Of a DNA stretch of 64,000 nt, positions 1 through 64,000 are shown piece by piece. The position numbers were made by a program, and so were the translations under genes. How positions within the stretch are numbered: position 1 is the first letter of the stretch; each line of letters opens with the position of its first letter. The notes beneath the pieces are model-generated. The model was not told the origin of the DNA, ran no database searches, and saw only the letters and a program-made list of their open reading frames with translations. This DNA is from Buttiauxella gaviniae ATCC 51604 (GTDB lineage Bacteria > Pseudomonadota > Gammaproteobacteria > Enterobacterales > Enterobacteriaceae), in assembly GCF_001654835.1 (NCBI RefSeq), contig NZ_LXEP01000044.1, positions 1 to 64,000 of the forward strand, given 5' to 3'.

Positions 1-1383
1 CCACGAGGTATGCAGCATGGCCTTTATCTGACCTGGTGTTAAGGTCGCTATCTGTTGAGCGGTCAGTCCTTCATATTCCGTTTTGCTCAAACCACTAATA
101 GTGGCATCAGAAAGCAGGGAAATATCTAACTTGCCAAACTGCTGAGAAGTTAATGCGTTCAGATGCGTTATAGCCGCAACCTGATCCGCCGTTAGCAGGG
201 AAAGCATGTCATTGCTAAAAGAGGACATTTGAGCGGCGGTAAAACCACTGGCTGCCGCAGTGGGGATCCAGTCAATATGTTGCAATGCATTCATTTGTTC
301 AGGGGTGAAGGTGGAAATCTGATGAGCGGTAAGATTAGCGTACTCAGTTACGGCCCATCCTCTGATCGCTGAAGCTGATATCCCCGATAAGTTTAATAAA
401 GCAAACTGTTCACTACTTAATGTACTGATACCCTCGACAGCATTAACCTGAGCGGCAGTTAGTGCTTTCAGATGCGCATTATCGAGATTATTAAGGTCAC
501 CAATAAAAGCGATCTGATCTGGCGTTAACGCCAGCAATGCCGCAGTACTCAGTTTATTTATCTTGGCTGATGTGACTTCTTCAGTATGGATACTCGCCAT
601 CTGTTCAGCCGTGAAACCTACCATTGAAGAAGCCTGAACCTCGTCAACGTGTTTCATGACCTTAACCTGGTCGATGCTTAAGGTAGAAATTTGGTGTGCG
701 GTGAGTCCGTTATATTGCACCGGGTTCATATTCGCGAAAAATGACGCGGGCAATTCAGAAATATTAAGTAGGCTAAACTGATTACTCGTCAACATGCTCA
801 GATCGGTAATCGCAGAAACTTGATTTGCCAATAAAGACGACAGGTGGCCATCATTGAGTTGGTGAAGATTTTCCGCAGATATAACCGCAATATGGTCGCG
901 ATTCAGCGCAGCTAAATCAATTAACTTTATCTGGTTGAGCTTGTTAATCGGAATGCCACTGAAGGCTTCCGTGGTAAGATTGTTCAGCCAGGCGGAAGAA
1001 TACCACTGGTAATTATCATTAATACCCGCCACCTGAGCAGCCGTTAACTGACCTAAATGTTCTTTATCAAGATTACAAAGGTTGTAGAAGGTCAAACGCG
1101 TCATTTGATCAGGCGTGATTGCTTTTGTCGCCGTACTATTGAGGTTATTGAGCCATTCCCCGGTGATGCTATAAAAATCAACGGCCAGTACTGGAATATG
1201 TTCAGCCGTAAACCCCGAAATCGCCTTGCCCGTCACCCAGTCTGGGTGTTTCATCTGCTGAATCTGTGGAACTGTCATCTGGCTGATAAAGTTGGCAGAG
1301 AGGGAAGCGTAATCGTCTTTCGTCCATGAACCAATGGCATTAAGGTCAGGTGTTGAGGCTACATTTTGATTCGAGTCGGGCAC
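1..1383 (-). CDS. Large helical-repeat protein with LTxxQ motifs, C-terminus beyond the window
   Basis: An uninterrupted frame of 461 codons runs off the left edge. The most likely start is GTG at 1383, preceded by AAAAGG at suitable spacing; the next in-frame stop lies about 60 bases further upstream and no ATG occurs between. The protein is built from short units with the pattern LTA-[HAQD]-Q-[IVM]-xx-[ILF], and larger modules that begin near a Y-x-x-L-[ST]-A motif, continue with IS-x-(T/S)-x-x-Q and H-x-DW, and then GFTAEQ. Module starts fall near 1311, 720, 345 and 80, so module length varies (roughly 90 to 200 residues). No signal peptide or enzyme motif is visible. It is probably an all-helical solenoid. 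I do not recognise the family; an interaction or surface role is only a guess. Confidence 0.75.
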   Translation of the reverse strand, partial: MPDSNQNVASTPDLNAIGSWTKDDYASLSANFISQMTVPQIQQMKHPDWVTGKAISGFTAEHIPVLAVDFYSITGEWLNNLNSTATKAITPDQMTRLTFYNLCNLDKEHLGQLTAAQVAGINDNYQWYSSAWLNNLTTEAFSGIPINKLNQIKLIDLAALNRDHIAVISAENLHQLNDGHLSSLLANQVSAITDLSMLTSNQFSLLNISELPASFFANMNPVQYNGLTAHQISTLSIDQVKVMKHVDEVQASSMVGFTAEQMASIHTEEVTSAKINKLSTAALLALTPDQIAFIGDLNNLDNAHLKALTAAQVNAVEGISTLSSEQFALLNLSGISASAIRGWAVTEYANLTAHQISTFTPEQMNALQHIDWIPTAAASGFTAAQMSSFSNDMLSLLTADQVAAITHLNALTSQQFGKLDISLLSDATISGLSKTEYEGLTAQQIATLTPGQIKAMLHTSW

Positions 1384-2028
1384 AGTTTTGCCTTTTGGTG
1401 GGATGAGTATTGGTTTTGCGTTAAATACAAAAGTGAATAGGATGCTAATTATTTATTTGACAGGAAATACATCCCTTTTTCGGTAAACATAAAGAGAGGT
1501 ATCCAGGTTAATATTATCAACCTATGAATTTACCGAAAGCTTTATTTTAGTACACTCTTTCACCTGAAACAGGAAATATAGACATTGCGAAATTACCGCG
1601 CACTTACAATTCGAAATAAATTCTTACTATTGCAAACATCTTTGTTTTTTTTATGATCAATGGCATGTTAAAAATGAGGCTGTGATTTATAAATGTTAAC
1701 GCCAATAAAGATAAGTGCATTGCAGTTGACAAAAAAATAACATTCAACAAGCAACCTCCATTAACCAAAATTACCCAATATTCACTCCGGCACCTATTTT
1801 TACATCGCTGGTCTGCTGTGATACTTAACCACGCATATTCTCTAAGATTTAGATAATTCGAGTCTTGGCCAACTTCTCTTTATATTGCTGTCTGAAAATA
1901 TCGAAACCTACCAGGAGGCATTTCAGGCTTCTTCAAAACTCGGCGACATACCAACATCAACCAGATACATATTTTTCACTACACCGGCGCGAACAGCAGC
2001 GTTTGGGATATGTATGGATGGAAATTCC
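1384..2028. other. AT-rich intergenic region without a supported gene
   Basis: This 645-base gap lies between the start of the repeat protein and the 3' end of the LysR gene. It is markedly AT-rich. Short open frames exist, but none has a ribosome binding site together with a convincing protein. It probably holds the promoter of the repeat-protein gene near 1400-1500; I cannot place it exactly. Confidence 0.5.
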
Positions 2029-2937
2029 TTATTCCCAAGGTGATCCTTGCTCCCAGCTTTCAATAAGCAGGTCAATAAAAGAGCGGATTCGTGGTGATAA
2101 GTGTCGTTTGCTGGGATAAATCACCCGAATAGGTTCCGGAGGAAAAGGATATTCCTCAAGAACAGGCACCAATCTTCCACTACGCAAATCCTCGCCTAGC
2201 AAATAGGTGGGTAAGTGGACGATTCCGAACCCAGAAATAGCCGATGCACGCATGGCTTCAGAACTGTCGAGGTTAAGCCTGCCAGGCCCTTCATAAACAA
2301 AAGTGCCTTCCGGGGTCGCAAACCGCCAGCTGCGTCTCTTTTCTGCACTCAGAAGAAAGATAGTGTCATGCCCGGTTAAGTCTGCGGGTGTTTCTGGAAC
2401 GCCCCGTGAGGATAAATACTCGGGTGATGCACAAGTGACAATGTGCTGCGAAGCAATTGTACGGGTAAGAATACGTGAGTCATCGCGAGGTTCACCGATG
2501 CGAATGGCAATATCAAAGCCTTCTTCAATAAGATCAACAAACCTGTCGCTAAAGGACACCTCCGCACGAAGTTCCGGCCACTTTTTCAGATAAACATCCA
2601 GAATGGGAAGGATATGGCGCTGCCCAAAAGAAAGCGGCGCACTCAGCCGGAGAGTCCCCGTTGGCTTACCCCTGCGCATGGCCATGGCGGCATCGACCTC
2701 TTCCAGGTCATCCAGTATCTGTCGGCAACGATCGAACATGACCCTCCCTTCATCGGTGAGACTCAGACTCCGTGTGGTACGGTTAAGGAGACGAACCCCC
2801 ATACGCGTTTCGAGCCTGACAATACTCTTGCCAATGGCAGAACGTGTGAGCCCAAGAGAACCCGCGGCGTGGGTGTAACTCCCGGCTTTTACAGCCGCGA
2901 CGAACGCGGCGATGTCACCAATGCTGTTGATCTCCAT
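2029..2937 (-). CDS. LysR-family transcriptional regulator
   Basis: This 302-residue protein has the normal length for LysR regulators. Residues 1-60 form the winged helix-turn-helix (FVAAVKAGSYTHAAGSLGLT, then SAIGKSIVRLE), and residues 90-295 the periplasmic-binding-protein-like effector domain. It belongs to the large subgroup that includes DhcR/AaeR-like proteins, usually tied to neighbouring redox or hydrolase genes. It is divergent from the esterase gene at 3059, with about 120 bases between the two starts, so it probably controls that gene and itself from this shared region. The effector is unknown. Confidence 0.9.
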   Translation of the reverse strand: MEINSIGDIAAFVAAVKAGSYTHAAGSLGLTRSAIGKSIVRLETRMGVRLLNRTTRSLSLTDEGRVMFDRCRQILDDLEEVDAAMAMRRGKPTGTLRLSAPLSFGQRHILPILDVYLKKWPELRAEVSFSDRFVDLIEEGFDIAIRIGEPRDDSRILTRTIASQHIVTCASPEYLSSRGVPETPADLTGHDTIFLLSAEKRRSWRFATPEGTFVYEGPGRLNLDSSEAMRASAISGFGIVHLPTYLLGEDLRSGRLVPVLEEYPFPPEPIRVIYPSKRHLSPRIRSFIDLLIESWEQGSPWE

Positions 2938-3058
2938 GCTTTATTTATCTCATCCAATACGGGCGATAAAGTACCCTAATATGGGAAGCACATTCCCCAA
3001 ATGTTTATATATTATAGATTCCTGTTCACTTATAACGCAAATGCAAACAGGAATGACA

Positions 3059-3988
3059 ATGCTGAATCAACAAACTAAGCAAGCCGTAAAAGAATGGTCT
3101 GAAAGTCTGGCCGGTCTGGGTCCAATCCTTACGGGTGAGGATACCGTAACGCCTATGAGTGAGGTGCGTGACGCCTACGCTCGGATGCTGGCTAAAAATC
3201 CCGCACCTGCCGGTGTCAGCTTTACTGAGGTTGATATGGGGGGCGTGCCGGGAACGCTGGTGACTCCTGACAACCTTGAAACAGATGCCATCGTGATGTA
3301 CATCCACGGCGGGGCTTACATTGTCGGCGAATCGTCGGGCTATCACGGTATTGGTGGCAACTACGCCAGCATGCTGGGCGCACGGGTATACATGCCGGAT
3401 TACCGTCTGGCGCCGGAGTATCCTTTCCCTACGCCCGTTACCGATACCGTTCGTGCGTATGAGTGGTTAATTGAACAGGGATTTGACGCCAGCAAAATCG
3501 TACTGGCAGGCGAGTCTGCGGGCGGAGCAATGGTGGTTACCGTTATGGTAGCTGCACGTAATAAAGGCCTGCCACTTCCAGCCGGCGGTGTTTCCATTTC
3601 CCCATGGGCCAACCTTGAGCACACGGGCGTCTCCATGACCAACCGGGAAGGTCTTGATCCTCTGAACACCAAGGCCGGTCTGGATTTCCTGGCACGTACC
3701 TTCCTGGGCGATGCTTTACCTAATCACCCAATGGCATCACCGGTGTTTGCCGATGTGACAGGTCTGCCGCCGGTGCTGGTTCAGATTGGAGAGAATGAAC
3801 TGATGCTGAGCGACGCGATGCGGCTCGCAACTCATCTGGGTGATAACCGGGTTCGCGTAAATCTGGAAGTCTGGCCGGGTATGTTCCACGCCTGGCATTT
3901 CTTCTCCACGCTGCAGCCAGAAGCGGTGCAGGCTCTTGAGAGCTCCGTCGCCTTTATCAAGCAAGCTCTGCGGGATGCATCTAAGTAA
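3059..3988 (+). CDS. Alpha/beta hydrolase of the HSL (acetyl esterase-like) family
   Basis: This is a 309-residue cytoplasmic carboxylester hydrolase. Motifs visible are the oxyanion HGG in YIHGGAYIVG, the nucleophile elbow GESAGG, an Asp in the DVTGLPPVLVQ region and the catalytic His in the WPGMFHAWHFF segment. These define the hormone-sensitive-lipase branch (alpha/beta hydrolase fold-3). The frame is open further upstream, but AGGA sits six bases before ATG 3059, and the length from there fits the family; ATG 3053 is an alternative. The gene diverges from the LysR regulator at 2029-2937, which is its likely controller. The natural substrate is unknown; short-chain esters are typical for the family. 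Confidence 0.9.
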   Translation: MLNQQTKQAVKEWSESLAGLGPILTGEDTVTPMSEVRDAYARMLAKNPAPAGVSFTEVDMGGVPGTLVTPDNLETDAIVMYIHGGAYIVGESSGYHGIGGNYASMLGARVYMPDYRLAPEYPFPTPVTDTVRAYEWLIEQGFDASKIVLAGESAGGAMVVTVMVAARNKGLPLPAGGVSISPWANLEHTGVSMTNREGLDPLNTKAGLDFLARTFLGDALPNHPMASPVFADVTGLPPVLVQIGENELMLSDAMRLATHLGDNRVRVNLEVWPGMFHAWHFFSTLQPEAVQALESSVAFIKQALRDASK

Positions 3989-4007
3989 TTATCAATGATA
4001 ATCGCTT

Positions 4008-4034
4008 AAAAAAGGGGCGCGTCTAATTGCGCCC
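4008..4034. terminator. Hairpin GGGCGC/GCGCCC with an A-run on its left
   Basis: A six-base-pair GC stem (4015-4020 with 4029-4034) follows six A residues on the + strand. On the - strand this reads stem then T-run, so it is a better terminator for leftward transcripts. It may also serve the esterase gene that ends at 3988. Confidence 0.5.
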
Positions 4035-4166
4035 ATCAGAAGTAAAAATGACGGATTGATAGAAACAACTTTCTTTATATCCCGATCCTACCTAACGGCG
4101 TCTGCAACTATTTTTGTATTAGTTACACCTGCTTTTAATCAATTAAAACACCGTGGCGTTAGCAAC

Positions 4167-4227
4167 GTCCGCTTCGGTACTTATCAGCCACAGGTTGATC
4201 TCTGTCAGCTATGAGCGAGGAATGGAC
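4167..4227. repeat. Intergenic repeat, diverged copy
   Basis: This 61-base element starts with GTCCGCTTC and ends with GTCAGCTATGAGCGAGGAA followed by TGGAC. Its right half is nearly identical to the copies at 14593 and 15298, while its left half has diverged. It lies in the 477-base gap between the esterase and the MarR-GNAT gene, in which I see no gene. Confidence 0.6.
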
Positions 4228-4464
4228 ATTGAGAAAACAACCATGCCCACTGTTATCAGTTGAAAATTTGGCTAAGTTCGTTGCGTTACCAAAAAGCCAT
4301 ATTCAGTGAATTGTACCGTGGCATTTGTCCCAAATATCCACATCATAAAGGATGGGAATTATAGAAATGCAGAATTATTGAATAAAACAAAGGGATTTTA
4401 CCGGATAAGGGCAATAAGTGCGGCTATCCGATAAATCCATAATATGAGTTAGGCTTTTATCATG

Positions 4465-5384
4465 TTATAGCTTTTTGAGCATGCAGATTCCGCAGCTATT
4501 ATGGCCTGTATCGCCTAGTCTTTTGGCGAGATGACGAAAGCCGAAAATTTCATAAAGACGAACGGCATCCTTCAGCTCGTCAAGCGTTTCGAGATAACAG
4601 GACTGATAACCCATGGCAGCAGCCTGAGTCATAATGAAGGAGATCATTCGTCTGCCCATCCCCATTCCTTTTACATCACTGCTGAAAAAAAGCTTCTGCA
4701 TTTCGCAAATGCCATCTTCACCAGCCAGCGGAGCGATACCCCCCCCCCAACAATTTTTCCCATGGACTCAACAACCCAGTATCTTGCTTCAGGCTTATTG
4801 TATGCCTCACTTAAATGGTCGAGTTCGGGATCGTGGAGGCTCACACCCTCCAGATGATCGATTTTATTCTCCCGAAAACTGTTGCGTATGATCTCTGCTA
4901 TAGCGGCATTATCTCTAGGCTCAATGGGCCGAAGGGTCATTCCTGCTTCACGTTGACGACGTGCGTTTCGAAGGCTACCGGAGAATTGCATGATAGTTTT
5001 AAGGAATTCCTGTACCTCCTGGTCTGAGGATGAGGCAAGAGCCTCCTCAGTAAACCTATCGGCATTTTCTTCCAAATATAAAAGCCGTTGCTTTCCTGAA
5101 TCGCTTAACCGAAATGTTGAAGCTCTGCCGTCCTGACCATCATATTCTCTCAGTAAATATCCTGCTTCAATCAGGGTGCGGAGTGTACGACTCATGCTCG
5201 CTTTCTCAACGCAGAGCTTAGTTGCCAATTCTGTTGCACCGGAAGGTTTACTATTCAGTTCAATCAAAATATGGCTCTGAAGGGGAGATAATTCAGTTCC
5301 GCTGCTTTTACGACTGAGCATACCCAGCTCTCGGACCATTTCACGTAATGCTGAACGAAACGGTCGTACTTCATTTTTTTTCAT
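4465..5384 (-). pseudogene. MarR-GNAT fusion (regulator plus N-acetyltransferase), out of frame at a run of ten G
   Basis: Residues 1-140 (from ATG 5384) are a MarR winged-helix domain (LSPLQSHILIELNSKPSGAT, then EKASMSRTLRTL). The next part is a GNAT acetyltransferase (TLRPIEPRDNAAIAEIIRNS). At plus-strand positions 4739-4748 there are ten C (ten G in the gene). With ten, the frame reads GGGVSLRWLVK and then runs on wrongly. With eight or eleven it would read GGGIAPLAGEDG and continue into the fragment containing VKGMGMGRRM and YEIFGFRH, the rest of the GNAT fold, ending at 4465. Thus one indel separates a complete gene of about 305 residues from a broken one. It may be phase variation, a decayed gene or a sequencing error. 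Start 5384 is preferred because the earlier ATG at 5420 lies inside the palindromic operator. Confidence 0.85.
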
Positions 5385-5415
5385 AAATCTTGCCTGCATT
5401 GAATGATAGAGGCTA

Positions 5416-5460
5416 ATCATACATAAACTAGTTAACAGTGTTAACTAGTTTATGTATGAT
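5416..5460. promoter_or_regulatory. Perfect 45-bp palindrome, probable MarR operator
   Basis: Two exact 22-base arms flank a single central G at 5438. The core is ACTAGTTAAC / GTTAACTAGT. It starts 32 bases upstream of the MarR-GNAT start (5384) and 31 bases before the small rightward ORF at 5491. MarR dimers bind symmetric sites of this sort, so autoregulation and control of a divergent transcript are likely (inference). Confidence 0.7.
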
Positions 5461-5490
5461 GATCGAACATTAGCAAACAGGCTACTCGTT

Positions 5491-5601
5491 ATGAATTTTT
5501 CAAAATGTAATGACAAGGTTCTTCGCAGGATCGTTTTAGTGACTACCGTTACAATGCTGTCAAGCTATGCGATGGTTCTGCTGTATCACTTTTTATCGTG
5601 A
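5491..5601 (+). CDS. Small ORF with one hydrophobic segment, possible remnant of a divergent membrane gene
   Basis: The 36-codon frame begins ATG 5491 and encodes a basic N-terminus (MNFSKCNDKVLRR) followed by about 22 mostly hydrophobic residues ending in LLYHFLS. MarR regulators often diverge from an efflux permease; this may be the first membrane segment of such a permease left after deletion, or a genuine small membrane protein. No strong ribosome binding site is visible. Confidence 0.3.
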   Translation: MNFSKCNDKVLRRIVLVTTVTMLSSYAMVLLYHFLS

Positions 5602-6154
5602 AACCCTGAATTATCTATAGGGGATATGTCGGTCTGATGATGCGCGAATTCATCAGCGCGATGAGAAAAAAAGGCAGGCAATCAATCCACCTCGCATCAT
5701 GTTGGGCCCAACAAGAAATTCGGCTACGCCTATATCAAGCTTTCTGAGTCAGAGCATGGCGGCATGAAATGATCATGATGCTTTAGCTTGGCATTCCTGC
5801 AGGCAGATTGGCCTGCTTTCTAAACGCATTATGTCCGCTGTTGGCACGCAGCAGCCGTTCTGACCAAAACTCGTCATAAGAAGGGAGTTATGCGCAAATT
5901 TTGTTGACGATGGTGAAGTGATTAGCAAACGGGTAGTCAAGTCACATGCAATTACGCACAGAATGCAGGTGAGTCGCTTAAGTTGTAGATATCGCCCCCC
6001 CAAGATTCCTGCCCGATTTTTATGGCCTGATATAGAGTAAGAAAGCTTATTAAATACAATAAAAATAAGTAGCTAAACGACCAAGAAGCTTCTCAGTCAA
6101 ATGATAGCATCATGGAACATGAAGTTCTGGAGGGGTGTGCTCGTGTGAAACATC
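5602..6154. other. Intergenic region with degenerate, unsupported reading frames
   Basis: No gene can be supported. Short protein-like stretches occur in different frames, for instance KKFGYAYIKLSESEHGG near 5712-5760 and FVDDGEVISKRVVKSHAIT near 5900-5960, which would fit decayed coding sequence. I cannot name the parent gene. Confidence 0.3.
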
Positions 6155-6334
6155 ATGACATTTGAACAGAAATATAGGTTGAGCAACCTGCGGACCGAAC
6201 AAGTCGCGGCATTTATTGAATCGAGCTTAACAACTACAGGAAGTATGGAAATTGTCGAATGCAAAAATCTGGAAAAACCACCATATACCTTGGACGCCTT
6301 CTCTCTCAAGGCGTTACAATTTTTCTACATTTAA
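6155..6334 (+). CDS. Hypothetical 59-residue protein
   Basis: ATG 6155 to TAA 6334 encodes a compact, normally composed protein (MTFEQKYRLSNLRTEQ at the start, LKALQFFYI at the end) with no membrane segment. An in-frame stop just upstream excludes a longer form in this frame. A GGAGGGG lies about 20 bases upstream, further than usual. It is followed by a hairpin terminator at 6412. The family is not recognised; it could be the surviving 3' end of a larger gene. Confidence 0.35.
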   Translation: MTFEQKYRLSNLRTEQVAAFIESSLTTTGSMEIVECKNLEKPPYTLDAFSLKALQFFYI

Positions 6335-6411
6335 ATCCTGCGTGGGTATTGCGTTACGATGAGATAAGTCATTAGTGCAGAAAAACCATCCCTACACCTT
6401 TTCATTCTGGA

Positions 6412-6439
6412 AAACTGGCCGTCACAAGCCAGTTTTTTT
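6412..6439. terminator. Hairpin terminator between converging transcripts
   Basis: The stem AAACTGGC / GCCAGTTT has eight pairs, a loop of eight bases and a run of seven T on the + strand, with an A-run on the left. It can stop transcripts from both directions, in particular the uptake operon that ends at 6444. Confidence 0.7.
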
Positions 6440-6443
6440 ATGT

Positions 6444-7673
6444 CTATTTTCGCATAGGCCGACAAATCACAACCATTGCTATCGCGCTACAGAACGGAAA
6501 AAATGCCAATTGTAGCCACGGGAAAATGGCCTTATAGGAAGGAGTCAACGCGTCGTCAAGTTGGTTGCCCAGAAGGAAATTTCCCGCCAGTACCGCACAT
6601 CCCCCAGCGGAGGCAAGCGCGCCATAGTGTGCGCCCAGCGTCGATTCGTTAGCGAACCACGGAATCAAATCTTTCACTGAAGGCACCAGCAGCATTTGCC
6701 CCAAGGTCAGTAACGTAACAAAACACACCGAAGGCAAAAGCCGTAGTGCGTTTTCTGGCGCAGGGGTGGCGGCAAACAGCGCGACGCTAAGAAATGAGAC
6801 AGAAATAAGCAGAAAACCCACGGGCAGGATGCGCACGGCACCGATGCGGCGAGCCAAACGTGCCAGTGGTAGTTGTAGGATAATAACCAGCAGCGATGCC
6901 AGCATAAACAACGGGCCAAGATCTTTCTCGCTACCACCGGCACGTTGGATTTCCACCGGCAGCGCAAAATATAACTGGTTATAGCTTAACAGCCAGGAGC
7001 CATAGGCAATAATAAAGGCGACAAACCGTAGATTATGGAATGTCGTCCACCACGGAAGGATGTGTAGTGTCTGTTTCCTGTCATGCGTAGGAGGGAGGGA
7101 GAAAAACAACACCACCAGTGCGACGACGAAGACACCCGCACCCGCCAGCACAACCTGACGAAAACCTAACCCTGTCAGCAATGCCCCCGCCACTGGCCCA
7201 AGTACGGCCCCCAGCTCTCCACAAACCGCAAACAACGCAAACCATTCCGCCCGGCTACGTTTCCCCCTTAATTCGCTTTGCGTTCCAGCCTTTGCCAGTA
7301 AAGCTTCGATTGATGGAGAAAACAGTGCACCACCGATGCCAGTAAGACAGGCGCCAATGATAATCGGATAGAGTGACTGCCCAAATGCCAGTAGCAGATA
7401 GCCCGCCACACGGACAATACAGCCGCTGAGGATAACGATACGTGCGCCGTAGCGATCAGACAAAGCGCCGCCAACAATAAACATGCCTTGCTGCGAAAAC
7501 GTTCGCAAACCTAATATCAGCCCGATGAGTCCGCCGGACAGCATCATATCGTCGCGTAAAAACATGGCCAGAAACGGTACCACCGCGTAAAAACCAATAT
7601 TAAAAACAAACTGGCTGCCCAGTAACACAGGCGGCCAGGGCTGAGTGACTGACCGCAGATTTGGCAAAGGCAT
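6444..7673 (-). CDS. MFS transporter, last gene of the iron/siderophore-type operon
   Basis: This 409-residue protein has about twelve hydrophobic segments and the MFS loop 2-3 motif (GGALSDRYGARIVIL). It resembles the DHA1/MdtH-like group. It starts 15 bases after the ABC ATPase stop and shares the Fur-box promoter at 10532. In iron loci such MFS proteins commonly export a siderophore (EntS) or help move it across the inner membrane, so a role in siderophore traffic is likely by context. Drug efflux is the alternative. No outer-membrane receptor or biosynthesis gene is present in the window. Confidence 0.8.
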   Translation of the reverse strand: MPLPNLRSVTQPWPPVLLGSQFVFNIGFYAVVPFLAMFLRDDMMLSGGLIGLILGLRTFSQQGMFIVGGALSDRYGARIVILSGCIVRVAGYLLLAFGQSLYPIIIGACLTGIGGALFSPSIEALLAKAGTQSELRGKRSRAEWFALFAVCGELGAVLGPVAGALLTGLGFRQVVLAGAGVFVVALVVLFFSLPPTHDRKQTLHILPWWTTFHNLRFVAFIIAYGSWLLSYNQLYFALPVEIQRAGGSEKDLGPLFMLASLLVIILQLPLARLARRIGAVRILPVGFLLISVSFLSVALFAATPAPENALRLLPSVCFVTLLTLGQMLLVPSVKDLIPWFANESTLGAHYGALASAGGCAVLAGNFLLGNQLDDALTPSYKAIFPWLQLAFFPFCSAIAMVVICRPMRK

Positions 7674-7688
7674 ACTAATGACCTGGTC

Positions 7689-8453
7689 TTAAGCGATGTA
7701 GTGGATATGTTTTTTTCCGTGGAAGGGAGAAATTTCAATCTTAGTCTCTACCCTGAACACATCCCAAAGCAGTGACTCTGTGAGGATCTCGTGCGGGCGA
7801 CCCGCGGTGACGATCTGCCCCTCTTGCATCACAATCAACGCGTCGCAGAACATGGAGGCGTGGTTGAGGTCATGAATAGCCACAATGCTGGTCACTGGCA
7901 GTTCGCTGACGAGTTTCATCAACTGTATCTGATGATGAATATCCAGATGGTTGGTGGGCTCATCAAGGAGGATCTCCGTCGGCGATTGTGCGAGAGCTCG
8001 TGCAATGTGAACACGCTGGCGCTCACCGCCCGATAAACTCTGCCACCCCTGTTCGCTTTTGCTAAGCATATCCACGCGCTGGAGCGCGGCGGTGACAGTA
8101 TCGTCATCTTGCGTGCTCCAGTTAGAGAACGGAGAGTGATGGGGAATACGCCCCAGCTTGACCACGTCGACAACGCGCATATTTGCCTCGGTCATACCGT
8201 GCTGCTCCACAAATGCGACCCGCCGTGCCAACTGTTTTTTGGCAATCCGGGCGATGTTTTGCCCATCCAGCGTGACAGCACCTGAGTTGGGGTGTCGTAA
8301 TCCTGCGAGGATACGCAGCAGTGATGATTTACCGCAGCCGTTAGGACCCAGTAGACCGACTGTTTCTCCGTTCGCAACGCTCAACGAGACGTTGTTGACG
8401 ATGGTTTTTTGACCCACCCTCCAGGTAATATTTTCAGCGGCGATACTCATCAT
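7689..8453 (-). CDS. ABC transporter ATPase, FecE/FepC/BtuD type
   Basis: This 254-residue ATPase has a Walker A GPNGCGKSS at residues 37-45, signature LSGGERQRV, Walker B EILLDEPTNHLD and the switch His in IVAIHDL. It energises import through the FecCD-type permease encoded just upstream. ATG 8453 overlaps the permease stop by four bases, so the two are translationally coupled. It is part of a Fur-controlled operon of binding protein, permease, ATPase and MFS protein. Confidence 0.92.
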   Translation of the reverse strand: MMSIAAENITWRVGQKTIVNNVSLSVANGETVGLLGPNGCGKSSLLRILAGLRHPNSGAVTLDGQNIARIAKKQLARRVAFVEQHGMTEANMRVVDVVKLGRIPHHSPFSNWSTQDDDTVTAALQRVDMLSKSEQGWQSLSGGERQRVHIARALAQSPTEILLDEPTNHLDIHHQIQLMKLVSELPVTSIVAIHDLNHASMFCDALIVMQEGQIVTAGRPHEILTESLLWDVFRVETKIEISPFHGKKHIHYIA

Positions 8454-9487
8454 TTATTCCTTGAGCGGTAGATAATAACGGCAAAGAACGGTACGCCAAC
8501 CAGTGCGGTGACCACGCCGACCGGAAGACTTTGCGGGGCGATTAATAAGCGCGAGGCTATATCGGCCAGCACCATCAAAATGGCGCCAGCCAATGCGCTG
8601 GTGATAAGCAACTTGCGATGCATCGGCCCAAAGAAGAAGCGCATGACATGCGGAACGACCAACCCCACAAAGCCGATGGAACCGGCCATGCTGACGATAG
8701 TGGCAGTGATCAATGCCGTGATGGTGAACAGGATTAAGCGAACCCAGGGAACGGCGATGCCCAAAGAGGCGGCCGCATCATCACCAAAAGTAAAAGCATC
8801 CAACGCACGAGAATAGTAAAGGCACACTGCAAGCCCTACCAACACGACGACCAGAACAAGTTGAAACTCAGGCCATCTCACGCCGCTGAAACTGCCCAAT
8901 AACCAGAACATTACGTCGCGCGCCTGTTGGGCGCTCGCGGATGTGCTGATGGTATAAGCGGTAATAGCGTTGAAGAGCTGTGACGCAGCAACACCCGCCA
9001 GAATGGTGCGTTCATTGCCGCCGCGCGCGCCATTGGTCAAAAAAGCAACAAAAACAAAGGCGGCAAATGCCCCCGCAAATGCTCCGGCAGATAGCGACAC
9101 CGCACCGGTTCCTATGCCCAATACGACCACGGAAACCGCGCCAGTTGAAGCGCCCGCAGAAACGCCGAGCACATAAGGTTCTGCCAGCGCATTCTTCAGC
9201 AAACTTTGCAGTACCGCACCGCAGATAGCCAACCCGGCACCGCAGCAGGCCGCAACAAGCGCACGGCTCAGGCGAAAATCCCAAATCACACTTTCGTGAA
9301 TGCGGCTCAGAGGCACCTCTGTCAGTCCGAGTTTATTGCTAATGGCGTAGAACACGGTTCGCAGCGGGATAGAAAGCTCACCCACGCTGACGCCAATTGC
9401 GATCACCAGGAATAACAACACCACTGAAAAAATACTCGACGCTCCTAGCAGAAACGTCTGTTTCATCGGCTGTGCCACTGCGGTCAT
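8450..9487 (-). CDS. FecCD-family ABC permease for iron-siderophore, heme or cobalamin
   Basis: A 345-residue inner-membrane protein with about nine to ten membrane segments. It carries family hallmarks: RLSRALVAACCGAGLAICGA near residue 70, PYVLGVSAGASTGA, and GSIGFVGLVVPHVMR at about residue 270, the coupling region that contacts the ATPase. A single permease gene means it acts as a homodimer, as in BtuC. Its start overlaps the stop of the binding-protein gene by four bases. Confidence 0.92.
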   Translation of the reverse strand: MTAVAQPMKQTFLLGASSIFSVVLLFLVIAIGVSVGELSIPLRTVFYAISNKLGLTEVPLSRIHESVIWDFRLSRALVAACCGAGLAICGAVLQSLLKNALAEPYVLGVSAGASTGAVSVVVLGIGTGAVSLSAGAFAGAFAAFVFVAFLTNGARGGNERTILAGVAASQLFNAITAYTISTSASAQQARDVMFWLLGSFSGVRWPEFQLVLVVVLVGLAVCLYYSRALDAFTFGDDAAASLGIAVPWVRLILFTITALITATIVSMAGSIGFVGLVVPHVMRFFFGPMHRKLLITSALAGAILMVLADIASRLLIAPQSLPVGVVTALVGVPFFAVIIYRSRNK

Positions 9488-10485
9488 TTATTGAGTCCCA
9501 GACTTTTGAGCTGTTCGCCAACTTGTTCAGCACCATAGATTGTGCGAATAGTTGGGTTCATCGCCTGGCCGTCCATCACGACTATGTGACCTTTTTTCAC
9601 CGCATCTAATTGACTAACAGCAGGATCGGCATTGAGGAATTTAATCTTTTCTTCCGCGTTATCAAGTGCCCAACGATTTCGGTCAAGGCTTGAAACAACA
9701 ATCACATCGGGATTCGCGGCAATGATGCTTTCCCAACCGACCGTAGGCCACTCTGTTTCTGAGGTGATGGCGTTATGGCCGCCCAACACATTCGCGATAA
9801 AACCAGAAGCGCTGTTCTTGCCGCCGACATAGGCGTCAGAGGAGGGGGAAGAGCTTGAGAACCAGAACACAAACGAAAGGTCTTTTTTGTTTTTTCCGAA
9901 CGTCTGGCGAAGATCTGCTTCGCGTTTTTTAAAATCGGTAATTAACGCCTGGCCGCGATCTTCGACATTGAAGATTTTCGCGAAGTCATCAATCTCTTTA
10001 TAAAGGAATGTCATGTCCCACAGTTTTTGGCGGCTACCGTACATATCGCCAATATCTTTTTTGGTTGCGCACATACCAGGTGACATATAGCTATTTACGC
10101 CAACGGTGGCGAGATCTTCGCGCTTGGCGACTTTACTTTCTGGGCCGAGCAGCAAAGGCAGTTGTGCGGGAACAAAATCAGGGTTTTGAGCAAGGATGGA
10201 TTCAAGCGTCGGTATCTCAACCGTCAGTAGTTTTATTTTTGCATTCTGTTGAGCGAGTTGCGGAAGAACTTTAGTCGGCCAAAACGCACTGGCAGCTATC
10301 TTATCCTGCAACCCTAATAGCAGCAGGATTTCGACGGTGTTTTGACCCAGAGCGACGACGTGCTCAGGGGCTTTGGTAAACGTCTCTTTATATCCACAAT
10401 TTTCAATCGTTAGAGGATACGTCGTCGCCAAAGCTGAACTAACCGAAGTGAGCACCATTCCTAACGCGCAGATGACCTTTTTCAT
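9484..10485 (-). CDS. Periplasmic substrate-binding protein, FecB/FepB/BtuF type
   Basis: The 333-residue precursor has a signal peptide (MKKVICALGMVLTSVSSALA, cleaved after ALA). The mature part fits the two-lobed PF01497 fold, with the family patterns VVALGQNTVEILLLLGL in the N-lobe and GWESIIAANPDVIVV in the C-lobe. It delivers an iron-siderophore or related chelate to the permease encoded downstream. It is the first gene of the operon and begins 47 bases from a good Fur box. The exact ligand cannot be deduced. Confidence 0.9.
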   Translation of the reverse strand: MKKVICALGMVLTSVSSALATTYPLTIENCGYKETFTKAPEHVVALGQNTVEILLLLGLQDKIAASAFWPTKVLPQLAQQNAKIKLLTVEIPTLESILAQNPDFVPAQLPLLLGPESKVAKREDLATVGVNSYMSPGMCATKKDIGDMYGSRQKLWDMTFLYKEIDDFAKIFNVEDRGQALITDFKKREADLRQTFGKNKKDLSFVFWFSSSSPSSDAYVGGKNSASGFIANVLGGHNAITSETEWPTVGWESIIAANPDVIVVSSLDRNRWALDNAEEKIKFLNADPAVSQLDAVKKGHIVVMDGQAMNPTIRTIYGAEQVGEQLKSLGLNK

Positions 10486-10531
10486 TTAACATTACTCTTT
10501 AACTGAGTGAATTTCGAATGCGAAAACGCAA

Positions 10532-10546
10532 TGATAATGAAAATCA
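10532..10546 (-). promoter_or_regulatory. Fur box upstream of the FecBCDE-type operon
   Basis: TGATAAT-G-AAAATCA matches the 7-1-7 Fur consensus (TGATAATnATTATCA) in 13 of 14 arm positions. It lies 47-61 bases before the binding-protein start, so iron repression is expected. Confidence 0.75.
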
Positions 10547-10558
10547 TTTATTAAGCGA

Positions 10559-10947
10559 TCAAAATCTACGGTTTACCTGTGGAAACATGTCTTCAATACG
10601 GGAGTATGGTTTCCGGGTGGTATTAAATTCCCGCGCAATGGCGCTGATATTGATCCCAGTGTTAATCCGTGCAATTACCGTAATTTGCTGTTCATCATTC
10701 AGTACTGAAGGACACCCAAACCGTTTTCCGGCTGCTTTTGCTCGCGTGATACCAGAGTGCGTACGCTCAAGCTGCAAATCTCTTTCAAATTCCGTCACAG
10801 CAGAGAGGACCTGCATGGTCATTTTCCTGTCGGGCTGGTCAGATCCACCCCGCCCAGGGCTAGGCAATGAACGCGAATATCTGAAGCAGCCAGTTGTTCC
10901 ACAGTTTTTCTGATATCCATCGCAATACGTCCCAGACGGTAAGGTAT
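10559..10947 (-). pseudogene. Serine resolvase remnant (Tn3-type), truncated and frameshifted
   Basis: Two frames together read as the C-terminal two-thirds of a serine recombinase: [20 protein letters not shown] with [12 protein letters not shown] in one, then [20 protein letters not shown] and a helix-turn-helix tail ([15 protein letters not shown]) in the other. A single missing base near 10818 (GGAAAATGACC where GGAAAGATGACC is expected) separates them. The catalytic Ser-containing N-terminus is absent; homology stops abruptly near 10947, exactly where a DsbC-like fragment begins on the other strand. This is the scar of a transposon. Confidence 0.8.
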
Positions 10948-11229
10948 CGCAACGGTATTTACCATATCGGGAATATCGAAGGGGCGCTTACGCTGGATGA
11001 TATTTCTCAGGCTACCCGGGCAGCTTTGGGTAAAAAACCGTTCCCGGAGGGCGATCAGATGGCCGCAATTGCGCGAAATGATGAACTGGCCCGCACGCTG
11101 GGTCTGACCGGGACACCGGGTCTTATCGTGATGCCGGTCAGACAGGCCACGCCGAAAAACATCACGGTGTTTCCCGGCACAGCCACGGTCGAACAACTGA
11201 AAGCCGCCATCGATAAAGCCCGACAGTAA
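10948..11229 (+). pseudogene. C-terminal fragment of a DsbC/DsbG/ScsC-like thiol-disulfide protein
   Basis: The frame contains [14 protein letters not shown] followed by [12 protein letters not shown] and the cis-Pro loop of a thioredoxin fold ([11 protein letters not shown]), ending KAAIDKARQ. This is the C-terminal part of a disulfide isomerase-like protein. The signal peptide, dimerisation part and CxxC active site are missing. An upstream ATG at 10894 only extends through antisense resolvase sequence. The protein is probably not functional. Confidence 0.65.
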
Positions 11230-11681
11230 AATCTGAAAGGAGCGAAGGTGCAAAATGAGACATTTAGATATTCTAGAAGCCTAACCCCGGACAGGATTAA
11301 TCCTCCTCCTGAAAGGCCTGTAAAAATGAGTATTCTAAACTGGCGAAAAATGTAATTTCAGGTAGGAGATGTTCCAGTGAAATAGATAAAAATAATGTAG
11401 GTTATAGATTACTTCCAGGGTTGTTTTGCTTTATCAGTGGCAACGCTTATAACCCTATCAGCATTATTATATTTCCATAACGTCTCATGTCATGCCCTTG
11501 AGGATAAGACCGTGATGATTATGGCTGTACGCCATTTCCGGGAAAACGGTTGTCCATAAATGTACTTTTCAGCCTGATAGGATATGTCTCTATATACACA
11601 ATAAAAAATTTATCGGCGTCATTTACTTCTTTGGTAATCCATACTTATTATGTGGTTATGTTTATAACTATTGGAAATAAC
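11230..11681. other. Intergenic region upstream of the Exc2-like lipoprotein
   Basis: About 450 bases without a supported gene. A nine-codon frame (ATG near 11256) and other scraps are too short to call. The lipoprotein promoter is probably in the AT-rich part around 11560-11670. Confidence 0.4.
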
Positions 11682-12092
11682 ATGCGCTTATTAAAACAGC
11701 TTTTGCCTGTCATCATTACGTCATTGTTGTTAAATGCCTGCAGCAGTCAGCAAACTAGTGTAGACAAAAATGCCCGTCATGCTGTCAGTCGCGTGGCCAA
11801 AATTCATTTTGATCCCAATTCCCGACTACAAACTGCGGACAGCATCAAGGTCATGAAGCCCCTGTTGCAGCAGTTCTATGACCAGGGGAAAAAAGACCAC
11901 TCCGATGGACTGACGCTTGCTCAGGCACGTCAGAGGGCGGAGAATTTTAAATGCCCAGGAGTAATAACGAGCTCCGAAAAAACGACAATTCTGGGGCAAA
12001 CATTTGAGGCAGATGAGCCAGCAAAACAAAGCCAGATAGTTCTCGACACTGCTATTACCACATACTGGGATGGATATAACGGACGTCCCTGA
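11682..12092 (+). CDS. Small lipoprotein, Exc2 (entry-exclusion) family-like
   Basis: From ATG 11682 the protein has 136 residues with a lipoprotein signal (MRLLKQLLPVIITSLLLNAC; lipobox L-N-A-C, modified Cys at 20). The mature part has a helical stretch (LLQQFYDQGKKDHSDGLTLA) and a single further Cys. I recognise it as similar to Exc2-type lipoproteins first described as entry-exclusion proteins of ColE1-type plasmids and found on enterobacterial chromosomes. The open frame extends 44 codons upstream, but the signal peptide fixes the start. Its position next to transposon scars supports plasmid origin (inference). Confidence 0.65.
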   Translation: MRLLKQLLPVIITSLLLNACSSQQTSVDKNARHAVSRVAKIHFDPNSRLQTADSIKVMKPLLQQFYDQGKKDHSDGLTLAQARQRAENFKCPGVITSSEKTTILGQTFEADEPAKQSQIVLDTAITTYWDGYNGRP

Positions 12093-12120
12093 ACCCTGTG
12101 GGAATATTTCAGGAAAACAA

Positions 12121-12186
12121 ATGAAAGACTGGGGCGGAAATACAAGAAAGGGGCCGGTTATCGAGCTAAAGCGTATGCTCGGGTAA
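12121..12186 (+). CDS. Possible 21-residue microprotein
   Basis: ATG 12121 follows AGGA at a spacing of six to seven bases. The product is basic and starts MKDWGGNTRKG. It begins 28 bases after the lipoprotein stop, so it may be co-transcribed. There is no other support; the 468 bases that follow (12187-12654) show no convincing gene. Confidence 0.25.
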   Translation: MKDWGGNTRKGPVIELKRMLG

Positions 12187-12654
12187 TTGTTCTTATACTT
12201 CAGTTCCAGTATTTTCCGATGTTCTTGGATAACGTTCTACTCGTAGATAAATGGCCAAACGGCTTGTTTAAATTCAGTACCTGCCTGACACCAGGCACGT
12301 GTGCGGCTTGTAGGATGGAGGTGAGAAACGCTTGGCTCAACGCAATAAGTGGATATACAGCCGGGAGAAGTGAGCGACATTACCTCCGCTCGTTGGGATT
12401 TATGTTCCCCTTTATAAACGCCAGTGTTCATGTGTTTATTTCTCTATCTGTATTTACATAGAGTGTAAAACCATTCTGGTTATAATAAAAATCAATATCA
12501 AAACGTGATGTTTCTCTATTATATGAAGATAATGTCAAAATAAAAAGCTTATTAGATACGTCCAAAAATACATATAAATTTACCTTTTCCATGGTTTATG
12601 TGTATGCAATAGTTTTGAACGTACTTTTTGTACACATTCATCGAGAGAGATTAT

Positions 12655-12762
12655 ATGCCAGATATCAGAGAATTTAATTAGTTAGTGGTGGAAGCAGTAC
12701 CGGATCGCAGTCAGGCGGTAAGAATTATTGATGCTTTGACAAAGCAAAGAGGTATAAATTAA
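12655..12762 (+). pseudogene. Small gene interrupted by an in-frame TAG
   Basis: The frame reads MPDIREFN, then TAG at 12679-12681, then LVVEAVPDRSQAVRIIDALT and KQRGIN, stop. GAGAGAG precedes the ATG at good spacing. The second part has clear protein character and stays in frame, so a CAG-to-TAG change (Gln to stop) in a 35-residue protein is the simplest reading. Suppression or readthrough is possible. It precedes the small membrane-protein gene by about 20 bases, suggesting a two-gene unit. Confidence 0.4.
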
Positions 12763-12781
12763 TGCCTTTATGGAGATGATG

Positions 12782-13060
12782 ATGGTGAAATATATTGTTT
12801 TTATAAAAAATGATGAATCAAAAGTAATCTCAAAAGCAATCCCAAAAATGTCTGTTACACATTCAGTTGCTCAGGAGATGAAACAACAAGGTTTCAGAAG
12901 GCATTTTGTTGAAGTAGAGGCTGAAAATGAAAAAGAAGCCATTAATAAACTAAATGAACATAATAATGGTTATTTAAATTCATTAGGCGAGTTTTCAGGG
13001 AGTATGGTTATCATATCTTCCATAGTGATTATTATGGCTTTGATTTATTGGTTTGTTTAA
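12782..13060 (+). CDS. Small hypothetical protein with C-terminal membrane anchor
   Basis: About 92 residues from ATG 12782, with GGAG six bases upstream; three ATGs occur in tandem (12776, 12779, 12782), so the exact start is uncertain. Residues 1-70 are a soluble, charged domain (VKYIVFIKNDESK, then FVEVEAENEKEAINKL). The last 20 residues are a hydrophobic anchor (IISSIVIIMALIYWFV), so the protein is tail-anchored. The family is not recognised. The IS110 fragment on the opposite strand starts at its stop codon. Confidence 0.6.
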   Translation: MVKYIVFIKNDESKVISKAIPKMSVTHSVAQEMKQQGFRRHFVEVEAENEKEAINKLNEHNNGYLNSLGEFSGSMVIISSIVIIMALIYWFV

Positions 13061-13633
13061 TCTGCTCAACAAGATAATTATAATGCTGTTGTAATTTCAG
13101 CAATAACTGGCTGAGATAAAGTGGCAACCTACTGTCCTCAAGAATGGTACCCAGTCGGCTAAAAATGCTGATTCTCGTGGAACGCTGATGCCAAATCCCA
13201 ACAGAAAAGCATGCATCTGATTGGTTGTTTTTACCTTATCCTGAACCAGGGGTTCACGGACACGATGCACAGCCCGCATTGCCTGCTGAGATTCCGTTCT
13301 GGGTTGCACAAAACGCATAGACGGACGCGATGCAGCTTCACAAATAGCTTCGGCGTCGACAAAGTCGTTTTTGTTACTTTTAACGAATGGACGGACCAAT
13401 TGTGGTGATTTCAGCTTTGGAAAATTCCCCAACTCTTCCAACTTGCGTGCCATAAAGTGAGAGCCTCCGCAGGCTTCCATTGCGATGGTTGTAGGGGGGC
13501 ATGTCGCCAAAAATTCGATTAACTTTGGCCGGATAATTTTTTTACAGTAAACCGCCTTCCCGCGACGATCCTGGCAATGAATATGGAAAGAGTTTTTAAC
13601 CAGATCGATACCAATGAGCGCAATATTTTCCAT
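13058..13633 (-). pseudogene. IS110-family transposase, frameshifted and truncated
   Basis: The N-terminal part from ATG 13633 carries the DEDD RuvC-like fold of IS110 transposases (IGIDLVKNSFHIHCQD, AMEACGGSHFMARKL, KNDFVDAEAICEA). After FGISVPRES (near 13165) the frame shifts; the correct continuation (SRLGTILEDSRLPLYLSQLL, then QQHYNYLVEQI) is in another frame, and homology ends at about 13058. The C-terminal transposase domain with its conserved Ser is missing, so it is inactive. Confidence 0.85.
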
Positions 13634-13743
13634 GATAGTTCTCCGAATGAAAGCCTATCCTCAGCATAGTAGTACCGGAGAGGAGGGAGTGAGCATCTCA
13701 TTAAATATCCTACGTTAAGGGCGTTTCTTAAGCAGACATGACA

Positions 13744-13767
13744 GACAGCTATGAGCGAGGAGCAGAC
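13744..13767. repeat. Partial copy of the intergenic repeat (right half)
   Basis: GACAGCTATGAGCGAGGAGC followed by AGAC matches the right end of the 63-base element seen at 14593 and 15298. The left half is not recognisable. It lies upstream of the IS110 remnant. Confidence 0.5.
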
Positions 13768-13826
13768 GTTGTGTTTGAATCAGGATAGCTCAGGTCGGAT
13801 GGGCCTTGCAGGATTAAAGGTAACGA

Positions 13827-14462
13827 CTATTTCAGGTGACGTAAGTGTGTAGCAATCCCCCATCTGAGTGCGACACATCTTCCATTTATCAGTTCGAAAA
13901 CGGAGTAACTCGCATTGGGTTGTGCATACCTGGGGAAATCATCGACAACCCCTCCTTTTAGAATCGCAAGAACACCCTGACTGACGTGTCCGTGAGACAC
14001 GATACATATTGTTTGATGAAGTCGTGTTTCTTCCAGATTGTATAAAAAACGCATAATTCGCTGAGAAGCGTGTGAGAGAGATTCACCACCTGGTGGACAA
14101 TACTCTGCATCAAGATTGAATAGCGCATTTGCATCGTTCGGATGGTATTTAAGGAACTGTGCTGATGACATTCCTTCAAACTGACCAAATGCCTGTTCTT
14201 TAAGGGCCGGTTCAGCCATCAATGGGCAACGAAAGCATTCAGCTAGGCTCTGTCCCATTTGCCTGGCACGCTCAAGCGGAGAAGCGTAAACACATTCTAC
14301 CCGGTAATCACTTGCACCAAATGCTGCCAGTAGGGCTGAGGTTTGATGCAACCCCCGATGGGTTAACTTGCTATCACTCTGCCCCTGAATAATTCCTCTC
14401 ACATTCCACTCTGTTTCCGCGTGTCGAACAAATATCACTTTCATCGTAAGAGGGCCATGCAT
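13827..14462 (-). CDS. Histidine phosphatase (phosphoglycerate mutase-like) family protein
   Basis: A 211-residue cytoplasmic protein with the phosphohistidine motif RHAETEWN near the N-terminus, a conserved ASPLERARQ segment, Glu in EQAFGQFEG and the second catalytic His in VSHGHVSQG. This is the branch of GpmB/CobC-like phosphatases; substrate unknown. ATG 14462 is taken as start; ATG 14444 (MKVIFVRH) would match the usual family N-terminus, and neither has a strong ribosome binding site. Confidence 0.85.
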   Translation of the reverse strand: MHGPLTMKVIFVRHAETEWNVRGIIQGQSDSKLTHRGLHQTSALLAAFGASDYRVECVYASPLERARQMGQSLAECFRCPLMAEPALKEQAFGQFEGMSSAQFLKYHPNDANALFNLDAEYCPPGGESLSHASQRIMRFLYNLEETRLHQTICIVSHGHVSQGVLAILKGGVVDDFPRYAQPNASYSVFELINGRCVALRWGIATHLRHLK

Positions 14463-14592
14463 CTTGTTGATTTAAAATCTTTCAGACCAAACGTACCTGA
14501 CTGATGTAGTTGTTCTGGGCGAAAAATATGAACAAGTGTAGTTGAATGCGGTTATGGTCAGCCTCAGAAGTGATGCTTTGAAAGTAGATAAC

Positions 14593-14655
14593 GTCCGCTC
14601 CTGGCACGAAGCCGCCTGAGGTTAGAACTCAGTCAGCTATGAGCGAGGAACGGAC
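14593..14655. repeat. 63-bp intergenic repeat, complete copy
   Basis: The element begins GTCCGCTCCT and ends AGGAACGGAC, which are inverted repeats of each other with one mismatch. The interior includes CACGAAGCCGCC and GGTTAGAACTCAG. It is nearly identical to the copy at 15298 and in the same orientation. It lies just downstream of the PLD nuclease stop. Confidence 0.75.
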
Positions 14656-14682
14656 CTCAAAGGCCGTTAGCGTGGAGAGTAG

Positions 14683-15204
14683 CTAACCCTGATTTTTATG
14701 TTCGAAGGGTTCAGATATCGCCCATCGGGATGCAAAATGTTCCTGATACTGAGAAACGATGTGTGGCATGTTTTTAATAACGATGACATTCTCACTATTG
14801 TTGTACTCTGCTGATTTGGCGTAATTAAATGAGCCTGTCTCTACGGTTGAACCATCAACAATCATCATCTTGTCGTGCTGAATATGATAATGCCCATCAA
14901 TTCGCAGCTCTGCTCCATGCCGAGTAATATCACGCATTGCAGCCAGTGATGTACTACCTTTGTTTCGACGTTTATCAATAACTACTTCTACTCGAACGCC
15001 TCGCTTGTGAGCTGCATCCAGTGCAGCAACAATATCTTTAGCCTGGAATGCATATGCAACCATTTGGATAGAAGAATGTGCTGCATTGATGCTATCCAAA
15101 ACCAGCTTTTGCGCACTACCCTCGGGAGAAAAACCCACTTCAATTGAAGGAGCAGCAGAAGCTGTCCCAGCAATGATGAGCAGTAAAAAGGCCAGTTTAT
15201 TCAT
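14683..15204 (-). CDS. Secreted PLD-family nuclease (Nuc-like)
   Basis: The 173-residue precursor has a signal peptide (MNKLAFLLLIIAGTASA). It has a single HKD motif (HDKMMIVD, followed by GSFNYAKSAEYNNSEN), as in the Nuc endonuclease of plasmid pKM101, which works as a dimer. The product is expected to be a periplasmic, non-specific endonuclease or phosphodiesterase. Homologues are common on conjugative plasmids. Here the gene stands alone between two near-identical copies of a 63-bp repeat, which may indicate acquisition. Confidence 0.88.
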   Translation of the reverse strand: MNKLAFLLLIIAGTASAAPSIEVGFSPEGSAQKLVLDSINAAHSSIQMVAYAFQAKDIVAALDAAHKRGVRVEVVIDKRRNKGSTSLAAMRDITRHGAELRIDGHYHIQHDKMMIVDGSTVETGSFNYAKSAEYNNSENVIVIKNMPHIVSQYQEHFASRWAISEPFEHKNQG

Positions 15205-15297
15205 GGGGATAGTTCTCAGTGAGTATTCGATACGTCTCAGGATTTCTCAGAGTGGATCTGTTGCTTCAGTGATGAGGACATCAATCATACTCTCAAC

Positions 15298-15361
15298 GTC
15301 CGCTCCTTGCACGAAGCCGCCTAGAGGTTAGAACTCAGACAGCTATGAGCGAGGAACGGAC
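15298..15361. repeat. 64-bp intergenic repeat, complete copy
   Basis: Same element as at 14593 with only a few changes, same orientation, terminal inverted repeats GTCCGCTCCT and AGGAACGGAC. It lies 94 bases upstream of the PLD nuclease start. Confidence 0.75.
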
Positions 15362-15471
15362 TTTCCTCTTCAAGATCGTCCACTTCACAGTAGACAAGCT
15401 GGCTTTATCCAGCCTGTCTTAAAACGGTAGGTAGATGTTGCGACCAGCATTAAGGCTAACTGACTGAAAAG

Positions 15472-16944
15472 TTACTGCCCCTTCTCAATTCCTGGGGGCT
15501 GCCAGCTGCCATCCAGAATCGCTTTTTCTCCCCAATAGGCGCGTATGTAAAGAGAAATGATGCCCTCCGGTGCCGGTAACCAGTTGGTCTCTTTGTCTTT
15601 TCCTGGTGAAGAGTGGCTGATGTACAGCGTAAGTGAACCGTCACTATTGTATTTCAGGTCCTGATTCTTGGTGCCCAGCGAGAAACGGTTAAGTTCATTC
15701 GGGCTGAAAAGATGGCGTTGGTTATACAACGTCAGGGACCAGAACCCTTTTACTGGCGGCAGTTGGCCCTTAGCAAAGGTTACTGTATAGCTCTGTTTAC
15801 CATCGAGCTGAGCGCCAGTTGCATCGTTGTCGGTATAAAAATACTGCGTTTCATCGGGCTTGTTATCGAACATATTCGACTTTGATGTGCCGGTGCGATT
15901 GTAATAATCCACACCAAACTCAGCATTATTCTTCGAACGGTTCCAGCCGTTGCCTGCCGGTACGCCGTTATTTTTCCATTTGAAGAAGTCGGCAATCACT
16001 GTTTTATCCGTCTGCTCGGCAGCCTCATTCATCCACTTGCGTATCTGAGGATCTTTTTTACCGACGTCAACCAAATGCCGAAACTGCGCATATTGCGCTT
16101 CTTCGCCAGGCAACGGCGGAACCTTTTTCAGCACATTATCCAGTTGGTCGAAAAATTTATCCGGGACGACCCATTTTACTTCACCCGCTTCCGGATCAGG
16201 CTTGTCTCCGATAGCAGGGATTTTGGTGTAATCAAACGTCTTCATTTTACCGTCGAACTCACTGAGGGGATAAGACATCACTCCGCTGATAGAAGGCTGA
16301 ATGGCAGCACGGTCCTCTTTTGTATCGTCCATTTGAATGCGGGGGATCATGTTTGCCATTTCAGTGGAAGAATGAATAACCCCATTGATGCCTTTCGGTG
16401 TTTCTCCTTTCCACTCGGGCCCGACAAGTAAATAAAAGCCCGGTTTAGTGCCGTACGGCTTACCCATATTGGCAATCTGATCGGTTCGGGCATTGTAGAT
16501 GGCATAAACCCAGAAACGATCGCCAAAATCGGGTACCTGAATAACAATTGGGCCATTCTCTAACGCATAGAATCCCAGACCATAGGCTACATCCTGATTC
16601 GGGCAGGTGACGAATGTCTCTTCAGGTTTAATGTAATCCGTCAGCATACTGAGCTGACCCATGGGGGCTACGGGAACCATCCCGCCATTTAACGCCGGGT
16701 AAGGTGCCTGAGTGATTGTCATGCGGCGGTTGAACTGGTTCACCATCGCATAGCCCCAGATATATGCCTGCTGGGCTACAGCTTTTACATAGGATTCCGG
16801 CATAGTGACATCCGGAGCAGGTTGGGTGAGTGCGTCAAATTTCTCGGGGTGTTTAATCGTTAGTGGGGCAGATTGCGCCGAAGCTCCCGTATTAATAACC
16901 AGTGATGCAATGACTAATGCCAGATAATTAAATTTCACATTCAC
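15472..16944 (-). CDS. DUF1254/DUF1214 secreted protein (second of a pair)
   Basis: The 490-residue precursor has a signal peptide (MNVKFNYLALVIASLVINTG, cleavage near ASAQS). The N-terminal half is DUF1254 (VAQQAYIWGYAMVNQFNRRM; DVAYGLGFYALENGPIV), the C-terminal half DUF1214 (GFWSLTLYNQRHLF; LYISHSSPG). Function is unknown; the domains form two jelly-roll-like beta folds in solved homologues. GAGGATG precedes the ATG. It starts 51 bases after the stop of the paralogue at 16996-18480, so they form an operon. Confidence 0.88.
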   Translation of the reverse strand: MNVKFNYLALVIASLVINTGASAQSAPLTIKHPEKFDALTQPAPDVTMPESYVKAVAQQAYIWGYAMVNQFNRRMTITQAPYPALNGGMVPVAPMGQLSMLTDYIKPEETFVTCPNQDVAYGLGFYALENGPIVIQVPDFGDRFWVYAIYNARTDQIANMGKPYGTKPGFYLLVGPEWKGETPKGINGVIHSSTEMANMIPRIQMDDTKEDRAAIQPSISGVMSYPLSEFDGKMKTFDYTKIPAIGDKPDPEAGEVKWVVPDKFFDQLDNVLKKVPPLPGEEAQYAQFRHLVDVGKKDPQIRKWMNEAAEQTDKTVIADFFKWKNNGVPAGNGWNRSKNNAEFGVDYYNRTGTSKSNMFDNKPDETQYFYTDNDATGAQLDGKQSYTVTFAKGQLPPVKGFWSLTLYNQRHLFSPNELNRFSLGTKNQDLKYNSDGSLTLYISHSSPGKDKETNWLPAPEGIISLYIRAYWGEKAILDGSWQPPGIEKGQ

Positions 16945-16995
16945 ATCCTCATATCACGTCAAAATATCCGCCGTAGTGAAAAGTCCACCGGCCGC

Positions 16996-18480
16996 TTATT
17001 TCGTTACCTGGACCACATCATCAGGTATCCATGTCTGGTCGTAGAAGGCATCCTCGGTGCCATAAAGACGAAGCGCTACCAGGAAATTACGTCCAGCAAG
17101 CGTTTTGATAAACGCGTTGTCACTCACACCTTCAGGTTTGTTAGGGCCGAACCAGATGTCAATCGAGCCATCAGGGTTTTTAGGGAGGTCGTAATAGCCG
17201 TTGGTGGAAGGAAGTAACTGATCTGTTTCCGGCATAGTGCCATCGGTGATGTTGTAGGCCGTGACAGCCCAGAATAGTGAAGCTGGCGGGTTCGGTGGGA
17301 GATGTAATTTATAAGTATTACCTCCGTCGAGGAACTTACCTTCCTTATCTTTAGTCGTGTACGGATATTTTGAACCCGCCCCGGTGGTATGCATTACCAT
17401 GGCGGCGGCGCTGGAGTATGCAATCTGGAAGAAGGCCGCCCGCTGGTTTTTATCCAGGGTGCCATATTGCATCCATTCAGCCGTTGCACCAGCCCAGGAG
17501 TTTTCATACTGACGGTCTTTATAGTAGAGCTGACGGTTGTCATCGCGGCCCAGTTGTCGCCGGGCCAGGATCATCTTCGGCGCGGTTTCGACGGCCTGCT
17601 TCAGTAACTCTTTTTGTTTATCTGTCGGTGCAAAAGGCTTGCCTTTGACGATACCAATACTTAGCAATGCACTACGCGTGTCTTCAGGAATTGCAGTGAG
17701 GGGCTCGTAATCAACAAAGGTTTTCAGCTTCGTCCAGAACTCATCGTCAACCGGGTACATCATCGTTACCCGTTTGCCACTGGCATCCGGGAATTGCATA
17801 GGCTTGACGTCTTTTTCAACGTCCCATAGCGGATAAATTCGGGTTGTTTCAGCATTCTTCACCGCCGGAGTAGGATCGGGTTTACCGTCACCTTTACCCA
17901 TTACCGTCCTGAAGAACAGGAACACATTATAAGTTGAGGACTTGAAAGTGAAATAACCCTGAGGCACCGGGCCGTCATAATCAGGGGGAAGTAAAAGATA
18001 TAGCCCTCCGCGAGCACGGTCCGGACCAATGGCCCCTACGTCAGTAATCGTTTTCTGGAAGAAGTCGGTGAACATGCCGATGACATTGGCTGGGGCTTTA
18101 ATCACCAGAGGACCGGTTTTTTTCAGGTCCAGATAGCTCATGGAATAAATGACATCGCCATTGGGTGTAGGAACTACGGCGCGGCTGTCCATTCTCTCTT
18201 TCCAGATGGGTAACACGTTATACCCGCTGCCAAAGGCTGCTTCAGAACCATCCCGTAAACCAATTGTATTGAGCAAAGGTAACGAAGCGATGTAGGCCTG
18301 GATAGCATCCTGGTAATAAAGGTCATTACTCAGATTTTGTGCCTCGTCCGCAGGTAACCAGTTACCGTTATTCAGCTGTTTTATCAGCGGGGACTGAGGG
18401 GCGGAAGAGTCTTGCGCCATCACGGGTGAAGAGGCGAAAAGACAGGCAATAATCAATGAAGCGATCGGTTTTTTGTTCAT
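16996..18480 (-). CDS. DUF1254/DUF1214 secreted protein (first of a pair)
   Basis: The 494-residue precursor has a signal peptide (MNKKPIASLIIACLFASSPV, cleavage near MAQDS). DUF1254 covers about residues 60-200 (DAIQAYIASLPLLNTIGLRD; GDVIYSMSYLDLKKTGPLVI) and DUF1214 the last 130 residues (LFWAVTAYNITDG). It is a distant paralogue of the downstream gene. GAGG lies five bases before the ATG. Function unknown; the pair could form a heteromeric periplasmic complex (inference). Confidence 0.88.
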   Translation of the reverse strand: MNKKPIASLIIACLFASSPVMAQDSSAPQSPLIKQLNNGNWLPADEAQNLSNDLYYQDAIQAYIASLPLLNTIGLRDGSEAAFGSGYNVLPIWKERMDSRAVVPTPNGDVIYSMSYLDLKKTGPLVIKAPANVIGMFTDFFQKTITDVGAIGPDRARGGLYLLLPPDYDGPVPQGYFTFKSSTYNVFLFFRTVMGKGDGKPDPTPAVKNAETTRIYPLWDVEKDVKPMQFPDASGKRVTMMYPVDDEFWTKLKTFVDYEPLTAIPEDTRSALLSIGIVKGKPFAPTDKQKELLKQAVETAPKMILARRQLGRDDNRQLYYKDRQYENSWAGATAEWMQYGTLDKNQRAAFFQIAYSSAAAMVMHTTGAGSKYPYTTKDKEGKFLDGGNTYKLHLPPNPPASLFWAVTAYNITDGTMPETDQLLPSTNGYYDLPKNPDGSIDIWFGPNKPEGVSDNAFIKTLAGRNFLVALRLYGTEDAFYDQTWIPDDVVQVTK

Positions 18481-18715
18481 GTAACCTCACAAAAGGAAGA
18501 AGGATGCCTACTAACATGATAGAAGCCGAAATTTACTCTATGAATATAAATGAAATTTTTATGAGGGTTATTTGAAGCTGTGCGGAATTTGCGCGCGGTT
18601 ATTTGAGCTTAAATACGAGGAAGTTTAAAAAATCATACTCGCTGATGGTTAAACTTCATCTGACTGCTAAATGGGGGTGACAACTTGCTTGCTACTGTGG
18701 GATTGCCACACCAAC

Positions 18716-18740
18716 ATCCGCTCCTGAGCACAGAGCGGAC
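18716..18740. repeat. Short hairpin resembling the ends of the intergenic repeat
   Basis: TCCGCTCCTGAGCACAGAGC followed by GGAC is a compact inverted repeat (TCCGCTC / GAGCGGA) with ends like those of the 63-bp element but without its middle. It may be a short form of the family. It lies between the chemoreceptor stop and the DUF1254 operon; the rest of the gap 18481-18801 shows only AT-rich promoter-like sequence. Confidence 0.45.
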
Positions 18741-18801
18741 TGTCACATAAGGTTAAGCTCGATGGTATGACAATGTCAGGTAAGGTCAGAGCTAATACAC
18801 A

Positions 18802-20340
18802 TCACGCGAGCTTAAATACCGCTACCGTTTCATTTAACGCTTGCGACTGCTCTTTAAGCGACATTGCCGCCGCTGAAGCCTGTTCTACCAACGCGGCATT
18901 CTGCTGCGTCACCACATCCATTTGCACCACAGCCTGGTTAATCTGCTCGATACCACGGCTTTGCTCGCCTGTAGATACAGCAATCTCCTCCATCAGCCCG
19001 GTCACTTCTTTAATTGCGTTGGAAATGCGCTGCATGCTTTCGCCCGCACGGTTAACCAGATTGCTACCGATATTGACCTGCTCGCCAGAAAGCTCAATAA
19101 GCTCTTTGATCTCTTTTGCTGCCACCGATGAACGCTGGGCCAGGTTACGTACCTCTGTTGCTACAACTGCAAACCCACGGCCTTGCTCGCCTGCGCGTGC
19201 GGCTTCAACCGCGGCATTCAGCGCCAGAATATTGGTCTGGAAAGCTATGTCTTCGATAATGCTGATAATGTTGTCAATCTTGCTGGAACTGGACTCAATA
19301 TTACGCATTGAATCAATCACCTCGCTAACAATCTCATTGCCGTCATTGGCAGCTATCAACATGCCATTTGCCAGCTTATTTGCCTGGTGAGAATTGTCGG
19401 AAGTAGATTTCACCGTCACGGTTAACTGTTCCATGCTGGCCGCTGTTTCACCCAGCGATGACGCCTGCTCTTCGGTACGTGCAGAAAGATCGGTGTTACC
19501 GGCGGCAATTTCTTCAGAGGCGTATGCCACGGTTTGGCTTGACTCACGCACCTGGCCAATAATGCTTGCTAGTGATACACGCATTTGCTCAAGCTCGCGC
19601 ATCATTGCACCAATCTCGTCATTGGCACTGGCCACAATCGGCGTATGCAACATACCGCTGGCGATTTCAGTGCAATGCTCTTTGGCTTTATCCAGTTCGT
19701 TGAGTACCCGTTTTTTCAGCAGCCAGAACACGGCACCGAGGATAACGGCGAAGATCAGTGCAAAAATCGCGATACTCACCAGACTCTGTTTGAAACCAGA
19801 TTGAGCATCTTTGTTGAGCTGCTGCGCATACTGTTGGCGGAATGCCAGTAATTTATCCAGTGCGACTTCAAATTGCTTATCCAGCTGTGGCAGGGTGGAT
19901 GTCACCAGCGCACGAGCACGCGGAATGTCGTTGGCGCGGACAGCATCCAGCAGGGGCTGTAAGCCTTGCTCACGATAATTCACAAACGCGCTTTGATAAG
20001 AATCAGTCAACACCTGTTCACCAGGTTGTTTGGGTTCCTCAAGATAAGCCTGAAATGCGGCGTTTGCCTTCTCAAGTACCGATTGTGCGCCGTTGAGTGC
20101 CTGTTGCCCCTGATCGTTTAACCCTTGCTCACGCTCTTCTAACGCTTCCATTGCACGAACGCGCATGGTGCGGCTGTGGTTGATGGGGTCGATTACCGAT
20201 AACACCACACGGATTTCGCGATTTACATTATCCAGAGAGTGGTTGCTACGGGTGAGTGACCAGATGTTGGAGGCTGTGCTGGCTAAGAAAATAAGCAGCA
20301 ATGTGCTGAAAACTAAAATAGAAAAACGCCTTACGGACAT
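18802..20340 (-). CDS. Methyl-accepting chemotaxis protein
   Basis: A 512-residue chemoreceptor. Residues 7-28 form membrane segment 1, 30-190 a helical periplasmic ligand domain (4-helix-bundle/Tar type), and about 190-209 membrane segment 2 ([20 protein letters not shown]). Then come the HAMP domain and the cytoplasmic coiled-coil signalling domain with the hairpin tip motif ([20 protein letters not shown]). It lacks the C-terminal NWETF peptide that tethers CheR/CheB in Tar and Tsr, so it behaves as a low-abundance receptor needing help for adaptation (family knowledge). It is monocistronic with its own sigma-28 promoter. Ligand unknown. Confidence 0.93.
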
Positions 20341-20395
20341 GAAATACCCTTATCGTTAGAAATAAACCTGACTCGTTTCAGCCAGTGCTTGTGGG

Positions 20396-20422
20396 TTATC
20401 GGCACGACAAGGCAGAAATTTA
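20396..20422 (-). promoter_or_regulatory. Sigma-28 (FliA) promoter of the chemoreceptor gene
   Basis: On the - strand TAAA (20422-20419), exactly 15 bases, then GCCGATAA (20403-20396) match the enterobacterial FliA consensus perfectly. The element ends 55 bases upstream of the receptor start. Confidence 0.85.
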
Positions 20423-20512
20423 GAACATCTGTGTACAGTCATATTTGTGTCATATAGCTGCTTTATACATTGTTGACCAAAATAGGTGACCAAACCCAAG
20501 GATGCGAACATC

Positions 20513-21871
20513 ATGAAATTAAAACCTTTTGCGCTGTTATTAACCTCTTTATTTCCTCTGACAAGTCAGGCAGCAGAGCCGCAGGTTGATCGTTACGTTG
20601 TCACATTCCCGCAAGGTGACCATGTTGAATATAAAGGGGCTTACGCCAGCAACTTCCCGGATGGTTTACCGGTTGGCGTGGGTTCGGGGCTGCAATTTAT
20701 TCGTAAAGATGGCGATGCGCTGGTGTTTGCTACGGTGACGGATCGTGGTCCGAATGCCGATTCCCCGAAAGCCGGTAAAAAAGACTCGAAGATTTTTGCC
20801 AACCCGAAATTTACCCCATTACTGATGACCATCCGCGTTGCTGATGGCAAAGCCCAGGCTACCGATGCACACGCGTTACATGATGAGAATGGCTCTATCA
20901 GCGGTTTACCGCTGCCGGAAGGCTTGATTGGTGCAACCAATGAGATCGCTTTGAGTGATACCTTGCAGCAGTTATCGAGTGATAAACGTGGCCTGGATAC
21001 CGAGGGGATCACCCCGGACGGCAAGGGCGGTTACTGGTTGTGTGACGAATATGGCCCGTTCATCATCAATATCGACGCTAATGGCAAAATCCTCAAAAAA
21101 TATGGCCCGCAAGCAGAGCAAGGCGAGCAGGGTGTGGCGGGTGGCTTGCCGAATATTATTAAATGGCGTCAGGCCAACCGTGGTTTTGAAGGGATTACAC
21201 GCATGCCGGACGGGCGCATTATTGCCGCCGTGCAAAGTACGTTGGATATCGACGGGAAAAGCAAAAACAGCGCGCAGTTTACCCGTCTGGTGAGCTTTAA
21301 CCCGGAAACCGGCAAAACGGAAATGTACGGTTACCCGATTGACGTAGATGTCTATAAGAAAGCCAAAGACGCTAAAATTGGTGACATCGTTGCACTGGAT
21401 AACAACCGCCTGCTGCTGATTGAGCAGGGCGGCGACAAGAACAAAGTCATGCGCAACCTGGTTTATGTGGTTGATCTCAGCCAGGCCAGCGATCTGAGTT
21501 CGTTTGATAAAGAAAAAGCACCCGAGTTTGACGATGCGGCGCAACTGAAAGCGCGTGGTATTAAGCTGGCGGAGAAAAAAGAAATTGTCGATCTGCGTAA
21601 ACTCGGCTGGCAGCAGGAAAAAGCCGAAGGGATGACGTTAATTGATAATCAAACCATTGCGGTGATTAACGACAATGATTTCGGTTTACAGCCGGTGCTG
21701 GAAAACCCTGATGCTGACGCTAAGAAAGCAGATGACTATGAAGTGGATGGCAAAGGGCATTTAACTCGCGAAGGAAAAGAAGTCGCGACAAAAATATCCT
21801 TAAAACCGCTGGAAAAACCCGAGTCACAAAATGAGCTTTGGGTTATTAAGCTGCCGGAAGCGTTAAAGTAG
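20513..21871 (+). CDS. Phytase-like domain secreted protein (esterase-like activity family)
   Basis: From ATG 20513 (GGATG upstream) the precursor has 452 residues and a signal peptide (MKLKPFALLLTSLFPLTSQA). The mature part is the 'phytase-like' beta-propeller domain (PF13449), with VTDRGPNAD, GLDTEGITPDGKGGYWLCDE and FEGITRMPDGRIIAAVQS. Homologues are annotated as having esterase or phosphodiesterase-like activity; no substrate can be inferred. An open frame nine codons longer exists, but the signal peptide sets the start. It ends at a strong hairpin shared with the convergent LysR gene. Confidence 0.85.
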   Translation: MKLKPFALLLTSLFPLTSQAAEPQVDRYVVTFPQGDHVEYKGAYASNFPDGLPVGVGSGLQFIRKDGDALVFATVTDRGPNADSPKAGKKDSKIFANPKFTPLLMTIRVADGKAQATDAHALHDENGSISGLPLPEGLIGATNEIALSDTLQQLSSDKRGLDTEGITPDGKGGYWLCDEYGPFIINIDANGKILKKYGPQAEQGEQGVAGGLPNIIKWRQANRGFEGITRMPDGRIIAAVQSTLDIDGKSKNSAQFTRLVSFNPETGKTEMYGYPIDVDVYKKAKDAKIGDIVALDNNRLLLIEQGGDKNKVMRNLVYVVDLSQASDLSSFDKEKAPEFDDAAQLKARGIKLAEKKEIVDLRKLGWQQEKAEGMTLIDNQTIAVINDNDFGLQPVLENPDADAKKADDYEVDGKGHLTREGKEVATKISLKPLEKPESQNELWVIKLPEALK

Positions 21872-21880
21872 TTTTTATAG

Positions 21881-21900
21881 GGGCAACGACTACGTTGCCC
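21881..21900. terminator. Bidirectional terminator
   Basis: GGGCAACG-ACTA-CGTTGCCC is a perfect eight-pair stem, flanked by TTTTTATA on the left and TTTA on the right, placed between the convergent phytase-like and LysR genes. Confidence 0.75.
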
Positions 21901-21905
21901 TTTAC

Positions 21906-22841
21906 TTATTCTGCCGATGAACTTGCCATTACATTTCGAATGGACTCCACCAACGCCGTTGCAGCAGGTGAGAGTTCACTTCCCATCAACCTGGAAATAC
22001 CTATCTGCTCAAGAACCAGCGGTTCAAATGACGGCAAGCGCACAAGATCATTACTATAAGTAATATCCGTAACGATGGAATGCGGCAGAATACCTAATAA
22101 GTCAGTCTTTTTTAAAAGCCATAATATATTGAAAAATGAAACAGTCTCTATAGTGGCATGGGGCGGATCGATATTTTCATTGTAAAATGTATTATCAAAT
22201 TGTTTACGTAGAGTGGTTTCAATTGGCGGTAATATCCATGCTTCCTTTTTTAATTCTTCAAGGGATATGTGTAGATTTTGTTCCAATGGATGGCCTTTAC
22301 GGGCGACAACTATCGCGTTTTCACTAAATAAGGCTTCCTGAGAAACTACAGCACTGGAACTAATATCCGATAATCGACCAATTAAAAAATCCAGTTCACC
22401 AGAAACCAGTCGCGGTAATAACTCTCCGCTGACGCCCTCAATAATTTTTATGCGTATTTCGGGCCGTGAAGTACTCAGCTTAGCAATAGCTGCGGGAACC
22501 AGATAACTCGAACCGGTTAATAAACTGCCAATAGCGACTCTTCCGGCATGACCCGTTCCCAACGCACTGATGGCCTGCGAGACATGGTCGAGCTGTGCCA
22601 GCACCATTTTGCTGCGGTCAACAAATGCGCGCCCCAGTTCAGTGGGGGTAACCCCACGGCGATTTCTTAGGAATAGTTTTGCCCCGACCGCATCTTCAAG
22701 ATCGAGAAGTAGCTTACTGGCTGTAGGTTGCGAGACATTCAGCGATCGGGAAGCGTGAAGAACACTGCCGTATTCGAAAAGGGCGATTGCCAGGCGAAAG
22801 TGCCTGACTGTTGCCCACCGTTCAAGTCTATCGAGTTTCAT
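21906..22841 (-). CDS. LysR-family transcriptional regulator (GbpR/CbbR-like)
   Basis: From ATG 22841 the protein has 311 residues. The DNA-binding helix-turn-helix covers residues 10-70 (FRLAIALFEYGSVLHASRSL, then SQPTASKLLLDLE), and the effector domain 95-300. It resembles the GbpR subgroup, which controls sugar or aromatic uptake genes. It is divergent from a small NTF2/SnoaL-like gene, with 103 bases between the starts. Two direct copies of GCATACCACA lie in that interval and are candidate binding sites. Confidence 0.88.
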   Translation of the reverse strand: MKLDRLERWATVRHFRLAIALFEYGSVLHASRSLNVSQPTASKLLLDLEDAVGAKLFLRNRRGVTPTELGRAFVDRSKMVLAQLDHVSQAISALGTGHAGRVAIGSLLTGSSYLVPAAIAKLSTSRPEIRIKIIEGVSGELLPRLVSGELDFLIGRLSDISSSAVVSQEALFSENAIVVARKGHPLEQNLHISLEELKKEAWILPPIETTLRKQFDNTFYNENIDPPHATIETVSFFNILWLLKKTDLLGILPHSIVTDITYSNDLVRLPSFEPLVLEQIGISRLMGSELSPAATALVESIRNVMASSSAE

Positions 22842-22857
22842 AAGATATCCATTTTTT

Positions 22858-22898
22858 GCATACCACATGCAATATATATGTTATTTACGCATACCACA
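22858..22898. promoter_or_regulatory. Direct repeats GCATACCACA in the LysR-SnoaL intergenic region
   Basis: Two exact copies of GCATACCACA start at 22858 and 22889, 31 bases apart (three helical turns), between the divergent genes. This spacing puts them on one face of DNA, as for a regulator tetramer. Confidence 0.5.
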
Positions 22899-22944
22899 AA
22901 CATCCATATACTCGATTTTAATTAATCGCCCCGGAGTTATTACG

Positions 22945-23370
22945 ATGAGTTTAAATAATCTTGAGACAGTGAAAAAATATTTTAAATATTGCGTTGATGG
23001 AAAAGATGCAGATCGAGTTAAAGAGTATTTTGACAAGGACGTTATTATTCATCGCCCTGATTGTGACGCACCTATTCATGGCGTTGAAAACTTCAAAAAT
23101 GCACTGCTTGAACATGTAATTAATCGCTATGAGTCCATTGTCACGACATTCAGCAAAGAAGTCATCACTGAAGATGTCGTCGTGGTTCATCTGAAACATG
23201 TGGCGCGTGGTTCTAATACCTGGCATGGATTTGATGTCTATGGCAAAGATGTGACGTGGACCGCACTGACTTATTTCCGCTTTAATGCCGAAGGGAAAGT
23301 AGTCGAAGAGATCGTCGAGAGAAATGAATTATTCATGGCGAAGCAGGTTGGTATTATTGACTATCAATAA
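22945..23370 (+). CDS. NTF2/SnoaL-like small protein
   Basis: From ATG 22945 (CGGAG upstream) a 141-residue protein of the cone-shaped NTF2-like fold: VKKYFKYCVDGKDADRVKEY, then a strand with HRPDCDAPIHGVENFK, ending WTALTYFRFNAEGKVVEEIV. Such proteins are isomerases, dehydratases or ligand-binding proteins, often annotated as 'nuclear transport factor 2 family' or ester cyclase. No signal peptide. It is probably the sole target of the divergent LysR gene. Substrate unknown. Confidence 0.8.
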   Translation: MSLNNLETVKKYFKYCVDGKDADRVKEYFDKDVIIHRPDCDAPIHGVENFKNALLEHVINRYESIVTTFSKEVITEDVVVVHLKHVARGSNTWHGFDVYGKDVTWTALTYFRFNAEGKVVEEIVERNELFMAKQVGIIDYQ

Positions 23371-23386
23371 CGGAATATAAGTAAAG

Positions 23387-23418
23387 CGCTGAATGCAGAT
23401 TCAGCGTTTATTTTTTTA
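23387..23418 (+). terminator. Rho-independent terminator of the SnoaL-like gene
   Basis: CGCTGAAT-GCAG-ATTCAGCG, a perfect eight-pair stem, is followed by TTTATTTTTTT. It separates this gene from the convergent LacI gene. Confidence 0.8.
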
Positions 23419-23426
23419 CAAAAAAC

Positions 23427-24398
23427 CTACACCGATCCCCGAACCAATAACTTCCAGTCGAGAATTTCATTCACGATTTCCGCTTGCGGGTTATCAATAC
23501 GCTCGAGCAGCAACTGTACGCTGCGCACGCCGAGCTGATGCATGGGTTGTTCGATAGTGGTGAGCGGCGGGAAGGTGACGGAGCCAAATGGCACGCCATC
23601 AAACCCCATAATTGCCACATCTTCAGGCACGCGCAGCCCTTGTTCGTGGGCGTAATGCAGCGCGCCGCCAGCCAGTGCGTCAGAAATGGCGAATACCGCA
23701 TCTGGCGGTTCCGGTAGGGTAAACAGTTCGGCCATCGCTTGTATGCCAGCCTGGTATTCGAGGCTGTCGGCATACACCACCGCCTGCCAGTTTTTCCCGC
23801 AGGCCGCGCGATAACCGGCTTCACGCTGTTGCGAGTAGAGATAGCGCAAATCCCCGTTAATCAGCGCAATGCGCTTATAGCCCGATGTCATCAGGTGATC
23901 GACCGCGGCGGAAGCCGCTTTGAAGTTATCAATGGTCACCGATGATGCGTTATAACCCGGATCGCCTTCGCCGCATTGCACCCACGGTGAATCACCAATT
24001 AGTGTGGTCAAACCCGGTAAACAACTGATGGCATCCATAGTGATCACGCCGTCGACCACTTTGCCGCTTAGCAGGCGCAAATAGGCCGATTCACGCGTCA
24101 GGCGCGATTCTGAATTGCATAGCAGAATGTGGTAGCCATGCTTTTCCGCTTCTTCTTCAATGCCGCGCACCACGCGGGCGCAGAAGGGGTTGGTGATGTT
24201 CGACACCAGCACCAGCAGCATGCGGCTACGCGATGTGCGCAACTGGCGGGCCAGCAGGTTAGGTTGATATTCACATGCTTCGATCGCCGCCAGCACTTTG
24301 TCGCGGGTGTCCGGTTTAACGGCCGGGTTACTGTTTAATACCCGGGAAACGGTCGCGGTAGAAACACCAGCTATTCGCGCCACTTTATCTATCGACAT
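23427..24398 (-). CDS. LacI-family transcriptional regulator of the alpha-glucoside locus
   Basis: From ATG 24398 (AAGGA upstream) the protein has 323 residues. The LacI helix-turn-helix is residues 3-25 (VARIAGVSTATVSRVLNSNP), with the hinge near 50, and the sugar-binding core follows (LVSNITNPFCARVVRGIEEE; AIMGFDGVPFG). It is divergent from the MFS gene that opens a long sugar operon. Two near-identical palindromes (24492 and 24524) lie in the promoter region and are probably its operators. Expected to act as a repressor relieved by a sugar or keto-sugar. Confidence 0.92.
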   Translation of the reverse strand: MSIDKVARIAGVSTATVSRVLNSNPAVKPDTRDKVLAAIEACEYQPNLLARQLRTSRSRMLLVLVSNITNPFCARVVRGIEEEAEKHGYHILLCNSESRLTRESAYLRLLSGKVVDGVITMDAISCLPGLTTLIGDSPWVQCGEGDPGYNASSVTIDNFKAASAAVDHLMTSGYKRIALINGDLRYLYSQQREAGYRAACGKNWQAVVYADSLEYQAGIQAMAELFTLPEPPDAVFAISDALAGGALHYAHEQGLRVPEDVAIMGFDGVPFGSVTFPPLTTIEQPMHQLGVRSVQLLLERIDNPQAEIVNEILDWKLLVRGSV

Positions 24399-24491
24399 GT
24401 TGATCCTTTGCACGATCGGTTGATTTGTGAACCACATTCCAGATTTGAATCAATAGTATCAAATAATTCACACGCATGATGGAAACCTCCA

Positions 24492-24537
24492 TGAAATCGA
24501 TTACATTTTTAGTGAAGTGTTAATGTAATCGATTACA
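24492..24537. promoter_or_regulatory. Two LacI-type operators
   Basis: TGTAATCGATTACA (24524-24537) is a perfect 14-bp palindrome with the central CG typical of LacI/GalR operators. TGAAATCGATTACA (24492-24505) differs from it at one base. Their centres are 32 bases apart, three helical turns. Confidence 0.8.
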
Positions 24538-24583
24538 AAAATAACCTCTTACCCTTAAAACAATACCCTGCACTGGAGGATTT

Positions 24584-25831
24584 ATGTCTTCTCACTCGGC
24601 CGTTGGGGCACAAGTGGTTACCCATAAATGGGTGATCCCACGCCTGTCGTTAATGATGTTTCTTGAGTTTTTCGTCTGGGGGGCCTGGTATGTCACCCTC
24701 GGCGTGGTGATGGGTAAATACGGCCTGAGCGCGTTGATTGGTGATGCGTATTCCACCGGGCCGATTGCCTCTATTTTGTCGCCATTTGTTCTCGGCATGC
24801 TGGTGGACCGTTTCTTTGCCTCGCAGAAAGTGCTCGGCGTGCTGCACCTGATTGGCGCGGCATTGCTGTGGTGGTTGCCGGGCGCGTTTGAAAGCGGGCA
24901 AAGCGGCCTGTTGTGGATAATCTTCGGCTACATGCTTTGCTACATGCCAACCATTGCGTTGAGCAACAACGTAGCGTTCCACAGTCTGGCAAACAGCGAA
25001 AAAGGGTTCCCTATAGTCCGAGCGTTCGGCACCAACGGCTGGATCGTGGCGGGACTGATTGTCGGCACCAGCGGCCTTTCAGACAGCACCGGCATCTTCA
25101 CACTGGCGGCAGTCGCTTCCGTGGTATTGGGGATTTACAGCTTTACGCTGCCCAATACGCCAGCGCCGGATCGCGGTAAGCCGCTTTCGATGCGTGACCT
25201 GGTTTGTGCCGACGCGTTTGCATTGCTTAAACAGCGCCATTTCATGGTGTTTATCATCTGCGCCACGCTTATCTCCATTCCGCTGGCGGCTTACTACGCT
25301 TACGCCGCACCGTTTATTTCCGCGGTTGGGTTCGAGAACGTCAGCGGCGTGATGGCATTAGGGCAGATGTCTGAACTGCTGTTTATGCTCTTGATTCCGT
25401 TCTTCTTCCGCCGTCTGGGCATCAAAATGATGCTGCTGATTGGTATGCTGGCATGGTTTGCACGTTACGCGATGTTTGCCCTGGGCATCACCGAAGAAAC
25501 CCGCTGGATGATTTACATCGGCATCATTCTGCATGGGGTGTGTTACGACTTCTTCTTTGTTATCGGCTTTATCTATACCGACAAAGTTGCAGGCAACAAA
25601 GTGAAGGGGCAGGCGCAAAGTCTGCTGGTGCTGTTTACCTACGGGCTTGGCATGCTGATTGGTTCGCAAATCAGCGGTGCGGTGTTTAACCGTTCGGTTA
25701 CCGCTCAAGGTGCTGAAGGCTTACTGCAATGGCAGCAATTCTGGTGGATGCCGGCAATTGCGGCGGTGGTGATTGCCGCCATCTTCTTCTTTAGTTTCAA
25801 CTATAAAGAGGGCGAGCAGCATGGCAAATAA
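24584..25831 (+). CDS. MFS transporter, nucleoside:H+ symporter (NHS, NupG-like) family
   Basis: A 415-residue inner-membrane protein with twelve predicted segments. The N-terminal motif (RLSLMMFLEFFVWGAWYVTL) and PTIALSNNVAFHSL are characteristic of the NHS family (NupG, XapB). Members near sugar oxidoreductases probably carry sugars or cyclitols rather than nucleosides (inference from context). GGAGG precedes the ATG. It is the first gene of the LacI-controlled operon and its 3' end overlaps the next start by 11 bases. Confidence 0.88.
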   Translation: MSSHSAVGAQVVTHKWVIPRLSLMMFLEFFVWGAWYVTLGVVMGKYGLSALIGDAYSTGPIASILSPFVLGMLVDRFFASQKVLGVLHLIGAALLWWLPGAFESGQSGLLWIIFGYMLCYMPTIALSNNVAFHSLANSEKGFPIVRAFGTNGWIVAGLIVGTSGLSDSTGIFTLAAVASVVLGIYSFTLPNTPAPDRGKPLSMRDLVCADAFALLKQRHFMVFIICATLISIPLAAYYAYAAPFISAVGFENVSGVMALGQMSELLFMLLIPFFFRRLGIKMMLLIGMLAWFARYAMFALGITEETRWMIYIGIILHGVCYDFFFVIGFIYTDKVAGNKVKGQAQSLLVLFTYGLGMLIGSQISGAVFNRSVTAQGAEGLLQWQQFWWMPAIAAVVIAAIFFFSFNYKEGEQHGK

Positions 25832-26909
25832 GCCGCTGCGCGTACTGGTTGTGGGCTGCGGGAATATGGGGGCTGCCCACAGCCTTGCGTATCAGCAACT
25901 TGACGAGTTTACCCTTTGCGGGCTGGTGGCCCGTGGGGATTCAAAAACCCGCCTCAAAGCACAACTCGCGGCAGATATTCCACTGTTCGACGATCTCAAA
26001 CGGGCGATTAGCGAAACGCACGCCGATGCGGTGTGCATCGCCACCTGGCCTGATTCGCACGAAGCGCTGGCACTGACCGCACTCGCCGCAGGCTGCCATG
26101 TGTTTCTCGAAAAACCGCTCGCCACCACGGTGAGCGGGGCGAAACGGGTGGTTGCCACGGCGCATCTGGCGGGTAAAAAACTGGTGGTCGGGTACATTTT
26201 GCGCCACCACCCGGTTTGGCGGCAGTTTATTGCGTTATCGCACGGGCTGGGCAAGCCGCTGGTGATGCGCATGAACCTCAACCAGCAAAGTAGCGGTAGC
26301 GCCTGGCACACCCACAAAATGCTGATGCAGTCGCTTTCACCCATTGTGGATTGTGGTGTGCATTATCTGGATGCGATGTGCCAGATGGTGCAAGCCAGCC
26401 CGCTGTCGGTGAGTGCGATTGGCGTGCGCTTAAGCGACGAAATCGCCCCCGAACAGTTTAATTACGGCCAGCTACAGGTGCGTTTTGAAGAGGGCTCCAT
26501 TGGCTGGTACGAAGCGGGATGGGGGCCGATGATGAGCCAGACGGCATTCTTTATTAAAGATGTGATTGGCCCGCAAGGTTCTGTTTCTATTGTCGCCCGC
26601 GAAGCCGCTGGTGAAGGGCAATCCGCCAATGTTGAAGCGCACACGCGCACCGAATCACTGCGTATCCATCATGGCGAATTAAACGCCCAGGGCGAGTTTG
26701 TCCACCAGGATGAATGGCTGACAGCAAGCGATGAGCCGGATCATTTTGCTTTGTGCCAACGCGAACAGCAGTTTTTTGCACGTGCCATTCTTGAGGAAAG
26801 TGATTTGTCACAGCATTTGCAGCAGGCGGTCGAAAGCCTGGCTGTGGTGCTGGCGGCAGACCGGGCCGTTCGCGAGCAGCGCACGGTTTTAATTAAGGAG
26901 ATGTTGTAA
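25821..26909 (+). CDS. Gfo/Idh/MocA-family oxidoreductase (first)
   Basis: A 362-residue NAD(P)-dependent oxidoreductase from ATG 25821. It has an N-terminal Rossmann motif (VVGCGNMGAAHSLAY), the catalytic-loop Lys in VFLEKPLATT (EKP motif) and the substrate-domain His in IVDCGVHYLDAM. The family oxidises or reduces sugars, cyclitols and keto-glycosides. The frame is open 16 codons upstream, but those overlap the transporter gene and do not match the family. It overlaps both neighbours, showing tight translational coupling. Confidence 0.9.
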   Translation: MANKPLRVLVVGCGNMGAAHSLAYQQLDEFTLCGLVARGDSKTRLKAQLAADIPLFDDLKRAISETHADAVCIATWPDSHEALALTALAAGCHVFLEKPLATTVSGAKRVVATAHLAGKKLVVGYILRHHPVWRQFIALSHGLGKPLVMRMNLNQQSSGSAWHTHKMLMQSLSPIVDCGVHYLDAMCQMVQASPLSVSAIGVRLSDEIAPEQFNYGQLQVRFEEGSIGWYEAGWGPMMSQTAFFIKDVIGPQGSVSIVAREAAGEGQSANVEAHTRTESLRIHHGELNAQGEFVHQDEWLTASDEPDHFALCQREQQFFARAILEESDLSQHLQQAVESLAVVLAADRAVREQRTVLIKEML

Positions 26910-27967
26910 TGAAAACCCTGAAAGGGCCGTCCATATTTCTCTCACAGTTTATTTCCGACCAGCCACCGTTTAATTCGCTCGAAACAATAGCCGCATGGGC
27001 TGCGGGTCTGGGCTATAAAGCGGTGCAAATCCCCACGCACTTGCCGCATATTTTTGACCTCGCCAGAGCCGCTGAAAACCTGGAATACTGCGCTGAAATT
27101 CGCAATCTGCTGGCAAATGTTGGGCTGGAAATCAGCGAGCTTTCAACGCATTTGCAGGGGCAACTGGTAGCGGTGCACCCGGCATATGACGCCGCGTTTG
27201 CCGGGTTTGCGCCGCCGGAACTGGCACACGATGCCGTTGCGCGTCAGCAGTGGGCGGTTGATAGTCTGAAACAAGCCGCTCGTGCCTCGCAAAATCTCGG
27301 GCTAAAGGCACACGCCACGTTTTCTGGCGCACTGGCCTGGCCTTATTTTTACCCCTGGCCGCCACGCAATGAGCAACTGTTGGATGAAGCGTTTCATGAA
27401 CTCGCTTCGCGCTGGAAGCCGATTCTGGACTGTTTTGACGAAGCAGGTATTGACGTTTGTTTTGAGCTGCATCCCGGCGAAGATCTGCATGATGGCGTCA
27501 CATTCGAGCGTTTTCTGGCGCTGGTTGATAACCACCCGCGCTGCAATATTCTCTACGATCCAAGCCATATGCTGCTGCAACACATGGACTACCTCGGTTT
27601 TATCGACCATTACCATGCACGAATCAAAGCCTTTCACGTCAAAGATGCTGAGTTTTTACCGTCGGCAAAAAGTGGTGTTTACGCGGGTTACCAGCCGTGG
27701 ATTGAACGCCCGGGGCGTTTTCGTTCCCTCGGCGACGGGCAGGTTAATTTCAACGGGATCTTCAGCAAACTGGCGCAATACGACTACAGCGGATGGGCTA
27801 CGCTTGAATGGGAGTGTTGCCTGAAAGCAGGTGATGCGGGCGCGCGCGAAGGGGCCAAATTTATCGCTGAGCATATCATTCCGGTTGCCGAATATGCCTT
27901 TGACGACTTTGCGCATCATGACAGCGAGAGATCCGCGGTGCGTCGCATGCTCGGGCTGGAGGAGTAA
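26909..27967 (+). CDS. Sugar phosphate isomerase/epimerase (xylose isomerase-like TIM barrel)
   Basis: This 352-residue protein is of the AP-endonuclease-2/xylose-isomerase-like barrel type. Metal ligands are probably in VCFELHPGED (Glu), NILYDPSHM (Asp/His), AFHVKDAEF (His) and TLEWECC (Glu). It resembles the class that includes E. coli YcjR and keto-sugar epimerases or lyases. ATG overlaps the upstream TAA by one base. Lying between two Gfo/Idh genes, it probably acts on the keto-sugar they produce or consume. Confidence 0.88.
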   Translation: MKTLKGPSIFLSQFISDQPPFNSLETIAAWAAGLGYKAVQIPTHLPHIFDLARAAENLEYCAEIRNLLANVGLEISELSTHLQGQLVAVHPAYDAAFAGFAPPELAHDAVARQQWAVDSLKQAARASQNLGLKAHATFSGALAWPYFYPWPPRNEQLLDEAFHELASRWKPILDCFDEAGIDVCFELHPGEDLHDGVTFERFLALVDNHPRCNILYDPSHMLLQHMDYLGFIDHYHARIKAFHVKDAEFLPSAKSGVYAGYQPWIERPGRFRSLGDGQVNFNGIFSKLAQYDYSGWATLEWECCLKAGDAGAREGAKFIAEHIIPVAEYAFDDFAHHDSERSAVRRMLGLEE

Positions 27968-27969
27968 AC

Positions 27970-29085
27970 ATAAAACGTATTCGGTTAGGTATGGTCGGTG
28001 GCGGCGAAGGCTCGTTTATTGGCGGCGTGCACCGTATCGCGGCACGTCTGGATGACCAGTTTGAACTGGTGGCAGGGGCGTTTTCGTCCTCACCGGAAGT
28101 GGCAAAACGCAGTGGGGAAGCACTGTTTATTGAAGCAGACCGTTGCTATGCCAGCTGGCAAGAGATGGCGCAAAGCGAGGCAGCACGCGCGGATGGCATT
28201 GAAGCGGTTTCGATAGTCACGCCCAACCATTTGCACGTTCCGGTGGCAAAAGTGTTTCTGGAACACGGTATTCACGTTATTTGCGACAAACCCATCGGTG
28301 TCACGCTTGCCGAGGCACAGGCCCTGGCGCAGGTCATTGACTCATCTGGCTGCCAGTTTATTCTGACCCATAACTACAGCGCGCTTCCGATGGTGCGCGA
28401 GGCCCGTGCGCGAATCGCTAACAGCGAAATCGGCGATATTCGCGCCATCGAAGTAGAGTATTTGCAGGACTGGCTGAACGACAGGCTGGAATTGACCGAC
28501 AACAAACAGGCGGGCTGGCGCGCAAACCCGGCCATGGCGGGAGCCGGAGCGATTGGTGATATCGGTACCCACGCCTGGCAACTCGCGGCATTTGTCAGCG
28601 GCATGGAACCTGATACCGTGCGCGGTGAGCTTTTGACGCGCATTCCGGGACGAGTGATGGACGACGAAGTGTACGCTGAAATGCGCTACGCCAACGGTGC
28701 GCGCGGGCGTTTGTGGGCAAGCCAGGTCGCACCCGGTTTTGAAAACGATCTGCGCCTGCGTATCGTTGGCAGCAGGGCGACTATCAGTTTCCGCCAGCAA
28801 CAACCTGAAATTCTGGAAATTCATCCACATCATGGCAATAGTTACACTGTCACGAGAAATGGTGTAAATAACCACGACTCCGTGCGCCATCAGTGCCGTA
28901 CCCCCGCCGGGCACCCGGAAGGGTATCTGGAAGGTTTCGCGCAAATCTACCGCGAAGCGGCGGTGAAAATTCGTGGCGGCGATGCCCCGTGGTTGCCGGG
29001 TATTGCCGAAGGGATTGCGGGGATGAAGTTCATCGAAACGGTGCGTGAGAGCAGCAAGCTCGGGGGTGAATGGCTGCCGTGGTGA
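27970..29085 (+). CDS. Gfo/Idh/MocA-family oxidoreductase (second), apparent ATA start
   Basis: A 371-residue protein if read from ATA 27970. The N-terminus then reads (M)KRIRLGMVGGGEGSFIGGVH, matching the family start and completing the first beta strand of the Rossmann fold. GGAGGAG lies a few bases before this ATA and no ATG or GTG occurs at the expected place. The first ATG (27991) would remove the strand. Further motifs are VICDKPIGVTLAEA (Lys of the DKP motif) and GDIGTHAWQLAAF (His). It pairs with the other oxidoreductase and the isomerase. The start is either a rare AUA initiation or a start-codon mutation. Confidence 0.85.
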   Translation: MKRIRLGMVGGGEGSFIGGVHRIAARLDDQFELVAGAFSSSPEVAKRSGEALFIEADRCYASWQEMAQSEAARADGIEAVSIVTPNHLHVPVAKVFLEHGIHVICDKPIGVTLAEAQALAQVIDSSGCQFILTHNYSALPMVREARARIANSEIGDIRAIEVEYLQDWLNDRLELTDNKQAGWRANPAMAGAGAIGDIGTHAWQLAAFVSGMEPDTVRGELLTRIPGRVMDDEVYAEMRYANGARGRLWASQVAPGFENDLRLRIVGSRATISFRQQQPEILEIHPHHGNSYTVTRNGVNNHDSVRHQCRTPAGHPEGYLEGFAQIYREAAVKIRGGDAPWLPGIAEGIAGMKFIETVRESSKLGGEWLPW

Positions 29086-29093
29086 TGACACTG

Positions 29094-29122
29094 GGGTGGA
29101 TGGCGCTCACGCTTATCCACCC
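29094..29122. repeat. REP-like hairpin after the oxidoreductase gene
   Basis: GGGTGGAT / ATCCACCC, eight pairs, encloses a 13-base loop. It sits nine bases after the stop and shares its stem sequence with the second hairpin at 36836-36863. It may attenuate transcription between the two halves of the locus. Confidence 0.55.
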
Positions 29123-29319
29123 TTCAAAACCCATTTATCTACCCGCATAGCGCGTCCTGCGCAAAAGTGAAATAAAAAATAACATTACGTGCACCGCGTC
29201 GAGAAATCGCGCAAAGGTTAGCCAGCTAAGTTGCCGTCTGGTTCGATTGTTAACTAGCTTTTTTATTGGTGCGTTTAAAACGCACTCCCTCAGGTTTGGT
29301 CTGAACAAAAGAGGAAATA

Positions 29320-30585
29320 ATGAAAAAGCTGACGTTAAGTCTTATTACCTTAGCGCTTGCGGGCGTTTCTAACGCTGCGTTTGCCGATACCCTGCGCATG
29401 GAATGCCCAATCTCTCCTGGCGGTAAGGAATACTGCAAATACGTCAAAGACCGTTTTGAAAAGCAGACCAGCAACAAGCTGGAGTTTATTGAGTTCCCGG
29501 CAGCTTCTGACGAAAAGCTGGCTCTGCTACAACAACTGTTTGCCGCCAAAGATGAGAAAGCCGTGGACTTGTTCCAGTCAGACACCATTTGGGTGGGGCT
29601 GCTCGATAAGCAAACGCTCGATTTAACCGATGCAGTCAGCGATATGAAAGGTGATTTCTTCCCCGGCCCGTGGGCGAATGACACGGTGAACGGCAAAGTG
29701 AAAGCGGTGCCTGCGTACCTCGATACTGGCGTGTTGTATTACCGCAAAGACCTGCTGGAAAAATACAACGAACAGCCACCAAAAACCTGGGAAGACCTGA
29801 CGCGCATCGCGACCAAAATTCAGGACGAAGAGCGCAAAGCGGGGCACAAAAACTTCTGGGGGATGATCTTCCAGGGCAAGTCGTATGAAGGGCTGACTTG
29901 TAACGCGTTGGAGTGGATTGACTCTTACGGCGGCGGCACCTTTATCGACGAAAAAGGGAACGTGACCGTTAATAATCCGAAAGCGGCGGCAGCACTGGAT
30001 ATGGTCGCAGGCTGGATTGGCAAAATCACGCCGAAAGGGGCGTTAGGCTACAAAGAGGAAGAGTCGCGAGCGGTATTCCAGAACGGCGATGCGCTGTTTA
30101 TGCGCAACTGGCCATATGCATATCTGCTCTCGCAGGGCGCGGATAGCCCGCTGAAAGGCAAAGTGGGCGTGGCTCCGCTTCCTGCCGGGCCGGACGGGAA
30201 GTCTGCCAACGCTCTGGGCGGCTGGCAATGGTCGGTTAACGCCAATACCAAAAACAAAGATGCGGCCATTGCGCTGCTAAAAATCCTCACCGATGCAGAT
30301 TCGCAGAAAATGCAGCTGAAATATCTCGGCTTTGCACCGACGCGATCGGCCCTGTATGAAGACAAAGCCGTGCTGGAAGCCGCACCGCATCTGACGATGT
30401 TTAAAGATATCTTTGCCAACGCTGTACCTCGCCCGGCAACGGCAACCAAAAGCCAGTATCCGCGCGTTTCTAACGCCATCTTTAACGTGACCTTCAAAGT
30501 GCTCAACGGTAGCAGCGACGGCAAAACAGCGGTCGCCGATCTGCAAAAACGTCTGGAGCGCGTCAAAGGTAAGGACTGGCATTAA
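29320..30585 (+). CDS. Carbohydrate ABC transporter substrate-binding protein (family 1)
   Basis: The 421-residue precursor has a signal peptide (MKKLTLSLITLALAGVSNAA, cleavage after AFA). The mature part is the MalE/ThuE-like fold (YRKDLLEKYNEQPPKTWEDL; GDALFMRNWPYAYLLSQ; ALGGWQWSVN). It captures an oligosaccharide or glucoside in the periplasm. GAGGAAATA precedes the ATG. The 234-base gap upstream allows a separate promoter. It starts the series binding protein, two permeases, ATPase, two GH13 enzymes. The closest named parallel is PalE-type proteins of isomaltulose clusters (inference). Confidence 0.92.
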   Translation: MKKLTLSLITLALAGVSNAAFADTLRMECPISPGGKEYCKYVKDRFEKQTSNKLEFIEFPAASDEKLALLQQLFAAKDEKAVDLFQSDTIWVGLLDKQTLDLTDAVSDMKGDFFPGPWANDTVNGKVKAVPAYLDTGVLYYRKDLLEKYNEQPPKTWEDLTRIATKIQDEERKAGHKNFWGMIFQGKSYEGLTCNALEWIDSYGGGTFIDEKGNVTVNNPKAAAALDMVAGWIGKITPKGALGYKEEESRAVFQNGDALFMRNWPYAYLLSQGADSPLKGKVGVAPLPAGPDGKSANALGGWQWSVNANTKNKDAAIALLKILTDADSQKMQLKYLGFAPTRSALYEDKAVLEAAPHLTMFKDIFANAVPRPATATKSQYPRVSNAIFNVTFKVLNGSSDGKTAVADLQKRLERVKGKDWH

Positions 30586-31503
30586 TTGGCGCATACAGGC
30601 TATCAACAACGGCGTCGCCGTATCGCGTGGATACTGGTGGCGCCAGCGCTGTTACTTCTGGCACTGGCGGCGGGATGGCCGCTGGTGCGTACCTTCTTTT
30701 TCAGCTTCACCAACGCGATGCTCGACAACCCATCGGAGTACCAGATGGTGGGGCTGGCAAACTATTACGCGACACATGACGGCGACACCAGCGGCGTGTT
30801 GGTTGACTCGTTGTGGTGGCAGGCTGTCGGCAACACTTTGTGGTTTACCGTGGTATCTGTTGGCATCGAGCTATTTCTCGGGATGTTGCTCGCGCTGCTA
30901 ATGAACCAGAAATTTCGCGGGCAGGGCTTAGTGCGCACCGCGATTCTGGTGCCGTGGGCGATTCCGACCATTGTGAGCGCCAAAATGTGGGGCTGGATGT
31001 TCCACGACCAGTACGGCGTAGTGAACGATTTACTGGCGAAAATATTTGGCTATCAGGCGCATCTTGCGTGGATTGCCGAACCTTCGCTGTCGATGTGGGC
31101 GGTGGTGATTGCCGATGTCTGGAAAACCACGCCGTTTATGGCGCTGATGTTACTGGCAGCGCTGCAACTTATCCCAACCGATCTCTACGAGGCCGCTCGC
31201 GTAGACGGTGCCAGCCCGTGGCAAAGGTTCAAGCGCATCACACTGCCGTTGATTATGCCGGCGATGATTGTGGCGCTGATTTTCCGTGTGATGGACGCAA
31301 TGCGCATCTTCGATTTGATCTTCGTGCTGACCTCTAACAGCGAAGCGACGATGTCCGTCTCTGGTTACGCCCGCGAGCAGATTATCTCTTATCAGGATAT
31401 GGGGATGGGTTCGGCGGCGTCCGTGCTGGTGTTTATGATGGTGGCAGGCATTGCCGCCTGTTTCATCCGCGTCTCGCGCTTAAATGAGAAGGAGAAGCGG
31501 TGA
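30586..31503 (+). CDS. Sugar ABC transporter permease 1 (MalF/UgpA type), TTG start
   Basis: A 305-residue permease with six membrane segments and the EAA loop (EAARVDGASPWQRFKRITLP) that docks on the ATPase. Translation begins at TTG 30586, directly after the TAA of the binding-protein gene, with AAGGA ten bases upstream; no ATG is available before the first membrane segment. Works with the second permease as a heterodimer. Confidence 0.92.
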   Translation: MAHTGYQQRRRRIAWILVAPALLLLALAAGWPLVRTFFFSFTNAMLDNPSEYQMVGLANYYATHDGDTSGVLVDSLWWQAVGNTLWFTVVSVGIELFLGMLLALLMNQKFRGQGLVRTAILVPWAIPTIVSAKMWGWMFHDQYGVVNDLLAKIFGYQAHLAWIAEPSLSMWAVVIADVWKTTPFMALMLLAALQLIPTDLYEAARVDGASPWQRFKRITLPLIMPAMIVALIFRVMDAMRIFDLIFVLTSNSEATMSVSGYAREQIISYQDMGMGSAASVLVFMMVAGIAACFIRVSRLNEKEKR

Positions 31504-32348
31504 TGAAAACCACTCGTCGGCAGCGCAATTTTGCCCACAAACTGGTGATTTACGCCGGGGCGACTTTTGCGGTGCTGTTTTGCGTGTTCCCGTTTTACTA
31601 CGCGATTATCACCTCACTTCGCACCGGGCAGGAACTGTTCCTTCCTGCCTATTTACCCAGCGGCTGGCACTGGCAAAACTACGTCACCGCGCTGATGGAT
31701 AACGGCATCGCCCGCAGCCTGCTGAACTCGGTACTGGTGGCGACGATAACCGTCGGCATCTGCCTGCTGGTGTCGATTACCGCCTCTTTTGCACTGGCAC
31801 GGGTGCCGTTCCGTGGGCGTAAATTCCTGCTGTTCACCATTCTGTGTGTTTCGATGTTCCCGCAGGTCGCGGTGCTGACGGGCATGTTTGAGCTGGTCCG
31901 TTTTCTCGGGCTTTATGATTCGCTCGGTGCGCTGGTGCTGTCGTACACCACGTTTTCGCTGCCGTTTACCGTCTGGGTGCTCACCACCTTTATGAAGTCG
32001 ATTCCTATTGAGCTGGAAGAAGCGGCGATTGTTGATGGCGCCAAAACCTGGACCATTATCCGTCGCGTGTTTGCGCCGATTCTCGCCCCCGCGCTGGTGA
32101 CCACCGGACTGCTGGCGTTTATCGGTGCGTGGAATGAGTTCATGTTCGCGCTGACATTTATTATTTCCGGCGACAAACGCACGGTGCCGGTCGCTATCAG
32201 TATGTTCAGCGGCGCGTCTACATTTGAGCTGCCGTGGGGCAGCATTATGGCGGCGTCAGTGGTGGTGACGCTGCCGATTATCGTGTTGGTACTTATCTTC
32301 CAGAAACGCATTGTCAGCGGGCTGACCAGCGGAGCGATTAAGGGATAA
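31503..32348 (+). CDS. Sugar ABC transporter permease 2 (MalG/UgpE type)
   Basis: A 281-residue permease with six membrane segments and the EAA motif (EEAAIVDGAKTWTIIRRVFA). ATG 31503 overlaps the upstream TGA (ATGA arrangement) with GGAG eight bases before; GTG 31500 is an alternative start one codon longer. Partner of the preceding permease. Confidence 0.92.
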   Translation: MKTTRRQRNFAHKLVIYAGATFAVLFCVFPFYYAIITSLRTGQELFLPAYLPSGWHWQNYVTALMDNGIARSLLNSVLVATITVGICLLVSITASFALARVPFRGRKFLLFTILCVSMFPQVAVLTGMFELVRFLGLYDSLGALVLSYTTFSLPFTVWVLTTFMKSIPIELEEAAIVDGAKTWTIIRRVFAPILAPALVTTGLLAFIGAWNEFMFALTFIISGDKRTVPVAISMFSGASTFELPWGSIMAASVVVTLPIIVLVLIFQKRIVSGLTSGAIKG

Positions 32349-32350
32349 CC

Positions 32351-33445
32351 ATGGCGCAACTCGTACTCGATAAAATTCAAAAACGTTACGGCACGGCATC
32401 TGAGGTGATTAAACCGCTCGATCTGGAAGTGAACAGCGGGGAATTTGTTGTGGTGGTTGGGCCGTCTGGTTGCGGGAAATCAACGCTGCTGCGTATGGTC
32501 GCAGGCCTTGAGGAAATCAGCGGCGGCGAGATGCGCATTGACGGGGTTTGCGTCAACGACGATTCTCCGTCTGAGCGCGGTATCGGCATGGTGTTCCAGT
32601 CCTACGCGCTCTATCCGCATATGACGGTGTACCAGAACATGGCGTTCGCGCTGGAAATGGCAAAGTTGCCACTCAAAACCATCGACGAAAAAGTGCGCGA
32701 AAGTGCGCGTATCTTGCAACTGGAGCATCTGCTCGACCGTCGGCCCAAAGATCTCTCCGGCGGCCAGCGCCAGCGCGTGGCTATCGGGCGGGCGATTGTG
32801 CGCGAACCGAGCCTGTTTTTGTTCGATGAACCGCTTTCAAACCTTGATGCTTCGCTGCGCGTGCAGATGCGTATGGAAATCGCGGCGCTGCATAAACGGA
32901 TTAATGCCACCATTTTGTACGTCACCCACGACCAGGTCGAAGCGATGACGCTTGCCGATCGCATCGTAGTGCTTAATCAGGGGCAAATTGAGCAGGTGGG
33001 AACACCACTGGAATTGTATGACCGCCCGGCAAACGTGTTTGTCGCGCAGTTTATCGGTTCACCAAAAATGAACCTGATCCCCGGCGTTTTGGTTTCTGGC
33101 AACGCCCAGCGCACCGATGTAATGCTGGAAAACCGCCAGCTTATTTCGCTGCCGGTTAACGGCGCGGGAGTGCCGGAGGGGCAGACGGTACAGCTTGGGA
33201 TTCGCCCGGAACATATCCAGCTAACCGAACTGGCACAGGCGGATATCGAAGGGGAAATTTTATTTGTTGAGCAGATGGGCAACGAGACTTTGCTCTACGT
33301 AAATAGCGGTTACGGTAGCGAACCGCTGGTGATGCGCCATACTTTCAGGCTTGAGATAAAAGCTGACCGACGCATTGGTCTGCGGCTGCCGCCTGAGAAT
33401 TGCTACTTGTTTAACAGCGACGGGCGGGCGTTTGTGCGAATTTAA
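32351..33445 (+). CDS. Sugar ABC transporter ATPase (MalK/UgpC/MsmX type)
   Basis: A 364-residue ATPase. It has Walker A GPSGCGKST, signature LSGGQRQRV, Walker B LFLFDEPLSNLD and the switch His in YVTHDQVEAM. The C-terminal 120 residues form the TOBE regulatory domain (IGSPKMNLIPG; LGIRPEHIQL). It follows the second permease by two bases and powers this importer. Such ATPases can serve several sugar importers. Confidence 0.94.
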   Translation: MAQLVLDKIQKRYGTASEVIKPLDLEVNSGEFVVVVGPSGCGKSTLLRMVAGLEEISGGEMRIDGVCVNDDSPSERGIGMVFQSYALYPHMTVYQNMAFALEMAKLPLKTIDEKVRESARILQLEHLLDRRPKDLSGGQRQRVAIGRAIVREPSLFLFDEPLSNLDASLRVQMRMEIAALHKRINATILYVTHDQVEAMTLADRIVVLNQGQIEQVGTPLELYDRPANVFVAQFIGSPKMNLIPGVLVSGNAQRTDVMLENRQLISLPVNGAGVPEGQTVQLGIRPEHIQLTELAQADIEGEILFVEQMGNETLLYVNSGYGSEPLVMRHTFRLEIKADRRIGLRLPPENCYLFNSDGRAFVRI

Positions 33446-33446
33446 G

Positions 33447-35117
33447 GTGAATGGATCGACTAAACAAGGAGAAATCAGTGGAAAAAAATGGTGGCACAAT
33501 GCGGTGGTGTACCAAATCTATCCGCGTAGTTTTATGGACAGCAATGGCGATGGTATCGGTGACATTAACGGCATCATCAGTAAACTCGACTACCTGCAAC
33601 AGCTCGGCATCAACCTGATTTGGCTCTCACCCGTTTACCGCTCGCCGATGGATGACAACGGCTACGACATTTCCGACTACGAGGATATAGCTGCCGAATT
33701 TGGCTCCATGGCGGAGATGGAAACCCTTATTGCCCAGGCGAAACAGCGCGATATACACATCCTGATGGATTTAGTCGTCAACCACACCTCTGATGAACAC
33801 CCCTGGTTTATCGAAGCACTGAAATCGAAAGATAACCCGTATCGTGACTTTTATATCTGGCGTCAAGCTGCGCCAGACGGCGGCCCGCCGAACGATTTCC
33901 GCTCGTACTTTGGCGGCAGCGGCTGGAAGTTTGACCCGGCCAGTGGCGAATATTATCTGCACCAGTTCTCAAAACGCCAGCCGGATCTTAACTGGGACAA
34001 CCCGCGCGTTCACGATGAAGTCCACGCCATGATGAACCGCTGGCTGGATAAAGGCATCGGCGGTTTCCGTATGGACGTTATCGACCTGATTGGTAAAGAA
34101 GTGGACGCACAGATTATGGCGAACGGCAAAAATCTGCACATGTTGATCCGCCAGATGAACCGCGCCACCTTTGGTAAAGGGGATTACGTGACGGTCGGTG
34201 AAGCCTGGAGCGCCACGCCTGAAGACGCGCTGCTGTATAGCGGTGCTGAGCGCGAAGAACTCTCTATGGTTTTCCAGTTCGACCACATCAAACAGTTCTG
34301 GGATGAGCACGCCGGGAAATGGCGTAGCAAGCCGTTTGAACTGGCAAGTTTCAAAGCGGTGATTGAGAAGTGGCAAACCGCACTGTCGCACCAGGGCTGG
34401 AATTCCTTGTTCTGGAGCAACCACGATTTACCGCGTGCGGTGTCTAAATTTGGCGATGAAGGAGAGTTTCGTGAGCCGTCAGCCAAAATGCTCGCCACCG
34501 CACTGCACTGCCTGAAGGGCACGCCATATATCTATCAGGGTGAAGAGATCGGAATGACCAACGTGCGGTTCGGGAACATCGACGAATACCGTGACATTGA
34601 AAGCCTGAATCTTTATCACGAGCGGCTGGCGCAAGGCGTCAGCCATGAAGAGATGATGCTCGGCATTCATGCTAACGGGCGCGATAACGCCCGTACGCCG
34701 ATGCAGTGGGACGACAGCCCAAACGCAGGTTTTACCACAGGCAGTCCGTGGATTGCGGTGAACCCTAATTACCACGAGATCAACGTGGCCGCAGCGCTGG
34801 CCGAACCAGATTCAATATTGTGGCATTACCAGAAAATGGTAGCGCTGCGTAAACAGTACCCGGTTCTGGTCTACGGCGATTTCCAGCCTGTTTTGCGCGA
34901 ACACCCGCAGGTTTTTGCGTGGTTGAGAACGCTTGGTGATGAGCGGTTACTGGTGGTGAACAACTTTACCGCTGAGTACCTGACGCTCGACATTCCGCCT
35001 GAAATGCAGAACTGGCATGGCGAGTGTTTGATCAGCAACTATGCACCGCGCGACCAGCTTGCGGTGAGTCTCGAGCTACAACCTTATGAATCTTTTGCTT
35101 TATTAATCGGGAGGTAA
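33447..35117 (+). CDS. GH13 alpha-glucosidase, oligo-1,6-glucosidase type, with start/frame conflict
   Basis: A cytoplasmic alpha-glucosidase. The barrel begins KKWWHNAVVYQIYPRSF. Catalytic residues are the nucleophile Asp in GFRMDVIDLIGK, acid/base Glu in VGEAWS and the Asp of SNHDLPR; region V is QPDLN. Val after the nucleophile and QPDLN are hallmarks of alpha-1,6-preferring enzymes. The best start is GTG 33478, six bases after AAGGAG, but it is one base out of frame with the enzyme: the tract after GTGG has seven A where eight would join them. In-frame alternatives are GTG 33447 (used here, poor ribosome binding site) or ATC 33474. Slippage on the A-run, a mutation or a sequencing error may explain this. 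Confidence 0.85.
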   Translation: MNGSTKQGEISGKKWWHNAVVYQIYPRSFMDSNGDGIGDINGIISKLDYLQQLGINLIWLSPVYRSPMDDNGYDISDYEDIAAEFGSMAEMETLIAQAKQRDIHILMDLVVNHTSDEHPWFIEALKSKDNPYRDFYIWRQAAPDGGPPNDFRSYFGGSGWKFDPASGEYYLHQFSKRQPDLNWDNPRVHDEVHAMMNRWLDKGIGGFRMDVIDLIGKEVDAQIMANGKNLHMLIRQMNRATFGKGDYVTVGEAWSATPEDALLYSGAEREELSMVFQFDHIKQFWDEHAGKWRSKPFELASFKAVIEKWQTALSHQGWNSLFWSNHDLPRAVSKFGDEGEFREPSAKMLATALHCLKGTPYIYQGEEIGMTNVRFGNIDEYRDIESLNLYHERLAQGVSHEEMMLGIHANGRDNARTPMQWDDSPNAGFTTGSPWIAVNPNYHEINVAAALAEPDSILWHYQKMVALRKQYPVLVYGDFQPVLREHPQVFAWLRTLGDERLLVVNNFTAEYLTLDIPPEMQNWHGECLISNYAPRDQLAVSLELQPYESFALLIGR

Positions 35118-35120
35118 ACG

Positions 35121-36770
35121 ATGGCGAGCTGGTGGAAAGAGGCGGTGGCCTACCAGATTTATCCGCGCAGTTTTAAGGACAGTAACGGCGACGGCATTGG
35201 TGACCTGAACGGCATCACCGAAAAACTCGATTATCTGAAAGACCTCGGCATCGATCTGATTTGGATCTGCCCGATGTACAAATCGCCGAATGATGATAAC
35301 GGCTACGACATCAGCGATTATCAGGAGATCATGGCGGAATTTGGCACAATGGCTGATTTTGACCGCCTGCTGAGTGAAGTTCACGCCCGTGGAATGCGAC
35401 TGATTATCGACTTAGTGGTCAACCACACGTCCGATGAACACCCGTGGTTCCTTGAATCCCGCTCCTCACGCGATAATCCCAAACGCGACTGGTACACCTG
35501 GCGCGACGGTAAAAATGGTGCAGAACCCAATAACTGGGAAGGTATTTTTAAAGGTTCAACCTGGGAGTTTGACCCGGTAACCGAGCAATATTTTCTGCAT
35601 CTGTTTACCCGCCGCCAGCCGGATCTGAACTGGGAAAACCACGATGTACGCCGTGCCGTGTACGACATGATGCGCTGGTGGCTGGATAAAGGTATTGACG
35701 GGTTCCGTATCGACGCCATCGCGCACCTGAAAAAAGAGCCACTGCTGGCCGATGTGCCTAACCCTGACAAACTGCGCTATGCGCCGTCGATGAAAAGTCA
35801 TCTGAACTACGATGGGCTGCTCGATTATGTCGATGACATGAGCCGTAACGTTTTGCAGCACTACGATATTGTCACCGTTGGTGAGATGAACGGCCTGTTT
35901 GCTGACCACGCCGAAGAATGGGTAGGGGAACATCGTAACCGCTTGAGTATGGTGTTCCAGTTTGAACACGTGCGGCTGTGGGAACCGGAAGCCGGTTTGC
36001 GCCCGGAACCAGGGGTATTAAAGAAAATCTTCACCGCCTGGCAAGAAGCGCTGGAAGGAAAAGGCTGGAATGCGCTGTATGTGGAAAACCATGACCTGAC
36101 GCGCATTACCTCGCGTTGGGGCGACACCGAGCACCATTGGCGGGAAAGTGCGACCTGCATCGCCGCGCTCTATTTTCTGATGCAGGGCACGCCGTTTATC
36201 TACCAGGGGCAGGAAATCGGTATGACCAATACCCGATTCAACAGCCACGACGATTTTGATGACGTGTCAGCAAAAAATATGTGGCGTGAAATGGAAGCGC
36301 AGGGCAAAAGCGAAGAAGAGATTATCGCGTTTCTCACCAATACCGGGCGCGACAATTCCCGCACGCCAATGCAATGGAATGCCTGGCCGAACGCCGGATT
36401 CAGCGATGGTGAGCCGTGGTTTAAGGTGAATGCCAACTTTGAAATGATTAACGTCGCCAGCCAGCAGCAAGACCCGGACTCAGTGCTGAACTTCTACCGT
36501 GCGTTAATCAAACTGCGCAAACAGGAGCGCGCGCTGATTTATGGGCGTTATGAGCTGGAACTGGCAGACAACCCGCAAATTTACGCTTACCGACGCGTGC
36601 TCGACGGCGCGGAGTTTGTAGTGCTGTGCAATATGTCCTCGAAATCGGCACGCTGGACGGCAGAAGAATTACCGCTCGAATGGGCAGAATGCGTGTTGGG
36701 GAATTATCCGCAGGTTGATGAACTCTATCGGCTGCACCCGTGGGAGGCGCGGGTTTATAAGCTCGCGTGA
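35121..36770 (+). CDS. GH13 alpha-glucosidase (second, paralogous)
   Basis: A 549-residue alpha-glucosidase, GGGAGG before the ATG, three bases after the first GH13 gene. Catalytic residues are Asp in GFRIDAIAHLKK, Glu in TVGEMNG and Asp in ENHDLTR; region V is again QPDLN. The residue after the nucleophile is Ala, not Val, which predicts a different linkage preference from its neighbour. Together they could hydrolyse different isomers delivered by the same importer, as PalQ and PalZ are reported to do for isomaltulose and trehalulose in Erwinia rhapontici (parallel, not proof). It is the last gene of the locus. Confidence 0.9.
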   Translation: MASWWKEAVAYQIYPRSFKDSNGDGIGDLNGITEKLDYLKDLGIDLIWICPMYKSPNDDNGYDISDYQEIMAEFGTMADFDRLLSEVHARGMRLIIDLVVNHTSDEHPWFLESRSSRDNPKRDWYTWRDGKNGAEPNNWEGIFKGSTWEFDPVTEQYFLHLFTRRQPDLNWENHDVRRAVYDMMRWWLDKGIDGFRIDAIAHLKKEPLLADVPNPDKLRYAPSMKSHLNYDGLLDYVDDMSRNVLQHYDIVTVGEMNGLFADHAEEWVGEHRNRLSMVFQFEHVRLWEPEAGLRPEPGVLKKIFTAWQEALEGKGWNALYVENHDLTRITSRWGDTEHHWRESATCIAALYFLMQGTPFIYQGQEIGMTNTRFNSHDDFDDVSAKNMWREMEAQGKSEEEIIAFLTNTGRDNSRTPMQWNAWPNAGFSDGEPWFKVNANFEMINVASQQQDPDSVLNFYRALIKLRKQERALIYGRYELELADNPQIYAYRRVLDGAEFVVLCNMSSKSARWTAEELPLEWAECVLGNYPQVDELYRLHPWEARVYKLA

Positions 36771-36778
36771 ACAATTTT

Positions 36779-36863
36779 GTCGGATGTCGCTACGCTAATC
36801 CGACCTACGCGATTTCAGAAGGCTTTGTTTTGTAGGGTGGATTAGCGAATAGCGCCATCCACC
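36779..36863. repeat. Pair of REP-like hairpins
   Basis: The first stem is GTCGGAT / ATCCGAC (36779-36804) and the second GGTGGAT / ATCCACC (36836-36863), separated by 31 bases. This arrangement resembles bipartite REP/BIME elements placed after operons. The second stem matches that at 29094. Confidence 0.6.
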
Positions 36864-36983
36864 GTTGACTCCGGTCCAGCCGGATGTTTCTGCTGCACGA
36901 ACGATGAAAGTCTCAGAGCAACCTGATGTAGTAACGGCATTGCCTGCGGTATGATGTGCGCTGGTTTTTAACAAGGAGGGGTT

Positions 36984-37784
36984 ATGTTGACGACAACATT
37001 TCCAGCTTTGCAGCCGACAACCATCAATGCCATTAATACGCTTGGCGAGTGGCTTTCTCACAATGAGTTTGCCGCGCCACCTGCGGTTTGCGATGGTCAA
37101 TTGATTATCCTCGCGGGTAATGCCGTTATCCCTACCATTGATGCAGCCTGTGAGCTTGCCGCCAATAGTGAATTGCCGCTGCTGATTACCGGCGGAATTG
37201 GTCATTCGACCACTTTTTTATACGCGGAGATTGCTAAGCACCCACGCTATAACACCATTCCCACCACTGGTCGCGCGGAAGCTGCCATTATTAAAGATAT
37301 TGCGACGGAGTTCTGGAAAGTCCCGGCAGAAAAAGTGCTGACCGAAGTGAAGTCCACTAACTGTGGTGAGAACGCACGTTTCACTTATGAGTTGCTGCAA
37401 ACACTGGAAATAACGCCAGCTCGCGCGATTATCATTCAGGATCCGACCATGCAGCGCCGTACTGTCGCGACGTTTGAACGCGTCTGGCAAAGCGACTTGC
37501 ATAAACCACAATGGCGTAGTTGGCCGGGTTTTGTTCCGCACTTAGTCAGTGACGAAACTCATACCGCTTTTAGCCTGCATGAAAAGGGCTTATGGCCGGT
37601 TGAGCGGTATATTTCGCTGGCACTGGGGGAGATCCCGCGTATCAGAGATGATGCGCAGGGCTACGGGCCGAATGGGCGTGACTTTATTAGCCATGTTGAT
37701 ATTCCGACTGCGGTAATGAATGCCTGGGAAATTCTCGCCAATGACGCCGCGCTGGCGCAATTAATGCACGAGCGCGGCTTATAA
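36984..37784 (+). CDS. ydcF: YdcF-family protein (DUF218)
   Basis: A 266-residue protein with the DUF218 fold: LIILAGNAVIPTIDAA near residue 36, LLITGGIGHST, a conserved Gly-Arg-Ala-Glu (TTGRAEAAIIKD), and IIQDPTMQRRTVATF. E. coli YdcF binds S-adenosylmethionine in vitro, but its role is not known. AAGGAGG precedes the ATG. In E. coli K-12 ydcF lies directly next to aldA; here 10.3 kb of sugar-catabolism genes separate them. It converges with the isomerase gene with only four bases between the stops. Confidence 0.9.
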   Translation: MLTTTFPALQPTTINAINTLGEWLSHNEFAAPPAVCDGQLIILAGNAVIPTIDAACELAANSELPLLITGGIGHSTTFLYAEIAKHPRYNTIPTTGRAEAAIIKDIATEFWKVPAEKVLTEVKSTNCGENARFTYELLQTLEITPARAIIIQDPTMQRRTVATFERVWQSDLHKPQWRSWPGFVPHLVSDETHTAFSLHEKGLWPVERYISLALGEIPRIRDDAQGYGPNGRDFISHVDIPTAVMNAWEILANDAALAQLMHERGL

Positions 37785-37788
37785 GTCA

Positions 37789-39207
37789 TTAACGATGCAG
37801 GTAACAGTTCACCCCTAAATACTTGCTGAACGCCTCCTGCAATACTACACCCGTCGCCGAGTGGTTCATGGCGACGTGGTGTTCAAAGCCGTTATTACAA
37901 ATCCACGCCAGTAAATTCTCCAGATGTGGCACTTCAATCACCGCGCGGCAGCCAACGGTATCTAACGCATCGTCAACGGATTGCCCTTCACCGACATACG
38001 CTTTCACTTCCCCGGTAAAATCATCGGAAGAGAGGCGGAAATAGGTGAGCGGGCCACTTTTCAGGCGGCCATGCACCGCGCCACAGGTGTTCTCTTTGCC
38101 GACGGTGGTGCCGATAATATCGGCGGTACCCATCGACGGAGATTCCAGGCTGCTGCTGGCAAAGTTCCCGCAGTGGAACAGCACGCATTTGTTGCGATCG
38201 TCGCCGAAGTTATTGTTCCAGTCGGCAATTGAGGCAGGATTAAGCGACGCGCTGGCAAGGGCATACATCGACAGTGCGCCCATCACATCCACTTCGCAGG
38301 CGCTTGGCATTAACTGCCCGGACATCACGCTCATAATCGAGCAAACGTTAATGCCGAGGTTTTCCTGAAGCGAGGTCCAGCACTGGATCGCGGTGGTGTC
38401 GATGTCGTTTGCCACTACCCATTCGCTGATCACCACAAACAGTTTTGCCATTTGGGTTAACTTATCGGCGGGAATGCCGCTGGCATCGGCGTTTTCAATT
38501 AAGATGCCGCGCTTCTCATGCACGCGCAGATCGTCATCGCTGATGTGTTTAATGCGGGTGAAGATTTCCGACAGGTCGAGGGTTTCAACCGCCACGCCCA
38601 TTTTTTCGAGCAGTTTTTCGCTGTAGCGCACGGTGTTAAAACTTGCCGGACGCGCCCCAATCGCCCCGATACGCACGCCCTGCATCGATTTCACCACCCG
38701 ACAGATTTGCGCAAAACGCTGTAAATCTTGTTCGAATACTTCACCGCTTAACGCACACACATGCTGCGTGGTGAGCGTGAAGGGGATGTTGTACTGACGC
38801 AGGTTGTTGCACAGGGAAATTTTCCCGCAGAAGCTATCGCGGCGTGTCGCCAGGCCCATTTTGTCGAGGTTGTCTTCTTCTGCCTGAATCAGCACCGGCA
38901 CTTTGAGGCCGGAAAGACGAATCGCTTCTGCCACTGCTTTTTCATCGCCAAAGTTTGGCAATAACACCACTACACCGTGAATGTCGTCACGATGCTGGCG
39001 GAACAGTTCGGCGCAGACTTTGGCATCTTGTCGGGTTTCCACACCGCCGAGATGCGTTTGACCATCTTTTAACATCACGGTTTTGATACCCAGTTTGCCA
39101 AACAGGGCTTCAGCCTGTTCATGCGCCTGCGCTACTAAATAGCTTGGGAAGAACCCGCGGTTTCCGATGATCACACCGAAGGTCAGTTGTTTAGGGATTC
39201 TGGACAT
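37789..39207 (-). CDS. L-fucose/L-arabinose isomerase-family protein
   Basis: This 472-residue protein has the FucI/AraA fold. Recognisable parts are FGVIIGNRGFFPSYLV at the start, VVLLPNFGDEKA, a probable metal-ligand Glu in CWTSLQENLGINVCS, a second acidic ligand in SACEVDVMGAL and the C-terminal HVAMNHSAT with a His ligand. It should interconvert an aldose and a ketose with Mn2+. The kinase and split transketolase upstream in the same operon suggest it makes the ketose that is phosphorylated next. Substrate not determinable; D-apiose or another pentose is plausible. Confidence 0.85.
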   Translation of the reverse strand: MSRIPKQLTFGVIIGNRGFFPSYLVAQAHEQAEALFGKLGIKTVMLKDGQTHLGGVETRQDAKVCAELFRQHRDDIHGVVVLLPNFGDEKAVAEAIRLSGLKVPVLIQAEEDNLDKMGLATRRDSFCGKISLCNNLRQYNIPFTLTTQHVCALSGEVFEQDLQRFAQICRVVKSMQGVRIGAIGARPASFNTVRYSEKLLEKMGVAVETLDLSEIFTRIKHISDDDLRVHEKRGILIENADASGIPADKLTQMAKLFVVISEWVVANDIDTTAIQCWTSLQENLGINVCSIMSVMSGQLMPSACEVDVMGALSMYALASASLNPASIADWNNNFGDDRNKCVLFHCGNFASSSLESPSMGTADIIGTTVGKENTCGAVHGRLKSGPLTYFRLSSDDFTGEVKAYVGEGQSVDDALDTVGCRAVIEVPHLENLLAWICNNGFEHHVAMNHSATGVVLQEAFSKYLGVNCYLHR

Positions 39208-39231
39208 AGCTTCACTCCGCTCAAAATAGAT

Positions 39232-40722
39232 TTAATTCGGCATAAAGCGGCAGCGCGCTACTGCTTCAAGCCATTGTTTATAGTTTTGTTGCATTGTTTT
39301 TTGTTGTTCTGCCTGTGGCAGCAAACGCTCGCCACAGTTGGCCAGTGCCGCAAGCGGTGTGCCGTCTTGCCACCAGCCGAGAGTTTTACCTGCTAACAGC
39401 GTCGCGCCGAGTGCGGATATTTCAGCCGCGGGTTGAATGATTAACGGGCGTTGTAGCACATCAGTTTGCAACTGCATCAACCAGCGGTTCTGGGTGGCGG
39501 TGCCATCAACGCACAGCGATTCGAGGTGCTGGCCAGTTGCCTGTTCCATCGCGAAAAAGACATCGGCAATTTGATAAACCAGTGATTCCAGTGCGGCTCG
39601 CGCCAGCACCGCAGGGGTAGCGGCGTCCGTCAGGCCACAAATCATGCCGCGTGCATGGAGATCCCACCACGGTGCACCCAGCCCGGAAAGCGCAGGCACG
39701 TAATAGACGCCCTGGTTACTTTCTGCGGATTGTGCAAGCCGGGTCAGTTCTGCCGGGTCGCTGATGCCAAGCATTTTCCCCAGCCATGCGGCACCTGATC
39801 CGGTGTGGGTGATGTTGCCTTCCAGCGCGTAATTCAGCTCGCCGTCGTGCCAGGCAAGCGTGGTGCTCAGGCGATTGCTGCGGGTTGCCGGTTCGGGAAG
39901 CGAAAGCATCAATGACGAGCCGGTACCATAAGTGGCTTTAACCACCTGCCCGCAAACACTGCGTTGGGCGTACAGTGCCGCATGTGAATCACCGATCAAT
40001 GCCAGCACCGGCGTGCCAATCGGCAAACCGGGAATGGTGTTGATTTGCACTTCGCCATGATGACCGGAAGATGCGCGCACTTCAGCAAGTGCCGCACGCG
40101 GAATGCCGAATAATTTGAGTAATTCGTCGTCCCATTCCCCCTGATAAATATTGAACAGCTGCGTGCGGGCGGCATTCGAGTAGTCGGTGGTAAACGAGTG
40201 TCCGGCAGTCAGTTGCCAGTTCAACCAGGAATCGATGGTCCCGATACACAGCTCACCCGCTGCGGCACGCTTCATGCCGTCGGGAATAGCATCGAGCAGG
40301 GCGCGGATTTTTGCCGCCGGGAACAGAGGATCAACGGGCAGGCCCGTCAGGCGGGTGATCAGTTCACCGTGGCCTTGCGCTAAAAGTTGCTCGCATATCT
40401 GTTCTGAGCGGCGGTCCTGCCAGCTCACGACGGGCGTAAGCGGCTTGCCATCATGGCGCTGCCACACCAACACGGACTCACGCTGGTTGCTTATCGCAAT
40501 GCCTGCGATGGTGACGGAGCCAAGTTGTTGCAGGCAGCCGCTCAGTGCTTCGCAAACTGCATGCCACAATGCAATTGGGTCTTGTTCTGCAAGCCCTGGA
40601 GCCGGGTGCGTCATTGCCACGCCGACACTGCAACGGGCGCAGATTTGCCCGTTGCTATCCACCGCCACCACTTTGGCGTTGGTGGTGCCCTCATCAATAG
40701 CCAGAATTATCGGGCTGGACAT
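39232..40722 (-). CDS. FGGY-family carbohydrate kinase
   Basis: From ATG 40722 (AAGGAG seven bases before) a 496-residue kinase with two actin-like domains. It shows the phosphate-1 motif IDEGTTNAKVVAVD, WQDRRS, the adenosine region (GTGSSLMLS) and the C-terminal signature area (VDGTATQNRWLMQLQTDVL). The frame is open six codons further, but the ribosome binding site fixes the start. Expected to phosphorylate the ketose made by the neighbouring isomerase. Its start lies three bases before the stop of the transketolase C-subunit gene, so they are coupled. Confidence 0.9.
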   Translation of the reverse strand: MSSPIILAIDEGTTNAKVVAVDSNGQICARCSVGVAMTHPAPGLAEQDPIALWHAVCEALSGCLQQLGSVTIAGIAISNQRESVLVWQRHDGKPLTPVVSWQDRRSEQICEQLLAQGHGELITRLTGLPVDPLFPAAKIRALLDAIPDGMKRAAAGELCIGTIDSWLNWQLTAGHSFTTDYSNAARTQLFNIYQGEWDDELLKLFGIPRAALAEVRASSGHHGEVQINTIPGLPIGTPVLALIGDSHAALYAQRSVCGQVVKATYGTGSSLMLSLPEPATRSNRLSTTLAWHDGELNYALEGNITHTGSGAAWLGKMLGISDPAELTRLAQSAESNQGVYYVPALSGLGAPWWDLHARGMICGLTDAATPAVLARAALESLVYQIADVFFAMEQATGQHLESLCVDGTATQNRWLMQLQTDVLQRPLIIQPAAEISALGATLLAGKTLGWWQDGTPLAALANCGERLLPQAEQQKTMQQNYKQWLEAVARCRFMPN

Positions 40723-40724
40723 GG

Positions 40725-41669
40725 CTATGCTCCTTTGCAAAGCGCCGTGGCGGAACGTGTTACCCCTGCGGCATCAATTCCATGATGGGCACGCATCTCC
40801 TTGCGATCCGCCGCAATAGCATAGCTACCGTCTGCAATACCGAGCCGCAACAGAGGGATGCCACACCCGGCTTCCGCTAACACTTCAGCGACCAGGCTGC
40901 CAACACCGCCATTCACGTTGTGCTCTTCAACGGTTATCACATGGCGTGAATTTTTAAGCATGGTGAGAAGTTGCGCGGTATCGCAAGGGCGGATAGACGG
41001 AACGTTGATCACCGCCGCATTAATACCCAAATCTGCGAGTTGTGCCGCCGCCGTGACAGCTTCATGCACCGTTGAACCCATTGCCACTAAGGCCACATCG
41101 TCGCCTTCGCGCAGTTGATTAATTGCACCTGGTTTGAACTGATAATCTGCGTCGTGCAGTTCCGGCAATGCTTTGCCGTCAAGACGAATGTAGACCGGGC
41201 CAATGTGTTCCAGTGCGTAGTCAATAATCTGGCGGCATTCAATCGGGCACGATGGCGCATAGATTTCAATGTTGCCAAAACCGCGCAGCACGGCGATGTC
41301 GTCAATGCTGTGGTGGGTGCTGGCGAGCGGGCCATAACTGGCTCCGGCATTGAGGCCAAAAAGTTTGACGTTGCTGTTGTTGTAGCAAACGTCGACTTTG
41401 ATCTGCTCATTGGCGCGTGAGATTAAAAACGGAGCCGCATTGCAGGTGACGGCTATTTTCCCGCCCATCGACAAGCCCACCGCCGTGCCTACCAGCGTCT
41501 GTTCGGCAATCCCGACGTTCACCAGCCGGTCGGGAAACTGCTTCATAAATGGGGATATTTTTGCCGTAGAAGTTGAGTCGGCCACGACCGGCACCAGGTC
41601 TACGCCACGTTCGACGGCGTCAATAAAGGCATTCACCATTACGGTTGCCAGGTGTTCGCTATTACTCAT
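40725..41669 (-). CDS. Transketolase-like protein, C-terminal (pyrimidine-binding) subunit
   Basis: A 314-residue protein matching the second half of transketolase: the pyrimidine-binding domain (PFMKQFPDRLVNVGIAEQTL with the catalytic Glu in IAEQ; THHSIDDIAVLRGF) and the C-terminal domain (VITVEEHNVNGGVGSLVAEV). It requires the N-terminal subunit encoded just upstream (eight-base overlap). Two-subunit transketolases are known in catabolic operons, including AptA/AptB of apulose-4-phosphate metabolism. Confidence 0.9.
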   Translation of the reverse strand: MSNSEHLATVMVNAFIDAVERGVDLVPVVADSTSTAKISPFMKQFPDRLVNVGIAEQTLVGTAVGLSMGGKIAVTCNAAPFLISRANEQIKVDVCYNNSNVKLFGLNAGASYGPLASTHHSIDDIAVLRGFGNIEIYAPSCPIECRQIIDYALEHIGPVYIRLDGKALPELHDADYQFKPGAINQLREGDDVALVAMGSTVHEAVTAAAQLADLGINAAVINVPSIRPCDTAQLLTMLKNSRHVITVEEHNVNGGVGSLVAEVLAEAGCGIPLLRLGIADGSYAIAADRKEMRAHHGIDAAGVTRSATALCKGA

Positions 41670-42492
41670 CTTTCAGTTCCTCCAGCGCCAGTTCGATTTC
41701 GTCACCTTTCGGTATCCGGTGGTGCCATTCCGCGCGTCCCTGAATAAAGGAGATGCCCGCGCCTTTGGTGGTGTTGGCAATCACGACGTGCGGTTTGCCG
41801 TGCGGTTGTAATCCTTCAAGTGTTGTAACCACATCAGCCATATCGTTGCCACGGCACTCGGTGACTTCCATGCCGAATGCGCGCCATTTCTCATCGAGCG
41901 GGTCGGTATTGAGGATCTCTTTGGTCGAGCCTGCGAGTTGCAGATTGTTTTTGTCGTTAATAATGATCAGGTTATCGAGCTGGTAATGCGCCGCGACTAA
42001 CGCCGCTTCCCAGTTGCTGCCTTCTGCCAGCTCGCCATCGCCGGTCACCACAAAGACGCGACGTTTGCTGTTGTCGCGTTTGGCGGCCAGTGCAATGCCA
42101 ACGGCGACCGGCAGACCGTGGCCGAGCGCGCCGGTGTTAAGTTCCACACCTGGCGTTTTGTGTTTCACCGGGTGGCCGGGCAGGTGAGAGTCGGCATGCT
42201 GATAAGTCGGCAACCACTCCACGGGAATAAACCCGGCTTCAGCCAACACGCAGTAATAACCACCAACCGCATGGCCTTTGGACTGAATGTAGATGTCACG
42301 TTCGTCGCTGTTAATCAGCTGCGGCGAACAATTCAGTATCCGGAAGTACAGGGCGGTTAAGATTTCTACCTGCGATAAATCCGCCCCGGTATGGCCGCCA
42401 GCCGGGCTGTTGGCATTGAGCAGGACGATGCGGCGACGGACGGCGCGCGCTCTCTTTTCCAGATCCGTAACAGACAGTGCGAACGGATTCAT
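41662..42492 (-). CDS. Transketolase-like protein, N-terminal (TPP-binding) subunit
   Basis: From ATG 42492 a 276-residue protein matching the first half of transketolase. It has SPAGGHTGADLSQVEILTAL, LGHGLPVAVGIALAAK and the thiamine-diphosphate/Mg2+ motif GDGELAEGSNWEA with NDKNNLQ. Together with the next gene it forms a complete enzyme that splits a phosphorylated ketose or transfers a two-carbon unit. The frame is open nine codons upstream. An 87-base gap with a GAATAATTATTC palindrome separates it from the transporter genes, so a second promoter is possible. Confidence 0.9.
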   Translation of the reverse strand: MNPFALSVTDLEKRARAVRRRIVLLNANSPAGGHTGADLSQVEILTALYFRILNCSPQLINSDERDIYIQSKGHAVGGYYCVLAEAGFIPVEWLPTYQHADSHLPGHPVKHKTPGVELNTGALGHGLPVAVGIALAAKRDNSKRRVFVVTGDGELAEGSNWEAALVAAHYQLDNLIIINDKNNLQLAGSTKEILNTDPLDEKWRAFGMEVTECRGNDMADVVTTLEGLQPHGKPHVVIANTTKGAGISFIQGRAEWHHRIPKGDEIELALEELKDE

Positions 42493-42578
42493 AGTGTTAC
42501 CCCTTGCATTAAAAATCATATATGAATAATTATTCTGGGTGGGTAAAAAAATACCCGCCGTTCAGGATTTGTGATGCG

Positions 42579-43679
42579 CTACACTTTCCCGCTGCTTTCC
42601 ATAATCGCTTTTTGGGCCACGACCGCCGCTTTTTGCTGCATGCGGTTTTGCATCTGGTCGATGATGACCGCCACAATAATCACGATGCCTTTGATGACCA
42701 TTTGCCAGAATTCACTTACGCCCATCATCACCAGACCGTCAGCCAGGAAGCCAATCACGAATGCGCCGACGAGGGTGCCAAGAATGGTGCCGCGCCCGCC
42801 TGCCAGCGATGTTCCGCCGAGCACCACAGCGGCGATGGCGTTCATTTCAAACGCTGTGCCGTTTGCCGGGTGGCTGGCAACCAGTTGAGCGGAAACCACG
42901 ATCCCGGCAATGGCGGCGCAGAAACCGGACAGCGTATAGACCCAAATTTTCACCTGGCGGACTTTGACGCCTGAAAGTTCAGCGGCGCGTTCGTTATCGC
43001 CAATGGCGTAAACATGGCGGCCAAACGGCAGGCGGCGGGCGACATAGGCAATGGCGACGGCCAGCACAATCATCATCCAGATAGCCCACGGAATACCGAA
43101 CAGCGTGCCGGAGCCAATCAGGTCAAAACCGGTATTGCCGAGTTGTGGGTTGCCGGAAAGTCCGGGGAAGGTTTCACCGCCCGAGGTCAACATGGCGGCC
43201 CCGCGCAAGATGTACATGGTGCCGAGGGTGCAGATAAACGGCGCGACGTTGTAGCGGGTGATAATCCAGCCATTACCCGCGCCAATCAGCCCGCCAACCA
43301 GCAGCACTAGTGGCACAATCACCCACACACTTGGGAAGATAGCGATACCGAACATCGGCAGCACAATACCTTTGGTTATCAGCCAACCGGCAATCATGCC
43401 GCACAGCCCGAGCGTTGCGCCAATCGACAAATCAATGCCCGCCGTGATGATGACAAAGGTGATGCCGAGTGCCAGAAAGGCGTTGATGGCAATGTGTTTA
43501 ATCATGATCACCAGGCTGCCCATGGCGAGGAAATCAGGCACCATGATGGCGAAGAAGCCGACAATCAAAAACAGCGCAATAAAGGTGCGGAGTTTGAGCA
43601 GTAACAGCAGCAGATTTTCCCGCGAGCTGAACGGCGAGCCTGGTCTGGCGTTGAGCGCGACAGTATCATTCGTTTTCAT
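42579..43679 (-). CDS. Ribose-type ABC transporter permease (RbsC/XylH family)
   Basis: From ATG 43679 (AAGGG seven bases upstream) a 366-residue permease with eight to ten membrane segments. It has the family motifs FVIITAGIDLSIGATLGLCG and the ATPase-contact region with AAVVLGGTSLAGGRGTILGT. It imports a monosaccharide together with the neighbouring ATPase and binding protein. A longer open frame covers the end of the ATPase gene and is not expected to be used. Confidence 0.92.
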   Translation of the reverse strand: MKTNDTVALNARPGSPFSSRENLLLLLLKLRTFIALFLIVGFFAIMVPDFLAMGSLVIMIKHIAINAFLALGITFVIITAGIDLSIGATLGLCGMIAGWLITKGIVLPMFGIAIFPSVWVIVPLVLLVGGLIGAGNGWIITRYNVAPFICTLGTMYILRGAAMLTSGGETFPGLSGNPQLGNTGFDLIGSGTLFGIPWAIWMMIVLAVAIAYVARRLPFGRHVYAIGDNERAAELSGVKVRQVKIWVYTLSGFCAAIAGIVVSAQLVASHPANGTAFEMNAIAAVVLGGTSLAGGRGTILGTLVGAFVIGFLADGLVMMGVSEFWQMVIKGIVIIVAVIIDQMQNRMQQKAAVVAQKAIMESSGKV

Positions 43680-43680
43680 A

Positions 43681-45198
43681 TCAGAACCCTTGTGCACTAG
43701 CGGAAACCAATGCCGATTCTTCGGCGTGTTCGCGGGGAATATCAGCGGTAATTTTCCCACCTGACATCACCAGAATGCGGTCGGAAACCGCCATGATCTC
43801 TTTGAGATCGGAGGTGGAAAACACCACCGCAATCCCTTGTTCGGAAAGCTGAACCATCATGCGGAACACGTCGGCTTTCGCACCCACGTCTATTCCCCGT
43901 GTCGGTTCATCGAGCAGCAGCAGTTTCGGGTTGGTCAGCAGTGAACGGCCAATCACCACTTTTTGCTGGTTCCCGCCGCTAAGCGCCTGAATTTCCACAT
44001 CCGGCGATGAAACCTTGATGGAGAGGTTGCCAATAGTGCTGACCACCACCGCTGTTTCATCGGCTTGCGAAATCGCAAAACCACGCTGCAAACGCCGCCA
44101 TAAACTGGCAATCGTCAGGTTGCTGGCGACCGAGGATATCGGGAAAATCCCGGTACGTTTACGGTCTTCCGGCACCAGGCTCATGCCCATGCGAATGCGC
44201 TCGGCGGTGGCAAGGCGCGGCGGCACGGGTTTGCTGTCGAGCCATAATTTGCCCAGATAATTGCGTTGTGTGCCCAGTAAGCACTCAAACAATTCGGTGC
44301 GACCGGCCCCCATCAGCCCATAAATACCGACGATTTCGCCCGCACGGACCTGGAAGCTGACATCGTTAACCACCGTGTTTCCTGCGGAATTGACGCAGGT
44401 GATGTGTTCCGCTTCCAGAATAGCCGCGCCAAAATCACGCCCGGGTTTCAGGAAGCTGGACACCGGCTCGCTGCCCAACATTTCGCGCACAATCCACGGC
44501 ACGTCGATATCACTGACCTGCGCTTCGGCCTGGAATTTGCCATCGCGCAGAATGGTTATCACATCGCCAATCGCCATTAACTCTTCCAGACGGTGGGAGA
44601 TATAAATAATGGTGACGCCCTGGCGGGTGAGTTCGCGAATCACCCGGAACAGAATTTCCACTTCGGTTTTACTTAATGCCGAAGTCGGTTCATCAAGAAT
44701 TAAAATGTCGGCGTCTTCTGCCAGCGCTTTGGCGATTTCCACCAGCTGCTGTTGGCCAACTTTCAGGTTTGCCACAATCTCTTTCGGGGAAATAGGCTGA
44801 TCCAGGCGTTTGAGCAATTCCGCGCTGCGTGCCTGTTGCGTCGCCTCATCAATCGGCGACAAACCGTGTTGCAGTTCGCGCCCGAGGAAAATGTTTTCGG
44901 CAACGGTCAGGTTTTCGAACAGGTTCAGCTCCTGGTGAACCATGCCGATGCCATGCGCGGCGGCCTGGCGGGTGCTATTAAATTGCACCACTTCACCGTT
45001 CAGGCGAATCTCACCCAGACTTGGTTGCTGAACGCCCGCCAGAATCTTCATTAGCGTCGATTTACCCGCACCGTTTTCACCGATGATGACATTCACTTTG
45101 CCGCGCCAGACGTTGTAATCGATGTTGTCCAGCGCCACGGTGCCTGGGAACAGCATCGAAATACCACGGGTGCGCAGAATGACTGGATCTTGCGACAT
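43681..45198 (-). CDS. Ribose-type ABC transporter ATPase, duplicated (RbsA/XylG family)
   Basis: A 505-residue protein with two ATPase halves. The first has an intact Walker A (GENGAGKSTLMK) and Walker B LILDEPTSALS. The second half has the usual degenerate Walker A (GLMGAGRTELFE), the signature LSGGNQQKV and Walker B LLLDEPTRGID. It energises the RbsC-like permease. The ATG overlaps the last base of the lipoprotein stop region. Confidence 0.93.
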   Translation of the reverse strand: MSQDPVILRTRGISMLFPGTVALDNIDYNVWRGKVNVIIGENGAGKSTLMKILAGVQQPSLGEIRLNGEVVQFNSTRQAAAHGIGMVHQELNLFENLTVAENIFLGRELQHGLSPIDEATQQARSAELLKRLDQPISPKEIVANLKVGQQQLVEIAKALAEDADILILDEPTSALSKTEVEILFRVIRELTRQGVTIIYISHRLEELMAIGDVITILRDGKFQAEAQVSDIDVPWIVREMLGSEPVSSFLKPGRDFGAAILEAEHITCVNSAGNTVVNDVSFQVRAGEIVGIYGLMGAGRTELFECLLGTQRNYLGKLWLDSKPVPPRLATAERIRMGMSLVPEDRKRTGIFPISSVASNLTIASLWRRLQRGFAISQADETAVVVSTIGNLSIKVSSPDVEIQALSGGNQQKVVIGRSLLTNPKLLLLDEPTRGIDVGAKADVFRMMVQLSEQGIAVVFSTSDLKEIMAVSDRILVMSGGKITADIPREHAEESALVSASAQGF

Positions 45199-45800
45199 TA
45201 TGGTTGCCCCCGTTCCAGTGAAATAGCTGCTGCGTCACTCAGTGTGCCGTTGCGCAGGGTGACGGCCATCACCACGGTGACGGGCTGTTGCTGCCAGCTT
45301 TCATCAACTTTTGGCAGGTGTTTTGCGGCTTCACGGTTATAGGCTTTTGAAAGCTGCGCGAACTGCACCTGGTTGGTGAAAACTTCGAATTTGTAGCCAG
45401 TCGCATCACGGATTGCGTTACCACGAATCATCGGCCCGACCTGCACTTGCAGTGGCTGATCATTAACGGTGACGGTCAATGTGCGTTCACGTTCGTTATC
45501 CAGAGAAACGCTGTCGACTTTGCCCTGAACTTTCACGAATACGCTTTCGTTATTGGCGCTGGCGGCACGGGTTTTCAGCGTGCTGCTATCCAGCGCATGG
45601 CTCTGCGCGGGCGTCATCACTTTGCTGTTCCAGGTTTGTTGCGCTATCTGCGTGGGTGTCTGGTTTGCGAAACTCGCTTTCGCATTCGGATCGGGAGGAA
45701 TAATCGGTTGCCCGTTTTCATCCAGATCCACCACCCGGCAGGCAGTGAGCAACAGGGCACTGCAACATAACAGGCCAATACCCCATTGTTTGAGCGACAT
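45198..45800 (-). CDS. DUF2291 lipoprotein
   Basis: A 200-residue precursor with a lipoprotein signal (MSLKQWGIGLLCCSALLLTA, then Cys; lipobox L-T-A-C). The mature part is DUF2291, known from sugar ABC loci, usually between the binding protein and the ATPase as here. Function unknown; an accessory role in import is inferred. It starts 13 bases after the binding-protein stop. Confidence 0.85.
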   Translation of the reverse strand: MSLKQWGIGLLCCSALLLTACRVVDLDENGQPIIPPDPNAKASFANQTPTQIAQQTWNSKVMTPAQSHALDSSTLKTRAASANNESVFVKVQGKVDSVSLDNERERTLTVTVNDQPLQVQVGPMIRGNAIRDATGYKFEVFTNQVQFAQLSKAYNREAAKHLPKVDESWQQQPVTVVMAVTLRNGTLSDAAAISLERGQP

Positions 45801-45813
45801 ACAGCCTCCCGGA

Positions 45814-46791
<978 letters not shown>

Positions 46792-46966
46792 TTATTATTC
46801 AATGTAACGATATGCCGCGATTATGGTTCTGTCCATGCGGAATTGAGCAAAATGATAAAAAGGCGAATGTGATCACAAATCGTACGAATTAACGGCAAAA
46901 GGAATGCTGTCTTGTTATTTATGCAGGCTTGAATAAAAATATCAGGTAGAGAATCAGGAGGCGCTT

Positions 46967-47911
46967 ATGTCAAAGCAGGACGAACAACGTTTGTTGGTCA
47001 AGATCGCGACGCTCTACTTTGTAGAAGGGATGAAGCAGTCGGAGATTGCCGGGCTATTGCACCTGTCGCAGTCATTTGTCTCACGCGCTATCACACGTTG
47101 CCAAAAAGAAGGCGTGGTAAAAATCAGTGTTATCCAGCCCGCCAATATTTTTCTCTCGCTCGAACAGGCGCTGGAGAAAAAATACGGTATTCGCCAGGCG
47201 ATTGTGGTGGATGTCGATGAGTCAGCGCCCGCCTCGCAAATCAAACATGCGATAGGCAGCGCGGCGGCGCATTATGTGGAAACGCGTTTACGGCCAAACG
47301 ATCTGGTGGGGATTTCCTCCTGGAGTTCCACCATTCGTGCAATGGTCGATGAGCTGCACCCGCAGAGCATTAAAGCGCGCGGCGTGATTCAACTGCTCGG
47401 TGGCGTGGGGCCGAACGGTAACGTGCAAGCAACCATTCTGACGCAAAACCTGGCGGCGCAACTGGATTGCCCGGCCTGGCTGCTGCCATCGCAAAGTATT
47501 GAGCATTCCGTTGAAGAGCGAGCAAAACTGGTCGCCAGCGACGATGTCGCCGAAGTGGTGAATAAATTCGCCGAAGTGGACGTGGCTATTCTCGGTATCG
47601 GTGAGCTTGAGCCGTCCCAGTTGCTGAAAAATTCGGGCAACTATTATGGTGAAGCGATGCTGAAAACGCTGGCTGAACGCGGTGCGGTAGGGGATATCTG
47701 CCTGCATTATTTCAATGCGCAGGGCGAGCCGGTTTTGAGCAAAGAAGAAGATCCGGTTATCGGTATGGAACTGAGCCAGGTTCGGGACTGCCCGCATGTG
47801 GTGGCACTTGCAGGCGGGAATGACAAAGCCAATGCCATTCGTGGTGCGCTACACGGCGGTTATATCGACGTGCTGATCACCGACTATCCGACTGCTCGCG
47901 AGCTGCTGTAA
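46967..47911 (+). CDS. SorC/DeoR-type transcriptional regulator of the sugar operon
   Basis: A 314-residue regulator with an N-terminal helix-turn-helix (KQSEIAGLLHLSQSFVSRAI) and a C-terminal SorC sugar-binding domain (VGISSWSSTIRAMVDEL; VAILGIGELEPS; VVALAGGNDKANAIRGAL) related to phosphosugar isomerases. AGGAGG precedes the ATG by six bases. It is divergent from the binding-protein gene, so it most likely controls the isomerase-kinase-transketolase-transporter operon in response to a phosphorylated intermediate. Confidence 0.92.
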   Translation: MSKQDEQRLLVKIATLYFVEGMKQSEIAGLLHLSQSFVSRAITRCQKEGVVKISVIQPANIFLSLEQALEKKYGIRQAIVVDVDESAPASQIKHAIGSAAAHYVETRLRPNDLVGISSWSSTIRAMVDELHPQSIKARGVIQLLGGVGPNGNVQATILTQNLAAQLDCPAWLLPSQSIEHSVEERAKLVASDDVAEVVNKFAEVDVAILGIGELEPSQLLKNSGNYYGEAMLKTLAERGAVGDICLHYFNAQGEPVLSKEEDPVIGMELSQVRDCPHVVALAGGNDKANAIRGALHGGYIDVLITDYPTARELL

Positions 47912-47921
47912 TTCCCCTTTG

Positions 47922-47964
47922 ATGACCGTTTTCCTACCCGCATGCTGAAAACGGTCATTTTCAG
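47922..47964 (+). terminator. Terminator of the SorC gene
   Basis: ATGACCGTTTTC / GAAAACGGTCAT is a perfect twelve-pair stem with a 13-base loop followed by TTTTC. It isolates aldA from the upstream gene. Confidence 0.8.
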
Positions 47965-48125
47965 TTTTCAGCCATTCCCAAAAAAACGTTCTTTTCAGCC
48001 ATTTTTATTGAGAACCATCACAGTTCATCACCATATTGCCCGGTTAGCTGTTTTATAAACCTAAAGTGTTCACATGTATTTTACATATTTGAAACAATAA
48101 AACAGCAAACACAAAGGAGCCGGTC

Positions 48126-49565
48126 ATGACAGCACCTGTACAACACCCGATGTATATTGATGGTCAATTTGTTCAGTGGCAGGGCGAGCAGTGGATTGAT
48201 GTGATTAACCCTGCAACAGAAGAACTGATTTCTCGCATTCCTGACGCAGACGCGAAACACGCTCGTGATGCCATTGATGCGGCGCATAAAGCACAGGCCG
48301 GTTGGGAAGCGCTACCCGCCATTGAGCGCGCAGGGTGGTTGCGTAAGATCTCTGCCGGTATTCGTGAGCGTGCAAAAACCATCAGCGCACTGATTGTTGC
48401 GGAAGGCGGAAAAACCCAACAGTTGGCTGAAGTGGAAGTGGCCTTCACCGCAGATTATCTCGATTATATGTCTGAGTGGGCGCGTCGTTACGAAGGTGAA
48501 ATTCTGCAAAGTGACCGCCCGGGTGAAAACATTCTGGTGTTCAAACGTGCGCTTGGCGTGACTACCGGGATTTTGCCGTGGAACTTCCCGTTCTTCCTGA
48601 TTGCCCGCAAACTCGCGCCAGCGCTGATTACCGGCAACACTATCGTTATCAAACCCAGCGAATTTACGCCAAATAACGCCATCGCTTTTGCCGAGATTGT
48701 CCATGATATCGGGCTGCCAAAAGGGGTGTTTAACCTGGTGTTGGGGCGCGGTGAAACGGTAGGGCAAGAACTGGCGGGTAACCCGAAAGTCGCGATGGTT
48801 AGCATGACCGGGAGCGTTGGCGCGGGTGAAAAAATCATGGCGGCGGCGTCTAAAAACATCACCAAAGTGTGCCTTGAGCTTGGCGGCAAAGCGCCTGCCA
48901 TTGTGATGGACGATGCTGACCTTGATATCGCCGTGAAAGCGATTGTCGATTCACGCATGATCAACACCGGCCAGGTGTGCAACTGTGCGGAACGCGTGTA
49001 TGTGCAAAAAGGTATTTACGACGAATTTATTACCCGCCTGAGCGAAGCGTTCAAACAGGTGAGTTTTGGTGATACCGGCGAGCGTAACGATGTGTCGATG
49101 GGGCCGTTGATTAACGCCGCCGCACTTGAGCGTGTCGAGCAGAAAGTGGCGCGAGCTGTTAGCGAAGGCGCACGCGTGGTGCTGGGTGGTAAAGCGCCAG
49201 AAGGGAAAGGGTATTTCTACCCGCCAACGCTGCTGGTGGATGTGCGCCAGGATATGGCCATCATGCATGACGAAACTTTCGGCCCGGTGCTGCCCGTCAC
49301 CACCTTTGAAACGCTGGAGCAGGCGCTTGAAATGGCAAATGACAGCGATTATGGCCTGACATCTTCGGTTTATACACGTGATTTAAATGTCGCGATGAAG
49401 GCGATTAAAGGGCTGAAATTCGGCGAAACCTACATTAACCGTGAAAACTTTGAAGCGATGCAGGGCTTCCATGCGGGCTGGCGCAAGTCCGGAATCGGTG
49501 GTGCCGATGGCCGCCACGGTTTGAACGAGTATCTGCAAACCCAGGTGGTTTATTTGCAGGTGTAA
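48126..49565 (+). CDS. aldA: Aldehyde dehydrogenase A (lactaldehyde/glycolaldehyde dehydrogenase)
   Basis: A 479-residue NAD-dependent aldehyde dehydrogenase, the same length as E. coli AldA and similar throughout by inspection (PVQHPMYIDGQFVQWQGEQW at the start, FEAMQGFHAGWRKSGIGGAD at the end). The general base Glu is in LELGGKAPA, and the catalytic Cys in INTGQVCNCAERV. It oxidises lactaldehyde (fucose and rhamnose catabolism) and glycolaldehyde. AAAGGAG precedes the ATG. The neighbouring sugar operon could yield such an aldehyde, but aldA has its own transcription unit. Confidence 0.95.
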   Translation: MTAPVQHPMYIDGQFVQWQGEQWIDVINPATEELISRIPDADAKHARDAIDAAHKAQAGWEALPAIERAGWLRKISAGIRERAKTISALIVAEGGKTQQLAEVEVAFTADYLDYMSEWARRYEGEILQSDRPGENILVFKRALGVTTGILPWNFPFFLIARKLAPALITGNTIVIKPSEFTPNNAIAFAEIVHDIGLPKGVFNLVLGRGETVGQELAGNPKVAMVSMTGSVGAGEKIMAAASKNITKVCLELGGKAPAIVMDDADLDIAVKAIVDSRMINTGQVCNCAERVYVQKGIYDEFITRLSEAFKQVSFGDTGERNDVSMGPLINAAALERVEQKVARAVSEGARVVLGGKAPEGKGYFYPPTLLVDVRQDMAIMHDETFGPVLPVTTFETLEQALEMANDSDYGLTSSVYTRDLNVAMKAIKGLKFGETYINRENFEAMQGFHAGWRKSGIGGADGRHGLNEYLQTQVVYLQV

Positions 49566-49588
49566 TGATTTACTTTCTCATTTATAAA

Positions 49589-49603
49589 TGATAATAATTA
49601 TCA
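49589..49603 (+). promoter_or_regulatory. Fur box upstream of yncE
   Basis: TGATAAT-A-ATTATCA is an exact 7-1-7 Fur site 70 bases before the yncE start. E. coli yncE is known to be Fur-repressed. Confidence 0.85.
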
Positions 49604-49672
49604 ATGGTATTTTCACCCTTTGCTAACGTCCTGTTAGCAAAGGGTTTGTCCGTGCTATTGATAAGGATATTT

Positions 49673-50734
49673 ATGTCTGCTTTACCACAAACCCGCCTGC
49701 GTGCATTGCCTGCTTTAATGCTCTCCAGCCTGCTGTTTTCCAGTTCACTGTTTGCCGATACCTCATTCACGGTTGAAAGAAAACCCGTTGGCAAAGGTGC
49801 GTATGAAATGGCCTATAGCGCAGACCAATCCGCGCTGTACGTTGCCACTTCCCAAAGCCGCAAACTGGATAAAGGCGGGGTGGTTTATCGCCTTGACCCG
49901 GCAACGCTCGAAGTGACTCAGGCTATTCATAACAACCTGAAACCGTTCGGTGTGGCCCTCAATAAAACAACAGGCACGCTGTTCCTCGGAAACACCACCA
50001 GTAGTGCGGTGACGGCGATTAACAGCAAAACCGGTGATGTGATTAAAACGCTTGTGGTGGATGAAACCAAACGTACCGAAACCGTGCGCCCGCTGATGCC
50101 GCGCCAGCTAGTGGTTAACGAGGCCACCAACACGCTGTATATGGGCGGGTTGGGTGAGTCCAGCGTGCTGTGGGTGATTGATGGAGCAACGCTTGAATTG
50201 CGCGATACCATTAAAGATCTCGGCAAAATGGCGGCGGGGCTGGCGATTGATGCGCAAGCATCACGCATTTACATGACTAACGCCGACAACGAATTTATCG
50301 TTATCGACAGCAAAACCAATAAGGTTATCTCGCGCACCAAACTGGACACCGAAGGCGAGCATTTCTATCTGAATATTGCGCTGGATACCGCTAATAACCG
50401 CGCGTTTGTCAGCGATTCCAAGACACCGCAGCTACTGGTTGTGGATACCAAAACCAGCAAAGTGCTGAACAAAGTGGATGTGCCGCTGGGTCTGGACGTG
50501 TTGTTTAACCCGACGCGCAACGAAGTCTACGTGACGCATCGTAAAGCCGGTAAAGTCAGCGTGATTGATGCGAGGAGCTACAAAGTGCTGGAGACTATCG
50601 ACACACCTGCATTGCCAAATAGCCTTGCGTTGTCTACTGATGGGCAGCAGCTGTTTGTCAGCGTGAAACAACCGGGCAGTCGCGAAAAAGAGCCGACCAG
50701 CCCGGATGATATCGTGCGTATAAGCTTCAAGTAA
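49673..50734 (+). CDS. yncE: YncE-family periplasmic beta-propeller protein
   Basis: From ATG 49673 (AAGGA upstream) 353 residues, the length of E. coli YncE. A signal peptide (SLLFSSSLFA, then DTSFTV) leads into a seven-bladed YVTN-type propeller; repeat units include LVVNEATNTLYMGGLG and LFNPTRNEVYVTHRKAGKVS. E. coli YncE is iron-repressed, secreted and binds single-stranded DNA in vitro; physiological role unclear. A 23-codon upstream extension overlaps the Fur box and is not used. In E. coli yncE lies beside the yncD receptor gene; here it follows aldA alone. Confidence 0.9.
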   Translation: MSALPQTRLRALPALMLSSLLFSSSLFADTSFTVERKPVGKGAYEMAYSADQSALYVATSQSRKLDKGGVVYRLDPATLEVTQAIHNNLKPFGVALNKTTGTLFLGNTTSSAVTAINSKTGDVIKTLVVDETKRTETVRPLMPRQLVVNEATNTLYMGGLGESSVLWVIDGATLELRDTIKDLGKMAAGLAIDAQASRIYMTNADNEFIVIDSKTNKVISRTKLDTEGEHFYLNIALDTANNRAFVSDSKTPQLLVVDTKTSKVLNKVDVPLGLDVLFNPTRNEVYVTHRKAGKVSVIDARSYKVLETIDTPALPNSLALSTDGQQLFVSVKQPGSREKEPTSPDDIVRISFK

Positions 50735-50748
50735 TTCCCGTCTTACCT

Positions 50749-50798
50749 CGAGTTGCAGCCGTGTTGGCTATGTTCCCTTGTCGCCTGGCTGCAACTCG
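50749..50798. repeat. Long inverted repeat between yncE and the esterase
   Basis: CGAGTTGCAGCC and GGCTGCAACTCG, twelve perfect pairs, enclose 26 bases. It sits between two convergent stops. There is no T-run, so it resembles a REP-type element more than a classical terminator, but it may stop both transcripts. Confidence 0.6.
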
Positions 50799-50800
50799 AA

Positions 50801-51742
50801 TTATTCAGAAGCGGGCAACGCCTTAATCCAGTTCATCAATAATTCCGGCCAGCTGGCAGCAGGTAAACCGACCGTACCGCGGATCCCAAACCCATGTTTA
50901 CCTTCCTGGAAAAGATGCATTTCCACCGGAACGTGCTGGGCGCGTAAGGCCGAGAACATTACCAGGCTGTTATCAACCGGCACGGAAGGGTCATCCACCG
51001 CATGAACGATAAACGTTGGTGGCGTCTGGGCCGTCACATTTTGCTCCGGTGAATATTTCTTTATTTGCTCAGGTGTGGGTTTCTCACCAATCAGGGCTTT
51101 GCGCGATCCCGGATGAGCGATGCTTTCCTGCATGGTGATCACCGGATACATCAGCGCCATAAAGTCAGGGCGCGCACTGAGTTTGTCTGTTTCATCCGTT
51201 GCCGGGTAAACGGACTCGTTGTAGCGCGTCCCCAAGCTTGCGGCGACATGCCCGCCTGCCGAAAACCCCAGCACGCCAATGCGGTGAGGATCGATTTTCC
51301 ACTTTTCAGCATCGGCACGCAGGGTGCGAATGGCCCGCTGAGCATCGACCAGCGGCGAATCTGAGCCTTCCGCATGTCCATCAGCCGGCATACGGTAAGT
51401 CATCACAAACAGGGTGTAGCCCTGGGCATTGAAAATGGGGACCAGATCACTGCCTTCTTTGTCCAGAACCACGCGTTGGTAGGAACCGCCAGGCGTGACT
51501 AATAACGCCACACCATTGGGTTTTTTAGGCAAATAAGCGGTGATGGTTGGGGAACGAATACCTGTTACCGCGCGGTCAGCCAGCCCGCCATCCTTGCGTC
51601 TGTCGACCGTTTCTTGTTTAACCGGACTGTTTTTTGCACCCGGTGCTTCACCCTGGGGCCAGACGGGAAATTCAGGTAGTGCCTGCGCGGCACCACACAT
51701 GGACAGTAATATCGAACTAGCAAGCAGAGAGCGACCTAACAT
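50801..51742 (-). CDS. Secreted alpha/beta hydrolase (acetylxylan-esterase-like)
   Basis: The 313-residue precursor has a signal peptide (LLASSILLSMCGAAQA, then LPEFPVWPQGEAPGA). Motifs are LVTPGGSYQRVV (oxyanion loop), the nucleophile in LGFSAGGHVAASLG, Asp in FIVHAVDDPSVPV and the catalytic His in EGKHGFG. This is the family of endo-xylanase-like/BD-FAE esterases that remove acetyl or feruloyl groups from plant polysaccharides. Monocistronic; substrate not known. Confidence 0.88.
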   Translation of the reverse strand: MLGRSLLASSILLSMCGAAQALPEFPVWPQGEAPGAKNSPVKQETVDRRKDGGLADRAVTGIRSPTITAYLPKKPNGVALLVTPGGSYQRVVLDKEGSDLVPIFNAQGYTLFVMTYRMPADGHAEGSDSPLVDAQRAIRTLRADAEKWKIDPHRIGVLGFSAGGHVAASLGTRYNESVYPATDETDKLSARPDFMALMYPVITMQESIAHPGSRKALIGEKPTPEQIKKYSPEQNVTAQTPPTFIVHAVDDPSVPVDNSLVMFSALRAQHVPVEMHLFQEGKHGFGIRGTVGLPAASWPELLMNWIKALPASE

Positions 51743-51862
51743 AACCTTTCCTTTTTCGAATGATTAACTGAGATATAACATACCGTTAATATAAAAAAGG
51801 CGAGGTGGTGCTCATTTATGAATCATGATGCTGGTTAAATTGAAATATCGTTTTGAAATGAT

Positions 51863-51910
51863 TTTCGCGCTTACCTTCACTCTATTATTGAGTGGAAGAT
51901 AAGCGCGAAA
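51863..51910. terminator. Large hairpin after nifJ
   Basis: TTTCGCGCTTA / TAAGCGCGAAA has eleven perfect pairs with an inner CACTC / GAGTG stem. It starts nine bases beyond the nifJ stop and probably terminates nifJ. Confidence 0.7.
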
Positions 51911-51918
51911 CAAAGCGG

Positions 51919-54900
51919 TTACTCGCTGTCAGCCTTTTCCGCTTTACCTGCCATCTGCGCCAGGAAGTCGTAGCGTTTTTGCAAATCGACGGCAGCATCT
52001 TTCCACAACTGCTCGGCGACTTCCGGTTGTTGCGCATTGAGTCGGCGGAAACGTTGCTCTTTCATTAACGTATCAGCCAATGCATCAGACGGTGGGCGAG
52101 AGTCGAGTGCCAGCGGCAATTTACCTTCATCGGCACGACGTGGGTCGAAGCGATAAAGTGGCCAGAAGCCGGTCGCGGTCAACTGGCGCATCTGATCGTG
52201 ACTGAGTGCCAAATCATAACCATGTTCCTCACATGGGCTGTAGGCGATAATCAGTGACGGGCCGGGATAGGCTTCTGCTTCCTGAATGGCTTTCACCGTC
52301 TGGTTAAGCTGCGCGCCGAGTGAAATCTGCGCCACATAAACATGCCCGTACATCATCATGCTGACGCCGAGATCTTTACGTGCTTTACGCTTGCCGTGTT
52401 CGCCAAATTTCGTCACCGCGCCTAACGGCGTGGCTTTGGATGCCTGGCCGCCCGTGTTGGAATAACACTGCGTATCAAGCACCAGAATATTGACGTTTTC
52501 GGTCAGGCTAAGCACGTGATCTAAGCCGCCAAAGCCGATGTCATACGCCCAGCCGTCACCGCCAATCAGCCAGATAGATTTATCAACCATTGCATCGGCA
52601 TCGGTGATGAGCTGGCGCGCGTCCGGGTCGTCGATATCTGCCAGATGTTTGCGCAGTTCGATAACCTGTTCGCGGCGCACTTCTGGTGTGGCCTCAGCAT
52701 GAAGCTGTTCGTTCAGTTCAGCAGGCAGTTTGTCAGCAAACTTACCAACCAGGCGCATCACGCGGGCGCGGTGTTGATCGACGGTCAGGCGGAAACCGAG
52801 GCCAAATTCGGCGTTGTCTTCAAACAGTGAGTTTGCCCACGCCGGACCGCGTCCGTTGCCGTCGGTGGTGTATGGCGTTGACGGCAGGTTACCGCCATAA
52901 ATTGACGAGCAACCCGTGGCGTTGGCAATTAACATGCGGTCGCCATACAACTGAGTCAGCAATTTAATGTACGGCGTTTCGCCACAGCCGGAACAGGCTC
53001 CGGAGTATTCAAACAGCGGTTGAAGCAGCTGCGAAGTACGGATATCAATGCGCTCAAGGCTGGTGCGGTCCATTTCCGGCAGACTGAGGAAGAAGTCGTA
53101 ATTTTCTTTTTCTTCTTCAACGTGCTCAAGGCGCGACATCATATTGATGGCCTTGATTTCCGGGTTCTGGCGATCTTTTGCCGGGCAAACTTCGACACAC
53201 AAATTACAGCCGGTGCAATCTTCCGGTGCTACCTGCAGCACGTATTTCTGCCCGCGCATATCGCGGGATTTCACATCCAGCGACTGCAAGGCGGAAGGGG
53301 CGTTTTCCATCGCTTCAGGCTGTACGACTTTGGCGCGAATCGCCGAGTGCGGGCAGGCGGCAACGCAGTGGTTACACTGGGTACAAATGTCCGGCTTCCA
53401 GATAGGAATTTCTTCGGCGATGTTGCGTTTTTCCCACTGCGTGGTGCCCATCAGCCAGGTGCCGTCTGGTGGCAGTGCAGAAACAGGCAGCGCATCCCCA
53501 AGGCCCGCGAGCATGGCAGCGGTCACGGTTTTGACGAAATCCGGTGCTGCATCGGAAACCACCGGTGGGCGCATCGGGCTGCTTTCATTCACTTCCTGCA
53601 AGGTCACTTCAGCCAGTGATTCACGGGCTAAGGCTAATGCCTGCCAGTTGCGCTCGACCAGTTCCTGGCCTTTGCTGCTGTAACTTTTAGCAATCGCACC
53701 TTGCAGTTCCACCAGTGCGCTGTCGCCCGGCAGAATGTTGGTGAGATGGAAGAACGCCATCTGCATAACGGTGTTGATACGCGCGCCAAGCTGGCATTCA
53801 CGGGCGATTTTCGCCGCGTTCACTACAAAGAAACGGGCTTTTCGCTGGTTCAGAACCGCCTGAACTTCTTGCGGCAGGCGGTGCCACACTTCATCTGCGC
53901 CATAAGGTGTGTTCAGCAAGAAGATACCGCCCGGTTTCAGGCGTTCGGTCATTTGATATTTGTCGATAAACTGCAACTGGTGGCAGCCGACAAAATCAGC
54001 TTTATCAATCAGGTAGGTCGAGTTAATCGGCTGCTCGCTGACGCGCAGGTGGGAAACCGTTAGGCCGCCTGCCTTTTTCGAGTCATAGACGAAATAACCC
54101 TGGGTGAAGAACGGCGTCGAGTTACCGATGATTTTGATGTTGTTTTTGGTGGCAGACACGCTGCCGTCGCTGCCAAGACCGTAGAACAGCGCTTCGAGTT
54201 TTGCGCGGTTTGGCAGGGTGTTTTCTGGCAATGGCAGGGATAAATTAGTGACGTCGTCGTAAATACCGACCGTAAAGCGTGGGCGCGGTTTGGCTTGGTT
54301 CAGTTCGTTAAACACCGCCAGCACGCAGTCCGGGCCAAACTCTTTGGAAGAGAGGCCATAACGCCCGCCAATCACGCGCGGCAGCGTTTCGCGCTCGCCA
54401 CGGTTGAAGGCTTCGGCAAGAGAGGTCATCACGTCGAGATACAGCGGCTCTGCCAGCGCACCGGGTTCTTTGGTGCGGTCGAGCACAGCAATCTGGCGTG
54501 CGCTTTCTGGCAACACTTCTAATAAATGGTCGGCAGAGAAAGGGCGGAACAGGCGAACTTTCAGCACGCCGACTTTTTCGCCGCGCGTCAGTAATTCGTC
54601 GACGACTTCTTCACAGGTGCCGATGGCAGAACCCATCAGGATAATCACGCGTTCGGCTTGCGGGTGGCCGTAATATTCAAACGGGCGATACTGGCGCCCC
54701 GTTGTTGCCGCAAAGCTGTTCATTGCCAGCTCAACGTGTTCATACACCGCGTCGTACCACAGGTTACTGGCTTCGCGGGATTGGAAATAAGTATCCGGAT
54801 TAGCGGAGGTACCACGAATCACCGGATGCTCTGGGTTCAATGCCCGAGCGCGGTGTTCATCAATCTCTTTTTGCGGCAGCAATTCCAGAATGGTGCTGTC

Positions 54901-55449
54901 AGCCATCGGGACAATTTTATTGATTTCATGTGATGTACGGAAACCATCGAAGAAATGAATAAATGGCACGCGACTCTTCAGGGTGGCGATATGCGAAATC
55001 AGCGCGAAGTCTTGTGCTTCCTGAACACTGCTGGCGCACAGCATTGCACAACCGGTCTGGCGAATCGCCATCACATCTGAATGGTCACCAAAAATCGAGA
55101 GCGCGTGGGTGGCAACAGTACGCGCAGCCACATGCAATACAAACGGCGTCAGTTGCCCGGCCAGTTTGTAGAGTGTCGGGATCATCAGCAGTAAACCCTG
55201 CGATGACGTAAATGATGTGGAAAGTGCGCCGGTTTGCAGCGCGCCATGAACGGCAGCGATTGCACCAGCTTCAGACTGCATTTCTACAACGCGTGGCGTA
55301 TCGCCCCACACGTTTTTGCGACCGTCCCCTGACCATGCATCAGCAAGTTCTGCCATGGTTGAGCTGGGAGTAATCGGGTAGATGGCAATGACTTCACTGG
55401 CGCGAAACGCCACTGACGCGACTGCACCGTTGCCGTCGATTGTGATCAT
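51919..55449 (-). CDS. nifJ: Pyruvate:ferredoxin/flavodoxin oxidoreductase
   Basis: From ATG 55449 (AAGGG seven bases before) 1176 residues, close to E. coli YdbK. Domains in order: pyruvate-binding domain I ([34 protein letters not shown]), domains II-IV, an 8Fe ferredoxin domain with [12 protein letters not shown] and [12 protein letters not shown], a further cluster Cys (CSGCGETPY), and the TPP domain ([20 protein letters not shown]). It converts pyruvate and CoA to acetyl-CoA and CO2, reducing flavodoxin or ferredoxin. In E. coli it is linked to superoxide stress (SoxS). A longer open frame of 14 codons exists without a ribosome binding site. Confidence 0.96.
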   Translation of the reverse strand: [1176 protein letters not shown]

Positions 55450-55770
55450 GGAGACACCCTTACATTGCGCAATATACCAGTCACCCTTCAAGTAGCTCAG
55501 GTATAAATGAAAACGAATAGACCCGCATACCTACGCGAATCGAAGAATAATCTTTTAATTCTAGCAAAGCCCACAGAAGGTGATTTTCGCTTTTGTGTCC
55601 TGTGTTGAACCTTGATTCAAGTCGTCAAAAGGGGCGGGTGGTTATGTTTTGTGCAATAAAGTGATCCCTATTGCAAAATCACACACATTTTATGGCGTTA
55701 CGGCCTCGACGTAACGCAACGCCTGCGCTTATGATTCTTAGGTTTTGCAACGTTCAGGGGGAGAAGAGTA

Positions 55771-56037
55771 ATGCGAGCTGCGTTTTTAGCGGGATTTGCC
55801 GCACTGTTATTGTCGGCATGTAGTAGTGAACCACCTCAACAAGCCACTGCAGCTCACGTACCGCCTGGTATGCGTGCAGCAATGTCAAATCAAGGGCAGG
55901 CGAGTTGTGCAATGATTGGTGGGACGTTGAGTGTTGCTCGTCAACTTGATGGTTCGGCAATCGGTATGTGCGCGATGCCGAACGGCAAACGCTGTAGTGA
56001 AAATGCGCTTGCCGCCGGAACTTGTGGGGCGTACTAG
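55771..56037 (+). CDS. ydbJ: DUF333 lipoprotein YdbJ
   Basis: An 88-residue lipoprotein with lipobox L-S-A-C (MRAAFLAGFAALLLSAC). The C-terminal DUF333 domain has four Cys (ASCAMIGGTLSV; GMCAMPNGKRCSE; GTCGAY), likely in disulfides. GGGGGAGA precedes the ATG. Its position between nifJ and hslJ matches E. coli. Function unknown. Confidence 0.9.
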   Translation: MRAAFLAGFAALLLSACSSEPPQQATAAHVPPGMRAAMSNQGQASCAMIGGTLSVARQLDGSAIGMCAMPNGKRCSENALAAGTCGAY

Positions 56038-56042
56038 CCTAA

Positions 56043-56468
56043 TCAGTTGACCAGATCGGCCAGTTTATAAACTAAGGTATGCTGGCTGGTTTTGAGCGTC
56101 AGTTGTTGCGGAGCTAAGTCAACTTTTGCGCCTGTAGTCAGCATGTCGTTAATCATGTGATACAGCCCATTAAGCTGCGGTTCTGCACACATCATCATGG
56201 TCATTCCCAGACCTTTCGCTTTCAGCGTATCGCCTTCAAGCGTCGCCTGGCCCATAAAGCGGTTACACATGCTGCCTGCAATGTGCATGTTCTCACCGAA
56301 ACTCAGTTCTGGAGTGCGATCAATGCCGGTTAATGGCTTGCCGTCAACACTTTGCAGAACATAGCGGTGGTGTTGCAGGTCTTGTGCGGTAACTGCCGAT
56401 TTATCGCCTGATTGTGCGCAGCCGGCCAGTACCATTGCAGCCAGCGCTACTGCAGCTAATTTTTTCAT
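56043..56468 (-). CDS. hslJ: Heat-inducible lipoprotein HslJ (META domain)
   Basis: A 141-residue lipoprotein precursor (MKKLAAVALAAMVLAGC). The META domain follows (LSFGENMHIAGSMCNRFMGQ; LGMTMMMCAEP). E. coli HslJ is heat-induced and contributes to novobiocin resistance; molecular role unclear. It converges with ydbJ (five bases between stops) and follows ldhA on the same strand. Confidence 0.93.
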   Translation of the reverse strand: MKKLAAVALAAMVLAGCAQSGDKSAVTAQDLQHHRYVLQSVDGKPLTGIDRTPELSFGENMHIAGSMCNRFMGQATLEGDTLKAKGLGMTMMMCAEPQLNGLYHMINDMLTTGAKVDLAPQQLTLKTSQHTLVYKLADLVN

Positions 56469-56551
56469 CTCTTGTCCTTAAGTTATTCATGTCATCAATG
56501 AGTTGCTGGGGATTGTAGCAAATTTATGGATTCATCCACTGGGTATAATCT

Positions 56552-56583
56552 TAAAAATGGCGGATGACGTTGCGCCATCCGCC
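56552..56583 (-). terminator. Terminator of ldhA
   Basis: GGCGGATG / CATCCGCC, eight pairs, followed on the - strand by TTTTTAAG. It begins five bases beyond the ldhA stop. Confidence 0.8.
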
Positions 56584-56588
56584 ATTGA

Positions 56589-57578
56589 TTAACTCACCTG
56601 ATTAACACAAGGCTCGCCATTCTCTAACTGGCGTAAGTTTTCTAGCGTCGTCTCGGAAATGCTGGTTAATGCTTCCGCGGTCAGGAATGCCTGGTGGCCA
56701 GTAAACAGCACGTTATGGCAGGCAGACAGGCGGCGGAATACATCATCCTGAATGACATCGTTAGATTTATCTTCAAAGAACAGATCACGTTCGTTTTCAT
56801 ACACATCCATACCTAACGCACCGATTTTTTGATTTTTCAGTGCATCAATAGCGGCTTGTGAATCAATCAAAGCGCCACGGCTGGTGTTAATAATCATCAC
56901 GCCATCTTTCATCTGTGCAAATGCAGCCTGGTCAAGTAAATGATAGTTCTCAGGCGTCAGAGGACAGTGCAGTGAAATAACATCGGACTGCGCAAACAGC
57001 GTTGGCAAATCGACATATTCCACACCCAGTTCAAGTGCTGCAGCACTTGGGTACGGATCGAACGCCAGCAAGCGCATGCCGAAGCCTTTTAAAATTCTCA
57101 GCGCGGCAATACCAATCTTACCCGTGCCAATCACACCGGCGGTTTTGCCGTACATGGTGAAACCAGTCAGCCCTTCAAGAGAGAAGTTCGCATCACGGGT
57201 ACGCTGGTAAGCGCGGTGAATACGACGGTTCAGGCACATCATCATGCCGAGTGCATGTTCAGCTACGGCTTCTGGTGAATAAGCGGGAACGCGCACCACC
57301 GGCAGGCCTAACTCTTTTGCAGCGTCGAGATCGACGTTGTTAAAGCCCGCGCATCGCAATGCGATAAATTTCACACCGTGCCTTTTGAGCTCTTCGAGAA
57401 CAGGGCGGCTACCATCGTCATTCACGAAGATACAAACACCATCGCAACCATGCGCAGTTTTGGCTGTTTTTTCGGTTAGCAGGAAGTCGAAAAATTCAAG
57501 ATCAAAGCCGTATTCATTGTTAACCTGCTCCAGATACTTTTTGTCGTACTGTTTTGTGCTATACACTGCCAGTTTCAT
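56589..57578 (-). CDS. ldhA: D-lactate dehydrogenase, fermentative
   Basis: A 329-residue NADH-dependent D-lactate dehydrogenase, same length as E. coli LdhA. It shows MKLAVYSTKQYDKKYLEQVN at the start, the nucleotide motif VIGTGKIGIAAL, substrate-loop NTSRGALIDSQA and the catalytic His in FTGHQAFLTAEA. It reduces pyruvate to D-lactate in mixed-acid fermentation. Its own terminator follows, so hslJ is transcribed separately. Confidence 0.96.
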   Translation of the reverse strand: MKLAVYSTKQYDKKYLEQVNNEYGFDLEFFDFLLTEKTAKTAHGCDGVCIFVNDDGSRPVLEELKRHGVKFIALRCAGFNNVDLDAAKELGLPVVRVPAYSPEAVAEHALGMMMCLNRRIHRAYQRTRDANFSLEGLTGFTMYGKTAGVIGTGKIGIAALRILKGFGMRLLAFDPYPSAAALELGVEYVDLPTLFAQSDVISLHCPLTPENYHLLDQAAFAQMKDGVMIINTSRGALIDSQAAIDALKNQKIGALGMDVYENERDLFFEDKSNDVIQDDVFRRLSACHNVLFTGHQAFLTAEALTSISETTLENLRQLENGEPCVNQVS

Positions 57579-57800
57579 GAGACTTATCTCCAGAATGATA
57601 TTGATGTAAAATTATCACGATTAAAATATTCTTACAAATATTAAAATTTATTTTCAAGCATGAAATTCTACTGCTAACTCAAGGTTGGCTACGCTTATAC
57701 CAGGCACGACCTTCACGCCCGGTCCAAATAATGCAAGAATGATCGCATATGTTGTTTAAATGGGCACATAATTGTCGCAGAATCAGGATATTAACCACCC

Positions 57801-60443
57801 ATGAAGGGTAAATACAAAGCCATTATTGCGTTGGTACTAATACTCATTCTGCTGCCGTTAACGCTTCTGATGACTATAGCCCATTGGCTGCCAACGCTTG
57901 CCGGTATCTGGCTGCCGCAAGGGACACGCATTGCTATGGAAGCCAGCCCACGATTTACGCGTGGTGCGATAATCGTTCCTGATTTGCGTTATCTTGCCGG
58001 AGATTGCGAACTGGCGACGATAAAAGATGCCACTCTTAGCCACCCCAAACGCTGGCGCATTCACCTTGATACGCTCAATCTTAACGTTGATTGCCTGAGT
58101 AAAATTCCTCTCGACGAATCTGGCCCAGCCGCACCGCGCACTTTGGCCGAGTGGCAATCACTGCTGCCTGAAAGCCTGCTTACTATAGATAGGGTCAATG
58201 TAACGCCCTTTCAACAGTTCTCGGGGGGGTTACGTTTAACGTTAACGCCGCAGCGGCAAACGGTTCATTACCAAGGCCCATCGCTCAGCGTTGATGCTCA
58301 GCTAAACGGTCAAATGCTCGATCTGCAAAAGTTGAAAATTCAGGCGTTTGCGGGCATGGACCCGCTGGAACTTGTCGGCACCGTTACCTTACCTCCACTT
58401 ACCGATGAACTGCCTGAACAGGGCCATCTCGCGACTAAATTACGCATTCCACAAGAGCCAGAATTAGTCGATGTCATTCTGAACTGGAACGATGATCAGG
58501 GTACATTCTCACTGAAGAACCCAGCTGCACCTGAGGCATTAATGACGCTGCCATGGACCATCAGTGAGAACATTTTTGAAGTCAATGGTGGGCAGTGGTT
58601 CTGGCCCTATGCTGGGTTCCCGCTGCGTGGTGGCATTGCTTTACGGATTGATGACTGGAAGCAAGGGCTGGAAAAGGCCTTAATCAGCGGGCGTATGAAC
58701 GTCGTCACGCAAGGTAGCGCCGGGAAAGCTAACGCGGTGCTAAATATTGGTCCCGGTAAGCTCAGCTTGATCAACAGCTCCTTGCCGATGCAATTAACCG
58801 GTGAAGCAAAACAAGATGGCATGGTGTTTTACGCAGTGCTGCCGGGTGAAATTAGCGGGGCGATTGCCGATCCTAAATTATTGTTCCGTCCAGGCGCTCT
58901 ACTGCGTTCGCGTGGGCGTGTCATCGACTCTATCGATGTTGACGAAATTCGTTGGCCACTGGCGGGAGTCAGTGTCACGCAACGCGGTGTTGATGGGCGG
59001 TTGCAGGCGATAGTTCGCGCACACGAAAACCAAAGGGGTAATTTCGTGTTGCATCTGGATGGCAAAGCGAATGACTTTTTGCCAGATGCTGGGTTATGGC
59101 GGTGGAAGTATTGGGGCAAGGGTGAGTTTACCCCGATGCAGGCAAAGTGGGATGTGCGTGGGCAAGGAGAGTGGCGCGACAGCGTGATTGAACTTAGCTC
59201 GCTTTCTACCGGCTTTGATAAGCTTGAGTATGGCTCATTGCTGGTCACTGAACCACGTTTGAAACTGGAGAGGCCTTTACACTGGCAGCGTGCGCAAACA
59301 GCTCCTACTTTTGACGGCGCGTTTATCCTCAATGCGGGAGAAACGACTTTCAGCGGTGGCAGTACGTTACCGCCGTCAACATTAACCTTTAGCGTCACGG
59401 GCAAAGATCCTTCTTCATTCCAGTATAAAGGTGACCTGCACGCAGGGAGTATTGGCCCGGTACGTGTGAGTGGTCGCTGGGATGGTGTGCGCCTGCGCGG
59501 TAATGCGTGGTGGCCACAGCAAGGACTGACAGTATTCCAGCCGCTTATCCCCGCTGACTGGAAAATGACTTTAAAAGATGGCTCGCTCTATTCACAGGTG
59601 GCCTTTTCCGCAGCCGCAGGGCAAGGGTTTGAAGCCGGTGGCCATGGCGTGGTGAAAAGTGGCAGCGTCTGGATGCCGGATAACCAAATTAACGGTGTCG
59701 ACTTTGTGCTGCCATTCCGCTTTGGCAACAGCACATGGCAACTGGGAACAGACGGCCCGGTGACCTTGCGTATCGCGGAAGTTAAAAACCAGGTGACCTC
59801 GTCGAATATCACTGCTGACCTCGAAGGCTGGTATCCGTGGAGTGACACGCAGCCGTTGACGCTCAGTAACGTGAATGTCGATATTCTGGGCGGCAAAATG
59901 CGTGTGCAACAATTACGCCTGCCGCAACGCGATGCAGCCTTGCTACGCTTAGAAAATATCTCGTCGAGCGAATTGATTACTGCGGTCAATCCCAAGCAGT
60001 TCACTATGTCCGGGCGTGTGAATGGTGCCTTGCCGCTGTGGCTTAACCATCCACAATGGATCATTAAAGATGGCTGGCTGACAAACCCGGGGCCACTGAC
60101 ATTGCGGCTGGATAAAGATATGGCTGATGCCATTGTTGAGAACAATATTGCTGCAGGTGTTGCAGTTAACTGGCTGCGTTATATGGAGATTTCTCATTCC
60201 TGGACAGATATCAATTTAGATAATCTTGGCGTGCTAACTTTGCGGGCGAATGTGCGGGGCACAAGCCAGGTTGAAGGGAAAAGGAATGAAGTGCGGCTGA
60301 ACTACAGCCATCAGGAAAACCTCTTTACGCTTTGGCGCAGCCTGCGTTTTGGGGACAATTTGCAATCCTGGCTTGAGCAACATACCGAACTGCCGGATGT
60401 GCGCTGCCAGACTCGCGATAAAGCTTGTGAGGAAACACAATGA
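57801..60443 (+). CDS. ydbH: YdbH, AsmA-like inner-membrane lipid-bridge protein
   Basis: An 880-residue protein with one N-terminal membrane helix (residues 7-27, IIALVLILILLPLTLLMTIA) and a long beta-rich periplasmic part with the AsmA-type C-terminal region (GGKMRVQQLRLPQRDAALLR). In E. coli YdbH pairs with the outer-membrane lipoprotein YnbE to form a bridge for phospholipid transport, redundant with TamB and YhdP. The stop overlaps the ynbE start by four bases. Length matches the E. coli protein closely. Confidence 0.95.
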   Translation: MKGKYKAIIALVLILILLPLTLLMTIAHWLPTLAGIWLPQGTRIAMEASPRFTRGAIIVPDLRYLAGDCELATIKDATLSHPKRWRIHLDTLNLNVDCLSKIPLDESGPAAPRTLAEWQSLLPESLLTIDRVNVTPFQQFSGGLRLTLTPQRQTVHYQGPSLSVDAQLNGQMLDLQKLKIQAFAGMDPLELVGTVTLPPLTDELPEQGHLATKLRIPQEPELVDVILNWNDDQGTFSLKNPAAPEALMTLPWTISENIFEVNGGQWFWPYAGFPLRGGIALRIDDWKQGLEKALISGRMNVVTQGSAGKANAVLNIGPGKLSLINSSLPMQLTGEAKQDGMVFYAVLPGEISGAIADPKLLFRPGALLRSRGRVIDSIDVDEIRWPLAGVSVTQRGVDGRLQAIVRAHENQRGNFVLHLDGKANDFLPDAGLWRWKYWGKGEFTPMQAKWDVRGQGEWRDSVIELSSLSTGFDKLEYGSLLVTEPRLKLERPLHWQRAQTAPTFDGAFILNAGETTFSGGSTLPPSTLTFSVTGKDPSSFQYKGDLHAGSIGPVRVSGRWDGVRLRGNAWWPQQGLTVFQPLIPADWKMTLKDGSLYSQVAFSAAAGQGFEAGGHGVVKSGSVWMPDNQINGVDFVLPFRFGNSTWQLGTDGPVTLRIAEVKNQVTSSNITADLEGWYPWSDTQPLTLSNVNVDILGGKMRVQQLRLPQRDAALLRLENISSSELITAVNPKQFTMSGRVNGALPLWLNHPQWIIKDGWLTNPGPLTLRLDKDMADAIVENNIAAGVAVNWLRYMEISHSWTDINLDNLGVLTLRANVRGTSQVEGKRNEVRLNYSHQENLFTLWRSLRFGDNLQSWLEQHTELPDVRCQTRDKACEETQ

Positions 60444-60640
60444 AAATCGTCATCGCTATGCTCCTGGTGCCAGGGATTGCTGGGTTAACGGGATGCACGC
60501 CGCGTATTGAAGTCGCGGCGCCAAAAGAACCTATCACCATTAATATGAACGTGAAAATCGAGCATGAGATTCATATTAAAGTAGATAAAGACGTTGAAAC
60601 GTTGCTTAAAAACCGCAGCGATTTGTTTGGCCAGGAGTGA
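60440..60640 (+). CDS. ynbE: YnbE lipoprotein
   Basis: A 66-residue lipoprotein precursor (MKIVIAMLLVPGIAGLTGC; lipobox L-T-G-C). The mature part is short with beta-rich NMNVKIEHEIHIKVDKD, which stacks on the YdbH groove in the E. coli model. Overlaps ydbH (ATGA) and the upstream region of ydbL. Confidence 0.93.
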   Translation: MKIVIAMLLVPGIAGLTGCTPRIEVAAPKEPITINMNVKIEHEIHIKVDKDVETLLKNRSDLFGQE

Positions 60641-60645
60641 AGCTC

Positions 60646-60969
60646 ATGAGCAAAATCGTTAAGAGTGTTTTACTGGCAAGCATCTTATTTAGCCAACAGA
60701 CATTGGCATTAACCCTGTCGGAAGCACGCCAGCAAGGGCGAGTGGGAGAGACATTAAGCGGTTATGTTGCGCCAATCAAACAAGATAAAGAGACGCTGGC
60801 GTTGGTGAAAAGCATTAATGAAGCGCGGGCGGAAAATTATCAGAAACTGGCAGACAGCAACAATATCTCAGCAAACCAGGTCGCAGAATTGGCCGGGCAG
60901 AAGCTGGTGGCAAGAGCACAACCGGGTGAGTACGTGCGCGGCATTAACGGTCAATGGATGAAAAAATAA
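60646..60969 (+). CDS. ydbL: YdbL, DUF1318 periplasmic protein
   Basis: From ATG 60646 (AGGAG eight bases upstream) 107 residues with signal peptide (SVLLASILFSQQTLA). The DUF1318 part includes LSEARQQGRVGETLSGYVAP and EARAENYQKLAD. In E. coli it modulates YnbE assembly in the YdbH-YnbE bridge. GTG 60637 is a possible start three codons earlier, but it lies within the ynbE stop region. Confidence 0.92.
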   Translation: MSKIVKSVLLASILFSQQTLALTLSEARQQGRVGETLSGYVAPIKQDKETLALVKSINEARAENYQKLADSNNISANQVAELAGQKLVARAQPGEYVRGINGQWMKK

Positions 60970-61159
60970 CCCGTGACACAAGGCGCTGGGCTACACTGAA
61001 GTTGCTTTGATGACATGGATTGTACACGCATGTATTAGCTATCCCGTTGTTCTGAAATCCGCTCATTTACCTGTATGCGTGAAATAGTATAGGGACAAAA
61101 AGCCACTCTTTTATTCCGTACTATGGATACAACTAAGGGTACTGGATGAGGAACAACTG

Positions 61160-61459
61160 ATGAAAAAGATTATTTTGACCGTAGTGCTATCTCTGGTTAC
61201 CACAGCGGCGTTCGCGCAATTAACGATGAATTCTGGCGCAAGTAATACGAGTTCAGGCAGTTCATCGAGCAGTAGCCAGCAAACAGGCACAGTCGACTTG
61301 CTCGGCAGTGATACGGTTGCCGGCCTTGGGACTAGCGATACCGTGGCTGGTCTTAGTGGGAGCGATTCGCAAACTATCAACCCTACATCTTCATCCTCGC
61401 CAATGCCGGCTTTTGGGCACACGGGCAACCTCAGGCAACCTGGTTCAATCCGTCATTAA
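61160..61459 (+). CDS. Small Ser-rich secreted protein of unknown function
   Basis: A 99-residue precursor with a clean signal peptide (MKKIILTVVLSLVTTAAFAQ). The mature part is low-complexity: a run of Ser-rich residues (NTSSGSSSSSSQQTG), then near-repeats SDTVAGL and SDTVAGL separated by GT, then SGSDSQTINPTSSSSP. GAGGAA precedes the ATG. No family recognised; the composition suggests an unfolded or surface-exposed peptide. Confidence 0.7.
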   Translation: MKKIILTVVLSLVTTAAFAQLTMNSGASNTSSGSSSSSSQQTGTVDLLGSDTVAGLGTSDTVAGLSGSDSQTINPTSSSSPMPAFGHTGNLRQPGSIRH

Positions 61460-62085
61460 GGAAAAAGTGGATCAGCTGTTGTAGAGCATCAAACGGTTAC
61501 CAACCAGTGTCTTACGAGAAAGGATGAATGCTGGATATTAACGTAAGGTTGTAACCGTCATACTTTTGAATGTAGGTCTCGTTTAGACGCTATTAACGTA
61601 TATTTATATAGCATCTGAAATAAAAAGCTTATTTTCTCAGCAGGTTAATTTAAAACCAGTGATTGGTTTTTATTCTATTTAAAATATTCACCCTATATTT
61701 TTTAAGTACATTTTCAATTAAGAAAAAAGGCCCTCATAAAGTGTCATATCCGTTAAGTAGGATTTACGTGACAGTACCTGTTTGCATCTCATACTGAAAG
61801 TGCGCGCATTGAATCATTTGGCTGTAAAAATGTAAATATGCGAAGTTAATGACCACTCAAAAGCAAATATACAGCACAAGTGGCTGTAGTGTAGATAACG
61901 CACTGATTTTCATAAAATAAGTACAAGATAAAAACATTAGGGCAACATACAGACATTCACAAAATAAAATATTGAGTAGAGAGTAAAAAGAACCTATATT
62001 GACGGCGTTTTTTACATGGTGCTCAGTTTTTCTACATTCATTAATTCAACTGCCAAATTAACGAACCGGCAGCTGTGGGAGAGAT
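61460..62085. other. AT-rich intergenic region upstream of dat
   Basis: About 626 bases with no supported gene. The long AT-rich leader suggests a regulated promoter for the dat-ddc operon near 61960-62050. No clear hairpin terminator or riboswitch was recognised. Confidence 0.4.
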
Positions 62086-63471
62086 ATGATGACGGATAAA
62101 GTCCGTATTGATAGTTTAGGTGCAAATTCATTCAATGGTAACAATGAAACCTATTTGGCGCGTCAAGCTGAATTTGAATCGAATGTCAGAAGTTATCCAC
62201 GTAAATTGCCTTTAGCAATTGCGCAGGCCAACGGTGTTTGGATCACTGATGTTGAGAATAATCAATATCTTGATTGCTTGGCCGGTGCGGGTACGCTTGC
62301 TCTTGGGCATAACCATCCTGACGTGCTGCAAAGCATCCAAAATGTCATTACCAGCGGCTTGCCGTTACATACACTGGATCTTACAACTCCGTTGAAAGAT
62401 CAGTTTTCTGAATATCTTCTCTCTTTATTGCCTGGTCAGGGTAAAGAATATTGCCTGCAATTCACCGGTCCATCCGGTGCGGATGCAGTTGAAGCGGCAC
62501 TGAAACTGGCTAAGAAAGTTACCGGTCGTTCAGGCATCATCAGCTTCTCCGGCGGCTATCACGGCATGACTCATGGCGCACTTTCCGTAACAGGTAACCT
62601 GTCACCGAAAGAAGCGGTTGATGGCATGATGCCTGAAGTTCAGTTTATGCCTTATCCGCACCTGTACCGCTGCCCGCTGGGTATTGGCGGTGAAGCTGGC
62701 GTGAAAGCATTAACTTACTACTTCGAAAACCTGATCAACGACGTTGAGAGTGGCGTGCGCAAACCTGCGGCAGTCATTCTGGAAGCGGTTCAGGGTGAAG
62801 GTGGCGTGAATCCGGCGCCTGTTGAGTGGCTGCAACGTATTCGCAAAGTCACCAAAGAACACGGTATTCTGCTGATCATCGATGAAGTTCAGGCTGGCTT
62901 CTGCCGTACTGGTAAATTGTTCGCCTTCGAACATGCTGGTATCGAGCCGGACATCATTGTTATGTCTAAAGCGGTTGGTGGTGGTTTACCACTGGCTGTT
63001 CTGGGTATTAAGAAAGAGTTTGATGCATGGTCACCTGGCCACCACACCGGTACTTTCCGTGGTAACCAACTGGCGATGGCAACCGGTCTGACAACTCTGA
63101 AGCATCTGACCGAAAACAAGATTGCTGACAAAGTTGCAGCACAGGGCGAGTGGCTGAAAGGCCAACTGGCTGAGCTGCAAAAACGTTACCCGGTCATTGG
63201 CCAGGTTCGTGGTCTGGGCTTGATGATCGGTATTGAGATCGTTAAACCAAACGAAGCCAAAGATCATATGGGTTGCTACCCAGCTGATGCTGAGTTGTCC
63301 GCATTGCTGCAGAAAAACTGCTTCAAAGCAGGGCTGATTCTGGAGCGTGGTGGCCGTAATGGCGTCGTGCTGCGTCTGCTACCATCTTTGCTTATCACTA
63401 ATGATGAGCTGGCTATTTTCCTCGATAAGTTTGAGCAGGCGCTGTTAGCGGCTGGCATCAAGCCTGTTTGA
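62086..63471 (+). CDS. dat: Diaminobutyrate-2-oxoglutarate aminotransferase
   Basis: A 461-residue class-III PLP aminotransferase. It has [44 protein letters not shown], the PLP-Asp region [13 protein letters not shown] and the Schiff-base Lys in [14 protein letters not shown]. It forms L-2,4-diaminobutyrate from aspartate semialdehyde and glutamate. GGGAGAG precedes the ATG. The next gene, ddc, decarboxylates the product to 1,3-diaminopropane. Confidence 0.92.
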
Positions 63472-63480
63472 GTGGAGTTA

Positions 63481-64000
63481 ATGACCTCGATGTCTGAATT
63501 AAATCCTATCCTGGCAGGCTCAGCGCAAAGCACTGAAGCCTACCAGCAGGCCATTGCACAGACCAGCGCGGCTGTTGTGCAATGGTTGCAGCAACCTGAG
63601 ATGTATCAGGGTAAATCTGTTGCTGAACTGCGTGAACGCATTCAACTGGATTTTAATCCTCAGGGCCTGGGCAACCAGGTCGCTATTGAGCGTGCGATCG
63701 AATACTTCTTAAAAGACAGCCTGTCGGTGCATCACCCGCAGTGTGTCGCGCACTTGCATTGCCCAAGTCTGGTTATCAGCCAGGCTGCAGAAGTGTTGAT
63801 CAACGCCACTAACCAGAGCATGGACTCATGGGACCAAAGCCCGTCTGCGACCATCATTGAGATGAAGCTGATCGAATGGCTGCGTGCTCAAGTGGGTTAT
63901 CAGGCAGGCGATGCTGGCGTGTTCACCAGTGGTGGCACCCAGAGCAACCTGATGGGCCTGATGCTGGCTCGTGACGCGTTCTTTGCGCGCCAGGGCCACT
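63481..64000 (+). CDS. ddc: L-2,4-diaminobutyrate decarboxylase, 5' part
   Basis: The first 173 codons are in the window. They show the group-II PLP decarboxylase N-terminus (YQQAIAQTSAAVVQWLQQPE; VHHPQCVAHLHCPSL; SWDQSPSATIIEMKLIEWL) and the start of the PLP domain (GVFTSGGTQSNLMGLMLARD). Product: 1,3-diaminopropane. ATG 63481 has GGAG only three bases before it; ATG 63490 (MSELNP) matches the usual family start and is about as likely. It lies nine bases after dat. Confidence 0.93.
   Translation, partial: MTSMSELNPILAGSAQSTEAYQQAIAQTSAAVVQWLQQPEMYQGKSVAELRERIQLDFNPQGLGNQVAIERAIEYFLKDSLSVHHPQCVAHLHCPSLVISQAAEVLINATNQSMDSWDQSPSATIIEMKLIEWLRAQVGYQAGDAGVFTSGGTQSNLMGLMLARDAFFARQGH

Follow-up and report, generated by a model that had tools for sequence, protein, structure and literature searches.

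A ten-guanine run breaks the frame of a MarR-GNAT fusion gene in Buttiauxella gaviniae, plausibly as an incidental slippage allele

In Buttiauxella gaviniae ATCC 51604, a run of ten G interrupts a gene that joins a MarR-type regulator to a GNAT acetyltransferase, and the explanation that we consider best, with a probability of roughly one half (0.52), is that this is an incidental slippage allele. The gene lies in a 64,000-nucleotide stretch of DNA analysed here at full length (positions 1 to 64,000 of contig NZ_LXEP01000044.1, hereafter the window), where the run reads as C10 on the forward strand at 4739-4748, that is, as ten G on the coding (minus) strand. It is the single G or C run of at least eight in the window. 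The three overlapping G8 matches found there compare with a mean of 1.39 in dinucleotide shuffles of the window, 19 of 100 of which contain three or more, so that a run of this class is by itself unremarkable. As the sequence and the comparison with homologues indicate, the run lies over the codons of a GGxG glycine motif.

That the ten-G run splits a MarR-acetyltransferase fusion had been stated in the preliminary description of this DNA and is confirmed here. The upstream part of the gene (4671-5420, minus strand), including an off-frame tail past the run, encodes 249 amino acids from the ATG at 5420; counted from this codon, the frame is lost after residue 227 and the product stops at residue 249, about 22 residues further on. 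The rest of the GNAT half is a separate 78-aa ORF in another frame (4465-4701, minus strand), whose homology to the intact relative reaches up to the run. Residues 44-100 of the window product match the MarR profile (PF01047, 1.5e-8), placing it among the MarR winged-helix regulators, and the 4465-4701 fragment matches positions 65-116 of Acetyltransf_1 (3.3e-6). The C-terminal GNAT domain is thus outside the MarR frame in the window copy, where the run breaks it, whereas it is intact in Buttiauxella brennerae ATCC 51605, a representative of a sister species (PF00583, 2.4e-12). The frame of the window gene is set by a homopolymer inside its coding sequence, as is characteristic of contingency loci.

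The consequences of the break can be read from a structural model of the intact B. brennerae protein (mean pLDDT 83.0, pTM 0.67), whose top listed Foldseek matches are acetyltransferases (E value of the first, 4.1e-9), in agreement with a GNAT fold. In this model, the glycine motif (residues 225-228) is located within strand 222-231, the third strand of the acetyltransferase part, and the break falls past the entire MarR part. The G10 break thus cuts inside the predicted third GNAT strand, and strand 238-241, helix 255-269 and all later parts would be lost. The sequence KGMGMGRR, which we take to be the acetyl-CoA loop of GNAT enzymes, also falls after the break.

The gene is contained in a block (4205-5852) that is shared with B. 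brennerae, where it occupies a different chromosomal position. The two copies, one per species, are 99.03% identical over 1,649 columns, with 15 mismatches and one gap, and this sole gap is the run, which has a length of 10 in the window and 11 in B. brennerae; with G11, the B. brennerae frame is open for 326 codons from stop to stop. Before the run, four substitutions are found in 672 bases, two of which change an amino acid, and after it a single one, synonymous, in 274 bases. Old pseudogene decay of the window copy was considered and is rejected on these counts, with five substitutions in the whole gene relative to the intact copy and only the synonymous one past the run. The earlier view that both halves are well kept, which argues against old decay, accordingly holds, although five substitutions are too few for a sequence-based test of constraint on the downstream half. 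Apart from the block, no match longer than 150 bases was found between the window and the 40 kb compared of that B. brennerae contig, and the adjoining stretch 6448-10569 matches a different B. brennerae contig at 90.08%. Because the block is 99.03% identical at another position while the neighbouring stretch reaches only 90%, we infer that it probably moved laterally in the recent past. At the DNA level, the MarR-GNAT gene is matched in two of the 12 Buttiauxella genomes, the window's own included. No mobile element was recognised within the block, and no inverted repeats were found at its left edge or in the look-alikes of that edge.

The behaviour of the motif across the family was assessed in 54 full-length fusion loci besides the window, with identities of 27.9% to 100%, where full length means an alignment beginning at residue 60 or before and extending to residue 295 or beyond. 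These loci are the best hits of searches and no random sample: they derive from the best 30 of each of two longer match lists, six more loci and three plasmid records. Loci that showed the window, B. brennerae, G014 or G035 a second time were left out together with two flank loci (in all L001-L005, L040-L042, L082, L092, L101 and L112-L114), as were loci shorter than 1,200 bases and hits missing the motif; ten more loci failed the full-length rule, among them the broken L039. The frame is open across the motif in all 54 loci. The longest G-run in the motif is 2 in 37 of them, 3 in three, 4 in four, 5 in five, 6 in three and 7 in one; the one remaining locus is that of B. brennerae, with 11. 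A run of at least eight is therefore seen in one of 54 homologues, and the tract is not conserved in the family. Since 53 of the 54 have no long run and a fixed frame, the MarR-GNAT family as a whole appears to use no tract, and the proposal of the preliminary description that the locus switches its acetyltransferase half finds no support in these relatives. Its expectation of an intact 305-residue protein at 8 or 11 G stands in part: such a protein has 306 residues from the ATG at 5384, and G11 is open in B. brennerae. When related genomes were checked for lengths of 8 to 11, as had been suggested, 10 and 11 were found in the near-identical copies and 9 in L039, but 8 in none of the 64 relatives tabulated.

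Glycines 225, 226 and 228 are invariant in all 14 closer relatives aligned (at least 41% identity), and in these relatives the motif site is consequently G-rich by necessity. Four distant homologues of 25.7-28.4% identity (L023, L024, L031 and L032) do without the GGxG motif, which limits the necessity argument to the closer relatives. In the B. brennerae gene, only four of 26 glycine codons are GGG, and three of those four are inside the run, a clustering that may point to selection or to a run lengthened by slippage. L039, from Candidatus Symbiopectobacterium endolongispinus, consists of degraded, partly repeated gene pieces (6001-7348) with in-frame stops and losses besides a G9 at the same motif codons; in L036, a copy from a related Symbiopectobacterium, the gene is intact and the run is absent.

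A pattern requiring at least eight G and then [IV]AP-like codons was matched in 17 of 394 genomes of the order and 16 of 392 of the family, the two samples overlapping. Among the 35 loci fetched with this pattern, which omit one match place in G060, three encode a MarR-GNAT protein, and all three come from the window genome and B. brennerae. No copy of the gene was detected in E. coli by megablast or distant blastn, and megablast found no close copy on plasmids; a search at the protein level matched 116 plasmid records, of which three were opened, and the best match reaches 74.0%. A literature search combining MarR with poly-G, phase variation or GNAT returned nothing usable on the MarR-GNAT fusion family.

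Long G-runs are common in the genus. Runs of at least nine are present in 11 of 12 Buttiauxella genomes, and the context of all 31 distinct ones was inspected. Twelve are G9 runs located at least 20 codons inside open ORFs of at least 250 codons, so that an in-frame G9 within a gene is not unusual in Buttiauxella; three of the twelve belong to neighbouring look-alike ORFs of a single genome (G002; L081, L091 and L099). These three G9 runs follow each other about 755 bases apart on contig C20 of that genome, at the matching place in the look-alike ORFs of 255-260 codons. Runs of at least ten number six in the 12 genomes, namely those of the window and B. brennerae, a G13 at a contig end and three (L107, L108 and L109) in apparently non-coding ORFs of 82-95 codons. 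Other frame-deciding runs are possible among shorter Buttiauxella ORFs. The window genome (5,068,083 bases in 133 contigs) has five distinct runs of at least nine. One of its G9 runs (L102) is within an open frame, presumably that of a NIF3-like ORF, and another (L105) is in a frame open up to the contig end, which we recognise as phage-tail-like. The G13 (L103) occupies positions 163349-163361 of contig C32, exactly at the contig end, and likely marks a sequencing limit.

If the allele arose by incidental slippage, the GGxG motif of the Buttiauxella copy would have come to be encoded by GGG codons in a row, a tract of sufficient length for slipping, and replication slippage would then have produced the difference between 10 and 11, taken here as real. 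At 11, as in B. brennerae, the whole fusion would be made; at 10, as in the window genome, the frame would shift and the GNAT core would be gone from the third strand on. The truncated protein would have lost acetyltransferase activity and its MarR function may or may not persist, although the MarR half is presumably still stably made from the broken allele; in principle, the slip could reverse. Chance is favoured because the motif has to encode glycines that the closer relatives conserve, none of the other homologues counted has a long run, and the degraded L039 grew a run of its own. A slip is further suggested by the alignment of the block, in which the one indel falls at the run, against 15 substitutions elsewhere. 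Nevertheless, the allele could also owe its length to an assembly or sequencing error, the true run being in frame and the gene intact in the window strain, which we rank second, although as less likely than not. The genome is a draft, its G13 at a contig end resembles the 'G's end' sequencing limit reported in PMC9187656, the same paper cautions against errors in the G-tract lengths of databases, and the 99%-identical B. brennerae copy is intact. Against such an error, the G9 runs of L102 and L105 in the same assembly sit in open frames, and 5,452 aligned ORF bases of the window show no frameshifting indel relative to B. brennerae other than the run, bar three small gaps, all in one 674-base stretch of 67% identity, which we read as alignment noise.

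Two lengths in two near-identical copies are also what is expected of a phase-variable locus, which leaves a switch open. Slippage would in that case turn the GNAT half on and off within the population, and the MarR half would be produced at all times; the break indeed follows the whole MarR part in the model, and of the six runs of at least ten in the genus, those of the window and B. brennerae alone are in a recognised gene. We nonetheless regard an evolved switch as unlikely, given that no run longer than 7 is found in 53 of 54 homologues and that the gene has no DNA-level match in 10 of 12 Buttiauxella genomes; the comparison across the family speaks against a switch that is maintained, whereas the switch mechanism itself would, judging from the sequence, be possible. 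It is very improbable that ribosomal or transcriptional slippage at the run yields some full-length fusion from G10, and hence two products. The run is a slippery stretch and one frame past it is open to the natural end, but the predicted downstream RNA structure is no more than mildly stable (z -1.65, with 11 of 200 shuffles folding at least as well) and in homologues that have no run the fusion is made without such slippage.

The incidental allele, which we continue to prefer, can be set beside several known systems. The proteins annotated by NCBI as 'bifunctional helix-turn-helix transcriptional regulator/GNAT family N-acetyltransferase' have the same domain order as the window fusion and a similar length, and plasmid-encoded relatives from Pantoea (74.0%) and Klebsiella pneumoniae (63.9%) bear this product name. 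In the three opened plasmid copies (of 116 matching), the motif runs are 2, 5 and 7 and the frames are open, whereas the window copy is frame-broken with a G-run. In Yersinia pestis, ureD is reportedly silenced or restored by a single G (Sebbane et al. 2001), the parallel being that of an Enterobacterales gene silenced by one G. The setting in ureD is reportedly a poly-G tract. However, the ureD change is reportedly species-wide in Y. pestis (PMC9248902), whereas here it concerns one genome and a near-identical copy is intact in a sister species. The sortase-dependent pili of Bifidobacterium breve likewise have an intragenic G-tract, the length of which decides expression (ON/OFF) (PMC9187656); that system concerns pilus genes with equivalents in various members of the genus, a measured spread of lengths and enrichment in vivo. 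The window case differs in being a regulator-enzyme fusion in two genomes, known from assembled sequence alone. In Mycobacterium tuberculosis, frameshift indels silence genes reversibly and follow low-complexity sequence, as shown for 5,977 isolates (PMC8339072). The indel reported here is likewise a frameshift at low-complexity sequence, but each species is represented by a single genome. Finally, NadR of Neisseria meningitidis, a MarR-family repressor acting at the phase-variable nadA promoter, also ties a MarR-type regulator to phase variation, but the variable repeat is there in the regulated promoter and here inside the regulator's own gene (PMC2791445).

If the run does switch, it would make a regulator-enzyme fusion of an environmental enterobacterium a poly-G contingency locus, altering the enzyme fused to a regulator and no surface structure. 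More likely, the case illustrates how chance gene breakage can follow from the slippery G-runs that conserved glycine motifs leave behind, and it calls for caution in reading G-run lengths in draft genomes.

The start of the gene carries a feature that may be more informative than the G-run. A perfect inverted repeat with arms of 22 nt and a 1-nt centre (5416-5460) contains on each strand a sigma-70-like pair, TTAACA-17-TATGAT. Two such pairs in the 401-base region do not exceed the shuffle expectation (mean 1.4, sd 1.4), so that position and symmetry are what speak for a promoter. Were the gene-side pair to act as one, transcription would begin downstream of the ATG at 5420, and the ATG at 5384 (or 5399) would be the likelier start; of 5384 and 5420, we favour the former. 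The palindrome core, TTAAC-N3-GTTAA, searched for with a spacer of one to three bases, is present in 12 of 16 loci examined, several of which have different neighbouring genes, and was not found in the other four (L006, L010, L012 and L014). In a scan of the loci collected, the core appeared only beside relatives of at least 53% identity. Promoter-like pairs accompany the core in 11 of the 16 loci, on both strands in five, as counted with a permissive pattern and without comparison to shuffles. Its location at the start of a regulator gene and its retention among relatives are those of an operator, and the palindrome is likely a MarR operator; shared as it is, it offers a concrete candidate binding site for the MarR-GNAT regulator family. 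No terminator-like site was found in 5300-5700, no tRNA in the window and no known RNA at gathering score in 1-12000.

On the other side of the palindrome, and reading away from it, a small ORF of 36 aa (5491-5601, plus strand) is divergent from the MarR-GNAT gene. It appears hydrophobic by eye and, from its letters, could be read as a membrane peptide, and it has no Pfam match. L036 has a relative in the corresponding position, 53% identical over 32 residues (E 1.3e-6 in a local search), and weaker look-alikes are seen at the same place in L007-L009 (E 1.6-3.1) and, by eye, in L125; none was seen in L035, L037, L038 or L124. Most economically, a MarR operator would govern expression of its own regulator gene and, in some genomes, of the small peptide as well. 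A fuller scenario is decidedly unlikely, in which slippage uncouples the acetyltransferase from the MarR repressor, so that cells at one tract length would make repressor and enzyme and those at other lengths the repressor by itself, with a symmetric, self-controlled operator driving a small membrane peptide too and the whole carried on a block moving between species.

Adjacent genes vary among the relatives. A TacA-like antitoxin with a GNAT partner adjoins the MarR-GNAT gene in B. brennerae (L034:4722-5590) and on a Klebsiella pneumoniae plasmid (L125:2615-3351); the ORF list shows no evident pair of this kind next to the window gene. The window region looks like a mosaic with mobile pieces. 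It includes a resolvase fragment at 10559-10867 and a transposase-like fragment at 13097-13633, the latter presumably IS110-like. The sequence at the left edge of the block (4163-4231) recurs on the same contig at about 77-80% identity at 14590-14655 and 15294-15364. Further matches of 86% are located on contig C51 (over 36 bases) and in B. brennerae contig C18.
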